Shown here: in pieces, positions 1-46,512 of the stretch
Layout of the letters: the number at the start of each line of letters is the position of its first letter
How positions within the stretch are numbered: the stretch's first letter is position 1
Assembly (NCBI GenBank): GCA_018660265.1
Contig: JABJKS010000022.1
Location: forward strand, 1-46,512
Direction: 5' to 3'
Length of the DNA: 46,512 nucleotides
Source: Rhodospirillaceae bacterium
Lineage (GTDB): Bacteria; Pseudomonadota; Alphaproteobacteria; GCA-2731375
Notes under the pieces: model-generated
The model's input: only the letters and a program-made list of their open reading frames with translations
Databases searched by the model: none
Told to the model about the DNA's origin: nothing
Translations under genes and position numbers: made by a program

Positions 1-351
1 CAGAAAACTACGATATTTCAACAGGTTAATCTACGCTCGCCGACAATTCAAAGCCCCACTATGAATAATTCGGGCTAGTTGAAACGGGAGGAATTGCCAG
101 ACGTTTGGCATGGGCGGTTACGGCGACGAAGGTTTCATGCTATAGCGTGCGGAGGCTGTCCTGGTCCTGTTCTGGCGGGGAAGGCTGCCTCGATCGGTGA
201 ATTCGCGGACCGACTGTTCGAACGACGTGAAAATGGCGCGCCTAGATGGGAAAATTTCGAACCACGGCTCTCGCGTTTTGCTTACGCAAACAGCTGCCGC
301 CAAATGCTGATTTCTGTGATGCTTTATGCTTTCCTTTGGAAAGCGCGTTAA
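1..351. other. Intergenic stretch, no supported gene
   Basis: No reading frame here has a convincing start, ribosome site or recognisable protein; the open frames on both strands look random and one runs into the tRNA. The only structure I see is an 11-base match (AATGGCGCGCC) near 232-242 to the 3' border of the tRNA-Arg at 350-360, followed by a TTCGAAC-like stretch, which may be chance or a worn tRNA 3' end. Confidence 0.6.
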
Positions 352-428
352 TGGCGCGCCCGGGAAGATTCGAACTCCCAACCTCCTGATCCGTAGTCAG
401 ACGCTCTATCCAGTTGAGCTACGGGCGC
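352..428 (-). tRNA. tRNA-Arg (anticodon ACG)
   Basis: Read on the minus strand the 77 bases form a full cloverleaf. The 7-bp acceptor stem is GCGCCCG with CGGGCGC, and the D arm contains TAGCTCAACTGGATAGAGC. The anticodon stem encloses the loop CTACGGA (anticodon ACG), and the T loop is TTCGAAT. The 3' CCA is encoded (TGG at 352-354 on the plus strand). ACG normally becomes ICG through TadA and reads CGU, CGC and CGA. Confidence 0.96.
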
Positions 429-845
429 GCAACCACAGGGCCGATTGTGATGATCCAACCTGCGGAGCCGCCTACCTAAACAAAAGCCTGGGCCAAGGCA
501 AGCGCCATGGCGCGGCGCAGGGGAAAAAAAGTCGTGGGCGGTGTCCGACGCCTCTAATCCACGTTGGTGGGATGTCCTTCGTAGCAAGATTACTTGTTAC
601 AATCGCGCGCATTGGCTAAGCTTTGTTGCGATTGCGAAATGTATCTGGTGTATATGATCTTTAGACTGGATAGATGGAAATAATTAAGGGTTTCGGGGGT
701 ATCCTGGGACCATAAGTGGGGGTATAGGCTTTTTTTTGCATAAATCATGTGGAATTGGCTGTATCCTGTGTATCGAATCGACTATGACTGAGCCGGCTGA
801 CGAAACGACCAGCTAAGTATCTAAATTATAAGGACTTCAGCTTAA
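429..845. other. Intergenic stretch between tRNA-Arg and lipoprotein gene
   Basis: About 417 bases without a supported gene. The second half (about 640-840) is more A+T-rich than the surroundings and probably holds the promoter of the lipoprotein gene at 846, but I cannot assign clear -35/-10 boxes. GGGGGTAT occurs twice close together (around 696 and 718). AGGA sits about 11 bases before the ATG at 846. Confidence 0.5.
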
Positions 846-2054
846 ATGGTTTATTGGGTTCGCCTGTCAGGGAGAGTGAATTTGCGCAGGTCGACGGGGG
901 CTGTCCTTGGGGCGGCAATCTTGCTTTCAGGATGCTCTTTTGCGTCTGATTCGTTGTGGCCGTCTTTGACGGGTGACGAACCGGCGGGCAATGCGTCTGA
1001 AAAAGTTTCCATTCCGCCCTCACGGGCCGAGATGAATAGGCAACCAACCTATAGTCCGCCGCCACCCGCCATGTCCGGCGCACCGGCCCCGACCATGGCA
1101 GCCGGTAACCTGATGACGGGGCAGCCAACGGGAACGCTGGTCGGACAAAAGGTCGGCCAGCTGCGCGGTGAGCTGCAACGTCTGAAGGGCCAGTTGGGCC
1201 AACAGAACGGGCAACTGCAACAAATCCGCCAGACCACGACCAATAACGCCCAGCGTTATCATGGGACTGTGGCCGCCGTTACCGCGCGTTTGCAACTGGG
1301 CACCACGCCGGGCAATCCCATCCTGGTCAACCAGTGGAACGCCGCCCAGGCGGAGCTGGACCGGATCAGCGGTGACATCGCCACCATGAACAGCCTGGCC
1401 AATCAAATTGCCTCCAATTCTTCACTGGCTGCTTATGTTCTGGAATCCGCACGCGCCGCCTATGGCCTATCGGGTGCTATTGATGAGGATCACCGGCAAC
1501 TGGCATTGTTGGAAGATGAAACCAACCGCGCCGTCGTACTGATCGACCGCCTGTTGGGCGAAATTAACGAAGACGTGGCGCGACAGACCTCTTATGTGGC
1601 TGGCGAACGCAGTAATCTGACTACGCTTTCCTCGTCCATCAAAAACGGTGAGCTGCACGGCAGCAGTCTTATGGCCAGGGCCTTTGCCTCCGGCACGCAG
1701 CCGACAACGTTTTCCACTTCCAGCACGCCGCGGCGGGGCTTTGTGGCCGGTGGCCGTCAGGCTTTGGTGGTGATCCGGTTTGACCGGCCCAACGTGCCCT
1801 ATCAACAAGCCCTCTATACGGCGGTGTCAAAAACTCTGCAGGTACGGCCCGACGCGAATTTTGATCTGGTTGCCGTGACGCCAAGTCAGGGCAACGCCTC
1901 GGAACAGGCCATGGCGCAATCGACCATCAAAAAGCACACCAACGGCGTGCTGAAAACATTGATGGATATGGGCCTTCCCGCCAGCCGGATTTCGCTTTCC
2001 GCTTCATCGTCGTCGAACACAGCCAGCAACGAAGTGCATATCTACATCCGCTAA
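846..2054 (+). CDS. Lipoprotein with coiled-coil middle and OmpA-like C-terminal region
   Basis: A 402-residue envelope protein. A hydrophobic N-terminus ends in the lipobox LLSGC (Cys30), so it should be lipidated and membrane-anchored. A Pro-rich linker (about residues 57-90) is followed by a Gln/Leu-rich stretch at about 98-127 (repeated GQL units) that looks like coiled coil, then a mainly helical region. The last 95 or so residues (ALVVIRFDRPNVPY onward) have the alternating pattern of an OmpA-like or secretin-associated domain, but I cannot see the canonical peptidoglycan-binding residues. A GTG at 876 or TTG at 882, behind GGGAG, could be the true start; all keep the lipobox. It stands alone and ends in its own terminator. 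Exact role unknown. Confidence 0.75.
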   Translation: MVYWVRLSGRVNLRRSTGAVLGAAILLSGCSFASDSLWPSLTGDEPAGNASEKVSIPPSRAEMNRQPTYSPPPPAMSGAPAPTMAAGNLMTGQPTGTLVGQKVGQLRGELQRLKGQLGQQNGQLQQIRQTTTNNAQRYHGTVAAVTARLQLGTTPGNPILVNQWNAAQAELDRISGDIATMNSLANQIASNSSLAAYVLESARAAYGLSGAIDEDHRQLALLEDETNRAVVLIDRLLGEINEDVARQTSYVAGERSNLTTLSSSIKNGELHGSSLMARAFASGTQPTTFSTSSTPRRGFVAGGRQALVVIRFDRPNVPYQQALYTAVSKTLQVRPDANFDLVAVTPSQGNASEQAMAQSTIKKHTNGVLKTLMDMGLPASRISLSASSSSNTASNEVHIYIR

Positions 2055-2077
2055 GGCAATTCGGAATAAAATCGGTT

Positions 2078-2111
2078 GGGGCGGTGCTTTAGGTGCCGCC
2101 CCTTCTTTTTT
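2078..2111 (+). terminator. Rho-independent terminator of the lipoprotein gene
   Basis: A GC-rich hairpin (GGGGCGG at 2078-2084 pairing with CCGCCCC at 2096-2102, extendable with G-U pairs, loop TTTAG) is followed by TTCTTTTTT. It starts 24 bases after the stop codon and is oriented for the plus-strand gene only. Confidence 0.85.
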
Positions 2112-2136
2112 GGCGATAGCTATCCCAGCACATAAA

Positions 2137-3129
2137 TTATGGTGCGCAGGCCCGAATGACCGCTTCGAACGTCGCCCTGGCACCTGGGCCACGGGCAAAG
2201 GGGCTGAGAATGGGGAGGTCGATGCCCGACTGACGATAGGCCTCAATCTGCTCCTTGCACTGACCAGGCGTACCAACGATGGAGGTGGCATCGATCATGG
2301 CATCGGTAATGCAACGCTCCGCCCCCTCCCGATCCCCCTTGGCGAAGGCTGCCGCTGCCGCTGCGGTTTCTTCTTGAAAGCCGTAGTCCGCGATCATCTG
2401 GCGGTAGCGGGGGAAGAAACCCACATAGAATGTCAGGCCGGGCCGCATGGAATTCAGCGCCTCTTCCCGGCTGTCCCCCACGGCGATGGGTAATAGAGAG
2501 GTCACTTCAACCTTGTCCGGATCACGGTTGCCGCGGGCCGCACCCTCGGCCAGGTGTTGTTTGACCTGGGCCCCGGTTTGCAAGGTACTTCTGGTCAGGA
2601 TGATGCCGTCGGCAATCTCTCCACAAACGGCCATCATCTTTGGGAAAACGGCTGCGGCATAAATGGGAATGTCGGGACGCCGGGGAGTGAACCATAGATC
2701 AAAATTCTCGATAGTCACGGTCTCGCCCTGAAAGCTGGCCCGCCCGTTTTGCAACAGGTCACGAATGATGGTGACGCTTTCCCGCAGCCGGGTAATGGGT
2801 TTGCTGTATGCCACACCATGTTCCGGCACCACCTGAACCTTGTGAGACGACCCAAGGCCAAGGATAAATCGCCCTTGCGAGATATCATCCACGGTCGCTG
2901 CCGCCATGGCGATGGTGGGGATGGACCGGACATAGACGCTGGAGATTGCGGTGCCCAGGCGGATTGTTGATGTTTTCATGGCGCATGCGGTCAGAACGGA
3001 AAACTGATCGCCGCCATGACCTTCCGCCACCCAGGCGGATTCGTAACCAAGGCTTTCTGCCAATGCCACAAGACCAGGAATTTCAGAGGGGTTCGGGCCG
3101 CCGGAGACGGCGATGCCTATCTTATTCAT
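2137..3129 (-). CDS. LLM-class flavin-dependent oxidoreductase (luciferase-like)
   Basis: A 330-residue TIM-barrel protein of the bacterial luciferase-like superfamily, which uses FMN or F420. The N-terminus (KIGIAVSGGPNPSEI, then LAESLGYESAWVAEGHGGDQF) is the usual first strand/helix pair. ISQGRFILGLGSSH is the family's GR-x-x-LGLG-like signature. The C-terminus has the typical IVGTPGQCKEQIEAYRQSGID unit. It is the last gene of a minus-strand operon, 4 bases after the aspartate-dehydrogenase-like gene and behind an SDR, so it probably oxidises or reduces a metabolite handled by those two. F420 versus FMN cannot be decided from sequence. Substrate unknown. Confidence 0.88.
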   Translation of the reverse strand: MNKIGIAVSGGPNPSEIPGLVALAESLGYESAWVAEGHGGDQFSVLTACAMKTSTIRLGTAISSVYVRSIPTIAMAAATVDDISQGRFILGLGSSHKVQVVPEHGVAYSKPITRLRESVTIIRDLLQNGRASFQGETVTIENFDLWFTPRRPDIPIYAAAVFPKMMAVCGEIADGIILTRSTLQTGAQVKQHLAEGAARGNRDPDKVEVTSLLPIAVGDSREEALNSMRPGLTFYVGFFPRYRQMIADYGFQEETAAAAAAFAKGDREGAERCITDAMIDATSIVGTPGQCKEQIEAYRQSGIDLPILSPFARGPGARATFEAVIRACAP

Positions 3130-3133
3130 TGCT

Positions 3134-3967
3134 TTAAGTTCCTACTTTGAGGGGGCTGACCAGCCCGCGCAAGGTTGCCAGCACACTCAACGGCGTCAAC
3201 AGGCCCGTAGCTGGATTTTCGGGCGAGGGGATGCCCTCTATCGTCATCTCGAACCGGGTGGCATCGGAATCTACATTAATGGTGTGGGTGTTGCGGGTAA
3301 CGCCGGGGTCGGCCCAAATCTCGATGCTGGTGTTGTCCGGACCGTTCCCGGCCATGCTTAAAGCGGCGGCGACATTGACGTTGGCGGGAAAGCCCCTGGC
3401 CGCCTCCCGCGCGGTGCCTGCAAAGACCAACTTTGCCGCCGTCAGATTTTCGACGCTGATGTTATTGTCGACCAAATGCGGCGCACCGGCCAGGCCGTTG
3501 GGCGGCTTGCGGGTGACCATGTGAACGGAATGAATAACTCCTTCAGCGGCTGCCCGCACCGCATCCAACCCCAACAATGCCCCCGTGGGCACGATAATCC
3601 GGGCACCGGTATCTGCTGCACGGTCTATCAGATGGGGATGTTGCAACAGGGCACCGCAACTGAGCGGTATGAATATTTTTCCCGCTTCGACGGCGGCTTC
3701 CGCCGCTTGGGCAAAAACCGCCGCGGGGGCGCATTCCACAACCACATCGGCCAATCCTGCCAATTCGGGCAGGCTGACAACGGGGGGTGGGTTGGCCATG
3801 CCGGTCATGCGGCCTCGCGCGCCGGCATGGTCCCGGGCCGATACCGCAACCAGATGGATGCCTGGTATACCTCCGTTTTGATCGACGCTATCTAGAACCC
3901 GTGCGACTTTTTCGCCAATGGCACCAAAGCCGCCGATCCCGACCGTAAGGTCTTGGTTAGCCGACAT
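3134..3967 (-). CDS. Aspartate dehydrogenase-like NAD(P)-dependent oxidoreductase
   Basis: About 277 residues from the ATG at 3967 (MSANQD); the frame is open 14 codons further up, but this start overlaps the end of the SDR gene by 11 bases, as in coupled genes. A Rossmann motif GIGGFGAIG lies at the N-terminus. PLSCGALL and VPTGALLGLDA follow, then the C-terminal aspartate dehydrogenase domain with AARGFPANVNVAAALS, which is very typical of NadX/L-aspartate dehydrogenase. That family makes iminoaspartate for NAD synthesis or deaminates aspartate. No nadA or nadC is nearby; the neighbours are an SDR and a luciferase-like enzyme, so a catabolic or specialised role on another amino acid is as likely. 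Family assignment is strong, substrate is inferred. Confidence 0.85.
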   Translation of the reverse strand: MSANQDLTVGIGGFGAIGEKVARVLDSVDQNGGIPGIHLVAVSARDHAGARGRMTGMANPPPVVSLPELAGLADVVVECAPAAVFAQAAEAAVEAGKIFIPLSCGALLQHPHLIDRAADTGARIIVPTGALLGLDAVRAAAEGVIHSVHMVTRKPPNGLAGAPHLVDNNISVENLTAAKLVFAGTAREAARGFPANVNVAAALSMAGNGPDNTSIEIWADPGVTRNTHTINVDSDATRFEMTIEGIPSPENPATGLLTPLSVLATLRGLVSPLKVGT

Positions 3968-4790
3968 CAGGGTTATAGACCTTGATGGGATGGTAGGTTT
4001 TGTAAACATCCTTTTGATCGGACCACATCACACCTGTTGCTGCGCCGCCATCGACGACAAGCGCCTGTCCGGTCACGAAGGAGGAACGGTCGGAGGCCAG
4101 GAAAAGCGCCATTTGGGCAATATCCTCGGGCATGCCTGTCCTCGGAATAGGCTGCCGCACAGCATAGGTATGGTGCACTTTCTCGATCAATTCATCGGAA
4201 CGGCCAACCGTATTGGCCGACAAGGGCGTGGCGATATAGCCGGGGCACAGGCAATTGACCCGGATGAAGTGTTCGCCCAATTCCATGGCTGAAACTTTCG
4301 ATAGATGCACCACCGCCGCCTTGGCCGCGGAATAGATGATCGGGCCCCGCCCGGCGGTAACGCCTGCAATACTGCCCGTATTGATAATGCTGCCCGATCC
4401 CTGGGCTTTCATAATCGGCACCGCATGTTTCATGCCCAGAAAGACGCCCTTGATCAGGACATCCATGGTCAGATCAAAATCGTCTACGGGAATTTCCTCA
4501 ATCGGGCCCAGCACGCCGCCAAAGCCGGCGTTGTTGAACATACAATCCAGGCGGCCCCAGGTGTCCACGGCCACATCCACTGCCGCCCTGACCTCTGCCT
4601 CCTGCCGCACTTCTACCTTTTGAAATAAAGCCGATGGGCCCAATTCATCTGCCAGGGCTGCGCCCCGTTCCGGCTGCATATCGGCGATCACCACTTTAGC
4701 GCCTTCTGCCACGAACAACCGCGCCGCACTTTCACCGATACCGCTGGCGCCACCGGTTATGACGGCGACTTTTCCTTCTAATTCCGACAT
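3957..4790 (-). CDS. SDR-family NAD(P)-dependent dehydrogenase
   Basis: A 277-residue classical short-chain dehydrogenase. The cofactor motif TGGASGIG is near residue 12, NNAG near 89, the catalytic Ser lies in NTGSIAG, and YSAAK carries the catalytic Tyr and Lys. The C-terminal SFVTGQALVVDGG is standard. An acidic residue in VVIADMQ after the second strand favours NAD. It is the first gene of the three-gene minus operon and overlaps the next gene by 11 bases. It oxidises an alcohol or reduces a ketone; the substrate is not visible. The 20-residue tail after VDGG is a little longer than usual. Confidence 0.93.
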   Translation of the reverse strand: MSELEGKVAVITGGASGIGESAARLFVAEGAKVVIADMQPERGAALADELGPSALFQKVEVRQEAEVRAAVDVAVDTWGRLDCMFNNAGFGGVLGPIEEIPVDDFDLTMDVLIKGVFLGMKHAVPIMKAQGSGSIINTGSIAGVTAGRGPIIYSAAKAAVVHLSKVSAMELGEHFIRVNCLCPGYIATPLSANTVGRSDELIEKVHHTYAVRQPIPRTGMPEDIAQMALFLASDRSSFVTGQALVVDGGAATGVMWSDQKDVYKTYHPIKVYNPDVG

Positions 4791-4944
4791 CTCCCAAACC
4801 CTTCGTTTTTTGATCGTTGACTTGATTAGAGCATGTCTAATAGGTGCTGCCCAGATTGTTTGGGGTCGATTTGGGGCTGATTGGGGTATGCAGGCACCCT
4901 TACATTGGTATAAATGGGTAATAAAATTGGATGGGAGCCATTGG

Positions 4945-5163
4945 ATGACTGCGAACGAAATCGCCAGAGTGCAAAGTTATCTAAGGAGAATTTTTGCCAA
5001 CGAGCGTATTGCCATAAGCCCGCCCGTGCGCCCCGGCGCGCCGATAGAGATTAATATTGCCGGAGAGTTCGTCGGTGTCCTGCATCGGGACGACGATGAG
5101 GGCGAAGTGTCTTATGACCTCAACATCTCTATCCTGGAAGAAGACCTCCCCCCCGTTGCTTAA
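4945..5163 (+). CDS. DUF3126 family protein
   Basis: 72 residues from the ATG at 4945, which has GGGAG seven bases upstream. The frame is open much further up, but that part overlaps the start of the divergent SDR gene and has no family character. The body (EIARVQSYLRRIF, then INIAGEFVGVLHRDDDEG and SYDLNISILEEDL) matches the small DUF3126 family, which is widespread and almost restricted to Alphaproteobacteria. Function unknown. It lies 90 bases before the nitrile hydratase operon, separated by a tandem repeat. Confidence 0.85.
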   Translation: MTANEIARVQSYLRRIFANERIAISPPVRPGAPIEINIAGEFVGVLHRDDDEGEVSYDLNISILEEDLPPVA

Positions 5164-5181
5164 TGGGTAGCCTGAGATCCT

Positions 5182-5248
5182 CCGTAACTTAAGGCCCACC
5201 GTAACTTAAGGCCCACCGTAACTTAAGGCCCACCGTAATTTAAGGCAC
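5182..5248 (+). repeat. 17-bp tandem repeat (nearly 4 copies) before nitrile hydratase
   Basis: The unit CCGTAACTTAAGGCCCA occurs exactly at 5182-5198, 5199-5215 and 5216-5232, with a partial copy (CCGTAATTTAAGGCAC) at 5233-5248. The last copy ends four bases before the ATG of the alpha subunit, and its TAAGG is the best ribosome-binding site for that gene. Each upstream copy carries the same AAGG, so copy number could change spacing or leader structure. I see no operator known to me. Confidence 0.95.
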
Positions 5249-5252
5249 TATT

Positions 5253-5870
5253 ATGAGCGAGCATTCCGACCATTCACACCTTTCAGACTCGGAACTTCGG
5301 GTCCGCGCCCTGGAATCCCTGCTGACTGATAAAGGTCTGGTGGACCCAGACGCCCTGAATACCATCGTCGATACTTATGAAAACCAGGTAGGGCCCAAAA
5401 ACGGTGCCCGTGTGGTGGCACGGGCCTGGGTCGATCCGGCGTTTAAGCAGTGGTTGCTGAAAGATGGTACCGCCGCCATTGACAGCCTGGGCTATGTCTC
5501 AACCCAAGGGGCCGACATTGTGGTGCTGGAGAATACGGCACAGGTACATAATCTGACGGTCTGTACCCTTTGCTCCTGCTACCCTTGGGCGGTATTGGGC
5601 CTGCCACCTGCGTGGTACAAATCCTTTCCCTATCGGGCCCGTGCTGTGAAAGACCCGCGCGGCGTGCTGGCTGAATTCGGCCAGGGTATAGCCGACGATG
5701 TTGAAATACGGGTCTGGGACAGCACGGCGGAGGTCCGCTATTTGGTCCTGCCCGAACGCCCCGCCGGAACCGATGGCCTGGATGAAGAGGCGTTGTCGGA
5801 TCTGGTAACGCGCAATTCCATGATTGGCACGGATCGCCTGGATGGGTCCGTTGATGGGAGGGTTGGGTAA
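5253..5870 (+). CDS. nthA: Nitrile hydratase, alpha subunit (cobalt type)
   Basis: 205 residues, the usual length. It hydrates nitriles to amides as an alpha/beta heteromer in the cytoplasm. The metal-binding claw [10 protein letters not shown] is at residues 103-112 (Cys104, Cys107, Ser108, Cys109); Thr rather than Ser in the second claw position (CTLC) is the cobalt-type signature. Downstream [10 protein letters not shown] and [10 protein letters not shown] are conserved in the family, with the Arg that hydrogen-bonds the oxidised cysteines. Its TAA shares a base with the ATG of the beta gene, so the two are translationally coupled. Thiocyanate hydrolase is related but has different subunit architecture. 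No amidase gene lies nearby, so the amide may be handled elsewhere. Confidence 0.95.
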
Positions 5871-6562
5871 TGGACGGTATTCATGACATGGGTGGCATGG
5901 ATGGCTTTGGCCCCATTCCTATCGAAAGGGACGAACCGATCTTTCATGCCGCGTGGGAAGGGCGGGTTTGGGCCCTGAATACGGCGTTGGGTGCTATCGG
6001 CAATTGGAACATCGATGCGAGCCGTTATACTTTGGAGCAGATGGACCCCGCCCTCTATCTTGCTTCCAGCTACTATCAACGCTGGCTGTATCGTACGGAA
6101 AATATCCTGGTGGCCCATGACATGGTCAGCCGTGCGGAAATTGAGACCCCGCCGGAACAACGCGCAACGGTGAAGCAGGGGGAGCCGTTGGGTATAGAGG
6201 AAATACTGGAACAGCGGCGGACAGAACGTTCAGCGCGGGTGGACGCGGATATTCCAGCGCAATTCCAGGCAGGTGATAAAATCCGTGCCCGCAATATCCA
6301 CCCCAAGGGACATACCCGCATTCCCCGCTATGTGCGCGGCAAGGCGGGGGTGATTGACAGGGATCACGGTGTTTTTATTTTCCCCGATACCCATGCTGTA
6401 TTCGCGGGCCAAAAACCGCAACATCTCTACAGCGTCTGTTTCACGGCGCGGGAGATCTGGGGCGATGAGGCCTCTGCCGTCGACAAGGTCTATGTGGATA
6501 TGTGGGACGATTATTTGGAGCCCGGTCATTTGGAGCCCGGTCATTTGGAGTCTGGCGCATGA
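5870..6562 (+). CDS. nthB: Nitrile hydratase, beta subunit
   Basis: 230 residues. The N-terminal [16 protein letters not shown] is the hallmark of the family, wrapping around the alpha subunit. IPRYVRGKAGVI and the C-terminal YSVCFTAREIWG form the SH3-like barrel domain, with conserved Arg and Trp. It overlaps the alpha gene by one base and the activator gene by four. The extreme C-terminus is odd: three tandem pentapeptides (LEPGH, LEPGH, LESGA), encoded by a 15-bp DNA repeat, extend the protein beyond the usual end. The family assignment does not depend on this tail. Confidence 0.95.
   Translation: MDGIHDMGGMDGFGPIPIERDEPIFHAAWEGRVWALNTALGAIGNWNIDASRYTLEQMDPALYLASSYYQRWLYRTENILVAHDMVSRAEIETPPEQRATVKQGEPLGIEEILEQRRTERSARVDADIPAQFQAGDKIRARNIHPKGHTRIPRYVRGKAGVIDRDHGVFIFPDTHAVFAGQKPQHLYSVCFTAREIWGDEASAVDKVYVDMWDDYLEPGHLEPGHLESGA
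6513..6557 (+). repeat. 15-bp tandem repeat at the 3' end of nthB
   Basis: ATTTGGAGCCCGGTC occurs at 6513-6527 and 6528-6542, and a diverged third copy (ATTTGGAGTCTGGCG) at 6543-6557. The period keeps the frame. The GGAG of the third copy (6547-6550) lies eight bases before the ATG of the activator gene and is its likely ribosome-binding site. Confidence 0.93.
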
Positions 6563-6924
6563 GTACGAACCTGCCAGATGCCACGGAATTACCGTCACTG
6601 CCCAGGGATGAAGACGGCCCGGTCTTTCGCGAGCCGTGGGAGGCCCAGGCCTTTGCCATGACCGTGTCTTTACATGCCCAGGGTCATTTCACCTGGCCGG
6701 AATGGGCCGAACATCTGAGTGCGGAAATAACGACAGCTCATGGCGAGGGGGACCCTGACCTGGGCGATACCTATTATTTGCATTGGCTAAAAGCGCTGGA
6801 AACCCTTGTCGCGGAAAAGGGCCTGGTGACATCGAAGGCCCTGGTGCAACGCAAAGACGCCTGGGATCGTGCGGCACACGCAACCCCGCATGGTCAGCCC
6901 ATCGTCCTGGGGCCAAACGATTAG
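6559..6924 (+). CDS. Nitrile hydratase activator / accessory protein
   Basis: 121 residues from the ATG at 6559, which overlaps the beta stop codon as ATGA. The body (EDGPVFREPWEAQAFAMTVSLHAQGHFTW in pieces, then EWAEHLS and YYLHWLKALETLVAEKGL) is typical of the cobalt nitrile hydratase activators (P14K/NhlE type). These resemble the beta-subunit N-terminus and deliver cobalt to the alpha subunit by subunit swapping. The start is supported by GGAG eight bases upstream. Last gene of the operon; paired hairpin repeats follow. Confidence 0.92.
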   Translation: MSTNLPDATELPSLPRDEDGPVFREPWEAQAFAMTVSLHAQGHFTWPEWAEHLSAEITTAHGEGDPDLGDTYYLHWLKALETLVAEKGLVTSKALVQRKDAWDRAAHATPHGQPIVLGPND

Positions 6925-6956
6925 ACCCCTTAAGTCTGTTCAAACAGCTGTGTTCG

Positions 6957-7044
6957 TGGATACCCGGATCAAGTCCGAGTATGACACAGTGCGCAAAATT
7001 TCAATCGCTTTTTGTCATTGCCGGACTTGATCCGGCAATCCATG
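6957..7044. repeat. Pair of inverted palindromic repeats, likely bidirectional terminator
   Basis: Two copies of a palindromic element face each other: 6957-6986 (minus orientation TGTCATACTCGGACTTGATC) and 7014-7044 (GTCATTGCCGGACTTGATCC). Each folds on its own as a 9-bp stem around CTTGA. They also pair with each other. The stems differ at several positions, but both sides change together, so each stays paired. Similar elements are common between genes in alphaproteobacteria. The pair sits between convergent genes, and TTTTT lies between the copies. Confidence 0.8.
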
Positions 7045-7071
7045 TTACCGCAAGCGCCCAAGCTTAAAGTT

Positions 7072-7452
7072 TTAGGCCGGGTCGAAATAATGGATTTCGA
7101 ACAATACGCAGCCGCCATTTGACTTGAACGGACCGTGAGGCGCACCGGGCGGTCGACAGGCATAGGTGTTGGCCGCGAATGGTTCGCCACCCTGACCATT
7201 GGCATCATTACCCACCGTCAGATCGCCGGAGACCAGATAAACCTCCTCCCAATGTTCATGGACAAAAGGTTCAGTGGTAAAGACGCCGGGTTGAAAGCGC
7301 AGCAATCTCGTGCGGCTGCCTTTGCCCTGGGCCTCATCCAAGGAACCCGCCAGGATTTTTTGCTGGATGCCGTCGGGGTAACCAACGGGCACTTCCCAGC
7401 CGGCATCAAAATCCACGGGAAAAAATTCTTTGTGCGCCTTGGTTACAGCCAT
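7072..7452 (-). CDS. Cupin-domain protein
   Basis: 126 residues from the ATG at 7452, with AAGGA eight bases upstream; the open frame further up lacks family character. A single cupin barrel. The first motif is recognisable in HEHWEEVYLVSGDLTVG (two His and Glu as metal ligands), and a second-motif equivalent appears in CRPPGAPHGPF with its His. Such proteins are often isomerases or dioxygenases of small acids, such as acetylacetone or ChrR-like cupins. It stands alone, divergent from the secreted cyclase-family gene at 7624 with about 170 bases between. Substrate unknown. Confidence 0.82.
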   Translation of the reverse strand: MAVTKAHKEFFPVDFDAGWEVPVGYPDGIQQKILAGSLDEAQGKGSRTRLLRFQPGVFTTEPFVHEHWEEVYLVSGDLTVGNDANGQGGEPFAANTYACRPPGAPHGPFKSNGGCVLFEIHYFDPA

Positions 7453-7623
7453 AGTTGGTATCCTTGTCCTTAAGAAAGCAAAAGCTGACCCCATATTATC
7501 CGGAGTTTCCTTGCGGTGGCAGAAAAAATCTCGCAAATCATTGTTGGCAATTACCCAGGTTGCGTTATGGTTAACGCGCTTACGCAGTGTGAATAAAAAA
7601 CGAAGCAATGGGGAGATTTTCTT

Positions 7624-8586
7624 ATGAAGAGCATATCTAGATTCGCGACCTTGGCTGTACTAACCAGTGGACTTGCGCTGGCCGCAACGGCAAGCGAGGC
7701 AGCGGAATGCAAACCGTCTAAATGGGGTGCGGATGATGAAATTGGTGCGGCGAATTATGTCACGCCGCAACAGGTGCTGATGGCGACTAAATTAGTAAAA
7801 AAGGGTGAGAGCCATCCCCTCGGGATTGTTGTTGATCCAAAAATGCCGGCCTTTCCGCCGCGCTCCACTTCGCTGCAAATCGTCCAGCCGGGCCAGCATA
7901 ACGGTCGCAGCTTGGTTCAGGATTTCGGCTGGGATGCGGTCTACAACGATGATCTGGCACAACTTTGGTTCGGTACCGGGCCACAGATTGATGGCCTGGG
8001 GCATCTTGGTGAAGCCGGCGAATACTACAATTGCAACAAGGCCGTGGACTTCATCAATATTTCCGGTTTGAAGAAACTCGGTACGGATAAGATCCCACCG
8101 ATGATCGGGCGCGGCGTCATGGTTGATATGGCGAAGCATTTTGGCGTGACGACAATGGACGCAGGCCAGGCGATCAGTTCAGCCGATATTAAAGCTGCGG
8201 CGAAGGCACAGGGCGTTGAATTTCGCCAAGGCGATGTCGTTTTGTTCCACACCGGCTGGACCGATGGCAAATTAGCCTCGGACCCGAAAGCCTGGGTGTC
8301 AGGCGAACCGGGCCTGAACAACGAAGCTTTCGCCTATATGGCGACCATGAACCCCATGGCCGTGGGTGCCGATACCTGGGGCGTCGACGTGGTGCCACCC
8401 GCTAAGGGAGACAAGGTTTTTTATGGTCACGTCCATTTGCTGAAGAACAACGGCATTTTCATTTTGGAAACCATGAATACTGGCCGTCTGGCAAAAGAGG
8501 GCGTGCATGAGTTCATGTTCGTGCTTGGCCAGGCCCGCATTAAGGGCACGGTACAGATGATCATTAACCCTGTTGCCATGTGGTAA
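7624..8586 (+). CDS. Secreted cyclase-family (kynurenine formamidase-like) hydrolase
   Basis: 320 residues with a clear signal peptide (hydrophobic core LAVLTSGLALAATA, probable cleavage around SEAAE), so periplasmic or secreted. It belongs to the PF04199 metal-dependent hydrolase family (kynurenine formamidase, isatin hydrolase). The usual HxGTHxDxPxH metal motif appears here as FGTGPQIDGLGHLG, keeping Asp and the last His but not the first two. QGDVVLFHTGWTDG and HVHLLKNNGIFILETMNT are the other conserved blocks. GGGGAGAT precedes the ATG, and a strong terminator follows. It is likely to hydrolyse an amide or lactone-like ring. Confidence 0.82.
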   Translation: MKSISRFATLAVLTSGLALAATASEAAECKPSKWGADDEIGAANYVTPQQVLMATKLVKKGESHPLGIVVDPKMPAFPPRSTSLQIVQPGQHNGRSLVQDFGWDAVYNDDLAQLWFGTGPQIDGLGHLGEAGEYYNCNKAVDFINISGLKKLGTDKIPPMIGRGVMVDMAKHFGVTTMDAGQAISSADIKAAAKAQGVEFRQGDVVLFHTGWTDGKLASDPKAWVSGEPGLNNEAFAYMATMNPMAVGADTWGVDVVPPAKGDKVFYGHVHLLKNNGIFILETMNTGRLAKEGVHEFMFVLGQARIKGTVQMIINPVAMW

Positions 8587-8608
8587 CCGACTGAACATTG
8601 ATGATCGG

Positions 8609-8638
8609 ACGGGGAGCGCTCTGCCGCTCCCCGTTTTC
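8609..8638 (+). terminator. Rho-independent terminator after the cyclase-family gene
   Basis: GGGGAGCG (8611-8618) pairs perfectly with CGCTCCCC (8625-8632), extended by AC/GT outside and with a six-base loop. It is followed by GTTTTC and lies 25 bases after the stop codon. Confidence 0.88.
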
Positions 8639-8785
8639 ATTTGGAAGGCACGCGATTGTCCCTGCACAGTGCGCGTTCTTTTGCTGTCAAAAAGTTCAAG
8701 CGTCTGTCGCAATGTGGGTTGCGTGGGAACGATTGCTGGCAGCCATTGCCGACGCGCCGACAGGAGCGTATTTGAAGAACTTTCT

Positions 8786-10273
8786 CTACAGCTCATCTTT
8801 CAGACTGTAGCTATCCAGCATCCGATCCACCAGACTTTTGCTGCTGTCCCAGTCATAAGTGCGATAGCTGTGATTTTTGGTGACGAAGGTCGCGCCGGCA
8901 TAGAACATTTCGTATTGCGTATGGCGCGAGGCGAATTCGGAACCCACTGCGTCCCAGGCCAGTTTGAAGAACTTCACCCGGTCTTCGGAACTGGCGACAG
9001 GGGATTGCTGGGTGATGTTGATCAGATCCCGCAGCTCCGGATTAGCGAAATCGGCCACGGATGAGGGCAGCATGATCATGCCGCCGCCTGCCAGGTCCCG
9101 CAGCGCGGTCATGACAACGGGGTATAGCTGTTGGGTCAGAACCTGGGCTGCGTACAGGCTGTGGCGGTCGGGCACATAATAGTCGCCATAGTACCAGCCT
9201 TTGACTTCCATGGCCTGGACCATGGCTTCCACCATGGCACCTTGGGCGGCAAGTTGGCCCAATGCCTCGCGCACCTGGGGGAAGTTCGTGGTGCCGTTGG
9301 TTTCGGTAATTTTGTGAGCCAGTCCGATGAGGAATTTCATCTTCACCATCAGGCGTATCTGGGCCTGATAGTTCTGGTAGACGTGCGCGGGGGTGGCGTG
9401 GAATTGTTTTTGGCACATCTCCACATCGCTATCGATGAAGACCCGCTCCCACGGCACATGGACATTGTCGAAAAACAACACTGCATCATTTTCGTCAAAC
9501 CGGTGCGCCAGGGGGTTGTCGAATTCGCTTGGTGCCTGGGCCTCGTAGGACTTTCGCGACAGCACCTTCAATCCTTTAGCATTCATGGGAATGGCAAACG
9601 AAAGCGCGTAATTCTTATCGCCGGGCGGTAGGGGCTGGATGCAGGTGACGAAAACTTCATTGGCGACGATGGCGCCGGTTGCCAGCATCTTGGCACCATG
9701 TACGGTGATGCCCTTGTCGTCACGATCCACGACGCCCGCGGTGAGAAATTCCCCCTGTTGTTCGTGGGCGGCTTTGGAGCGGTCCGCCTGTGGGTTGATG
9801 ATGACATAGGTCAGGTACAGCTCGTTATCCCGGGCATAGCGGTAATAGTCCGCCAGGGCATTGGCCCGATCAGGGTCATGCGCCTCAATTACATCCCGGC
9901 CCATGTACATGCCTGATATGCACGAGGCCACATGGTCCGGTGCCCGGCCCAGAAAGCCGCCATGCAATTCGGTCCAGGCGACCAGGGCCCGGCGGCGGGT
10001 CACCAAATCTTCATAAGAATGGGGCAATTGCCAGATGCGGTTGGCGCGGGCATCCATTTCGGGGCCACCGGTGCCACCGTGGCCATCAGATACTGCAAAG
10101 GTCATCAGCTCCCGATTGCCCGGCTGGCTTTGAAAATCATAGAGCTGAGCCACCGAGGCGACAACATTGCGAAAGGCCGGGTGCGTCGTGACATCATCCA
10201 CCACGCCGCCATCCAAATAGACCTGGCGGCCATCGCGGAGGGATTGGGTATGCAGTTCTCCGGTCTTGATCAT
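8786..10273 (-). CDS. 4-hydroxyphenylacetate 3-monooxygenase-like flavin hydroxylase (HpaB family)
   Basis: 495 residues from the ATG at 10273. This is the FADH2-dependent, acyl-CoA-dehydrogenase-fold oxygenase component of two-component aromatic hydroxylases; it needs a separate flavin reductase (HpaC). Recognisable blocks are LRDGRQVYLDGGVVDDVTTH at the N-terminus, LYLTYVIINPQADRSK in the middle, GVVDRDDKGITVHGAKMLAT for substrate and flavin, then FFDNVHVPWERVF. No HpaC lies in the window. HpaB relatives also act on 4-nitrophenol, chlorophenols and pyrrole-2-carboxylate, so the substrate is open. It is divergent from the Ddn-like gene at 10341, sharing a short promoter region of under 70 bases. 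Confidence 0.9.
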   Translation of the reverse strand: MIKTGELHTQSLRDGRQVYLDGGVVDDVTTHPAFRNVVASVAQLYDFQSQPGNRELMTFAVSDGHGGTGGPEMDARANRIWQLPHSYEDLVTRRRALVAWTELHGGFLGRAPDHVASCISGMYMGRDVIEAHDPDRANALADYYRYARDNELYLTYVIINPQADRSKAAHEQQGEFLTAGVVDRDDKGITVHGAKMLATGAIVANEVFVTCIQPLPPGDKNYALSFAIPMNAKGLKVLSRKSYEAQAPSEFDNPLAHRFDENDAVLFFDNVHVPWERVFIDSDVEMCQKQFHATPAHVYQNYQAQIRLMVKMKFLIGLAHKITETNGTTNFPQVREALGQLAAQGAMVEAMVQAMEVKGWYYGDYYVPDRHSLYAAQVLTQQLYPVVMTALRDLAGGGMIMLPSSVADFANPELRDLINITQQSPVASSEDRVKFFKLAWDAVGSEFASRHTQYEMFYAGATFVTKNHSYRTYDWDSSKSLVDRMLDSYSLKDEL

Positions 10274-10340
10274 TGTTTTCCTTTTTCCCAAGCTGGGTGC
10301 ACTATGGTGGTCAACGAGAAGCAGACATACGAGGGACGAG

Positions 10341-10775
10341 ATGAGCCAACGGGACTGGGTACTTGAGCATATCCGTAAATACCGGGAGAGCAATGGCGCG
10401 GAGGGGCACATCTGGAAAGGTGTGGACGGCAGCCTGAACCTGCCCTGTCTGTTGTTGACCACAACAGGGCGCAAATCTGGGCAGCCGCGAACGACGCCCT
10501 TGATCTATGGCAAGGACGGGGAGGACCATATTATCATCGCGTCCCGCGGCGGTACGCCTGCCGATCCGGTGTGGTATGGCAATCTTGTTGAAAACCCTGA
10601 AGTGGAATTGCAGGTCGGTGCGGAGGTGTTTTCCGCCACGGCGCGAACGATATCAGGTGCGGAACGAAGCCGGGTTTGGGATATGATGGCGGAGATTTTC
10701 CCCTCCTATAACGACTATCACGAAAAGGCCAAGGCCACGCGGGAGATCCCCGTTATCGTCCTTGAACGGAATTGA
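10341..10775 (+). CDS. Deazaflavin-dependent nitroreductase-like protein (Ddn/DUF385 family)
   Basis: 144 residues from the ATG at 10341, preceded by GAGGGACGAG. A split-beta-barrel flavin protein: LLLTTTGRKSGQPRTTPLIY is the family's diagnostic block, followed by IIIASRGGTPADPVWYGNL and NPEVELQVG. Well-studied members use F420 (mycobacterial Ddn), but proteobacterial homologues may use FMN. It is divergent from the HpaB-like gene, which invites the idea of a shared aromatic or quinone substrate, but that is inference only. Confidence 0.88.
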   Translation: MSQRDWVLEHIRKYRESNGAEGHIWKGVDGSLNLPCLLLTTTGRKSGQPRTTPLIYGKDGEDHIIIASRGGTPADPVWYGNLVENPEVELQVGAEVFSATARTISGAERSRVWDMMAEIFPSYNDYHEKAKATREIPVIVLERN

Positions 10776-10858
10776 TGCCGATATTGCAGCAGAATAATTT
10801 AACGATTTATTGGTGTTGTTAGCGTCATATTAGGGCCTGCTTTTTGGCAACCCTTGTT

Positions 10859-12004
10859 ATGGTCGCAATGCATCTAAACCGAACCTGGGGAAAAATTTGG
10901 GGGTATCAAGAGGGCCGGACCCGGTCGCGCGCCAGGTCTGTCGGCTCTCTATTTGTGTTCGCGATTGTCGCTTGCGCCCTGTGCCTCATAGCCGTGTTTT
11001 ATCCCACGTTTATCTTCGCCAGCGCGTTCTTCATATGCGGCATGGCTGCCGGCTTGTGGCTGATGCGCCCGGGCCCGGCGGAGGCAAAGGCCGTGTCCGA
11101 GGCCACCCTGCACGCCAAGGTGTTTTTGACGACGGCGGATGGTGCCACCATCACCGATGCAGAGGGCAACATACTGGCGGTCAACGATGCCTTTACCCGG
11201 CTCACCGGCTATGGACGCGCAGAAGTTATTGGCAAAAATCCCTCCATCCTGTCGTCCGGCCTGCATGACGATGCCTTCTACAACCAGATGTGGGGGCAAA
11301 TTGCCACGGGCGGCTATTGGGAGGGGGAGGTCTATAACCGCCATAAAGATGGTGAGGTCTATGCGGAGTGGTTGCGCATATCAAAGGTCCCGGACCCAGA
11401 CGGCGGCGCGCCGAATTACATCGGGATATTTTCCGACATCACCGCCCGCAAAGCGACGGAAGAACATCTGTATCAAAGGGCCTATTCAGACGCCTTAACG
11501 GGGGCTGCCAACCGACCCTACTTGAACAAATATCTTGATCAGGAAATGCCCAGGGTGCATCGACAGGCTAGTTGTCTGGCCGTGCTGTTTCTGGATCTGG
11601 ATAAATTCAAGCCGATCAATGACAAACATGGTCATGCGGCAGGCGATGAAGTTCTGCGCGTAATTGTCGACCGGATCCGGGGCGAACTGCGGGAGAACGA
11701 CCTAGTCGCCCGTATCGGCGGCGACGAATTTGTCGTTGCCCTTTCCGATAGCGGCTCAGCCGATGGTGCCCTGCAGGTTGCCAGCCGCATACTGGCCATG
11801 GTCAGCCGCCCCATAACATGGCAGGGCCACGAATTTCACGTCTGCTGCAGCGGCGGCGTGGCAATCTATCCCGACCACGCAGATGACCGCAACGCCCTGA
11901 TCGCCGCTGCCGACAAGGCGATGTATAAGGCCAAGGCGCGGGGTGGCAATTATGTCGCCCTGGCAGAGCGCGCGCCACCGCAACGCAAGAATTCCTTCGC
12001 ATAG
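10859..12004 (+). CDS. PAS-GGDEF diguanylate cyclase, membrane-anchored
   Basis: About 381 residues from ATG 10859 (a TTG at 10844 and an ATG at 10868 are alternatives; none has a clear ribosome site). Two hydrophobic helices (FVFAIVACALCLIAVFY and FIFASAFFICGMAAGLWLM) place it in the inner membrane. A PAS domain follows (TDAEGNILAVNDAFTRLTGY to IFSDITARK), then a GGDEF domain starting at AYSDALTGAANR. The active site RIGGDEFV is intact. RxxD (REND) lies five residues before GGDEF, the classical I-site for c-di-GMP feedback. No EAL domain. It should make c-di-GMP in response to a PAS-sensed signal. Confidence 0.93.
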   Translation: MVAMHLNRTWGKIWGYQEGRTRSRARSVGSLFVFAIVACALCLIAVFYPTFIFASAFFICGMAAGLWLMRPGPAEAKAVSEATLHAKVFLTTADGATITDAEGNILAVNDAFTRLTGYGRAEVIGKNPSILSSGLHDDAFYNQMWGQIATGGYWEGEVYNRHKDGEVYAEWLRISKVPDPDGGAPNYIGIFSDITARKATEEHLYQRAYSDALTGAANRPYLNKYLDQEMPRVHRQASCLAVLFLDLDKFKPINDKHGHAAGDEVLRVIVDRIRGELRENDLVARIGGDEFVVALSDSGSADGALQVASRILAMVSRPITWQGHEFHVCCSGGVAIYPDHADDRNALIAAADKAMYKAKARGGNYVALAERAPPQRKNSFA

Positions 12005-12077
12005 AGCAATTCCGATCTGCCATCAATTCGGTTAAACTATTCCCAGGCATGACGTTCTGTTTTGGGGATATGAAATC

Positions 12078-12188
12078 ATGACGAAGATCAACGCAGCGAC
12101 ACGGGAGGAATGGCTGGTGCCCTTTGGCCGGGATACGGTGGCGGAAGGTCATAAGATGGGGTGGTTGCGTCATCACGATAAATATTGA
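12078..12188 (+). CDS. Possible small leader ORF or frameshifted gene start
   Basis: A 36-codon frame with an ATG preceded by TTTTGGGGAT. Its product begins MTKINAATREEWLVPFGRDT and ends RHHDKY; I recognise no family. It runs into the following gene, which lacks a good start codon of its own. It may therefore be a coupled leader peptide or the true N-terminus separated by a frameshift. Coding status uncertain. Confidence 0.35.
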   Translation: MTKINAATREEWLVPFGRDTVAEGHKMGWLRHHDKY

Positions 12189-12735
12189 AATTTCTCTGCC
12201 CACCGGCGGCATTGGCCAAATCGGCCACAATGGCGGCCCGGAAATACAATCCTCCCAGTCCTGGGTGGTGCACAGCTGGCGCGTGGCCCATGCCGAGGCC
12301 TGGAAAACACCGTCCATCGAAATCGTTCGCATGCGCTGTGCCCGGGCCCGAAATCTTGGCCTGGGTTATCGGGAATACACGTCCGTTATCATGGACCGGG
12401 GGCGGCATTTGCAGGCGGCGGTTATTATCCTTGATGGGTTAGATTTTGCAGGCAACGGCGGCGTGCTGAAAAAGCTGTCCGCGCTGAAATGCCCGGTGCT
12501 GATCATCGCCAACGATCCCTTGGGGCAGCTGAAAAAACTCTGCCCCAATGCCATCAACATCATTTCGGGTGACCGCATAACCCGTGATCCGATGGCTCTA
12601 CGCAACACTCTTGCCCATCACGGCATCCACCCACTGGAAGCTTTCCTTGTGGGCAGTAGAGAACAAGACCGCACATACGCCCAAGCCGCCGGCCTGGCCA
12701 AGTTCATTCGGGCGCAAACCTATTTTTCGACGTAA
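12124..12735 (+). CDS. Unrecognised protein (possible HAD-like C-terminal part)
   Basis: Open frame of about 203 codons. The segment from IGQIGHNGGPEIQSS onward looks genuinely coding. It continues with WRVAHAEAWKTPSIEIVRMR and a GLGYREYTSVI...RGRHL block, then an alternating strand/helix region (AAVIILDGLDF, CPVLIIANDP, AFLVGSREQD) that recalls a Rossmann or HAD-like fold; I cannot see a full HAD active site. The only in-frame start candidate upstream is TTG 12124, with no good ribosome site, and a 36-codon ORF in another frame overlaps. A frameshift near 12170-12190 would join them. Function unknown. Confidence 0.55.
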   Translation: MAGIRWRKVIRWGGCVITINIEISLPTGGIGQIGHNGGPEIQSSQSWVVHSWRVAHAEAWKTPSIEIVRMRCARARNLGLGYREYTSVIMDRGRHLQAAVIILDGLDFAGNGGVLKKLSALKCPVLIIANDPLGQLKKLCPNAINIISGDRITRDPMALRNTLAHHGIHPLEAFLVGSREQDRTYAQAAGLAKFIRAQTYFST

Positions 12736-12747
12736 TTATGCCGTTGC

Positions 12748-13035
12748 CTAACGTGCCAACGGTCGGTCCCGCGCCGTGTGCTGTACGCCGAGAATATCCA
12801 CAAAATCGATCTCGATGCTGTATATGACGATATAGGGCAGACCAGGCACCACCAGTTAGTAAGTATTCGGCACAACGCCATCGCGACCGGAAAATGGAAA
12901 CAGTTCTAACCGACTGATAGACCTCCGGATGCGGCGAAGTACGCCTTCAGCCGCTAATCGATTGTCATTGCGAATGGAGGAAAATATTCCAGCAAGGTCT
13001 TCAAGTGCTACGAGTCGATATTGAATTCGCCTCAT
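12748..13035 (-). pseudogene. ParE-family toxin with in-frame stop
   Basis: Reading from ATG 13035 gives MRRIQYRLVALEDLAGIFSS and so on to FPFSGRDGVVPNTY, then TAA at 12858-12856 (codon 60). The same frame continues with LVVPGLPYIVIYSIEIDFVD and HTARDRPLAR to a normal stop at 12748. The part after the stop is the conserved ParE/RelE core, where the usual residue before LVVPGLPY is Glu, so GAA to TAA is a likely single-base nonsense mutation. The start overlaps the antitoxin stop as ATGA. It is probably inactive unless the stop is read through. Confidence 0.88.
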
Positions 13036-13253
13036 ATACCCATTTTCTGAAACAAGCTTTCAACCTGTTCGTCTGTGGCATACACGGCAGGTTCGCTTAA
13101 TCGATGCTTTATCTCTGCAATTTGATCCGCAGAAAGCTGAACGGCTTCATTGTCTTGTTGGGCAATACTGATGAGCACCTCAGCCGCTTCATCCTGCTGC
13201 TGCGGTGACATTTCGCGAATCCGTTGAACGGCTTTGTCAAATAGCTTTGTCAT
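13032..13253 (-). CDS. Antitoxin of a ParE-type toxin-antitoxin pair
   Basis: 73 residues: a helical N-terminus (MTKLFDKAVQRIREMSPQQQ) followed by an acidic linker and a C-terminal SEPAVYATDEQVESLFQKMG. This is the layout of the addiction-module antitoxins that precede ParE/RelE toxins in proteobacteria: the N-terminus dimerises and perhaps binds DNA, and the C-terminal tail (xPxxYATDEQVxxxF) wraps the toxin. It overlaps the toxin gene by four bases. TATAAT lies six bases before its ATG and no ribosome-binding site is visible, suggesting a leaderless mRNA. The reading frame is intact although the toxin is broken. Confidence 0.8.
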   Translation of the reverse strand: MTKLFDKAVQRIREMSPQQQDEAAEVLISIAQQDNEAVQLSADQIAEIKHRLSEPAVYATDEQVESLFQKMGI

Positions 13254-13259
13254 AGGCGC

Positions 13260-13287
13260 ATTATAGCAAGGTAAATCTGAATGACAG
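13260..13287 (-). promoter_or_regulatory. Candidate promoter of the antitoxin gene (leaderless)
   Basis: On the minus strand a perfect TATAAT (13265-13260) stands six bases before the ATG at 13253. CTGTCA (13287-13282, four of six matches to TTGACA) lies 16 bases further up. Transcription from this box would start at or within a base or two of the ATG. Confidence 0.45.
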
Positions 13288-14715
13288 CTAAATGCTGAAG
13301 CCGCCTACTTTTGTTTCCAAATATTCGCTGATGCCTTCGCGGCTGCCTTCACGGCCCAGGCCGCTGTCTTTTCTGCCGCCGAAGGGCGCGGCGGCGGATG
13401 CCGGGTTGATGTCGTTGACGCCGATGATACCGAATTCCAGGCCTTCGAACAGGCGCATGGCCTGGGTCAGGTTCTGGCTGTAGACATAGGCCGCCAGGCC
13501 ATAGTTGGTGTCGTTCGCCATGGCCAGTACATCGTCGTTGTCATCAAAGGGCACAATGGCTGCCACGGGACCGAAGGTTTCTTCCCGGTAGATCAGCATA
13601 TCGGGCGTGACGTCGGTCAACACGGTTGGGGCAAAGAAATGGCCCTGGCCTAAATCACCATTCGTCAGACGTTCGCCGCCGGTTAGAACTTTCGCGCCCT
13701 TGGCCACCGCGTCGCGGACCTGGCTTTCCACCTTGGCCACGGCAGCTTCGTTCACCAATGGCCCAATGGTGACACCCTTTTCCATGCCGTTGCCCGCCTT
13801 CATGCCGGCGACACGGCCTGTCAGGGTATCCAGAAAACCGTCGAGATTATTGCGGTGCACAAAAATCCGGTTCGGGCTGATACAGGCCTGGCCCGTATTG
13901 AGGAATTTTACCAATTGCAGGCCCTTGGCCGCGTGTTCGGGGTCCGCGTCCTCCAACACGATGAAAGGCGCATGGCCGCCCAGCTCGCAACTGACCCGCT
14001 TCATGTTGCCCGCTGCCTGTCCCGCCAGCATTTTACCCACTGCGGTGGAGCCGGTGAAGGTCAGTTTGGCGACCTTGGGGTTGGAAACGAATTCTTCGCC
14101 AATGGGTTTCGGGTCCATACCCGTAACCAGATTGACCACGCCGGGGGGAAAGCCCGCGTCCTCGAATATCTTGAAGGTTTCAATGGCGGTCAGGGGCGTC
14201 GCTTCCGCCGGTTTCAAAACCACGGTACAACCAGCGGCCAACGCTGGCCCTAACTTACGGGTGATCATGGAAATGGGATAGTTCCACGGCGTAATCGCAG
14301 CCACCACGCCGACCGGTTGGTGCAGCACATAAAACCGCTGGTCGGCCCGGGCGGAGGGTATGATTTCGCCATAAACCCGTTTGCCTTCTTCAGCGAACCA
14401 GCTCAAAAAATCGGCGGCGTATTTTACTTCCGTCATGGCGGCGCGCAGGGGCTTGCCCTGTTCCGCAGTCATCACCTTGGCCAGATTCTCCTGGCGCTCC
14501 ATCATCAGGGCATGGGCCCGCATAAGGAATTCCGCACGTTGATAGGGCGTCGTAGCCTTCCATGTCTTGAACGCCTCGGCCGCTGCATCAATGGCTGCCC
14601 GCGCGGCCTCGCCACCGCCATCGGGCAGGGACTTGATAACAGCGCCCGTGGCGGGATTAAGGACTTCAAATTCAGCGTTGGCGGCGGCACTGGCCCAGCT
14701 ACCGTTGATATACAT
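13288..14715 (-). CDS. Aldehyde dehydrogenase, succinate-semialdehyde dehydrogenase type
   Basis: 475 residues, the GabD-like branch of NAD(P)-dependent aldehyde dehydrogenases. Asn145 (ITPWNYP), Glu244 (CELGGHAPF) and catalytic Cys278 (NTGQACISPNR) are present, and the FTGSTAVGK cofactor loop is at about 220-228. GPLVNEAA and APFGGRKDSGLGREGS are standard. It oxidises a semialdehyde (succinate, glutarate or malonate type) to the acid. It is the last gene of an operon with a 2OG oxygenase 12 bases upstream and an NMT1/THI5-like protein before that. This suggests that the operon's oxidised product yields an aldehyde. Substrate inferred only. Confidence 0.93.
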   Translation of the reverse strand: MYINGSWASAAANAEFEVLNPATGAVIKSLPDGGGEAARAAIDAAAEAFKTWKATTPYQRAEFLMRAHALMMERQENLAKVMTAEQGKPLRAAMTEVKYAADFLSWFAEEGKRVYGEIIPSARADQRFYVLHQPVGVVAAITPWNYPISMITRKLGPALAAGCTVVLKPAEATPLTAIETFKIFEDAGFPPGVVNLVTGMDPKPIGEEFVSNPKVAKLTFTGSTAVGKMLAGQAAGNMKRVSCELGGHAPFIVLEDADPEHAAKGLQLVKFLNTGQACISPNRIFVHRNNLDGFLDTLTGRVAGMKAGNGMEKGVTIGPLVNEAAVAKVESQVRDAVAKGAKVLTGGERLTNGDLGQGHFFAPTVLTDVTPDMLIYREETFGPVAAIVPFDDNDDVLAMANDTNYGLAAYVYSQNLTQAMRLFEGLEFGIIGVNDINPASAAAPFGGRKDSGLGREGSREGISEYLETKVGGFSI

Positions 14716-14727
14716 GGCGTCTTTTTC

Positions 14728-15708
14728 CTACATTTCGTGACTTTTGGCGATCTTCATGGCGATATGCTCACCGGCTGTAATTGGTGCATAGCGCGGCGCG
14801 GCGCGTGGGTCCAGACATGTTGGCAGACACGCAATATTGGCGTCGAAATTGGGGTGCATGAAATAGCCGATGGACTGCCGCCGGCTCATGGCATCTTCCA
14901 GATTATCCGGGTTGGCGACCCGGTGCAGCGTTGAAACCCAACGATCATTGGTCCAGCGGGCCAGCATATCGCCCAGGTTCACCACCAGTTCGTCAGGTCC
15001 CGCCTGAAAGCCCAGCCATTCATCGTCCGGCATGCGGACTTCCAGGCCGCCCGTCGCTTCCGTCATGGCAAGAATGGTCATGGCACCGAAATCCGTGTGC
15101 GCGCCGGTGCGCAACTGACCCGGTTTTGGGGGGGCTTTCAGGGCCGGGTAATGATGGCAGCTTAGAATGGAGAAATGCCGATCGATTAGGGGGGCGAAAT
15201 GATCTTCCGGCATCTCCAGGGCCACGGCGAAGATACGCAGCATATGCCCCGACAGCTTTTCGAAATCTCGATACAGCGCGACCAATGCGGCGTCGACCCC
15301 TGGCGGCTGGGTCGGAATGGTGTTGGGCCAATAGGCCGCTTCCGCCGCTGTCAGATCGGCATAATGGGCCTGATGATCATCCACGGGGCCTAGAAATACC
15401 GTCTCCCGCAGGTCCGGGGGGACCTCCCTGTCCAGGGTAGAGGCCAGACCCCGGGTGGCAAAGCCGTGATAGCCCCGCTGTTTCGAGATGCCCGTGGGAT
15501 GCCATTGATCCTTCGTCTCCCGTGGCAGGTCCATAAATTCACGGGTCAGGGAAAATGCCCGTTGCAGACCGGCTGCGTCCATGCCGTGGCCCCGGATCAC
15601 CAGAAAGCCAATATCCCGGCAGGACGCCGCGACCTGTTCGGCGACCTGGCGTTTGCCAACCTCATCACCGCTTAGAAACGGTGCGATATCTATGCGGGGG
15701 ATTTCCAT
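14728..15708 (-). CDS. Fe(II)/2-oxoglutarate oxygenase, isopenicillin-N-synthase-like
   Basis: 326 residues from ATG 15708; the frame is open further up into the previous gene, but this ATG lies one base after its stop. The N-terminal DIOX_N region (IDIAPFLSGDE, then IGFLVIRGHG) precedes the jelly-roll. The iron ligands are His204 and Asp206 (GAHTDFGAMT) and His262 (STLHRV); Arg277-x-Ser279 binds 2-oxoglutarate. It hydroxylates or oxidatively cyclises a small molecule. Coupled between an NMT1/THI5-like binding protein and a semialdehyde dehydrogenase. Substrate unknown. Confidence 0.93.
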   Translation of the reverse strand: MEIPRIDIAPFLSGDEVGKRQVAEQVAASCRDIGFLVIRGHGMDAAGLQRAFSLTREFMDLPRETKDQWHPTGISKQRGYHGFATRGLASTLDREVPPDLRETVFLGPVDDHQAHYADLTAAEAAYWPNTIPTQPPGVDAALVALYRDFEKLSGHMLRIFAVALEMPEDHFAPLIDRHFSILSCHHYPALKAPPKPGQLRTGAHTDFGAMTILAMTEATGGLEVRMPDDEWLGFQAGPDELVVNLGDMLARWTNDRWVSTLHRVANPDNLEDAMSRRQSIGYFMHPNFDANIACLPTCLDPRAAPRYAPITAGEHIAMKIAKSHEM

Positions 15709-15709
15709 T

Positions 15710-16627
15710 TCAGCCTGCCATATCCGTGACCAGGCGATCATAGGGCGCGTCATAGCTGATCAATCCGCCTGAAATCATGGCCGCCTTCAGGCGGGTGAAG
15801 GCGGTAACGGGCAGTTCCGTGGTTCGCGCCCACAGGCCCGAAGCGCGATAGCCATCAATCATGCGGGCCAGATCCTCGTCCGCAAGATCTGGAAAATAAT
15901 CGCTGACTTGGTTGGCGATATCCAAGGGCGTGCTGTCGTGGAAGACGGCCAGGGCGCGCTCTATACCGTGGACAAGGGCCTGGCAGGTTTCGGGCTGCGC
16001 CTCGGTGAATTTACGGGTCGTGTAGAAGGAGGTCCAACAGCTATCCCCCCGCATCGCCGCCCTATGCCAAAGATGGCCGTGCCCGGCGCTGACAAGAGCA
16101 TCTGCGTAAGGTTCGAAGATTTGCACCGCATCCAAATCACCGCTGGCCAGGGCGGCGGCGTTCTCCGCCATGGTCTGGTCCTTAACCCAATCGATGCTGT
16201 CCAGATCAACCCCGGCCCGACCGATATCATCCTGCAGGGTCATCCAGGGTGTGGGGACTTCCGCGACCACGCCGACCCGCTTGCCCACCAGATCGTCGAA
16301 GCGAAAGCGATCATTTGGTTGTCGCCCCAGAATAATCGAGGGATCCCGCGCCACGATTTGGGCGAAGCAGATCAGGGGGCAATCCCTGTCGCCATCGTGA
16401 TGCAGCATCACCCGCATGGGCCCGCCCCAGGAGACATCGGCCCGGCCATCGATCAGTCCCTGGGCGGTTTCCGGCGTGCTGGGGGAAGTCTGGACAGAGA
16501 CATCGATGCCCACCGCCTCCCAGTCGCCGCGCACGATGGCCAGATAAAACGGCACGTAAACCACCGTTCGCATGTTTTCGTATAGAATGATTGGCCCACT
16601 CATTTTTTCACTCTTTTTTTGGCTCAT
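15710..16627 (-). CDS. NMT1/THI5-like substrate-binding protein without signal peptide
   Basis: 305 residues of the periplasmic-binding-protein type II fold, THI5/NMT1 (SsuA-related) branch. PFYLAIVRGDWEAVGIDVSV is the usual first domain, GLIDGRADVSWGGPMRVML the ligand-contact region, and VGKRVGVVAEVPTPW the hinge segment. The N-terminus (MSQKKSEKMSGPIIL) has no hydrophobic signal sequence and no lipobox, unlike classic ABC binding proteins, so it may act in the cytoplasm as a ligand sensor or as an enzyme, like the yeast THI5 pyrimidine synthase. First gene of the operon, divergent from hyuBA with 86 bases between. No ABC permease or ATPase is nearby. Confidence 0.8.
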   Translation of the reverse strand: MSQKKSEKMSGPIILYENMRTVVYVPFYLAIVRGDWEAVGIDVSVQTSPSTPETAQGLIDGRADVSWGGPMRVMLHHDGDRDCPLICFAQIVARDPSIILGRQPNDRFRFDDLVGKRVGVVAEVPTPWMTLQDDIGRAGVDLDSIDWVKDQTMAENAAALASGDLDAVQIFEPYADALVSAGHGHLWHRAAMRGDSCWTSFYTTRKFTEAQPETCQALVHGIERALAVFHDSTPLDIANQVSDYFPDLADEDLARMIDGYRASGLWARTTELPVTAFTRLKAAMISGGLISYDAPYDRLVTDMAG

Positions 16628-16713
16628 GCGGGAAGCTTACCCGAGATTTGGGCTGGACGGAACGGCGATGGCACTGCAAAATTTGCATAGTTCCCCATTA
16701 AGGAAAATATCCC

Positions 16714-18507
16714 ATGGCCAAAATCGAAGATCCTATCGAGTTCGAGCTGTTCAAGAATGCCATTTTCGCCATTGGCGACGAGATGGCGGTGACCATCTGC
16801 CGAACCACCTATTCGGGCGTCTTGCGGGATAACATGGATTTCTCCACCGCCCTGGCAGATGCCAACGGCAAGATGGTGGCCCAGGGTTTAACCCTGCCGG
16901 GACATCTCGGCTCCATTCCCGCCGCCCTGGCGGTGGTGGTGGAACGCTTCGAGGGCGATATCGGGCCCGGTGATATGTTCATTCTGAACGATCCCTTTGA
17001 TGGCGGCATGCATCTGCCGGACATCTTTATCTTTCAGCCCCTGTTTCACGAGGGGAAGCGCGTCGCCTTTGCCGCGACCATCTCGCATCATTCCGACGTG
17101 GGCGGACGGGTGCCGGGATCGAACGCCTCTGACTCGACCGAGATCTATCAGGAAGGTCTGCGTATTCCGCCCCTGAAATTGTTCGAGGGGGGCAAGCGGA
17201 ACGAGACCATGTGGTCCCTGATCGAAAAAAATGTCCGCATTCCGATCCAGGTTCTGGGTGATCTGCGGGCGCAACTGGCGGCCTGCCATATCGCCGAAAC
17301 CCAATTCGCTGAGTTGCTGCGCCGTTATGGGCTCGAAAAAGTCGACATCTATATGGAGGAGGTCATTGACTATGCCGAGCGTCTGACCCGTGCGGCGATA
17401 GCGGAGTTGCCCGATGGGGAATGGTCTTTCGAAGATTGGATCGATGATGATGGTATCGATCTGGACCGGCCCATCCGCCTGTTCGTGAAGATCACGAAAT
17501 CCGGTGAGGAGATGGTTGTGGACTGGACGGGAAGTTCCGAACAGGTAAAGGGTGCCATCAACTGCTCCCTCTCGTTCACCGTGGCCCATTCGGTGGGTGC
17601 GATCCGCTGCGTCCTGCCTTTGAATATTCCATCCAACGAAGGGGTCTTCCGGGTCATTAAGGTCATCGCACCACCGGGCACAATTACCAACATGGTGCTA
17701 CCCGCGGCCTGTGCCGCCCGTGGTTTGACCGGCTTCCGGATGGGGGATTGCATGTTTGGTGCCCTGGCCATGATGCTGCCCGATCGTGTCTGTGCCGCCT
17801 CTGACGGTGGTAATACAGGTGTCAGCATCGGCGGCTATGATGATGAGCGTAAGCCCTATATTTATGTGGACTTTTCCTGCGGCACCCATGGCGGGCGTCC
17901 CTGGGCTGACGGTCTGCAGGGCAATTCCAACATGTTCGCCAACATGGCCTCGCAATCGATCGAGGTGATCGAGACGGAACAGCCCATGCAGATCCTGTCT
18001 TACGAACTCGTCGCTGATCGGGCCGGAGCGGGCAAATACCGGGGCGGTGCGCCGTTCCGGAGGGACTATCGCTTTTTGGAGCGGGAGGCTGTTTTGCAGG
18101 TCCGCTCTGATCGGCAAAAGTATCGGCCCTATGGCCTGTATGGCGGTTATCCAGGTCAGCCGTCGGCCAACAGCCTGAACCCGGATAAGGAAAATCGTAC
18201 CATGGCATCCAAGATCACCATGGAGATCGGATACGGCACGGTCTTTCGTCATGAACTTGCGGGCGGTGGCGGCTGGGGTGACCCGTTGGAGCGGGATACC
18301 GAGAAGGTTTTGATGGATGTGCGCAACGAGTTGGTCAGCACCGAGGCCGCCTTTAAAGATTACGGTGTGATGGTTGATACCGCGACCTGGACCGTTGATG
18401 CGGACGCCACCGAGGCCCGGCGGGCGGCTATCAGGGCCGGTCGTACGGGCGAAACCGCCAAGGTAATGTGGGAGGAGCCGCAAATGACCGATGCGGCGAA
18501 AGGATAA
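16714..18507 (+). CDS. hyuB: Hydantoinase B / oxoprolinase family protein (HyuB)
   Basis: 597 residues, the B subunit of ATP-dependent N-methylhydantoinase/5-oxoprolinase/acetone-carboxylase-like enzymes. Blocks: ICRTTYSGVLRDNMDFSTAL near the N-terminus; LNDPFDGGMHLPDIFIFQPL, the most diagnostic; AATISHHSDVGGRVPGSNAS with the metal-binding His and Asp; and the C-terminal GGGGWGDPLERD. It pairs with HyuA five bases downstream. Together they would hydrolyse a cyclic amide or activated ring using ATP. AAGGAAAATATCCC precedes the ATG. Substrate not deducible. Confidence 0.93.
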   Translation: MAKIEDPIEFELFKNAIFAIGDEMAVTICRTTYSGVLRDNMDFSTALADANGKMVAQGLTLPGHLGSIPAALAVVVERFEGDIGPGDMFILNDPFDGGMHLPDIFIFQPLFHEGKRVAFAATISHHSDVGGRVPGSNASDSTEIYQEGLRIPPLKLFEGGKRNETMWSLIEKNVRIPIQVLGDLRAQLAACHIAETQFAELLRRYGLEKVDIYMEEVIDYAERLTRAAIAELPDGEWSFEDWIDDDGIDLDRPIRLFVKITKSGEEMVVDWTGSSEQVKGAINCSLSFTVAHSVGAIRCVLPLNIPSNEGVFRVIKVIAPPGTITNMVLPAACAARGLTGFRMGDCMFGALAMMLPDRVCAASDGGNTGVSIGGYDDERKPYIYVDFSCGTHGGRPWADGLQGNSNMFANMASQSIEVIETEQPMQILSYELVADRAGAGKYRGGAPFRRDYRFLEREAVLQVRSDRQKYRPYGLYGGYPGQPSANSLNPDKENRTMASKITMEIGYGTVFRHELAGGGGWGDPLERDTEKVLMDVRNELVSTEAAFKDYGVMVDTATWTVDADATEARRAAIRAGRTGETAKVMWEEPQMTDAAKG

Positions 18508-18512
18508 GCAGT

Positions 18513-20621
18513 ATGGCAAAGTTCAGAGTAGGCGCGGATATTGGCGGAACCTTCACAGACCTTGTGCTGCTGGGCCACGATGGCACCTTGCACACCAAAA
18601 AAGTCCCGTCCACCGTTGGTGCCTATGAAGTCGCCATTGTTGAAGGCCTGTCCAGCGTTTTTGATAGTGCCGGGTTGCAGCCGGATCAGATTGAAGAAGT
18701 GCTGCATGGTACCACGGTCGCCTCGAATGCCATTTTGGAACACAAAGGTGCCAGGACGGGCCTGATCACCACCAAGGGTTTTCGCGACGTGTTGGAAATC
18801 CGCACCCTGCGCATGCCCCGCCTGTATGACCTGCATTGGGAAAAGCCGCCGCCCCTGGCACCGCGCTATTTGCGCCTGGATGTGGATGAGCGGATCAACA
18901 ACAAGGGCGGCGTGGACAAGGCCCTTGATCTGGACGAGGTCGAGCGCGTGGTTCAGCGGCTGCTGGATGAAAAGGTCGAGACCATTGCTGTATGCCTGAT
19001 CAATTCCTACGCCAATGACAGCCACGAACGGGCCATCAAGGGCGTCATAGAACGTATGGCACCCGACCTGCTCCATTGTATCTCGGCCGATGTGCTGCCC
19101 GAGATCCTGGAATATCAGCGCACCTCAACCACTGTCATCAACGCCTATGTGATGCCCATTGTCAGCAATTATCTACAGCAGTTAAGTGCGCGGTTGGGCG
19201 CTGCAAAAATTGATGCGCCGCTGTTATTGATGCAATCCAACGGCGGTCTGATCAATGCGGCGGTGGCGGAGCGTAAGCCGGCCAATATTATTGAGTCCGG
19301 ACCTGCGGGCGGCGTCGTCGGTGCCCAGGCCCTGGCCCGGAAACTGGATTTGCCCGATATCATCACCTTCGATATGGGCGGCACCACGGCCAAGGCCTCT
19401 TTGGTGGAAGATGGCGAGTTTACCCGTAGCCTTGATTATCAGGTCGGCGGCGGCATCATGATCGGCTCCCGCCTGATGAGTGGTGCCGGTTATCATCTGA
19501 AAATCCCGGCCATTGATCTGGCTGAGGTCGGCGCGGGCGGTGGCTCTTTGGTCTGGATCGATGCGGGCGGCTCCATGCAGATCGGCCCGGAAAGTGCCGG
19601 TGCCATGCCGGGTCCCGTTTGCTACGGCATGGGCGGTGAGGAACCGACCGTGACCGATGCCAATGTCATCCTGGGCTATTTGAACCCGGATTTCCTGGTC
19701 GGCGGAGAGCTGGAATTACAGGCCGACAAAAGTAGCGAGGTCTTCCAGGAAAAGGTCGCCAACCGCATGGGTCTGGATCTGGCTCATGCTGCCTATGGTG
19801 CGCATCAGATCGTTATCTCCAACATGATCCGTGCCATTCGGGCGATTTCGTCGGAACGTGGCCGTGACCCCCGGGACTATGCCTTGTTTGCCTTTGGTGG
19901 CAACGGACCGTTGTTCGCCGCCGGGATGGCCAAGGCGCTGGATATGCGCCGCATCGTGGTGCCACCATTCCCTGGCCTGTTCTCCTCATTCGGGTTGCTG
20001 TACGCGGATGTGGAACATCATTACTCCCGCTCCATGATGCAGGTGCTCCGCGATGCCGAACCCAGCGCCCTGAATGATATCTGGGGCGGCTTGGAAGCTG
20101 AAGCGCGCGCGCAATTAACGGCAGACGGCTATCGCCCGGAACAGATCGATATTCGCCGCACCGCCAACATGCATTACAAGGGTCAGATTTACGAATTATC
20201 GGTGCCCGCCCCGGACGGTGATTTCGACCCTGACAAGGTGGCCGAGCTGGAAGAACGTTTCGGCGTAGAACACGAACGCACCTATGGCCACCGCGCGGGT
20301 CCGGAAGAACCTGTCATGTTGGTCAACGCGCAATTGATCGGCCGCGCCATCCCCGACCATCCCCCCGTTCCCGACCGCCTGAAAGTCATGGACAGCCGTA
20401 CGGGTACACAAAGCAGCACCCGCCAGGCCTATTTCGGACCGGAGCTGGGCTGGCTGGAGGCCAAAGTTCTGGCACGTACTGATTTGGCCTCCACGAATCT
20501 AGGAGGAGAACAGACAGGCCCCATAATTGTCGAGGAATACGACGCCACCTGCCTGGTCCCCCCCGGTGCCACAGCAAAACAGGACGATTTCGGCAACATT
20601 ATTATCGAGTTGCCGGAATAG
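18513..20621 (+). CDS. hyuA: Hydantoinase A / oxoprolinase family protein (HyuA)
   Basis: 702 residues from ATG 18513. ATP-binding A subunit with the ASKHA fold: VGADIGGTFTDLVLL (phosphate 1 loop), LHGTTVASNAILEHKGARTG, then the second phosphate motif DIITFDMGGTTAKASLV and FGGNGPLFAAGMAKAL (adenosine motif). The C-terminal region IDIRRTANMHYKGQIYELSV is the usual acetophenone-carboxylase-like domain. The earlier in-frame start lies inside hyuB and is unlikely. It acts with HyuB; the product would phosphorylate or activate a cyclic amide, lactam or ketone. The pair is divergent from the NMT1-like/2OG/semialdehyde-dehydrogenase operon. Confidence 0.93.
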   Translation: MAKFRVGADIGGTFTDLVLLGHDGTLHTKKVPSTVGAYEVAIVEGLSSVFDSAGLQPDQIEEVLHGTTVASNAILEHKGARTGLITTKGFRDVLEIRTLRMPRLYDLHWEKPPPLAPRYLRLDVDERINNKGGVDKALDLDEVERVVQRLLDEKVETIAVCLINSYANDSHERAIKGVIERMAPDLLHCISADVLPEILEYQRTSTTVINAYVMPIVSNYLQQLSARLGAAKIDAPLLLMQSNGGLINAAVAERKPANIIESGPAGGVVGAQALARKLDLPDIITFDMGGTTAKASLVEDGEFTRSLDYQVGGGIMIGSRLMSGAGYHLKIPAIDLAEVGAGGGSLVWIDAGGSMQIGPESAGAMPGPVCYGMGGEEPTVTDANVILGYLNPDFLVGGELELQADKSSEVFQEKVANRMGLDLAHAAYGAHQIVISNMIRAIRAISSERGRDPRDYALFAFGGNGPLFAAGMAKALDMRRIVVPPFPGLFSSFGLLYADVEHHYSRSMMQVLRDAEPSALNDIWGGLEAEARAQLTADGYRPEQIDIRRTANMHYKGQIYELSVPAPDGDFDPDKVAELEERFGVEHERTYGHRAGPEEPVMLVNAQLIGRAIPDHPPVPDRLKVMDSRTGTQSSTRQAYFGPELGWLEAKVLARTDLASTNLGGEQTGPIIVEEYDATCLVPPGATAKQDDFGNIIIELPE

Positions 20622-20634
20622 ATTTAGCGAAGGA

Positions 20635-21999
20635 TCACTCTGGAACGCCGGCTAGGCGCATGGCCTCTACCAACTTGTCGATATGTTCCGGACGCGTGAA
20701 CATGGGGTTCTTGCGCAACGCGCGCAGTGTAAAGCGTGGTATGAAACGAAGCAGGGTGTCGACATGGCTTTTTGCTTCTGCTTCACGGCCCAGGCAGGCA
20801 TTGGATGCAGCCAAGGTCACCATGGAGCCGTAGTTTGAGGGATCCAGGTGCTGGCCTTTTTGTGAGACTTCGATAGCTTTCTCATATTCGCTCAGCATGA
20901 AATGGGCATGGCCAAGTCCGTTATAGAAAAAACTTCCCCGCACATCACGGGGGCTGCCGCGCATGGCACGGTGGCAGGCCGCCATGCCTTCTTCCAACCT
21001 GCCAAGGAAGACAAGGCTGAGGCCAAGATAAGCATAGGCCTCCGAATAATTCGGATTTAGATCGATGGCATAACGTGCAGCCGTGACCGCCCGCTCCGGT
21101 TCTCCCGTCACGGCTAGGACCATTGCCAGCACATGATTGGTTTCCGGGCTTGTTGGTGCAAGCTGGACAGCTTCCTCCGCAAAACGCCGCGCCTTTGCAA
21201 ACCCTTCGCTAACGGGTTGAATCCAGCCATGCATGGCGAAAGCGTTATGGCAAAGGCCAAGCAAGGAATACGCACCAGCGAAATCCGGTTCAACATTTAT
21301 CGCCTGCTGTAAGAGCGTCATCGCCTCCGCAACATCATCCTTTGACGTTTTGTGGTAGGCGGCCATGGCGCGGAGATAGTAATCCCAGGCATCCAACGTA
21401 CCTGGCCGTTTGCTCTTTGCCCGTTCAATCTCTGCCTGGGTTACTTCCGGGCCAACAGCCGTTGCGATAGAGGCGACGATATCGTCCTGCAATTCAAAGA
21501 CATCTTCGATCTGGCGGTCAAATCGTTCCGCCCAGACATGACGGTGTGCGGTGGCGTCTATCAACTGTGCATTGACGCGCACCCGGTCACCGGCGCGGCG
21601 GACACTGCCTTCAAGGACGTACCGAACGCCAAGCTCCCGCCCCACCTGTTGCACATCTATGGCTTTGCCTTTGTAGGTAAAGGCTGAATTTCGCGCGATC
21701 ACGAACAGGCCGCCGAATTGCGACAGGGCTGTCGTCAAATCCTCGGAAATACCATCGGAAAAATACTCCTGTTCGGGATCACCGGACATGTTGTCAAACG
21801 GCAGCACGGCAATGGATGGCTTATCGGGAAGGGGCAGAATATCCACACCCAGAATTTCTTCCGCCGTTGCCGTTTGCTGCTGATTGGGGGACCAGCGCCA
21901 GATCTGGACGGGTTTGGCGATGTTTTTTAGGCTTTGTTCGCCGGCATCGAAACCCTCGAGGAACACGTTCTGGCTTGGCTGCAAAGGCGCAACAAACAT
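20635..21999 (-). CDS. TPR protein, truncated class III adenylate cyclase
   Basis: 454 residues. The first 35 or so (GFDAGEQSLKNIAKPVQIWR) are the tail of the cyclase catalytic domain (family form FxDLGEQSLKNIxRPV). Then comes the linker and FlgO-like domain PSIAVLPFDNMSGDPEQEYF through HRHVWAERFDRQIEDVFEL, and then TPR repeats (about residues 205-440). In intact relatives a class III cyclase domain precedes this, but here the catalytic core is missing. Its N-terminal piece survives separately at 22184-22080. The protein cannot make cAMP; the TPR part may still be expressed from ATG 21999 or be decaying. It ends 13 bases from the convergent hyuA. Confidence 0.85.
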   Translation of the reverse strand: MFVAPLQPSQNVFLEGFDAGEQSLKNIAKPVQIWRWSPNQQQTATAEEILGVDILPLPDKPSIAVLPFDNMSGDPEQEYFSDGISEDLTTALSQFGGLFVIARNSAFTYKGKAIDVQQVGRELGVRYVLEGSVRRAGDRVRVNAQLIDATAHRHVWAERFDRQIEDVFELQDDIVASIATAVGPEVTQAEIERAKSKRPGTLDAWDYYLRAMAAYHKTSKDDVAEAMTLLQQAINVEPDFAGAYSLLGLCHNAFAMHGWIQPVSEGFAKARRFAEEAVQLAPTSPETNHVLAMVLAVTGEPERAVTAARYAIDLNPNYSEAYAYLGLSLVFLGRLEEGMAACHRAMRGSPRDVRGSFFYNGLGHAHFMLSEYEKAIEVSQKGQHLDPSNYGSMVTLAASNACLGREAEAKSHVDTLLRFIPRFTLRALRKNPMFTRPEHIDKLVEAMRLAGVPE

Positions 22000-22079
22000 A
22001 ACGTCAAAGCAAATTGGCGGTTTACAACCGATGACGCCCGCATCAAGCTAAAAAACTTATACCCAGCGCTTTAGATGAT

Positions 22080-22184
22080 TCAGAGCACTAGCGTGCCGAC
22101 TTCATCCGTGCCCATGAGGCGCGAATAACCGACCACATCAGCAGATACGATGGCCGCCAATTTACGTTGGGTTACATCTGACAT
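22080..22184 (-). pseudogene. N-terminal remnant of a class III adenylate cyclase
   Basis: On the minus strand ATG 22184 starts MSDVTQRKLAAIVSADVVGY, followed by SRLMGTDEVGTLVL and a stop at 22080. This is the standard N-terminus of the alphaproteobacterial cyclase-TPR family (KLAAILAADVVGYSRLM), including the metal Asp of SADVVGY. The core between GTL and the C-terminal GEQSLKN is gone (roughly 130-150 residues), with about 80 unrelated bases between the fragments. An internal deletion is the simplest reading. Confidence 0.88.
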
Positions 22185-22332
22185 GGCGCAAGTGTAGCGA
22201 CAGATCGACGATAAATCCACGCTGTCATGGCACCACTTTGTCGCAGATGATTGGCATGGTCTTTGAAACTGTCGTATTGATCCATACCGTCATGTTGCTA
22301 ATGTAATATTGGGTCGGATTAGGTGTTCAGTC

Positions 22333-25300
22333 ATGGCGCGGGAAATATCTGAGTGGTTGGCAGAACTTGGGCTTGACAAATATCTGGCTGTATTTGTTGA
22401 GAATGAAATCGATATGGCCGCGGCCCAACTGCTCGACAATGGCGATTTAAAGGAAATGGGCCTGCCCATAGGCCCACGGAAGAAGCTGATGGCCGCCATT
22501 GCAGCGCTTGCTGGTTCAGGCACGGCGACAGATGGTCCAGGCTTACCAAATTTGGATGCTTCCCGCCGTCAGGTGACGGTTCTTTTTGCTGATATCGTCG
22601 GATTCACGACCCTGTCCAGTAGCCTGGATGCGGAACAGACCCATATATTGTTGAATGATTTTTTTGCCGCCGTCGATGGCGTTGTAAGCCGCAATGGGGG
22701 CGCTGTTGATAAGCATATTGGCGATGCGATGATGGCCGTCTTTGGTGCGCCCGTGGCACATACAGATGATCCCGAACGGGCCTTGCGTACGGCACGGGGT
22801 ATTCACCGGGCAGTATCACAACTTGTGCCACCCCTGCGGGTTCACATAGGTGTTGCTGCCGGCCAGGTCGTGGCCTCCACCACCGGCAGTGCGGCCCATA
22901 CGGAATATACCGTCACCGGCGATAGTGTGAACTTAGCTGCCCGTCTGACGGATCTGGCCCAGGCGGGGGAAACCCTTGTCTCTGCCTCGGTGCAACAGGC
23001 GTTGGCTGAACAGTTCGAGGGCGATGACCTGGGTCCGCAAAGCATCGCCGGTTTGCCCGCTCCCATGACCGTCTGGCGACTGCGTGGTTTGGGCAACGCG
23101 CGCGCGGGGGCATCCCACCCCTTTGTCGGACGGCGCCGCGAATTCAGCCGCTTCGAAGGGGCGGTGCGCCATTGTCTGGCGCAGGGGGTGGGTGAAGCCA
23201 TTGTGGTACGGGGTGAGCCGGGCATTGGTAAGAGCCGGCTGTTGGGGGAATTTAGACGCCTGGCAACAGAGAACGGTTTTCGCTGCCATACCTCCCTGGT
23301 GTTGGATTTCGGCACCGGTAAGGGCCAGGATGCGGTCCGTTGGTTCGTGCGCAGCTTGCTGGAGATCAAACCAGGCAGCGGCAAAGCCGAACGTGAACGG
23401 ACCGGCAGGTGGGCCATGTCCCAAGGCCTGTTACATCAGGATCAACAGGTTTTTCTGAATGATTTGCTGGATCTGAAACAGCCCCCAGATCTGCGCGGCC
23501 TTTATGACGCCATGGACAACGACACCCGCAACCAGGGCAGACTGGCGACTGTGACAACCTTGGTTCTGGCGTTTAGTCGGCAATCGCCGCTGCTGTTGAC
23601 CATAGAAGACCTGCATTGGGCCGACCCTGTGCTTTTGAACAGGGTGGCATTGTTGGCGAAATTGGTTGCCGGCTGCCGGGCGATATTGCTGTTGTCAACA
23701 CGGCTTGCCGCCGATCCGTTTGATGATGATTGGCGGGCAACGACGTCTGGCGCACCCGTAAGCATCATCGATCTAGGTGCCATGGATCAGGTAGAGGCGT
23801 TTGATCTGGCGCGGGCTTTCCCGGATATCGAGCATGATCTGGTTGCGACCTGTATAGAGCGGGCGGGTGGCAACCCGCTTTTCCTGGAGCAACTACTGCG
23901 CAATGCGGACGGTTTGCGGGACGGCGAGATACCCGGCACATTGCAAGGTATCGTTCAGGCCCGACTGGATACATTGCCCGCAACGGATAAAGCCGCCCTG
24001 CAAGCGGCCTCAATTCTGGGGCAAAGGTTTTCACGCGCGGCATTAGCCGCACTGTTGGGCCACGAAGACTACCAACCGGAATTATTGCTGTCGCAAGCAT
24101 TGATCCGAAGCGCAGGCGCGGACTTTCACTTTGCCCACGCCTTGATCCGTGACGGGGTCTACAGCTCGATGTTGAAAGCGCAACGGGCAGCGTTGCACGC
24201 GATAGCGGCGGAATATTTCATGGATCTTGATCCCATCCTGCATGCACAGCATTCTGACGCCGCCGGTGATCCCGGTGCTGCAACAGCCTATTTGTACGCT
24301 GCCGAACGGCAGCACAATGCGTTTCGACACGACAGTGCCTTAGTCTTGATAGATCGCGCGTTGGCCTTGGATGCCCCTCGTGCGGTGCGGTTCAATGCCA
24401 TGTGCCTGCAAGCGGAGTTATTGCGCGAATTGGGGGAGACTGATCGATCCGTCTCGGTTTACGAACAGGCAGGCGACGTCGCAAATGGGGATCGGCAGAA
24501 TTGTCAGGTGAATATCGGCCTGGCGGAGGGGCTGCGTATTGCGGACCGGTATGAAGATTGCCTGCAGGCGCTGGACAGGGCGGAAGCAGCGGCGCAACCC
24601 ATTGGCGACAGCCAGGCGCTTGCCAGAATTCATTGTTTGCGCGGTGGGATCTTTTTCTCATTAGGGAATTTTGACGGCTGCCTGGCGGAACATGGCCTTG
24701 CCCTGGAACTGGCCATCGATGCCGGGTCCTCTGAGGCGGAAGTCCGTGCCTTAAGCGGTTTCGGCGATGCCTGGTATATGCATGGCAGGATGCAAACCGC
24801 GTACGACTATTTCGATCGTTGCATCGAAACCTGCCAACGTCACGACTTCCCTTCGGTTGAGGCCCCCAATCTAAATATGCGGGCCATCATAAATGTCAGT
24901 CTTGGCAACTTGTCAGAGGCGAAGGCCGATATCACCGCCGTTACGGAATTGGCTGTGCGGATCGGCGACCAGCGAACATTGGTCATCGCCAAGGGTATCG
25001 AGGCACAAATATTGAATGATGCGGGTCAGGGCGAACGAGCTGAAATTCTGGCCAGGGAAAGCCTGGTGCTCAGCCTTCAAATCGGCTCGCATATGTTTTC
25101 AGTTGATGCGAATTTCATTCTGGGCCGGGCCCTTTTGATACAAGGGCGGCGGCAGGAGGCGGCGACCGTGACAGAAACAGCCATAGCCCTGTCGCGGGAG
25201 AGCGGCATGGCATTTGGCGGGCCCTCATGCTTTGGTCTGTTGGCAGAATTGGCGGATGATGTCGAGGTTGCAGCGCGGAGCCTGGAAGAGGGAGAGAGAT

Positions 25301-25617
25301 TTCTGAATGAAAGCGCGGTCAGCCATAATTTCCTTCATTTCTACCGTCATGCCATTGATGCATCCCTGCAGCGCGCTGATTGGCATGGGGCGGAACGTTT
25401 TGCGGACGCCATGGCCGCATATTGGGCACCTGAGCCGTTGCCATGGGTTGATTTCATCGTCGCGCGGGGGCGGGCCTTGGCGGCATTCGGTCGCGGCGAT
25501 AGCGCTCTACCAACGGCGGGGAAGTTGCAGGCATTGCGGGCCGAGGGCGAAAGGTTGGGGATATTGATCGATTTGCCGGCCATTGATGCCGCATTGGCCA
25601 AGACCACGGCAGCCTGA
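22333..25617 (+). CDS. SAM domain-adenylate/guanylate cyclase-AAA ATPase-TPR protein
   Basis: 1094 residues from ATG 22333. The order is: SAM domain (1-60, EISEWLAELGLDKYLAVF); a class III nucleotide cyclase domain (about 75-240, with metal-binding Asp in VLFADIVGFTTL and KHIGDAMMAVFGAP, and TVTGDSVNLAARL); an AAA/STAND-type ATPase (from FVGRRREFSRF, Walker A GEPGIGKSR, Walker B LLLTIEDLHWAD); then a long TPR-like helical tail. This large multidomain architecture is known from soil alphaproteobacteria and actinobacteria and is thought to link a signal received by the TPR or ATPase part to cAMP. All key cyclase residues look present, in contrast to the decayed cyclase beside it. Confidence 0.93.
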   Translation: MAREISEWLAELGLDKYLAVFVENEIDMAAAQLLDNGDLKEMGLPIGPRKKLMAAIAALAGSGTATDGPGLPNLDASRRQVTVLFADIVGFTTLSSSLDAEQTHILLNDFFAAVDGVVSRNGGAVDKHIGDAMMAVFGAPVAHTDDPERALRTARGIHRAVSQLVPPLRVHIGVAAGQVVASTTGSAAHTEYTVTGDSVNLAARLTDLAQAGETLVSASVQQALAEQFEGDDLGPQSIAGLPAPMTVWRLRGLGNARAGASHPFVGRRREFSRFEGAVRHCLAQGVGEAIVVRGEPGIGKSRLLGEFRRLATENGFRCHTSLVLDFGTGKGQDAVRWFVRSLLEIKPGSGKAERERTGRWAMSQGLLHQDQQVFLNDLLDLKQPPDLRGLYDAMDNDTRNQGRLATVTTLVLAFSRQSPLLLTIEDLHWADPVLLNRVALLAKLVAGCRAILLLSTRLAADPFDDDWRATTSGAPVSIIDLGAMDQVEAFDLARAFPDIEHDLVATCIERAGGNPLFLEQLLRNADGLRDGEIPGTLQGIVQARLDTLPATDKAALQAASILGQRFSRAALAALLGHEDYQPELLLSQALIRSAGADFHFAHALIRDGVYSSMLKAQRAALHAIAAEYFMDLDPILHAQHSDAAGDPGAATAYLYAAERQHNAFRHDSALVLIDRALALDAPRAVRFNAMCLQAELLRELGETDRSVSVYEQAGDVANGDRQNCQVNIGLAEGLRIADRYEDCLQALDRAEAAAQPIGDSQALARIHCLRGGIFFSLGNFDGCLAEHGLALELAIDAGSSEAEVRALSGFGDAWYMHGRMQTAYDYFDRCIETCQRHDFPSVEAPNLNMRAIINVSLGNLSEAKADITAVTELAVRIGDQRTLVIAKGIEAQILNDAGQGERAEILARESLVLSLQIGSHMFSVDANFILGRALLIQGRRQEAATVTETAIALSRESGMAFGGPSCFGLLAELADDVEVAARSLEEGERFLNESAVSHNFLHFYRHAIDASLQRADWHGAERFADAMAAYWAPEPLPWVDFIVARGRALAAFGRGDSALPTAGKLQALRAEGERLGILIDLPAIDAALAKTTAA

Positions 25618-25677
25618 AATTGACGTAATCTGCCTGCTGAGTATGATCAAGGCTACTGAATGTATGAGGATACAGCC

Positions 25678-26694
25678 ATGACGATGACGTCTGATGTGAC
25701 TTCCGCGACCCAGATACCGTTGATTGATCTGGCACCATTGGCAAATGGTCTGGAGGGCGCGCAGGAACTTGCCGCAGATTTACGCCACGCGCTGGAGGAG
25801 GTCGGCTTTCTGATGATCGTCAATCATGGCGTAAGCCAGGACCTGATCGATCAAACCTTTGCCCAGGCCAAACGTTTTCATGATCAGGATATGGCCGCCA
25901 AGCAGGCGGTCATGATGAATGAACACAACAACGGCTATATGGCCATGGCGCGGTACAATGTGCGCACGAGCCGGGTCAGCGATGATGCGTTGCCGGATAT
26001 GAACGAATCTTTTTTTACCAAACGGGAACGAACAGCGGATGACCCCTTGGTCCTGGCGGGACGGCGGTTTGCGGGTCCGAACGAATGGCCGTCGGATTTG
26101 CCCGGCTTTCGTGATGCGCTGTTGGAATATACGGAAGCGGTGGATGCCCTGGGCCGGCGTTTGTTGCCGGCAGTGGCCCTGTCTTTGGATCTGCCCGCCG
26201 ATACATTTGATGCCGCATTCGCGGAAAGTCAGTTTTCCTTCCGTCTGTCCCACTATCCCGGCGTAGATCGCGCGGTTGATCAATTTGGCTTTTCAGCCCA
26301 TACGGACGCCAATTTTATGACATTTTTGGCCCAATCCGGCGTGCCCGGCCTGCAAATTAAGGTGGAATCCGGCGAGAATGAGGGGAAATGGTGCGATGTG
26401 CCCTATGTGCCCGGTTCGTTCGTGGTGAACACAGGCGATATGCTGCACCGATGGACCAATGGGCGCTTTAAATCAACACCGCACCGGGTTATTCCACCCA
26501 AGGGGCAGGCGCGCTATGCTATTCCCTATTTCATGGGGCCGCATATAGATACGGTCATCTCCTGCTTGCCTGGATGTTCCGATAAAGATCATCCTGTGCA
26601 ATACGCACCCATCACCTACGACGACTATATTAGCTGGTGGTACGATGCCAATTATAACACGGCTGATCAGGCGGATTTGCGCGTGGAATCGTAG
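25678..26694 (+). CDS. Fe(II)/2-oxoglutarate oxygenase, isopenicillin-N-synthase-like
   Basis: 338 residues from ATG 25678, chosen because GAGGA lies eight bases upstream; an ATG at 25660 has none. The N-terminal DIOX_N domain (IPLIDLAPLANGLE, EEVGFLMIVNHGVSQDLID) is followed by the catalytic barrel with His208, Asp210 (FSAHTDANFMTF) and His269 (STPHRV). The 2-oxoglutarate site is Arg279-Tyr-Ala, where the family usually has R-x-S, a small departure. FVVNTGDMLHRWTNGRF is typical. It stands alone. Substrate unknown; relatives include gibberellin-oxidase-like and ethylene-forming enzymes. Confidence 0.92.
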   Translation: MTMTSDVTSATQIPLIDLAPLANGLEGAQELAADLRHALEEVGFLMIVNHGVSQDLIDQTFAQAKRFHDQDMAAKQAVMMNEHNNGYMAMARYNVRTSRVSDDALPDMNESFFTKRERTADDPLVLAGRRFAGPNEWPSDLPGFRDALLEYTEAVDALGRRLLPAVALSLDLPADTFDAAFAESQFSFRLSHYPGVDRAVDQFGFSAHTDANFMTFLAQSGVPGLQIKVESGENEGKWCDVPYVPGSFVVNTGDMLHRWTNGRFKSTPHRVIPPKGQARYAIPYFMGPHIDTVISCLPGCSDKDHPVQYAPITYDDYISWWYDANYNTADQADLRVES

Positions 26695-26868
26695 ATATTG
26701 TCTGTTGCGAATTAACACTTGCAGATTGAACGGCCCATGCCCCGGCTTTATAATTAACCTAGGTTTAAACAAAATACTGGACAGTAATGCCAGATTTCGC
26801 CCTGCTGGTTGATTTTAAGAACCGGTATTGGTGAAGGGTTTCTTGGGAAGCAAAGACAACTAGGGCTG

Positions 26869-27792
26869 ATGTCTGTCGAAAGCAAATCGCAATCTGAAGG
26901 CTTCATAACCTCTCTCCGGGGGCGTCTCTCTGCGTGGTGGGAGGGGGAAGAAGCGCAAGAAGTCGACGCCGATGTTAACAGCGCATCAATGGATGGCGGT
27001 GGTGACGAGGCGGGTGACGGCATTGCCTGGCCGGCTCCCCGTTTGGCAGCGGCACAAATGTTGTTTGGCGAAGGTTGTACATATCCGGGCAGTAAACAAG
27101 CCATAACCCAGCTAATCGAACCGCTAAATCTTGATGAGACCAAAACGGTCGTGGATTTGTGCGCGGGTATCGGCACTGCCACGCGGATCATTGTCCAGGA
27201 AACCGGGGCCAAGGTTGAAGGACTGGAATTGGACCCGGCCCAATTGGAACTGGCGACCCGGTTGGCCGAACAGGCCGGGCTGGGGGACAAAGTAGCAATG
27301 ATTGAAGGGGCTATTGGTAATTGTAACATCGAACCTGATAGCCGGGATGCCGTATTCAGCCGAGGTGCCTTACTGGGCTTGGCAGAGAAGGATGCGGCAT
27401 TTCTTGAAATATGGAACATACTGAAGCCCGGCGGCCAGGCTTTGTTTGCTGATTTCATGGCCAAAACGGCCGATGAGGCAAAGGAAGATGCCGCGGAATG
27501 GGCAAAATTCGAGAAGATGAAACCCTATCTGGCGACTGTTGATCAAATCAGACAGGGACTGTCCGCGGCCCATCTTGACGTCCATGAGTTGGAGGATATT
27601 TCCAGTTTATTTTGCAGCCATATACTCCGTGGTCTGGCCGGATTGACGGAAACCTTGAAAAAAGGCTCCGTGCCCAAGGATCAACGTCCCTGGGTTATGT
27701 GGGAAGTGGAATTGTGGGCCCGGCGCATCGCCATGTTGCAAGCGGGCAATATTGGTTTCTATCGCGTTCACGCCAGCAAATCCGCCGATTAG
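26869..27792 (+). CDS. Class I SAM-dependent methyltransferase
   Basis: About 307 residues from ATG 26869 (MSVESK); a TTG at 26809 is also possible. A charged Gly/Asp-rich N-terminal segment (about 1-60) has no assigned fold. The Rossmann core follows with motif I VVDLCAGIGTATRI, acidic motif II VEGLELDPAQLELA, and the post-I region IEGAIGNCNIEPDSRDAVFS. The late block IWNILKPGGQALFADFM is typical of small-molecule methyltransferases. No recognised substrate domain. The flanks are a 2OG oxygenase and rpmJ, with no clear operon. Confidence 0.85.
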   Translation: MSVESKSQSEGFITSLRGRLSAWWEGEEAQEVDADVNSASMDGGGDEAGDGIAWPAPRLAAAQMLFGEGCTYPGSKQAITQLIEPLNLDETKTVVDLCAGIGTATRIIVQETGAKVEGLELDPAQLELATRLAEQAGLGDKVAMIEGAIGNCNIEPDSRDAVFSRGALLGLAEKDAAFLEIWNILKPGGQALFADFMAKTADEAKEDAAEWAKFEKMKPYLATVDQIRQGLSAAHLDVHELEDISSLFCSHILRGLAGLTETLKKGSVPKDQRPWVMWEVELWARRIAMLQAGNIGFYRVHASKSAD

Positions 27793-27927
27793 GCCAAAAT
27801 TCGGTCCAAATATGATTTGTGATCTAAGCAGTTAATTTCCATGGGACGTCGTTGACAGGGCTGGGGGGCATCTGTATGTTCCGCCGACTGTTTGAATATG
27901 ACCGCACGGTCGAATACAGGTGATGTG

Positions 27928-28053
27928 ATGAAAGTTGTGAATTCTTTGAAATCGGCGAAAAAACGCCATCGGGATTGCCGGATTGTCCGCCGCAAGGGCC
28001 GGGTCTATGTGATTAACAAGACCAACCGCCGGTTCAAGGCGCGCCAAGGCTAA
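27928..28053 (+). CDS. rpmJ: Ribosomal protein bL36
   Basis: 41 residues, starting [20 protein letters not shown] and ending NRRFKARQG, a near-consensus bL36 of the alphaproteobacterial kind, which keeps only one Cys and so lacks the zinc ribbon. The ATG at 27928 follows AGGTGATGTG. It is part of the large ribosomal subunit. The gene is isolated, as is usual for this rpmJ, and ends in a strong terminator. Confidence 0.97.
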
Positions 28054-28090
28054 ATTCTCGCGAGCCTCGGCCTTTTTGGGGTCGCTGATG

Positions 28091-28121
28091 CCGCGCCTAT
28101 AGGGCGCGGTTTTTCGTTTTT
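28091..28121 (+). terminator. Rho-independent terminator of rpmJ
   Basis: CCGCGCC (28091-28097) pairs with GGCGCGG (28103-28109) around a short TATAG loop. It is followed by TTTTTCGTTTTT (28110-28121), 38 bases after the rpmJ stop codon. Confidence 0.92.
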
Positions 28122-28156
28122 GACGCTGTGCCGCTGATCATGGCAAACTCTCCAGA

Positions 28157-28294
28157 GCATTTCCGACGAGGAAATGCCCAGGCACTTGGAACTCTTAAGA
28201 TTCAAGCAATTTTTCCAATCACTTTGAATCGCCCCGGTGCTTTAGGGCGATTCTCTTTAGACCGGAATTGCGCTAGTGTGGCCCATCAATTCCG
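28157..28294. repeat. Three consecutive perfect hairpins upstream of glcD
   Basis: Hairpin 1: GCATTTCC (28157-28164) with GGAAATGC (28170-28177). Hairpin 2: GAATCGCCC (28226-28234) with GGGCGATTC (28245-28253). Hairpin 3: CGGAATTG (28263-28270) with CAATTCCG (28287-28294). All are perfect and lie within 160 bases of the glcD ATG. Related GAGCAATTCCG/ATCAATTCGG sequences follow the diguanylate cyclase gene at about 12004-12035, which suggests a dispersed intergenic palindrome family. Confidence 0.75.
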
Positions 28295-28315
28295 CCCCGA
28301 GCCGGAGACAAAATC

Positions 28316-29800
28316 ATGCTGATGCCAAAACCTGAAGCCGATATCCTGGCGCAGCGACAGGGCCTGATTGCCGATTTGCGCCAGATTGTGTCAGGCGAAG
28401 GCGTGATTGCGGACGAGATTGCCCTGCGGGTCTACGAATCCGATGGTCTAAGCGCCTATCGCCAGACTCCCATGGCCGTGGTCCTGCCTGAAACCGTAGC
28501 GCAAATTTCAGACATTATGCGCCTATGCGATCAGCGCGGCGTAAAGATTGTCCCCCGTGGTGCCGGGACCTCGTTATCGGGTGGGGCCCTGCCCCTGGAA
28601 GACGGTATTATTCTGGGCTTGGGTAAGTTCAACCGAATTCTGGAAATTGATTATGAAAATCGTGCCGTCCGGGTCCAGCCGGGCGTGACCAATCTTGGGA
28701 TATCTCAGGCTGTCGATGCCGAGGGGTTTTATTACGCCCCCGATCCCTCCAGCCAGATCGCCTGTTCCATCGGCGGCAATGTGGCGGAAAACGCCGGCGG
28801 TGTGCATTGCCTGAAATATGGCGTCACCACGAATAATCTTCTGGGCCTTGAAATGGTCCTGCTGTCGGGCGAGGTCATCCGCCTGGGCGGCAAGCATCTG
28901 GACAGCGGCGGCTATGACCTGATGGGCCTGTTGACCGGGTCCGAGGGCCTGTTGGGGGTGATCACGGAGATTACCGTGCGTATCCTGAAAAAGCCCGAGA
29001 CCGCCCGTGCCCTGCTCATCGGCTTCCCCTCGTCCGAGGCGGCGGGTGCCTGCGTTGGCCAGGTTATCGGATCAGGGATTATTCCGGGCGGGATGGAGAT
29101 GATGGATAAGGCAGCCATCCATGCGTCTGAGGAATTCTGCCATGCCGGCTATCCCCTGGAGGCGGAGGCTTTGTTGATCGTGGAATTGGATGGTCCGGGC
29201 CGGGAAGTCGACCATTTGATCGAAAAAGTCGGCGCAATTGCCGAAGGCTGTGGTTCCACGTCATTGCGCATTTCAGAGACTGAGGCGGAACGGGACGCGT
29301 TTTGGGCCGGGCGCAAAGCAGCCTTTCCCGCCATTGGCCGCATCAGTCCCGACTATATGTGTATGGACGGCACAATCCCGCGCAACCGCCTGCCGGAAGT
29401 TCTGGCGCGGATGGGAGAATTGAGCAAGAAACACGGCCTCGCTGTCGCTAATGTTTTTCATGCGGGTGATGGTAACCTCCACCCCCTGATCCTGTTCGAT
29501 GCCAATGCGGGAGAATTGGAAACGGCGGAGGAATTCGGTGCCGATATCCTGCGCCTCTGCGTAGAGGTTGGCGGCGTTCTGACAGGAGAACATGGCATAG
29601 GTGTGGAAAAGCGTGACCTGATGGCGGAAGTTTTCACAGAGCAGGATCTGGCCCAGCAACAGCGGATCAAATGCGCCTTTGATCCGAATGGCCGCCTGAA
29701 TCCTGGAAAGGTTTTTCCCGTGCTGCACCGTTGTGCCGAATTGGGGCAGCTGGTCGTGCACAAGGGGAAAATACCTTTCCCAGAGATTCCACGGTTTTGA
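28316..29800 (+). CDS. glcD: Glycolate oxidase subunit GlcD (FAD-linked)
   Basis: 494 residues. FAD-binding PCMH domain: PRGAGTSLSGGALPLEDGII binds FAD, then RVQPGVTNLGISQAV, PDPSSQIACSIGGNVAENAG and LTGSEGLLGVITEITVR. The C-terminal FAD-oxidase domain has VFHAGDGNLHPLILFD and GEHGIGVEKRDLM, both diagnostic of the GlcD/D-lactate dehydrogenase family. It oxidises glycolate (or D-lactate) to glyoxylate, passing electrons to GlcF. GGAG lies about ten bases before the ATG. First gene of the tight operon glcD-glcE-glcF. Related D-2-hydroxyacid dehydrogenases are usually single genes, so the context supports glycolate. Confidence 0.95.
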   Translation: MLMPKPEADILAQRQGLIADLRQIVSGEGVIADEIALRVYESDGLSAYRQTPMAVVLPETVAQISDIMRLCDQRGVKIVPRGAGTSLSGGALPLEDGIILGLGKFNRILEIDYENRAVRVQPGVTNLGISQAVDAEGFYYAPDPSSQIACSIGGNVAENAGGVHCLKYGVTTNNLLGLEMVLLSGEVIRLGGKHLDSGGYDLMGLLTGSEGLLGVITEITVRILKKPETARALLIGFPSSEAAGACVGQVIGSGIIPGGMEMMDKAAIHASEEFCHAGYPLEAEALLIVELDGPGREVDHLIEKVGAIAEGCGSTSLRISETEAERDAFWAGRKAAFPAIGRISPDYMCMDGTIPRNRLPEVLARMGELSKKHGLAVANVFHAGDGNLHPLILFDANAGELETAEEFGADILRLCVEVGGVLTGEHGIGVEKRDLMAEVFTEQDLAQQQRIKCAFDPNGRLNPGKVFPVLHRCAELGQLVVHKGKIPFPEIPRF

Positions 29801-29810
29801 TGGCGCTCAG

Positions 29811-31043
29811 ATGACCGAAAACCTGAAACCCACTGATGCCGCCCAGGTCGGGGAGGTTCTGGCCTGGACCGCCGGGTCCGGCAAGAGCGTTGAATTGATC
29901 GGCGGTGGCAGCAAGGCCGGTTTGGGGCGGCCCATGATTACGGATTACCGCCTGGATCTTTCCGCATTGGAGGGCGTCAATCTGTACGAGCCGGAAGAAC
30001 TGGTGCTGCGCGCAGGCGCGGCGACGCCGTTGGGGGAAATTCAGGCCATGTTGGCCCAGCAACGCCAGCAGATGGCGTTTGAACCACCTGATTACGCCGG
30101 CCTTTATCAGCATGACAAGGACCAGACCATTGGCGGTGTGCTCGCGACCAATCTGGCCGGGCCGCGACGGATCAAGGCGGGCGCGGCGCGGGATCATTTC
30201 CTGGGCGTTGCAGGGATTTCAGGCCGGGGGGAGGCTTTTAAATCCGGCGGCCGCGTGGTCAAGAATGTCACCGGGTATGATCTTTGCAAACTGATGGCGG
30301 GCAGTTTCGGTACCTTGGCGGCCCTGACGGAGGTCACCATCAAGGTTCTGCCCGCACCGGAAAAAATCCGCACCGTATTGTTGTTTGGCCAGGAAGACGG
30401 CACCGCCATCCTGGCCATGAGCCAGGCCGCCGGCAGCCCCCATGAAGTTTCCGGTCTGGCCCATTTGCCCAGCGCCATCGCGGCGCGGTCGTCCGTGTCC
30501 TATGTGCAGACGGCGGGCGCATCGGTGACCGCCGTGCGTGTCGAAGGGCCGGGTCCATCTGTCGAACACCGCGCGGCGGCGTTACGGGAACAATGGGGCA
30601 GCTTTGGCGCGGTGGAGGAACTGCACGGCCACAACAGCAGTACATTCTGGCGGGAGGTCGCGAATGTCGCGCATTTGTTGCCGCAGGCCGACGCTGTGAT
30701 CTGGAAGCTTTCCGTCACGCCATCCTTGGGCGCCGAGACCATGGCGGCAGCTTTGTCAGAGGGTGGTGAGGGTTATTATGATTGGGCCGGCGGATTGCTA
30801 TGGCTGTCCGTGCCCCTACTGAATGATGGGCACAGTGATGGTGGCGTTGCCCTGGTACGTGGCGCGCTAATTGGCCCGGATGCGGGCCATGCCACATTGA
30901 TGCGCGGGCCCGACGACCTGCGTGAACGGATAGATGTTTTCCAGCCTGGCGCACCGGCGCTTGCCGCGCTTAGCGCGCGCATCAAAGACTCCTTCGACCC
31001 CCGCGGGCTGTTAAACCCAGGCCGCATGTACGTGGCGGTATAG
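29811..31043 (+). CDS. glcE: Glycolate oxidase subunit GlcE (FAD-binding)
   Basis: 410 residues from ATG 29811, ten bases after glcD. A shorter FAD-binding PCMH protein: VELIGGGSKAGLGRP, LVLRAGAATPLGEIQAML, TIGGVLATNLAGPRRIKAGA, then GRVVKNVTGYDLCKLMAGSF and GTLAALTEVTIKVLP. The C-terminus DPRGLLNPGRMYV is shared with GlcD. It is the second flavoprotein subunit of the glycolate dehydrogenase complex. The frame is open upstream into glcD, but that portion has no family character. Confidence 0.93.
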   Translation: MTENLKPTDAAQVGEVLAWTAGSGKSVELIGGGSKAGLGRPMITDYRLDLSALEGVNLYEPEELVLRAGAATPLGEIQAMLAQQRQQMAFEPPDYAGLYQHDKDQTIGGVLATNLAGPRRIKAGAARDHFLGVAGISGRGEAFKSGGRVVKNVTGYDLCKLMAGSFGTLAALTEVTIKVLPAPEKIRTVLLFGQEDGTAILAMSQAAGSPHEVSGLAHLPSAIAARSSVSYVQTAGASVTAVRVEGPGPSVEHRAAALREQWGSFGAVEELHGHNSSTFWREVANVAHLLPQADAVIWKLSVTPSLGAETMAAALSEGGEGYYDWAGGLLWLSVPLLNDGHSDGGVALVRGALIGPDAGHATLMRGPDDLRERIDVFQPGAPALAALSARIKDSFDPRGLLNPGRMYVAV

Positions 31044-31045
31044 CG

Positions 31046-32350
31046 ATGCAAACTGATTTCAAGCCAGCGCAGTTGACCGACCCCAATGTGGTGGAGGCCG
31101 ATAGCATTCTGCGCAAATGCGTTCATTGCGGTTTTTGCACCGCCACCTGCCCGACCTACGTCATGCTGGGGGACGAGTTGGACAGCCCGCGCGGACGGAT
31201 TTATCTGATCAAGAATATGCTGGAAGGTGGTGCGGCCCCCGATGCCCGCACCGTGCGCCATATTGATCGCTGTTTGTCCTGCCTGTCCTGTATGACGACC
31301 TGTCCTTCGGGCGTTGATTATATGCATCTGCTGGACCAGGCCCGGGCCCGGATAGAGGCGCTGTTTAAGCGCCCCTGGGCCGAGACCTGGCTGCGCGGGC
31401 TATTGGCGATGGTTCTGCCGCGACCGGGCCTGTTCCGCCTGGCCCTGCAAGGTGCGCGTTTGGCCAAACCGTTCGCAGCCCTGGCACCGGGGCGGCTACG
31501 CGGGCTTTTGGCCATGGCCCCGGACAAACTGCCCCCGGCCTCGGGCCTGGACAGCCCCCAGATACATAAGGCGCAGGGGCAGCGGAAATTGCGGGTGGCC
31601 ATGCTGACCGGCTGTGCCCAGCGGGTGTTGGACCCCGCCATCAATGCCGCCACTGTTCGTCTGCTGACCCGCCTGGGCTGTGATGTTGTAATCGCCAAGG
31701 GCGCTGGCTGTTGCGGCGCCCTGACCCAGCATATGGGCAAGGTGGAGGAGGCCACAGCCGCTGTCCGGGCCAACGTCGCCGCCTGGGACCGGGAACTGTC
31801 TGGCGAGGGTTTGGATGCCGTCGTCATCAATGCCTCTGGCTGCGGCACGACTGTGAAGGATTATGGCCATATGCTGGCCGACGATCCCGAATGGGCGGCG
31901 GCTGGGCAAAGGATCGCGGATCTGGCGGTGGATATCACCGAATTACTGCAACGTCCCGAACTGCCGGAACTGTCGGCGCTGGGCCAGACGCCGGGTCCCA
32001 TCTCGGACCTGAAAGTGGCCTATCATGCGGCCTGTTCCCTACAGCATGGCCAGAAAATTATCACGCCGCCCAAACAACTGCTGGCCCAGGCGGGCTTTGA
32101 AGTGATGCAGGTGCCGGAAGGGCACCTATGTTGCGGCTCGGCCGGCACTTATAATTTGCTGCAACCGGAATTGGCCGGTCGTCTTTTGCAACGCAAAGCG
32201 GGCAATATTAACAGCCTGCAGCCGGATCTGGTCGCCGCCGGGAACATCGGCTGTATGATACAGCTACGCAGCGGCCTGGACGTCCCCGTGGTGCATACAG
32301 TGGAATTGCTGGACTGGGCCACGGGCGGGCCGAAACCAAGTAATCTTTAG
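31046..32350 (+). CDS. glcF: Glycolate oxidase iron-sulfur subunit GlcF
   Basis: 434 residues, two bases after the glcE stop. Two 4Fe-4S clusters: CVHCGFCTATCPTY near residue 30 and CLSCLSCMTTCPSG near residue 82. Two CCG domains follow (GAGCCGALTQHMG and HLCCGSAGTYNLL, each preceded by conserved Cys) that bind a further cluster or quinone-linked centre. It carries electrons from the flavin subunits to the membrane quinone pool. Last gene of the operon. The MITE-like element starts 14 bases after its stop. Confidence 0.95.
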   Translation: MQTDFKPAQLTDPNVVEADSILRKCVHCGFCTATCPTYVMLGDELDSPRGRIYLIKNMLEGGAAPDARTVRHIDRCLSCLSCMTTCPSGVDYMHLLDQARARIEALFKRPWAETWLRGLLAMVLPRPGLFRLALQGARLAKPFAALAPGRLRGLLAMAPDKLPPASGLDSPQIHKAQGQRKLRVAMLTGCAQRVLDPAINAATVRLLTRLGCDVVIAKGAGCCGALTQHMGKVEEATAAVRANVAAWDRELSGEGLDAVVINASGCGTTVKDYGHMLADDPEWAAAGQRIADLAVDITELLQRPELPELSALGQTPGPISDLKVAYHAACSLQHGQKIITPPKQLLAQAGFEVMQVPEGHLCCGSAGTYNLLQPELAGRLLQRKAGNINSLQPDLVAAGNIGCMIQLRSGLDVPVVHTVELLDWATGGPKPSNL

Positions 32351-32363
32351 ATCAATGGCTTTA

Positions 32364-32622
32364 TACCAAGTTGCGGTGATAAAGACTCATATAGATCGTT
32401 TCAAGGGCCCCTCGGGTAGGAGTGGAACCGCTGGCGGTACTGGTACCTTCAAGGTTACACGACGCCGCCGAGGGGCCCCTGAAACGACCGAATTCGGCGC
32501 TTTACGAAAGCTTTCGGCGGTGTCGCGCGCTGCTTGTGGTACCAGGCACCACGGCGCAACACGCTCCTACCCGAAAGCCTTCGTAAAGCGTCTATATGGG
32601 TCTTTATCACCGCAACTTGGTA
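32364..32622. mobile_element. 259-bp MITE-like element with 32-bp terminal inverted repeats
   Basis: Terminal inverted repeats of 32 bp (32364-32395 and 32591-32622, starting TACCAAGTTGCGGTGATAAA, one mismatch) are flanked on both sides by TTA (32361-32363, 32623-32625), a possible 3-bp target duplication. Inside, TCGTTTCAAGGGCCCCTCGG (32396-32415) pairs with 32468-32487. Separately, CGCTTTACGAAAGCTTTCGG (32498-32517) pairs with 32571-32590; each stem has one mismatch. A single strand therefore folds as a three-way junction. The two halves are also diverged inverted copies of each other. It has no coding capacity. Confidence 0.85.
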
Positions 32623-33462
32623 TTAATCTAGCCGTTCAATTTCGAACATGCGGCTTGGCGCGGTGATTTGATCCTGTGCCGTGATAATTGCCAGCTCCAC
32701 CGACCGCGCCTCAACACTGGCTTTGATTAGGCCATGCAGGGCAGCGGAGGCCCAGGCCAGGGCGGCGGTGATATTATTGTGGTTGAGGTAGTGGCCCAGC
32801 AGAATGGCGGCAAAAGCATCCCCGGTACCTTTCGGAACTTCGGCCGCATTGTCCATGAAGGGGACGCGGACCTGGAAAGTTCCTGCCGGGCAGATCAGCA
32901 GATTGTGCAGCCAGCCATTCGCCTGCGCGGCACTTGTGCAAATAACCAATTCGGGGCCTCGACGGGATAGGCTCCGGGCAGCGCGGATAGCATCATCCAG
33001 GCTGTCGATGCTTTCCCCGGTTAGCCAGGCCAATTCGAATTTGTTGGGGGTTACAATATTGGCCCGTGGCAAAAGCCGCTCGCGGATCGCCGTGGCAAGT
33101 TCTGGTGCCACATACAGCTTACCTTCATCGCCCAGAACGGGATCGCACAGAACCAGCGGTGGTTGGAACGCCTCAATGGCCCGTACGGCGACATCAACAT
33201 TCCCCGCCTGACCCATGTAACCCGTATGCAGGGCCCCGCAATCGGCCAAAAACTCCCGTTCCAACAATCCGTCGAGCAGTTGGTTCGTCAAGGCCAGATC
33301 CACGGGGCCACCGTTAAAACCGCCGTATCCCGGATGGTTGGAAAACAACACCGTCGGCAGATGCCAGACCTGATGGCCCATCATATGCCAGGCCGGCACC
33401 GAAGCCTGGGCACCCACATGGCCATAAACCACATGCGATGTAAGACTGAAAATACGGGCCAT
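32623..33462 (-). CDS. pdxY: Pyridoxal kinase PdxY
   Basis: 279 residues of the ribokinase-like PfkB/PdxK family. It phosphorylates pyridoxal for PLP salvage. MARIFSLTSHVVYGHVGAQA is the typical N-terminus (YGHVGN/A), LPTVLFSNHPGYGG the pyridoxal-binding segment, CDPVLGDEGKLYV the metal and phosphate region, TPNKFELAWLTG the next conserved block, and VPKGTGDAFAAILLGH holds the catalytic Asp and anion hole. Length is normal. Its TAA stop is the TTA trinucleotide flanking the MITE-like element. Single gene with a poorly resolved promoter in the region after 33463. Confidence 0.95.
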   Translation of the reverse strand: MARIFSLTSHVVYGHVGAQASVPAWHMMGHQVWHLPTVLFSNHPGYGGFNGGPVDLALTNQLLDGLLEREFLADCGALHTGYMGQAGNVDVAVRAIEAFQPPLVLCDPVLGDEGKLYVAPELATAIRERLLPRANIVTPNKFELAWLTGESIDSLDDAIRAARSLSRRGPELVICTSAAQANGWLHNLLICPAGTFQVRVPFMDNAAEVPKGTGDAFAAILLGHYLNHNNITAALAWASAALHGLIKASVEARSVELAIITAQDQITAPSRMFEIERLD

Positions 33463-33895
33463 GGCTGTGGCATCTTTCGCGAATGCATCCTAAATCAACG
33501 CCCAGCATAACCTCTACGAGGCGCGGCGCAATTAGGCTGTTGCGCAAATGGCCGCCTTCTTTCTGCCGGTATGCTGCCTTATCCGCGTTTCGCCGCGTCT
33601 TCCAGAGCGGTTTGTCGGCCCAGAATAACGCCCGTCGCAGCGAATGCCTACCAATGACCCTCCTGGCCGTTCGGAACATCGGATTTTGCTGTCCATCAGG
33701 CAAAACCATTTGGCTGTCGGTGGTTGTTTGGGAATTCGATTGCCGCAGGTCAAGGGAATAAGCTTCAACTAGCGTTGACGTGTGTTACTAAAATGTAACC
33801 CCTTTGGGTACTCTAACTGATTATGTTGGTTTGTATCTATACATAATGCATGCCGATGAAAAACAACTAGATGCAAGTCACTGAGGAGGAAAAAA
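33463..33895. other. Intergenic stretch with possible gene remnant
   Basis: Over 430 bases between pdxY and the CTERM gene. A minus-strand frame ending near 33480 contains LRRALFWADKPLW and RNSLIAPRLVEVML. These faintly resemble the C-terminal helix-turn-helix part of alphaproteobacterial resolvase-type recombinases (LLAPDIVEAIL), but neighbouring frames do not restore a protein; I do not annotate a gene. Near 33780-33815, GTTAC...GTAAC and ACCC...GGGT are short palindromes, possibly in the promoter of the gene at 33896. This side is more A+T-rich. Confidence 0.35.
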
Positions 33896-34591
33896 GTGGG
33901 TGCGTTAATTAAATTAGCTTTGGCAACAGTTTTTTTGGCCATCGCTTCGATTGGAAGCGCAGGTGCTGTAACGATTACCAATGGCTTCACATTCACAGTT
34001 GCTGATCAATTCGGAGGTGCGGTTGGCGTAGGCACACATTTTCATTCAAACACGGGTGGATCATTTGGTAATCCAGCCGGTTTGGCCGAAGTGGGACGGC
34101 TCAGTCCTGAAGAGACGCGTGGATTAGCAGAGTTCAATCTTGCAGGGCAATTGGTAGCAACATCGGCATTTGTTACCTTCGATGTTAACCAGTTAGGCGG
34201 TTTGTTTGGTCAGTCTAATTTTAACGGAAATATTGATATAAACGCCTATGTAGGGAACAATACTGAAGATTTGAGTGATTTTCAGATTGCAACGTCAGGT
34301 GCCGTTGGTAGCTTCAATTCGACGCCGCTTGTTGTAGGAAATACGTTAAGTTTCGATATTCTCTCTATCTTTAACGCCGCTATCGGAAATGGCGACACCA
34401 GCTTGGGTATTAGACTGCAGATAAACCCACTGTTGACCGCTAATGAGGCAATCGTTTTCAACAATTTTCTACTGTCAACGGATGACCGAACCTCAGTCGT
34501 ACCTGTCCCTGCCGCGTTGCCGCTTTTCGGAACGGCTCTGTTGGGTTTGGGCTTCGCAGGATATCGTAAACGCAAGGCAAAATCCGCCTAG
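33896..34591 (+). CDS. Secreted protein with VPxPA-CTERM sorting signal
   Basis: 231 residues with a GTG start behind GAGGAGG. A signal peptide (LALATVFLAIASIGSAGA) leads to a Gly/Asn/Ser-rich beta-strand-like body with no known domain. The C-terminus is a textbook PEP-CTERM-type tripartite signal: VPVPAALPLFG, a hydrophobic helix TALLGLGFAGY and a basic end RKRKAKSA. Such proteins are processed by exosortase and displayed on the surface or in biofilm matrix. No exosortase gene is in the window. Base composition is clearly more A+T-rich than its neighbours, consistent with later acquisition. Own terminator follows. Confidence 0.88.
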   Translation: MGALIKLALATVFLAIASIGSAGAVTITNGFTFTVADQFGGAVGVGTHFHSNTGGSFGNPAGLAEVGRLSPEETRGLAEFNLAGQLVATSAFVTFDVNQLGGLFGQSNFNGNIDINAYVGNNTEDLSDFQIATSGAVGSFNSTPLVVGNTLSFDILSIFNAAIGNGDTSLGIRLQINPLLTANEAIVFNNFLLSTDDRTSVVPVPAALPLFGTALLGLGFAGYRKRKAKSA

Positions 34592-34619
34592 CAGAGTATA
34601 ACTGCAAACAATCTGAGAG

Positions 34620-34652
34620 CGGCGGTCTTCGGGTCGCCGTTTTCTTTTTTTG
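34620..34652 (+). terminator. Rho-independent terminator of the CTERM gene
   Basis: CGGCGGTC (34620-34627) pairs with GGTCGCCG (34632-34639), with two G-U pairs and a stable TTCG loop, followed by TTTTCTTTTTTT. It lies 28 bases after the stop codon. Confidence 0.9.
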
Positions 34653-34803
34653 TACCACCATTGCCGTCTAATCACACGCTCGACGTCCCGATAGAAATGC
34701 TCTCGCGTCTTTGATTATGGCAAAGCTAATGCCCGGCTCGCTGGTCGATTTAACGACGGCAGGTTCGGCTGCCGGTTCGATCCAGTAAATCCAGGCGATG
34801 TTT

Positions 34804-34837
34804 ACGCAGAAAGCGCCCATTGCGGGCTGCGTTTTTT
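34804..34837 (+). terminator. Possible terminator-like hairpin of unclear owner
   Basis: ACGCA (34804-34808) pairs with TGCGT (34828-34832) and GCCC (34815-34818) with GGGC (34824-34827), with a 6-base bulge on one side and TTTTTT after. It reads in plus orientation although the nearest gene is the minus-strand tRNA-Val. There is no complete gene between it and the terminator at 34620. Confidence 0.35.
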
Positions 34838-34862
34838 CATATCGTTGTTTCTTGGGAAAAGG

Positions 34863-34939
34863 TGGTGGGCGCGCCTGGAATCGAACCAGGGACCTCCGCC
34901 ATGTCAAGACGGCACTCTAACCATCTGAGCTACGCGCCC
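34863..34939 (-). tRNA. tRNA-Val (anticodon GAC)
   Basis: 77 bases with encoded CCA (TGG at 34863-34865 on the plus strand). The acceptor stem is GGGCGCG with CGCGCCC, and the D arm holds TAGCTCAGATGGTTAGAG. The anticodon stem CCGTC/GGCGG closes the loop TTGACAT, giving anticodon GAC, which reads GUC and GUU. The T loop is TTCGATT. Cloverleaf complete. Confidence 0.95.
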
Positions 34940-35122
34940 GGAACCATCGTGCGCGCTGTTGCCGCGTTAGGATGTTTCACTGTCACGGGATATATGGGAA
35001 AGCGCCGGGCTGTGCAAGCCTGCAATGGTGAAGTTGTGGACTATTTTGTAACTGGCGTTGCCCTAAGCGGCAGAATTTGCAACGATCCCATTTGTCGATC
35101 AGTTTGATTTGGGGAACAGGAA

Positions 35123-35716
35123 ATGACGAGACGAGGCGAAATGCCAATCCTTGCCGCTTTCGCGGCGGCTTTATTGCTGTTAGCGGGCAACTCACTGGGT
35201 TCAGCCATGGCGCAGACTTCTGTTGGCGGCCTGACGCCGGCTTCACCACAGCCTGGCGGCAGTATCATGCCCGGACTGGCCGTTGAGTATATCCAGGTCT
35301 TCGCCCACCATGTGGATGATATTGAAGCTGCCGGTAAAGGCAAACCCGGCGAGCCCTTGAGTATGCTGGATTGGAACGTGGGTGATGGCCCCGTGTTGAC
35401 CCACGAAAATGATGACGGCGTTGCCGCCCGGATCACCGGATATATCAAGTTCGAAACTGCGGGCAATTACCTTATGGCGATCCAGTCCAACGATGGCGTT
35501 CGCCTGAATATCGGCGGCAAATTGATTATCGACGACCCTGATGTGCACAAGGATCACTTCAGCCCCAACGTCACCGTACAGGTCCCCCAGGCAGGCTGGT
35601 ATCCTCTGTATTTGCTGTATTTTGAACGCAAGGGCACCTCGACCCTGGAGCTTTATTGGCAGCCCCCAGATGCCGACGGTTTCGATTTTGTGCCCGAGGA
35701 GGCCTTCGCTCATTAG
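35123..35716 (+). CDS. Secreted PA14-domain protein
   Basis: 197 residues. A signal peptide (ILAAFAAALLLLAGNSLGSA, cleavage near AMAQ) precedes a PA14-like beta-barrel (about 50-190). Its blocks are ARITGYIKFETAGNYLMAIQ, SNDGVRLNIGGKLIIDD (the DG calcium/sugar-contact motif) and GWYPLYLLYFERKGTSTLEL. PA14 domains bind carbohydrate or protein partners in toxins, adhesins and glycosidases; here it is the only domain, so a binding role in the periplasm or outside the cell is likely. GGAACAGGAA precedes the ATG. Single gene. Confidence 0.85.
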   Translation: MTRRGEMPILAAFAAALLLLAGNSLGSAMAQTSVGGLTPASPQPGGSIMPGLAVEYIQVFAHHVDDIEAAGKGKPGEPLSMLDWNVGDGPVLTHENDDGVAARITGYIKFETAGNYLMAIQSNDGVRLNIGGKLIIDDPDVHKDHFSPNVTVQVPQAGWYPLYLLYFERKGTSTLELYWQPPDADGFDFVPEEAFAH

Positions 35717-35773
35717 AGCAATTTTCTGAGATTGAACTACCCGCCCGGCGACTCGATGAATATCGAAAATAAG

Positions 35774-37027
35774 CTAGGACAGGAAGAAACCGGCTAAAAG
35801 CAGGCAGCCACTGCTGGCAAAACCCAGAACCGGGATCGCCATGGGGACCTGGAAGACGTCACCCTTGGCGGGCACCTTGGAAAGTTTGAGGCGCAACAAA
35901 GCCAAATTCACCAGGCAGAAAACGATCAGGACTATGGTCGAAGTCGCCTCCGCCAAATCGCTAATAGGCAGAAAATAGGCCAGAAACAGGATGATGCCGA
36001 CGACCAGGACGGTCGCCGTCAAGGGCGTTTTGGTGAGCGGATTAACGCCTGCCAGTATTCGCGGCAGGCTGCCCTGGTTGGCCAGGCCATAGAGGACGCG
36101 GGAGGCCATGATGACCTGGATCAGGGCCCCATTGAAAGTCGCGATGATCGCAATGATATGGAATAGGCCGCTCATCCCCGGCCCGGCGCTTTCGAAGATC
36201 AAGGCCAGGGGTGCGGTGGAGCCGACCAAGTCTGTCATGGGTACGACCAAAACCACCACGGAGACGACCGTGAAATAGGTCATGGTGGCGATGATCAGGG
36301 TCAGGATTATGCCCCTTGGCAGGGTCTTGCCCGGCTGTTTAACCTCTTCCGCCACATTGGCGATGTCCTCAAAGCCGACAAAGGCAAAGAATGCCAATAA
36401 TCCCGCCGCCGCTATCCCTTTCCAGGCCCCGCTTTCCAAGGGGGGTATAAGGCCGGCGATGTCGGACCAGCCCTGGGGTGCGTCCGCCAGGCCGACCCAG
36501 ACCACCAAGCCCAGGCCGCCGATCTCTATCACCGTGAACAGGCTGGCCAGGGCAACGGACTCGAGTATGCCCCAGATCGCGATCAAGCCGACCAACAGAA
36601 TGATCAAAGCCGTTAACAACGCCGGAGAAAGAGGGATAAATGCTTCCAGGTACCCCGCCGTGCCAATCGCAACAGCGGCCGATGAGACCACGCCGGATGC
36701 CACCACCATTAACCCGACGATCAGAGACAGGATGCGGGAATTGAAGCCTTGGCGTACATAAGCCGCTTCCCCCGCGCTGACGGGATAACGGGTGGCCATC
36801 TCGCAATATGACAGGGAGGTAAAGCCGACCACACAGGCGGCAAGCAGAAACGAGACCGGGGCATAGATCCCGGCTTTTGCCGCCGCAGCACCAACCAGGA
36901 CATATATGCCGGCGCCGATAGTGACGCCCAGGCCATAAAGGGTCAGCAGGGGCAGGGTCAGGCGACGCCTTAATCTTGGCCGCCCGTCCCCGCCGGTACC
37001 GTCAGGCGTTGCTTGGTTTTCGCTCAT
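35774..37027 (-). CDS. APC-family amino acid permease
   Basis: 417 residues, about 12 hydrophobic helices. The first helix has the APC signature LYGLGVTIGAGIYVLVGAAA. GFTSLSYCEMATRYPVSAGEAAYV is the conserved helix 2-3 region, and FFAFVGFEDIANVAEEVKQPGKTLPRGI is diagnostic of helix 6 and the following loop. It would import an amino acid or amine in symport with protons. It lies downstream of the flavin monooxygenase in the same direction with about 110 bases between; the spacer contains a GAGGGG-CAT-CCCCTC hairpin without a T tract, so co-transcription is uncertain. Confidence 0.92.
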   Translation of the reverse strand: MSENQATPDGTGGDGRPRLRRRLTLPLLTLYGLGVTIGAGIYVLVGAAAAKAGIYAPVSFLLAACVVGFTSLSYCEMATRYPVSAGEAAYVRQGFNSRILSLIVGLMVVASGVVSSAAVAIGTAGYLEAFIPLSPALLTALIILLVGLIAIWGILESVALASLFTVIEIGGLGLVVWVGLADAPQGWSDIAGLIPPLESGAWKGIAAAGLLAFFAFVGFEDIANVAEEVKQPGKTLPRGIILTLIIATMTYFTVVSVVVLVVPMTDLVGSTAPLALIFESAGPGMSGLFHIIAIIATFNGALIQVIMASRVLYGLANQGSLPRILAGVNPLTKTPLTATVLVVGIILFLAYFLPISDLAEATSTIVLIVFCLVNLALLRLKLSKVPAKGDVFQVPMAIPVLGFASSGCLLLAGFFLS

Positions 37028-37135
37028 GACCCTGCCCTCAATGCCTCAAACCAAACTGCGTCGAGAGAGGGGATGCCCCTCGGATAAAGCCGTCGGGTAA
37101 AACCCTCGAATGAACAGCCTCGTGAGAACTCGCAC

Positions 37136-38734
37136 CTAGCTCAAAGCGAAACCTTTATAGCCGTTGGCGGCGATATCGTTGCATCTTTCCACATACATGG
37201 GAAAGCCGCCCAAATAGGGCATGAATACCCTTGGTTTGCCGGGAATATTGGCACCCACATACCAGGAACTGCAGGTGGAGCGTAGGGACAAGTCGGCGGA
37301 TTCGCTCACATGACTGACCCAATCATCCTCTGCCTGCTGGCTGGAGTTGATCTGTTTGTGGCCATTTTCCTGGCAATAGGCCAGGCAATCTGCAATCCAA
37401 TCCACATGCTGCTCGATGGACGGTAACATATTTGTCAGCACCGAGGGGCTGCCCGGTCCCGTGACCGTGAACATATTGGGGAAGCCCGCCATGGACAGGC
37501 CGAGATAGGATTTCGGCCCTTCCTCCCACTTTTCCTTCAACGTTCTGCCGCCCAGGCCCCGAATATCAATGCGCAGCAGGGTGCCGGTCATGGCGTCAAA
37601 GCCTGTGGCGAATACGATCGCATCAACCTCATATGCCTCACCTTTCACGACCAGGCCGTCTGGGGTTAGGCGCTCTATCGGGTCATTGGCAATATCTACC
37701 AGGGTGACATCGGGGCGGTTATAGGTGTCATAATAATCGCTATCCACGCACAGTCGTTTACAGCCGATGACATTGTCCGGCGATAGTAATTCTGCAATCG
37801 CGGGATCTTCCACCGTTTCCCGGATCTTGCCGCGGACGAACGCCGCCGCCGTGTTATTCGCCTCATCGTTCAGCATCAAATCCCCAAAGGCACCCATGAA
37901 GGGGATGCCACCCTCAGCCCATTTCGCCTCGTATTGGGCCTGGCGTTCCTCTGCCGTTGCCTCCAACGCGGGCTGCATATTCGGCGTAATATCCATACCC
38001 GGCGGCATTGTTTTGGCCCGGGCCCGCATGGCGGGGTATTCCGCCTTGACCTTCGCCGCATAGGCCTGGTCCATGGCTCTGTTATGGGCCGGTATCGTAT
38101 AATTCGGGGTGCGTTGAAAAACCGTCAGATGTTCGGCTTGTTCCGCGATGTGGGGGATGGATTGGATGGCGGACGATCCGGTGCCGATTACGGCAACACG
38201 CTTGCCGGTGAAATCAACGCCTTCATGAGGCCATTGCCCGGTGTGGTATTTATCACCCTTGAAGCTGTCCAGGCCTTCAAAATCCGGCAGGTTGGTGGAC
38301 GACAGACAGCCCGTCGCCATGACGCAATATCGGGCCGAACAGGTTTCGCCATCCGATGTGGTCAGGTTCCAGCAACTGGATCCTTCATCAAAAATTGCCC
38401 GTTCCACCGAAGTATCGAATTGTATGTCTGCACGTAAATCGAACCGGTCGGCCACATGATTGGCGTAGTTCAGGATTTCCGGTTGCGGGGAATAGCGTTC
38501 GGACCATTCCCATTCCTGTTCCAGTTCGGGTGAGAACTGATAGGAATATTGCATGCTTTCCACATCGCAACGGGCACCGGGATAGCGGTTCCAGTACCAG
38601 GTTCCGCCAACGCCGCTGCCGGCCTCAAATACCTTTGCCTTAAGACCCAGGCCCCGGGCGCGATGCAACATGTACATCCCCGCAAAGCCGGCACCGACAA
38701 TTACTAAATCGAAATCACAATTATTTTCAGACAT
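37136..38734 (-). CDS. Type I Baeyer-Villiger monooxygenase (flavin)
   Basis: 532 residues. FAD Rossmann motif GAGFAG (14-19) near the N-terminus, then GVGGTWYWNRYPGARCDVES. The Baeyer-Villiger fingerprint FKGDKYHTGQWP (158-169, F-x-G-x-x-x-H-x-x-x-W) is complete, and the second NADPH-binding motif is VAVIGTGSSAIQ. Close to cyclohexanone/phenylacetone-type enzymes, which insert oxygen next to a ketone to give esters or lactones. Next to it is a remnant of a dienelactone hydrolase and further on an amidohydrolase and a 3-hydroxyacid-dehydrogenase-like enzyme, a plausible ring-cleavage setting. Substrate unknown. Confidence 0.95.
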   Translation of the reverse strand: MSENNCDFDLVIVGAGFAGMYMLHRARGLGLKAKVFEAGSGVGGTWYWNRYPGARCDVESMQYSYQFSPELEQEWEWSERYSPQPEILNYANHVADRFDLRADIQFDTSVERAIFDEGSSCWNLTTSDGETCSARYCVMATGCLSSTNLPDFEGLDSFKGDKYHTGQWPHEGVDFTGKRVAVIGTGSSAIQSIPHIAEQAEHLTVFQRTPNYTIPAHNRAMDQAYAAKVKAEYPAMRARAKTMPPGMDITPNMQPALEATAEERQAQYEAKWAEGGIPFMGAFGDLMLNDEANNTAAAFVRGKIRETVEDPAIAELLSPDNVIGCKRLCVDSDYYDTYNRPDVTLVDIANDPIERLTPDGLVVKGEAYEVDAIVFATGFDAMTGTLLRIDIRGLGGRTLKEKWEEGPKSYLGLSMAGFPNMFTVTGPGSPSVLTNMLPSIEQHVDWIADCLAYCQENGHKQINSSQQAEDDWVSHVSESADLSLRSTCSSWYVGANIPGKPRVFMPYLGGFPMYVERCNDIAANGYKGFALS

Positions 38735-38808
38735 TTCCTACCTACGAATTTGCTTATCTTTTGCCGGATAATTGTCTCCAGTCGGCCTGGAGTCAAGTGA
38801 ACCAGCCA

Positions 38809-38916
38809 TCAAAGCCTGCCATACAGTGCGAACAACCGCTCCCAGTGACGCTCCGCTGCCGGCTGGTCATAGACCTATCCGGCCCGGGTGGTGATGTCGA
38901 TGGATAACTCGCTCAT
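38809..38916 (-). pseudogene. Remnant of a dienelactone-hydrolase-family gene
   Basis: ATG 38916, with GGGAG upstream, starts MSELSIDITTRAG, which is the usual N-terminus of dienelactone hydrolase-like proteins. A TAG follows directly, and the same frame continues VYDQPAAERHWERLFALYGR and stops at 38809, which matches the C-terminal helix (YDxxAAExxWxRxxAxF). The whole alpha/beta-hydrolase core of roughly 200 residues is missing. A single internal deletion explains both halves. Confidence 0.7.
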
Positions 38917-39022
38917 ACTGCTATCTCCCGTTTTCGAATTTACGGGCAGCATAGGTCAAGACTGTTCCCGTGGGCTGGGAATAGCGTAATATGAGGCAAC
39001 GATGAAATTGGGAGGATAGACT

Positions 39023-40066
39023 ATGGGTACTACCGATGACTGGCTGGCGTTGACCACGGAAGACACCTTGGAACCGGATTTGCGGATTTGCGATCCCCAT
39101 CATCATCTATGGGACGCCATCTTTGACCCGGCGGCGGAGTTTCGCGCGGAACAGGTGGAACATCGTTATTTGTTCCACGAAATCCTGGACGAGATTTCCT
39201 GCGGCCAAAATGTTGTCTCCACAGTCTTTATTGAATGCGGTGCTATGTATAAGGGCGATGGCCCGCGCCATATGCGTCCTGTGGGCGAAACCGAATTCGT
39301 CAATGGCATAGCCGCAATGAGTGCATCCGGCCGCTATGGCGATGCGCGTATCGCTGCCGGCATTGTGGGCCTGGCTGATTTGAACCTGGGCGCCGGCGCG
39401 AAAGAGGTGTTGGAAGCCCACATCGCGGCAGGTTCGGGGCGTTTTCGGGGCATCCGCCACGCGGCATCCTGGGACGCTTCCGATGATATCCGAAACTCCC
39501 ATACCAAGCCGTGGGACGGTATGTTGGCGGATGCCACATTCCGCGAAGGCTTTGCGCAACTGGCCCCCCTGAATATGAGCTTTGAGGCCTGGTGCTATCA
39601 TCCGCAAATTGGCCAGGTTACGGATCTGGCCCGCGCCTTTCCCGATACCACGATGATTTTGAACCATTTCGGCGGGCCCCTCGGTATCGGACCCTATGCG
39701 GGTAAGCGGGAGGAGATTAAGGCCCAATGGCGTCTGGATATTGACGAGCTGGCAAAATGCCCCAACGTGGTGGCGAAGCTCGGCGGCATCAATATGCGGG
39801 TCAACGGCTATGACTGGGACTTGAAAAGCAAACCGCCGTCGTCCGAGGAACTGGCGGCTGCGACACGGGATTATTACGACCATTGCATTGAACGCTTTGG
39901 CGTTGATCGTTGTATGTTCGAGTCCAATTTCCCCGTGGACAAGCGCACCTGCAGCTACAACGTCCTATGGAACACCTTTAAGCGGATCGCGTCCGGTTGT
40001 TCCGATGCGGAGAAAGCGGCGTTGTTTCATGACACCGCCGCCCGCGTTTACCGCATCGATGTTTAG
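39023..40066 (+). CDS. Amidohydrolase family protein (metal-dependent hydrolase)
   Basis: 347 residues, amidohydrolase_2 type TIM barrel. The first strand motif LRICDPHHHLWD (His-x-His) supplies metal ligands; further ligands lie in DTTMILNHFGGP and ERFGVDRCMFESNFPVDKRT. Members act on lactones such as 2-pyrone-4,6-dicarboxylate and sugar lactones, or are decarboxylases. GGAGG lies seven bases before the ATG. First gene of a tight three-gene plus-strand operon. It fits a lactone- or ester-opening step after the Baeyer-Villiger enzyme, but that is only context. Confidence 0.92.
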   Translation: MGTTDDWLALTTEDTLEPDLRICDPHHHLWDAIFDPAAEFRAEQVEHRYLFHEILDEISCGQNVVSTVFIECGAMYKGDGPRHMRPVGETEFVNGIAAMSASGRYGDARIAAGIVGLADLNLGAGAKEVLEAHIAAGSGRFRGIRHAASWDASDDIRNSHTKPWDGMLADATFREGFAQLAPLNMSFEAWCYHPQIGQVTDLARAFPDTTMILNHFGGPLGIGPYAGKREEIKAQWRLDIDELAKCPNVVAKLGGINMRVNGYDWDLKSKPPSSEELAAATRDYYDHCIERFGVDRCMFESNFPVDKRTCSYNVLWNTFKRIASGCSDAEKAALFHDTAARVYRIDV

Positions 40067-40084
40067 GTAGAGTTGGATGGCGCT

Positions 40085-40978
40085 ATGAGTGAGAAAATTG
40101 CCGTCATCGGCATGGGGCAGATGGGCTCCGCCATGGCCCGCCGTTTGAGCGAAGCGCAACACGACGTCATGGGCTTTGACATCAACGAAGCAACGCGGCA
40201 AAGCCTTGTCGATCAGGGCGTTAACATGGCCGATAGCCTGGGCGCTGCCCTGGCGGGGCGAACCACGGTGCTGTCGTCTTTGCCGGATCCAAATGCGGTC
40301 AAAGGCGCCTGGATGGGGGAGGGGGGCATCATCGACCTGGCCGAGCCCGGCTCCATGTTGGTGGAGTTGAGCACCATTGATCCCGATACCATGCGCGAGG
40401 TGGGCGCAGCCGCTATTGCCCAGGGCCACCAGGTGCTCGACTGTCCCGTCAGCGGCAGCCCGAATGAAGCCGGTACGGGTAAGTTGGTATTGTTGGTCGG
40501 TGGTGAGGCCCCGACGTTGGAACGGGCCGGGCCTCTGTTCGATCTGTTGGGTCAGACCTGGCAGCACACCGGCGCGGTGGGCACGGCAAAGGTGGTGAAG
40601 ATCGTCAACAACATGATGTCCATGGGCAATGTCCTGGTCGCCTCGGAAGCGTTTTCCCTGGGCGTGGCGGCGGGCGTTGATCCGCAAAAACTGTTCGATG
40701 TCATCTCGGTCAGTGGTGGCCGTTCGCACCATTTCACCAAACGTTTCCCCAATGCCTTGGAAGACAATTTCGAACCTGGCTTCAAGATGGAGTTGGGGGA
40801 GAAAGACCTGTCTTTGGGTGTCGAATTGGGCCGGGCCATGAAAATGCCCACACCCACAACATCCCTGGCGCGGGAGATGTACGCCCTGGCCCTCGCGGAA
40901 GGCTATCGGGGCAAGGACATCGTGGCGCTGATGGACATGTATCGGGAATGGGCCCGGAATACTAAGGTTGAGGCATAA
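40085..40978 (+). CDS. NAD(P)-dependent oxidoreductase, 3-hydroxyisobutyrate dehydrogenase family
   Basis: 297 residues from ATG 40085; a TTG four codons upstream is less likely. Rossmann motif IGMGQMGSAMARRL, then DCPVSGSPNEAGTGKLVLLV (substrate-binding DxPVSGG-like; here GSP instead of GGx), GAVGTAKVVKIVNNMMSMGN with the catalytic Lys and Asn, and a C-terminal helical domain. It oxidises a beta-hydroxyacid (3-hydroxyisobutyrate, tartronate semialdehyde or D-phenylserine type) or reduces an imine. 18 bases behind the amidohydrolase gene and 2 bases before the next. Confidence 0.93.
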   Translation: MSEKIAVIGMGQMGSAMARRLSEAQHDVMGFDINEATRQSLVDQGVNMADSLGAALAGRTTVLSSLPDPNAVKGAWMGEGGIIDLAEPGSMLVELSTIDPDTMREVGAAAIAQGHQVLDCPVSGSPNEAGTGKLVLLVGGEAPTLERAGPLFDLLGQTWQHTGAVGTAKVVKIVNNMMSMGNVLVASEAFSLGVAAGVDPQKLFDVISVSGGRSHHFTKRFPNALEDNFEPGFKMELGEKDLSLGVELGRAMKMPTPTTSLAREMYALALAEGYRGKDIVALMDMYREWARNTKVEA

Positions 40979-40980
40979 TC

Positions 40981-41268
40981 ATGAAAGTCTTCGTTACGTT
41001 CACGCGCAAAGCACACGCCACGGCGGAGGATTTTCAACGCCTGATCGAGGCGGAAGACAAATACGCCTTTGCCCTGTATGGCGGCGACAAAATCCGCGAA
41101 ATGTACTCCCGCGCCGATGGCCAGGGTGCTATCGCTGTCCTGGAATGCGACGACGCTGATCACGCAAACGCCTTGATGGCCGAATTGCCCATGGTGAAAA
41201 AGGGCCTACTGGACGTCGAATGCCACGGTGCCCTGCCGTATGCGGGCATCGCGGCACTCGGGTCGTGA
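40981..41268 (+). CDS. Small protein, dimeric alpha/beta-barrel-like (muconolactone-isomerase-like)
   Basis: 95 residues. MKVFVTFTRKAHATAEDFQR starts a strand-helix pattern, and QGAIAVLECDDADHANALMA with a PMVKKGLLDVEC end follows. This matches muconolactone isomerase/YciI-like ferredoxin-fold proteins in shape rather than by any clear catalytic residue. It follows the dehydrogenase by two bases, so it belongs to the same operon and probably to the same pathway. Its stop lies one base from that of the convergent VOC gene. Confidence 0.65.
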   Translation: MKVFVTFTRKAHATAEDFQRLIEAEDKYAFALYGGDKIREMYSRADGQGAIAVLECDDADHANALMAELPMVKKGLLDVECHGALPYAGIAALGS

Positions 41269-41269
41269 G

Positions 41270-41641
41270 TTATTTGGCAGCGTAAAATGCCAGTTTGTTG
41301 CCGTCCAGGTCGCGGGCATAGGCAAATGTCATGCCACCGCCACCACGGGGGCCGACTTCACCTTCATCGCTACCACCCAGTTCCAGGGCCCGGGCGTGAA
41401 GCTTGGCGACGGTCTCCGCACTATCTACCATCAGCGCGATCATCGTGCCGTTGCCGACCGATGCGGCCTTGCCATCAAAGGGTTTGATGATGCCGAACAT
41501 GGCTGCGCCCGCCTTGCTTGACCACATAACCAGGCGATCATTTGGGGTCATTCTCTTCAGACCTTGGTCTGCGAATAATGCATCGTAGAAGGCAGCGGCT
41601 TTTTCCAGGTCGTTCGTTCCAAGGGTGGTGTAACCAATCAT
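41270..41641 (-). CDS. VOC-family (glyoxalase-like) protein
   Basis: 123 residues from ATG 41641. MIGYTTLGTNDLEKAAAFYD is the standard VOC start, with two beta-alpha-beta-beta-beta modules. VSIL-type metal ligands are weak: the conserved first His is Gly/Tyr here (IGYTTLG), and the late GGGGMTFAYARDLDGNKLAFY keeps the DxDGN element. It may be a non-enzymatic binding or resistance protein or a dioxygenase relative. The 190 bases upstream contain no supported gene. Confidence 0.88.
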   Translation of the reverse strand: MIGYTTLGTNDLEKAAAFYDALFADQGLKRMTPNDRLVMWSSKAGAAMFGIIKPFDGKAASVGNGTMIALMVDSAETVAKLHARALELGGSDEGEVGPRGGGGMTFAYARDLDGNKLAFYAAK

Positions 41642-41831
41642 AACAATAATAACCTTTCCGTTTTTGTAGGGGTGTTTAAGCGTCGAGCAGTATGAGCAGA
41701 GCCTGTGTATAGCAGCCTCCGCTAGGGTTTTAATTTCGGGCGGCGGCGGTTGCCATGTCTGTCTCCTGATCCTGGGTTTGTCCTTGCCATATGACACCGG
41801 CACGAAATGCCGCGTCGCAAAATGCTGTCAC

Positions 41832-42686
41832 TCAAACCGGGCGGTCGCCGTTGACGGTGACGCGATGCATCAGGCGATGGACGTCGCCATAGTCGGCAAT
41901 GGCATAATGCTGGGTGCAGCGGTTGTCCCAAAAGGCGATGGAATTTTTCTGCCAGCGGAAACGGCAGCTTAATTCCGGGGTTTTGATATGTTCATAGAGA
42001 TGATCCAGCACCATTTTGGATTCCTTACGCGGCACACCCCGCAGGCGTTGGGTAAAAATGGCATTGACGAACAGCGCCTTGCGTCCGGTGACCGGGTGGG
42101 TGCGCACAACGGGATGCTCCACCGGCTGCATAACTTGGCGGGCATCCTGGATTGAATCCTGCTTCGCCCCGTCGTCTTGGTGCAAAGTCTCGAATTTGGC
42201 CCCGTCCGCACTATGGACCGCGATCATACCGTCCAGATAGCGCTTCATAGAGGGAGAGAGGGCATCGTAAGCATCGTACATATTGGCCCACATGGTATCG
42301 CCCCCATGTTCGGGACAAATGCGCGACAACAGGACAGAGCCCAGGGGCGGTTCCTCAGCGAAGGTGACGTCACTGTGCCATTGATTGGCGGCAGAGCGCG
42401 CATCCTTCTTGCTTTCAAGGATCAAGACCTCCGGATGATCCTCCAGGTTCGGGGTAAAGGGGTGCACTTGCAGACTGCCGAAGTGCCGCGCGAATGCCAC
42501 ATGCTCGGAGGGTGAAATGTCCTGATCACGAAAAAATATCACCTGATGCTCCATCAAGGCATCATGGATTTCCTGAAACAATTGATTGCCAAGGTCCTGA
42601 CCCAGGTCGACGCCGCTGATCTCGGCACCCAGGGCACCTGCAATGGGTGATACGGTGATTTGTTCATAGGATATGGCTGGGGACAT
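41832..42686 (-). CDS. TauD/TfdA-family Fe(II)/2-oxoglutarate dioxygenase
   Basis: 284 residues from ATG 42686 (MSPAISYEQ); ATG 42704 is an alternative. ITVSPIAGALGAEISGVDLG is the diagnostic start of the family, and HQVIFFRDQDISPSEHVAFA follows. Iron ligands: His and Asp in NQWHSDVTFAEEPP and His in NRCTQHYAIADY; Arg near MHRV binds 2-oxoglutarate. Members hydroxylate taurine, sulfonates, alkyl sulfates or phenoxyacetates. It is divergent from a second, similar oxygenase at 42900, separated by about 210 bases, suggesting a shared regulator or an old duplication. Confidence 0.93.
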   Translation of the reverse strand: MSPAISYEQITVSPIAGALGAEISGVDLGQDLGNQLFQEIHDALMEHQVIFFRDQDISPSEHVAFARHFGSLQVHPFTPNLEDHPEVLILESKKDARSAANQWHSDVTFAEEPPLGSVLLSRICPEHGGDTMWANMYDAYDALSPSMKRYLDGMIAVHSADGAKFETLHQDDGAKQDSIQDARQVMQPVEHPVVRTHPVTGRKALFVNAIFTQRLRGVPRKESKMVLDHLYEHIKTPELSCRFRWQKNSIAFWDNRCTQHYAIADYGDVHRLMHRVTVNGDRPV

Positions 42687-42899
42687 GGCTGGATTTTTCC
42701 TCATTATTCTATTGTTGGGCTTGATCTACTGAACACACGTAGAAGCAAAAGTTAAAGTGTCGGGATGCCTAAGCCAAGAGGGGTAGATTATGACCAGGCA
42801 AAATTGGCTATGGGCAAACAAGGCGGCTTTGCCTGATAATACAGTATCGCGGTCGCAATTGGGAATTGTCCTTGAGGCAACAACTGTTGGATTTTTATT

Positions 42900-43733
42900 A
42901 TGAGCATAACCGTCACACCTATCGCAGGTGCCATCGGGGCGGAGATTGGTGGCGTCGATGTGGCCACTGACCTGCCCCCGGATACGATCGCGGCTATTCG
43001 CCAGGCATTGTTGGATCATTGTGTGATCTTTTTCCGTGATCAGACGCTGGATGTGGAACGCCATAAAGCTTTCACCCGGCGCTTCGGTGAATTGTTCATA
43101 CATCCGAATTTTCAGCTTGGCCCAGGTCAGGGAAATGACCATCCCGAGATCGTTTATGTGCGTCGGGAACCAGGCGACGGTCGGGTGCTGGGCCAGGGCT
43201 GGCACGCGGACACCACCATGATGCCGACACCGCCCATGGGGGCAATACTCTATGCCATGGAGACACCTGCGGTCGGCGGGGATACACAGTTCGCAAACCA
43301 ATATCTTGCCTATGACGCCCTATCGGATGGCATGAAAACGATGTTGGAACCGCTTCGTGCTGTGCATAACGATACCCGCGTCGCCGGGCCCAATACGGGG
43401 CTGAATGCCCAACGCGCCAGTCAGGTGCGTGCAGATGATGATTGGCGCGCTACGGAAAGTCTGCATCCCGTTGTCCGGGTTCATCCTGAAACCGGGCGCA
43501 AGCTTCTATTTCTCAATGGCATCTACGTCCACCGATTTGAAAATATGAGCGTGGCAGAAAGTCAGCCATTATTGGATTTCCTATATGCCCACGCTGTACG
43601 CCCGGAATTCACCTGCCGCTTTCGCTGGCGTCCCGGCTCCATCGCCTTTTGGGACAACCGTTGCACCTTGCACGATGCCATCCACGACAGCCACGATGCG
43701 GTCCGCCATATGCAGCGGACGCAGATCGCCTAA
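42900..43733 (+). CDS. TauD/TfdA-family Fe(II)/2-oxoglutarate dioxygenase
   Basis: 277 residues. SITVTPIAGAIGAEIGGVDV at the N-terminus; DHCVIFFRDQTLDVERHKAF next. Iron ligands His102 and Asp104 (GQGWHADTTMMPTPP) and the late His in NRCTLHDAIHDSH, with Arg in MQRTQIA for 2-oxoglutarate. It is clearly a paralogue or distant duplicate of the minus-strand gene at 41832, with the same blocks throughout. Substrate unknown. The next gene, also an oxygenase, starts 144 bases downstream. Confidence 0.93.
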   Translation: MSITVTPIAGAIGAEIGGVDVATDLPPDTIAAIRQALLDHCVIFFRDQTLDVERHKAFTRRFGELFIHPNFQLGPGQGNDHPEIVYVRREPGDGRVLGQGWHADTTMMPTPPMGAILYAMETPAVGGDTQFANQYLAYDALSDGMKTMLEPLRAVHNDTRVAGPNTGLNAQRASQVRADDDWRATESLHPVVRVHPETGRKLLFLNGIYVHRFENMSVAESQPLLDFLYAHAVRPEFTCRFRWRPGSIAFWDNRCTLHDAIHDSHDAVRHMQRTQIA

Positions 43734-43877
43734 CGTCAGTGGGCAAAGTCCGGATTTGTACAATTCCTGGCTTGCCGCTACCATGACAAGGGAAACATCT
43801 CACGGCGAAGCGTATAATTTATTTCGTGATCCAGGTTCAGGTCGCGGCCGATCTGCATCAACGCAAGGATGGGATTT

Positions 43878-44696
43878 ATGGATCTCCCTATCAACACTGT
43901 GCCTGCCATTCAGCTTCCATCACAGGAAAGCGTTGAAGACGTCACCGGGCAGGTGATCTTGCGCGAGGCGGCGGCAGGATTTCGCGACAGCGGCGTCCTA
44001 TTACTCCACAACGCCTTTCCAGTGGAATTCGTGGAAAGCCTTCATGGGGCATATATATCCCGCTACAGCGCCTATTTTGATGATGCGGAACATGACGACG
44101 CACTCAAGGTCGGTGATAGACGTTTTATGGTCACCGTTGAAATGGCGGCGCCGTTCAACTCACCTCGCCTTTACGCCAACCCTGGCGCGCTTGGCATTAT
44201 CCGCAAATTGCTGGGAGAAAATTGTGTATTGGGTAGTTTTGGCTCGGTGGTTTCATTGCCTGGTGCCGCAGAACAGCATGTGCACCGGGACCATCCAGGT
44301 TTGTTTGGTGACGATCAACTGGATGCGATCCTGCCAAGTTTCGCGGTCACAATGTTAGTGCCGCTTGTTGAAATGAACGAAACCAGCGGGACAACGAGAA
44401 CCTTCATGGGCAGCCATGTTGTCGATGTCGATAAGAAGACGGAGTATCAGGATCCGGTTGTCCCTGTCGGCTCATGTTTGTTGATGGATTACCGGCTGTT
44501 GCATGGCGGCCTGGCAAACCGTTCCAGCCAGGTGCGTCCTTTGCTTTACAACGTCTATTGCCGGCCCTGGTTTCGCGATGATTTGAATTTTCGCCGGCAA
44601 CCTGCCATCAAGCTGAAAGACAAAGAATATCGCCGGGTCCCGAAATCCCTTCAGGATCTGTTTTCGGGACGGGGGGATATCCATGGCGGCACCTGA
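43878..44696 (+). CDS. PhyH-family (phytanoyl-CoA dioxygenase-like) Fe(II)/2OG oxygenase
   Basis: 272 residues from ATG 43878, preceded by AAGGA at good spacing; an ATG three codons earlier overlaps that site. SGVLLLHNAFPVEFVESLHG is the typical opening. Iron ligands are His136 and Asp138 (EQHVHRDHPGLFG) and His209 (DYRLLHGGLANRS); Arg220 (SQVRPLLYN) should bind 2-oxoglutarate. VPLVEMNETSGTTRTFMGSH is the conserved beta segment. PhyH enzymes hydroxylate or halogenate diverse substrates, including peptides and carrier-bound acids. It precedes the kinase-PqqD fusion by 44 bases on the same strand, so the two are probably co-transcribed. Confidence 0.92.
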   Translation: MDLPINTVPAIQLPSQESVEDVTGQVILREAAAGFRDSGVLLLHNAFPVEFVESLHGAYISRYSAYFDDAEHDDALKVGDRRFMVTVEMAAPFNSPRLYANPGALGIIRKLLGENCVLGSFGSVVSLPGAAEQHVHRDHPGLFGDDQLDAILPSFAVTMLVPLVEMNETSGTTRTFMGSHVVDVDKKTEYQDPVVPVGSCLLMDYRLLHGGLANRSSQVRPLLYNVYCRPWFRDDLNFRRQPAIKLKDKEYRRVPKSLQDLFSGRGDIHGGT

Positions 44697-44740
44697 GACG
44701 CACAATCCCTGCAGCCGGGCGACGTCCTAGCTCATACGCA

Positions 44741-46123
44741 ATGTTGGAAACCGACAAAGCGGCATTGAAATGGGCCCGCGGCCATGTGGGCTGGCAACGG
44801 CAAGAGTTGGTTGCCGGACGGGCATGGAGCAATACATTCAAGCTCAAGGCCGTGGACGGATCCAACACGTATCTGAAAATCCTGCCAGTTGGGTATGGCG
44901 ACGAAGTTTCCGCCACGGCGGTAATCGCCCAACATTTTCCTGACAGCCTGCCGGAGGTGATCGCCCACGATATTGAGCACGGATATCTTCTGCTGCGCGA
45001 CCACGGTGGTACAGCCCTTAGTTCGAATATGGTTAGCCACACGCATCGGCTGCTTTCCTTTTATGCCAGCCTGCAGGCCCGGGCGGCGAAGCTGCCGGGA
45101 CTTCTCGCCGAACTGCCGACCTGCGATGTTACCCGGGCGCTTTCAGACTTGCTGTTCAGCCTTTCACCGGATCGCGGCAGCGCGCCCCCAGGCATGGCAA
45201 TGGCAACACCTTTGGCGGATTTTATCGGTGAGGCTGAGGCTGCCTACTATTGGCATGCGCTGACGGCAGGTTCGGCGTTGATCGAAAGCCAGTTGGCTTT
45301 GGCCAAGGCATTGCCGCCGACACTCGCGCACGGTGATCTGCACGTAAAGAATGCTGCTGTGCTGCCGAACGGTGGGTGTGTCCTCTATGACTGGAGCGAA
45401 GCCGCAATCGGCCCGGCGGGCCTCTCGCTGTGCAATCCGCTGTTATTGCCGGTCAGCCAAGCCATCCGCGTCTTGGCCGGCATCCGTAAAGACAACGGCA
45501 ATTCGGGATATGAACTTAGCCGGGTTGATAGCTCGTTCGAGGCCCTGGCTGACGTCATCGGCTGGCATCAGATATACCGCAGCCTGATTTGTGGCTATAT
45601 CGAAAAACTGGCTGGTGACGGTTATGCCGCCCGGGAAACATTGCTGCAGGGGTTGCCCGGAAGCCTGTTGGCAGGCGCGATGCGCTGGTTGGTTAGCTGG
45701 TCCTTGGCGGCTGCTTACGACGACGCACAAAAACGGGCCGGGGCCGTGTTGCTGCGCGCGGGCCTTGACGAAATTCTAGAGTTGCTGCGTTTTTTTGAGG
45801 CCGGGTCAGAGGTTGGCAATGAAACAGACGAGACAGCGCGCCGGCTTTATGCCCGGGCGCCAAATATTACAGCCAGGCAAGAGGCAGATGAGGTTTTGCT
45901 GATCGATCCCCACGGCGAGGTTATCTGTCATTTGAATGTGACGGCTGGCGGGCTGTGGCAACTTTTAGGTCAACCAACTAGCCTGCATCAGGCCATTGCT
46001 GAAATGCAAATGGCCTTTCCCCATGCGCTACCCAAACAGATTGCGGCCGACGCCCTATCTGTGATCACGGATTTCGTGGCCAACGGATTGGTTGTGCCGG
46101 CTGCAACAAATAAGGTTCCATAG
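44741..46123 (+). CDS. APH-type kinase fused to a C-terminal PqqD-like domain
   Basis: 460 residues. The first 340 or so form an aminoglycoside phosphotransferase-like kinase: ATP Lys in TYLKILPV (Lys46), catalytic loop HGDLHVKN (197-204, Asp199 and Asn204) and metal Asp217 in VLYDWSEAAIGPAG. Residues about 370-452 (ARAPNITARQEADEVLLIDP, then LNVTAGGLWQLL and PKQIAADALSVITDFVANGL) have the strand-turn-helix layout of PqqD, the RRE domain that binds RiPP leader peptides. The fusion is unusual to my knowledge. No ribosome site precedes the ATG. It overlaps the convergent PqqD-like gene by 59 bases. Confidence 0.8.
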   Translation: MLETDKAALKWARGHVGWQRQELVAGRAWSNTFKLKAVDGSNTYLKILPVGYGDEVSATAVIAQHFPDSLPEVIAHDIEHGYLLLRDHGGTALSSNMVSHTHRLLSFYASLQARAAKLPGLLAELPTCDVTRALSDLLFSLSPDRGSAPPGMAMATPLADFIGEAEAAYYWHALTAGSALIESQLALAKALPPTLAHGDLHVKNAAVLPNGGCVLYDWSEAAIGPAGLSLCNPLLLPVSQAIRVLAGIRKDNGNSGYELSRVDSSFEALADVIGWHQIYRSLICGYIEKLAGDGYAARETLLQGLPGSLLAGAMRWLVSWSLAAAYDDAQKRAGAVLLRAGLDEILELLRFFEAGSEVGNETDETARRLYARAPNITARQEADEVLLIDPHGEVICHLNVTAGGLWQLLGQPTSLHQAIAEMQMAFPHALPKQIAADALSVITDFVANGLVVPAATNKVP

Positions 46124-46397
46124 CCGCAGGCATAAGCAAATTTTTTCGCAAAAGTTCCTCGACCAGATCGTTCAAATCATCCGCAATCTTTGCGGGAACC
46201 TCATCGGGGAAGGCTGCCGCCAGCAAGGACATAATCTCGTCGACACTATTTGCCTCGTTAAACTGCCGCCAGATTACTGTGGCCAATGAATTCAGGTCGT
46301 GTCGTGCGCCTGTGTCAGGCGCTACCAGGAAGGTGCGTCCCTGGCTGGAACGTTCTTTGACGCCAGGCGATTTGTCAACGCCGGAGTAAAAACACAC
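46065..46397 (-). CDS. PqqD-like protein, 5' end replaced by an insertion sequence
   Basis: The frame from GTG 46397 gives 110 residues, but the first eight (MCFYSGVD) are encoded by the IS end. Genuine sequence begins near KSPGVKERSSQGRTFLVAPD, followed by GARHDLNSLATVIWRQF and DEVPAKIADDLNDLVEELLR, the PqqD/RRE pattern (ligand-binding strand, then helices). It is nearly full length for the family, so only the first few residues and the promoter are lost. It may be expressed from the IS or be silent. It overlaps the kinase-PqqD gene tail to tail by 59 bases, and the two PqqD-like segments resemble each other. Confidence 0.72.
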   Translation of the reverse strand: MCFYSGVDKSPGVKERSSQGRTFLVAPDTGARHDLNSLATVIWRQFNEANSVDEIMSLLAAAFPDEVPAKIADDLNDLVEELLRKNLLMPAAMEPYLLQPAQPIRWPRNP

Positions 46398-46512
46398 CAG
46401 TGGCCGGAGTAAAAATACACCACCTCCTATAAAGCAATACCCGGTGTTGCGGGTTGTCCCGGTAGTCCATAGGAGGGCCCCGCGCTGCTTCGTGTAGCGC
46501 TTTAGCGGTACG
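46373..46512. mobile_element. End of an IS21-like insertion sequence (runs off the window)
   Basis: From TGTCAACGCCGGAGTAAAAA at 46373 onward the sequence is that of an IS21-type terminus. A 20-bp motif GCCGGAGTAAAAACACACCA (46380-46399) is repeated with one change at 46403-46422, as expected for the multiple transposase-binding sites near IS21 ends. AGGAGGG near 46472 and the remaining bases probably lead into istA beyond 46512. The transposase gene is not in view, so the family assignment rests on the terminal repeats only. Confidence 0.65.

Follow-up and report, generated by a model that had tools for sequence, protein, structure and literature searches.

A gene for an APH-type kinase with a C-terminal PqqD domain, which takes the RRE fold in the predicted model, was found near one end of a 46,512-nucleotide stretch of a Rhodospirillaceae genome. 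This stretch, called the window here, is the entire contig C10. The two domains belong to a single protein and represent a genuine fusion. We give about an even chance to the locus being an RRE-guided peptide-tailoring cassette, with the gene for its substrate probably at another place in the genome. On the best reading it may be a variant of the RRE-guided peptide phosphorylation of LPP and paeninodin pathways, in which an APH kinase takes the part of HprK and receives its substrate in trans. At least half of the cassette is broken, because an IS21-type element severs an RRE from a methyltransferase in the neighbouring gene. Positions of the features are given in Table 1.

Table 1. Features of the kinase-PqqD locus and their positions in the window
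Feature	Position	Strand	Basis
PhyH-type 2OG/Fe(II) oxygenase	43878..44696 (frame opens 43869)	+	Pfam PhyH E 2.1e-12; HxD/H/R pattern
APH-type kinase with C-terminal PqqD/RRE domain, 460 aa	44741..46123	+	One open frame; Pfam APH and PqqD both above cut-off
APH kinase domain, residues 29-226	44825..45418	+	Pfam; motif positions
Catalytic loop HGDLHVKN, residues 197-204	45329-45352	+	Motif position
Asp217 (second Asp of kinase)	45389-45391	+	Motif position
Predicted RRE (PqqD) fold, residues 369-453 of fusion; putative YxxP-binding equivalents N399, D437	45845..46099	+	AlphaFold2; Foldseek/VIA; LppB 9x8z alignment
3'-end overlap (59 bases) of the two convergent PqqD-encoding frames	46065..46123	.	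Frame positions
3' fragment of larger gene, PqqD/RRE domain severed from methyltransferase-TPR part by IS	46065..46372	-	Pfam PqqD; IS boundary; in-frame C25 continuation
One end of IS21-type element; contig stops inside	46373..46512	+	Shared contig ends; IstB on C32 relative; 6-bp duplication with C25

Domains of the fusion protein and the upstream oxygenase

Pfam APH (PF01636) matched residues 29-226 of the fusion with E 1e-7 (32.4 bits against a cut-off of 23.2), and Pfam PqqD (PF05402) matched residues 384-451 with E 1e-7 (32.6 bits against 23.4). The intact kinase and C-terminal PqqD-like domain described in the initial annotation were thus confirmed. Besides the profile match, the kinase half contained the other marks by which an APH family member is recognised, the HxDxxxxN motif (D199, N204) and a metal-binding Asp (D217). 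D199, H201, N204 and D217 were invariant when the protein was aligned with three other APH-like sequences, and the kinase half keeps its catalytic residues. Its fold was predicted with low confidence (mean pLDDT 38.8 when modelled alone with four sequences), and no convincing solved relative was found for it (best E 0.037). A profile search gave E 0.0032 to a short, unrelated-looking protein. Alignment rows combining kinase and PqqD parts were tried for the kinase fold and rejected as misaligned.

As anticipated in the initial annotation, structure prediction gave an RRE fold for the PqqD segment of the fusion. AlphaFold2 predicted it with high confidence, pLDDT being 81-97 across the ten-residue blocks of 361-450; the model covers the fusion segment only. 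The closest structural matches were leader-bound lasso B1 proteins, including TbiB1 and TfuB1. Such proteins took the top three places in VIA (Z about 12) and made up three of the four Foldseek matches with E below 0.001, and PqqD was also matched. Fourth in VIA was the mycobacterial methyltransferase Rv2067c (Z 10.6), which lies outside RiPPs. Other VIA matches were Rickettsia PKMT1 and PKMT2 (Z 7.7-9.2) and the NO66 protein hydroxylase (Z 6.3-6.7), where a Z below 8, as the tool warns, may reflect merely a common arrangement.

At the sequence level the fusion RRE was similar to the peptide-binding RREs LppB, TbiB1 and TfuB1, and the best solved structure by sequence profile was LppB 9x8z (E 8e-6). 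N399 and D437 of the fusion aligned with N33 and D70 of LppB; according to excerpts of PMC13381572, LppB binds YxxP leaders less well or hardly at all when these residues are mutated. Among 17 aligned PqqD domains, Asn occupied the N399 column in 9 and Asp the D437 column in 16. With the equivalents of these residues present, the fusion RRE is a putative YxxP leader binder.

The oxygenase gene ends 44 bases before the ATG of the kinase fusion, as had been annotated. The ATG at 43878 has a better spaced AAGGA than the frame opening at 43869. The product contains H139-R-D141, H212 and R223 (275-aa numbering), an HxD...H...R pattern which we take to be the motif expected of a PhyH-type 2OG/Fe(II) oxygenase.

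A convergent partner gene interrupted by an IS21-type element

A convergent PqqD domain was located at 46134-46331 on the minus strand (Pfam E 7.7e-11, 42.6 bits against a cut-off of 23.4). It had been taken for a free-standing gene starting with GTG at 46397. The domain itself stands, but it belongs to a larger gene whose 3' end has been cut off, and the proposed GTG lies inside the IS element beginning at 46373. Both PqqD segments passed the Pfam cut-off in the profile check that had been suggested for them, but neither reached those of the named NCBIfam PqqD models (best 30.6 bits against 100 for the fragment; no match at E 0.01 for the fusion segment).

Four contig ends in the genome, those of the window, C8, C62 and C68, were identical from TGTCAACG (window 46373) inward. 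The shared end was assigned to an IS21-type element because a relative on C32 that shares 80% identity at the IS end codes for IstB_IS21 (E 5.9e-72) and for a Mu-type transposase C-domain. The opposite IS end was found at the end of contig C25, followed by GCGATT, and the same 6 bases precede the IS in the window. This 6-bp target duplication joins the window to C25. C8 and C90 are paired likewise by another 6 bases; no partner contig was found by 6-base duplication for C62, C68 and C96.

When the flanks of the window and C25 were joined, a 706-aa frame ran from C25:107218 into the PqqD domain of the window, with coding-like codon-position GC throughout the linker. The C25 part gave methyltransferase-like and TPR matches, both below Pfam cut-offs (20.9 bits against 23.3 for PF02636 in the methyltransferase part), and the PqqD domain of the partner retains the leader-binding N and D. 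An MFS transporter, of which the initial annotation saw none, adjoins the locus on C25. The in-frame join across the IS indicates that the locus originally consisted of two convergent RRE-tagged enzymes and the PhyH oxygenase, next to the MFS transporter. An RRE with at least one modification enzyme is one of the marks of a RiPP biosynthetic gene cluster, and here two RREs were each in frame with a putative enzyme. Relatives of the methyltransferase-TPR part in four genomes matched partner residues 3-500 in open frames of 536-550 aa without PqqD, and no PqqD or APH relatives were found around them (11-20 kb in each genome, crude gene caller). The methyltransferase-TPR fusion to PqqD is therefore not conserved.

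Distribution of the fusion and a candidate substrate

No second APH kinase-PqqD fusion was found in any other genome searched, so that the protein is known from one genome only. The other 14 genomes of the order contained no full-length relative, and searches of plasmids, phages and viral contigs (the last by exact peptide patterns only) gave no APH-type kinase-PqqD fusion. A single-protein scan of genome contigs yielded 31 pattern matches and no relatives. An alignment scan yielded three loci, none with an APH-type fusion: L096, on the same contig as L091 of G240, is an HprK-like/PqqD fusion; L097 holds the PqqD gene also present at L007 of G030, next to a frame judged by eye to be HprK-like; and L098 appears to be chimeric. 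Among the PqqD matches listed (to E 2.6e-9, known HprK-like G240 and G172 left out), none of the 17 with frames of at least 296 aa contained H[GND]Dx[HN]xxN. Pfam assigned six of these frames to TTL-PqqD (two), PqqD-TylF (one), TENA/PqqC-PqqD (one) and PqqD alone (two). Several of the remaining frames resemble non-coding extensions. Among the best-listed matches of a literature search, with subscription journals and preprints outside its scope, no description of an APH-RRE fusion was found. Conserved linkage to the neighbouring genes in homologues, by which the initial annotation was to be judged, finds no support, because no second kinase-PqqD fusion was found.

The Tat-leader model matched nothing in the window or the C25 end at an E below 8.5. 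We also inspected 139 small ORFs of 25-150 aa (window 40900-46512 and C25 105000-109177), of which seven contained Y..P and none was precursor-like by eye. No precursor was found at the locus by these searches, which were specific to Tat and YxxP leaders, and no leader peptidase was seen there. The suggestion of a peptide-modification locus is supported in part, by the predicted RRE fold, by LppB as best match and by the adjoining transporter, but not by a free-standing PqqD gene or by a Tat/YxxP precursor in place.

Elsewhere in the same class, HprK-like kinase/PqqD genes accompany small Tat-leader proteins carrying YxxP, and in the class loci opened the PqqD gene was fused or adjacent to an HprK-like kinase. 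A YxxP small protein was present in 20 of the 21 class genomes with a PqqD match compared with 36 of 385 overall, or in 15 of 16 compared with 28 of 377 when the seed-supplying genomes were left out. One such protein, C2:85359, was found in the window's genome, on another contig with its own PqqD and HprK-like kinase (TIGR04352, 29.5 bits against a cut-off of 200). The substrate is probably encoded away from the locus, and C2:85359 is the candidate.

Comparison with known systems and possible function

HprK and APH are unrelated kinase folds, and the paeninodin-type lasso kinases (PadeK, ThcoK, SyanK, PsmK) are HprK-like. Excerpts of PMC9266682 describe in these lasso pathways phosphorylation, methylation and hydroxylation of the precursor alongside an RRE (B1); unlike in the window, the kinases are separate, and a macrolactam cyclase and a B2 protease are needed. 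A lasso peptide system was ruled out, as a search of the whole genome, 97% complete, gave no match to Transglut_core3 (B2 leader peptidase) at E 0.001. HprK-related kinase A (TIGR04352) resembles the fusion in pairing a kinase with PqqD, as on C2. The LPP system (LppA/LppK/LppB) is similar in several respects by excerpts of PMC13381572: it combines a kinase with an RRE of the same sequence family, LppB itself, it has a YxxP leader and its loci are rich in glycosyltransferases, and its HprK-like kinase, RRE and YxxP small protein recur in the class relatives of the window. However, by the same excerpts, LPP has a separate HprK-like kinase with a discrete RRE, a combination absent from the window locus, where the kinase is of the APH type and joined to its RRE. 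LPP also has an archaeal-type signal peptidase and an NTP transferase, whereas the window locus, in which no precursor or peptidase was seen, has methyltransferase-RRE and PhyH neighbours and a transporter of the MFS, not the MsbA-like, type.

The initial annotation found an RRE on a small-molecule-type kinase unfamiliar. That surprise is lessened on the kinase side, since CaoK and TsaC of class V lanthipeptide and thioamitide pathways are also APH-type kinases that phosphorylate RiPP precursors, CaoK in vitro (excerpts of PMC9486802) and TsaC by genetics (excerpts of PMC8153245). These differ from the fusion in being paired with a HopA1-type lyase. On the RRE side, the excerpted text of PMC10604976 states that the core enzymes of lanthipeptide classes II-V all lack an identifiable RRE. 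RREs fused to modification enzymes are common (PMC12710340, main text), and the words kinase, phosphotransferase and PF01636 are absent from that main text.

In the proposed mechanism, the PqqD tail of the kinase would hold a small ribosomal protein by a leader segment, most likely of the YxxP type, and so bring the C-terminal part of that protein to the APH active site. With ATP, the kinase would phosphorylate either Ser/Thr or a hydroxyl group introduced by the neighbouring PhyH enzyme. A second enzyme of the same design, in which a SAM methyltransferase-like domain and TPR repeats are joined to a C-terminal RRE, would have been encoded by the convergent gene, and the substrate would be supplied in trans, possibly as C2:85359. 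The shared RRE design with N and D in the partner, the established action of an APH-fold kinase (CaoK) on a peptide and the co-occurrence of class PqqD domains with small YxxP proteins argue for a peptide cassette. Against it stand the missing Tat/YxxP precursor at the locus, the kinase and PqqD that the C2 small protein already has, the single genome with the fusion, the poorly folded kinase half with no convincing solved relative, the non-RiPP fourth VIA match and the sub-threshold domains of the partner. With its partner gene interrupted, the pathway may have ceased to function.

Most kinases in Pfam APH act on small molecules. It is possible, though unlikely, that the kinase and PhyH enzymes act on a sugar, amino sugar or other metabolite and that the PqqD tail is a leftover, an oligomerisation domain or a partner-docking domain. 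The best solved relative of PhyH is kanamycin B dioxygenase (E 2.4e-11), which works on an aminoglycoside and not a peptide, a point against the peptide cassette too, and among NCBIfam models the fusion matched Mph(F) weakly (E 0.004, 16.6 bits against a cut-off of 650). However, two unrelated adjacent enzymes both end in an RRE with N and D retained, which would be odd for a leftover.

The eukaryotic relative of PF02636 methylates a protein, and the partner methyltransferase part matches this family, though below its cut-off. The RRE-like tail might dock a large surface or secreted protein, as the similarly folded C-terminal parts of PKMT1/PKMT2, Rv2067c and NO66 might. We consider this distinctly improbable, as sequence similarity favours LppB, TbiB1 and TfuB1 over those proteins and the caveat on Z below 8 applies. 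Equally improbable is a decaying island of acquired genes in which the kinase fusion has no present role. The IS insertion in the partner and the lack of a full-length relative in the order would fit such decay, but neither the kinase nor the RRE frame is interrupted, and both the catalytic and the leader-binding residues are present. Dehydration of a class V lanthipeptide or thioamitide kind, in which a HopA1-type lyase removes the phosphate from Ser/Thr, is very unlikely despite the Pfam family shared with CaoK and TsaC (PMC9486802 and PMC8153245, excerpts), because no HopA1 domain was found in the eight neighbouring proteins scanned (six in the window, two on C25), 96% of HopA1 proteins adjoin a phosphotransferase in the excerpted PMC8153245 study, and the class II-V enzymes of the PMC10604976 excerpts have no identifiable RRE.

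Beyond the RRE-guided peptide cassette itself, a wider system may exist in the class, although we think it rather unlikely. It would be an undescribed system, linked to surface-polysaccharide loci, in which an RRE directs the kinase to small YxxP-leader proteins exported by Tat and the kinase module can be exchanged. In the loci opened this module is HprK-like, separate or fused; in the window's genome two further enzymes with RREs of their own, the APH kinase and the methyltransferase, would act in trans on the same small protein.

If the peptide reading is true, the RRE-fused APH kinase would be a new self-targeting enzyme for peptide phosphorylation, and the locus would show that leader-guided modification can arise by attaching an RRE to unrelated enzymes of a single locus. 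Occurring in a class whose named members carry the title Proteobacteria, the wider pattern of HprK-like kinase, RRE and YxxP small protein would add to a phosphopeptide family, the LPPs, called restricted to Bacillota in the excerpts of PMC13381572 (2026). It makes phosphopeptide function testable in another phylum.

An APH kinase joined to a predicted RRE

The source genome comprises 5.5 Mb in 121 contigs, and the window is all of contig C10. As the initial annotation had proposed, an intact APH-type kinase (catalytic motif HGDLHVKN at residues 197-204, D217 retained) and a C-terminal PqqD domain occupy one frame, both domains above the Pfam cut-offs. When aligned with three further APH-like proteins, the kinase shared D199, H201, N204 and D217 with all of them. 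The gene of a PhyH enzyme on the same strand ends 44 bases upstream of the fusion, a position that frames and Pfam bore out. Directly upstream of the PhyH gene lie two divergent TauD-family dioxygenase genes, 41832-42704(-) and 42900-43733(+), which with PhyH make three 2OG oxygenases in a stretch of less than 3 kb. At 33896-34591(+), a protein with terminal VPVPAALPLFGTALLGLGFAGYRKRK had no Pfam match at E 0.001; this terminus resembles VPLPA/PEP-CTERM sorting signals.

Features located in the window and in loci fetched from its own and other genomes (L-numbers)
Feature	Position	Strand	Remarks
APH kinase-PqqD fusion	window 44741-46123	+	460 aa; APH residues 29-226, PqqD residues 384-451
Small Tat-leader YxxP protein	L005:11275-11532 (contig C2 of the source genome, G000)	-	
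Small Tat-leader YxxP protein	L089:7059-7319	+	
Small Tat-leader YxxP proteins	L091:7493-7921 and 8301-8939	+	
Small Tat-leader YxxP protein	L093:8377-8724	+	
Small Tat-leader YxxP proteins	L099, L105-L133		

In the profile check both PqqD segments passed the Pfam cut-off, and no NCBIfam PqqD model reached its cut-off on either segment. The winged-helix/RRE fold of the fusion domain was supported by prediction. In the AlphaFold2 model (17 sequences), residues 361-450 scored pLDDT 81-97 by ten-residue block, and their strands and helices followed the RRE order; the kinase half was unreliable. The top Foldseek match was TbiB1 with leader peptide (TM 0.86 of target), followed by TigE and TfuB1, with PqqD lower. 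In VIA-align, leader-bound B1 proteins scored Z 12.2, 12.1 and 11.8. There were also matches outside RiPP systems: Rv2067c, a methyltransferase from mycobacteria, came fourth at Z 10.6, Rickettsia PKMT1/2 reached Z 7.7-9.2 and NO66 reached Z 6.3-6.7. The best hit in a PDB sequence profile search was 9x8z, LppB, the RRE of linear polyphosphorylated peptides (LPPs), at E 8e-6.

In LppB, D70 is reported to hold the leader tyrosine and N33 to hold the leader-proline kink; complex formation was lowered by D70A and nearly lost with N33A (PMC13381572). Fusion residues N399 and D437 align with N33 and D70, with numbering derived from the profile alignment and the LppB residues that the paper names. 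Across 17 aligned domains including the fusion, the Asp was present in 16 and the Asn in nine, the remaining eight having Asp or Glu. Both residues were present in the convergent PqqD segment of the window, and Asp replaces the Asn in the PqqD domain on C2.

Full-length matches to the fusion were obtained in 1 of 61 relatives and in 1/15 order, 1/385 class and 1/398 phylum genomes (overlapping sets), in every case the window's own genome. The survey of homologues for conserved linkage revealed no second APH kinase-PqqD fusion in these sets. Remaining matches were confined to the PqqD part or, in a few cases, to the kinase part; the closest kinase-part relative in the class set (385 genomes) was in genome G362, with 31% identity over residues 6-232.

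A partner gene severed by an IS21-type element

The convergent PqqD frame, open as far as the contig end, had been described as a free-standing gene. It is instead the severed 3' part of a 706-aa frame, with an element boundary at 46373. The final 133 bases of the window recur at the ends of other contigs, the shared stretch beginning TGTCAACG at this position. This is the end of an IS21-type element, since C32 has a relative of it with 80% identity over this end whose products are IstB and a Mu-type transposase C-domain. Its other end was found at the ends of contigs C90, C96 and C25. The first six bases of the C25 flank, GCGATT, are the six bases preceding the element on C10. A different six-base duplication pairs C8 with C90 in like manner; among the contig ends seen, C62, C68 and C96 had no flank partner.

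When C10 and C25 were joined through their duplication, a single frame resulted that starts on C25 and ends at window position 46065. Its C25 portion (605 aa, L058:9218-11032) matched TPR_1 at E 5.2e-5 and Methyltransf_28 at E 2.7e-4, neither of which reaches the Pfam cut-off. Four of the 385 class genomes have relatives over residues 3-500, with E values from 2e-41 to 2e-76; their frames are 536-550 aa long and lack PqqD. The initial annotation had seen no transporter; an MFS transporter gene (E 2.4e-51) lies immediately upstream of the partner on C25. Since the join restores one frame with MFS next to it, the original order is MFS, methyltransferase/TPR/PqqD, converging on PqqD/APH kinase and PhyH, the 3' ends of the two convergent genes overlapping by 59 bases. 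The insertion has cut the methyltransferase part away from its PqqD domain. As an internal ATG (residue 596 of 706) stands just ahead of this domain, it may also have been produced on its own.

Related PqqD domains and small YxxP proteins in the class

In the loci opened, similar PqqD domains accompany HprK-like kinases, either fused (L091, L092, L093) or in an adjacent gene, as on C2. The label HprK-like reflects weak model scores: for Hpr_kinase_C, 18.7 and 27.6 bits where the cut-off is 33.3, and for TIGR04352, 29.5 to 47.6 bits where it is 200 (four proteins scanned). Pfam detected the PqqD part alone in the three fusions; their kinase parts matched the C2 kinase over the whole protein, with E values of 8.5e-21 or better to 7.5e-19. 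Other combinations were also seen: two proteins of 820-850 aa that resemble tubulin-tyrosine ligase, have PqqD as an internal domain (L175:1124-3673(-), L176:891-3350(+)) and by eye look HprK-like in their C-terminal part, and another RRE-methyltransferase combination, PqqD with a TylF macrocin O-methyltransferase domain in one protein (L164:4442-5713(-)).

Near the HprK-like/PqqD genes are small proteins with a twin-arginine-like leader and low-complexity tails rich in Ser/Gly/Lys/Arg or of Pro-Ser-Pro-Cys type. None reached a family cut-off (0/3 in NCBIfam, 0/5 in Pfam). A model built from 11 of them matched in 36 of 385 class genomes; the window's genome gave a single match at E <0.01, located on C2. 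Excluding G362 (kinase-only match) from the 22 listed genomes with a match to any part of the fusion left 21, of which 20 had the small protein (exception G323; Fisher p 1e-22). Without the eight seed genomes the figures were 15/16 against 28/377 (p 2e-18); the genomes are related, and both p values overstate independence. In the 20 genomes, PqqD and small protein were within 2 kb in nine, separated by 25-42 kb of a single contig in eight and on separate contigs in three. Two of those eight were fetched, G309 and G222, the latter read by eye. In G309 (C3; L180 150001-170000, L181 172001-192000) the HprK-like kinase/PqqD pair is 37 kb from the small protein, and genes of an ABC transporter and of a protein of HlyD type adjoin the PqqD gene. 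Among the ten proteins scanned in between were glycosyltransferases, a Bac_transf sugar transferase, Wzz and an Asn synthase, as in a surface-polysaccharide locus, which this gap appears to hold.

In 40 distinct frames from 30 loci of best small-protein matches (L099, L105-L133), the RR...YxxP pattern occurred in 36, YxxP lay by eye just beyond its reach in two, and two (one shortened, one off frame) had none. Y and P were constant and the middle residues variable (AA, VT, TA, LA, GA, TV, SA and others). This is conservation within one family and no independent count, since all model seeds have YxxP.

Proposed role of the locus

The initial observation is confirmed in part, and its interpretation as a candidate peptide-modification locus has partial support. 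We read the locus as an APH kinase that carries a predicted RRE, next to another RRE-tagged enzyme that an insertion element has broken. The weak points of this reading are the single genome, the lack of a substrate in place and the broken partner. The most parsimonious interpretation of the fusion is a self-targeting kinase: its RRE would grip the leader of a substrate, and the APH domain would phosphorylate the part trailing the leader. CaoK, an APH-type kinase of class V lanthipeptide/thioamitide pathways, is reported to phosphorylate a RiPP precursor in vitro (PMC9486802), and genetic evidence is described for the same role of TsaC (PMC8153245). Lanthipeptide core enzymes of classes II-V are described as having no identifiable RRE (PMC10604976); CaoK and TsaC act on precursors without one, whereas the window kinase has its own. 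Lasso peptide tailoring is reported to include phosphorylation, methylation and hydroxylation, the last aided by a B1 RRE (PMC9266682), and the kinase, methyltransferase and PhyH set therefore fits that pattern.

The main rival is small-molecule chemistry by these enzymes, because the closest solved relative of PhyH is kanamycin B dioxygenase. For peptide modification, as initially suggested, the predicted RRE fold and the leader-binding residues speak in favor; against it, no precursor with a Tat/YxxP leader was found at the locus, such ORFs being seen in relatives and on C2. Our guess is that a precursor is supplied in trans. The small YxxP proteins are, from their sequences, good candidate RRE substrates, since YxxP is described as the leader motif of lasso RREs (PMC12710340) and of LPP RREs (PMC13381572). 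They are possibly a counterpart of LPPs outside Bacillota.
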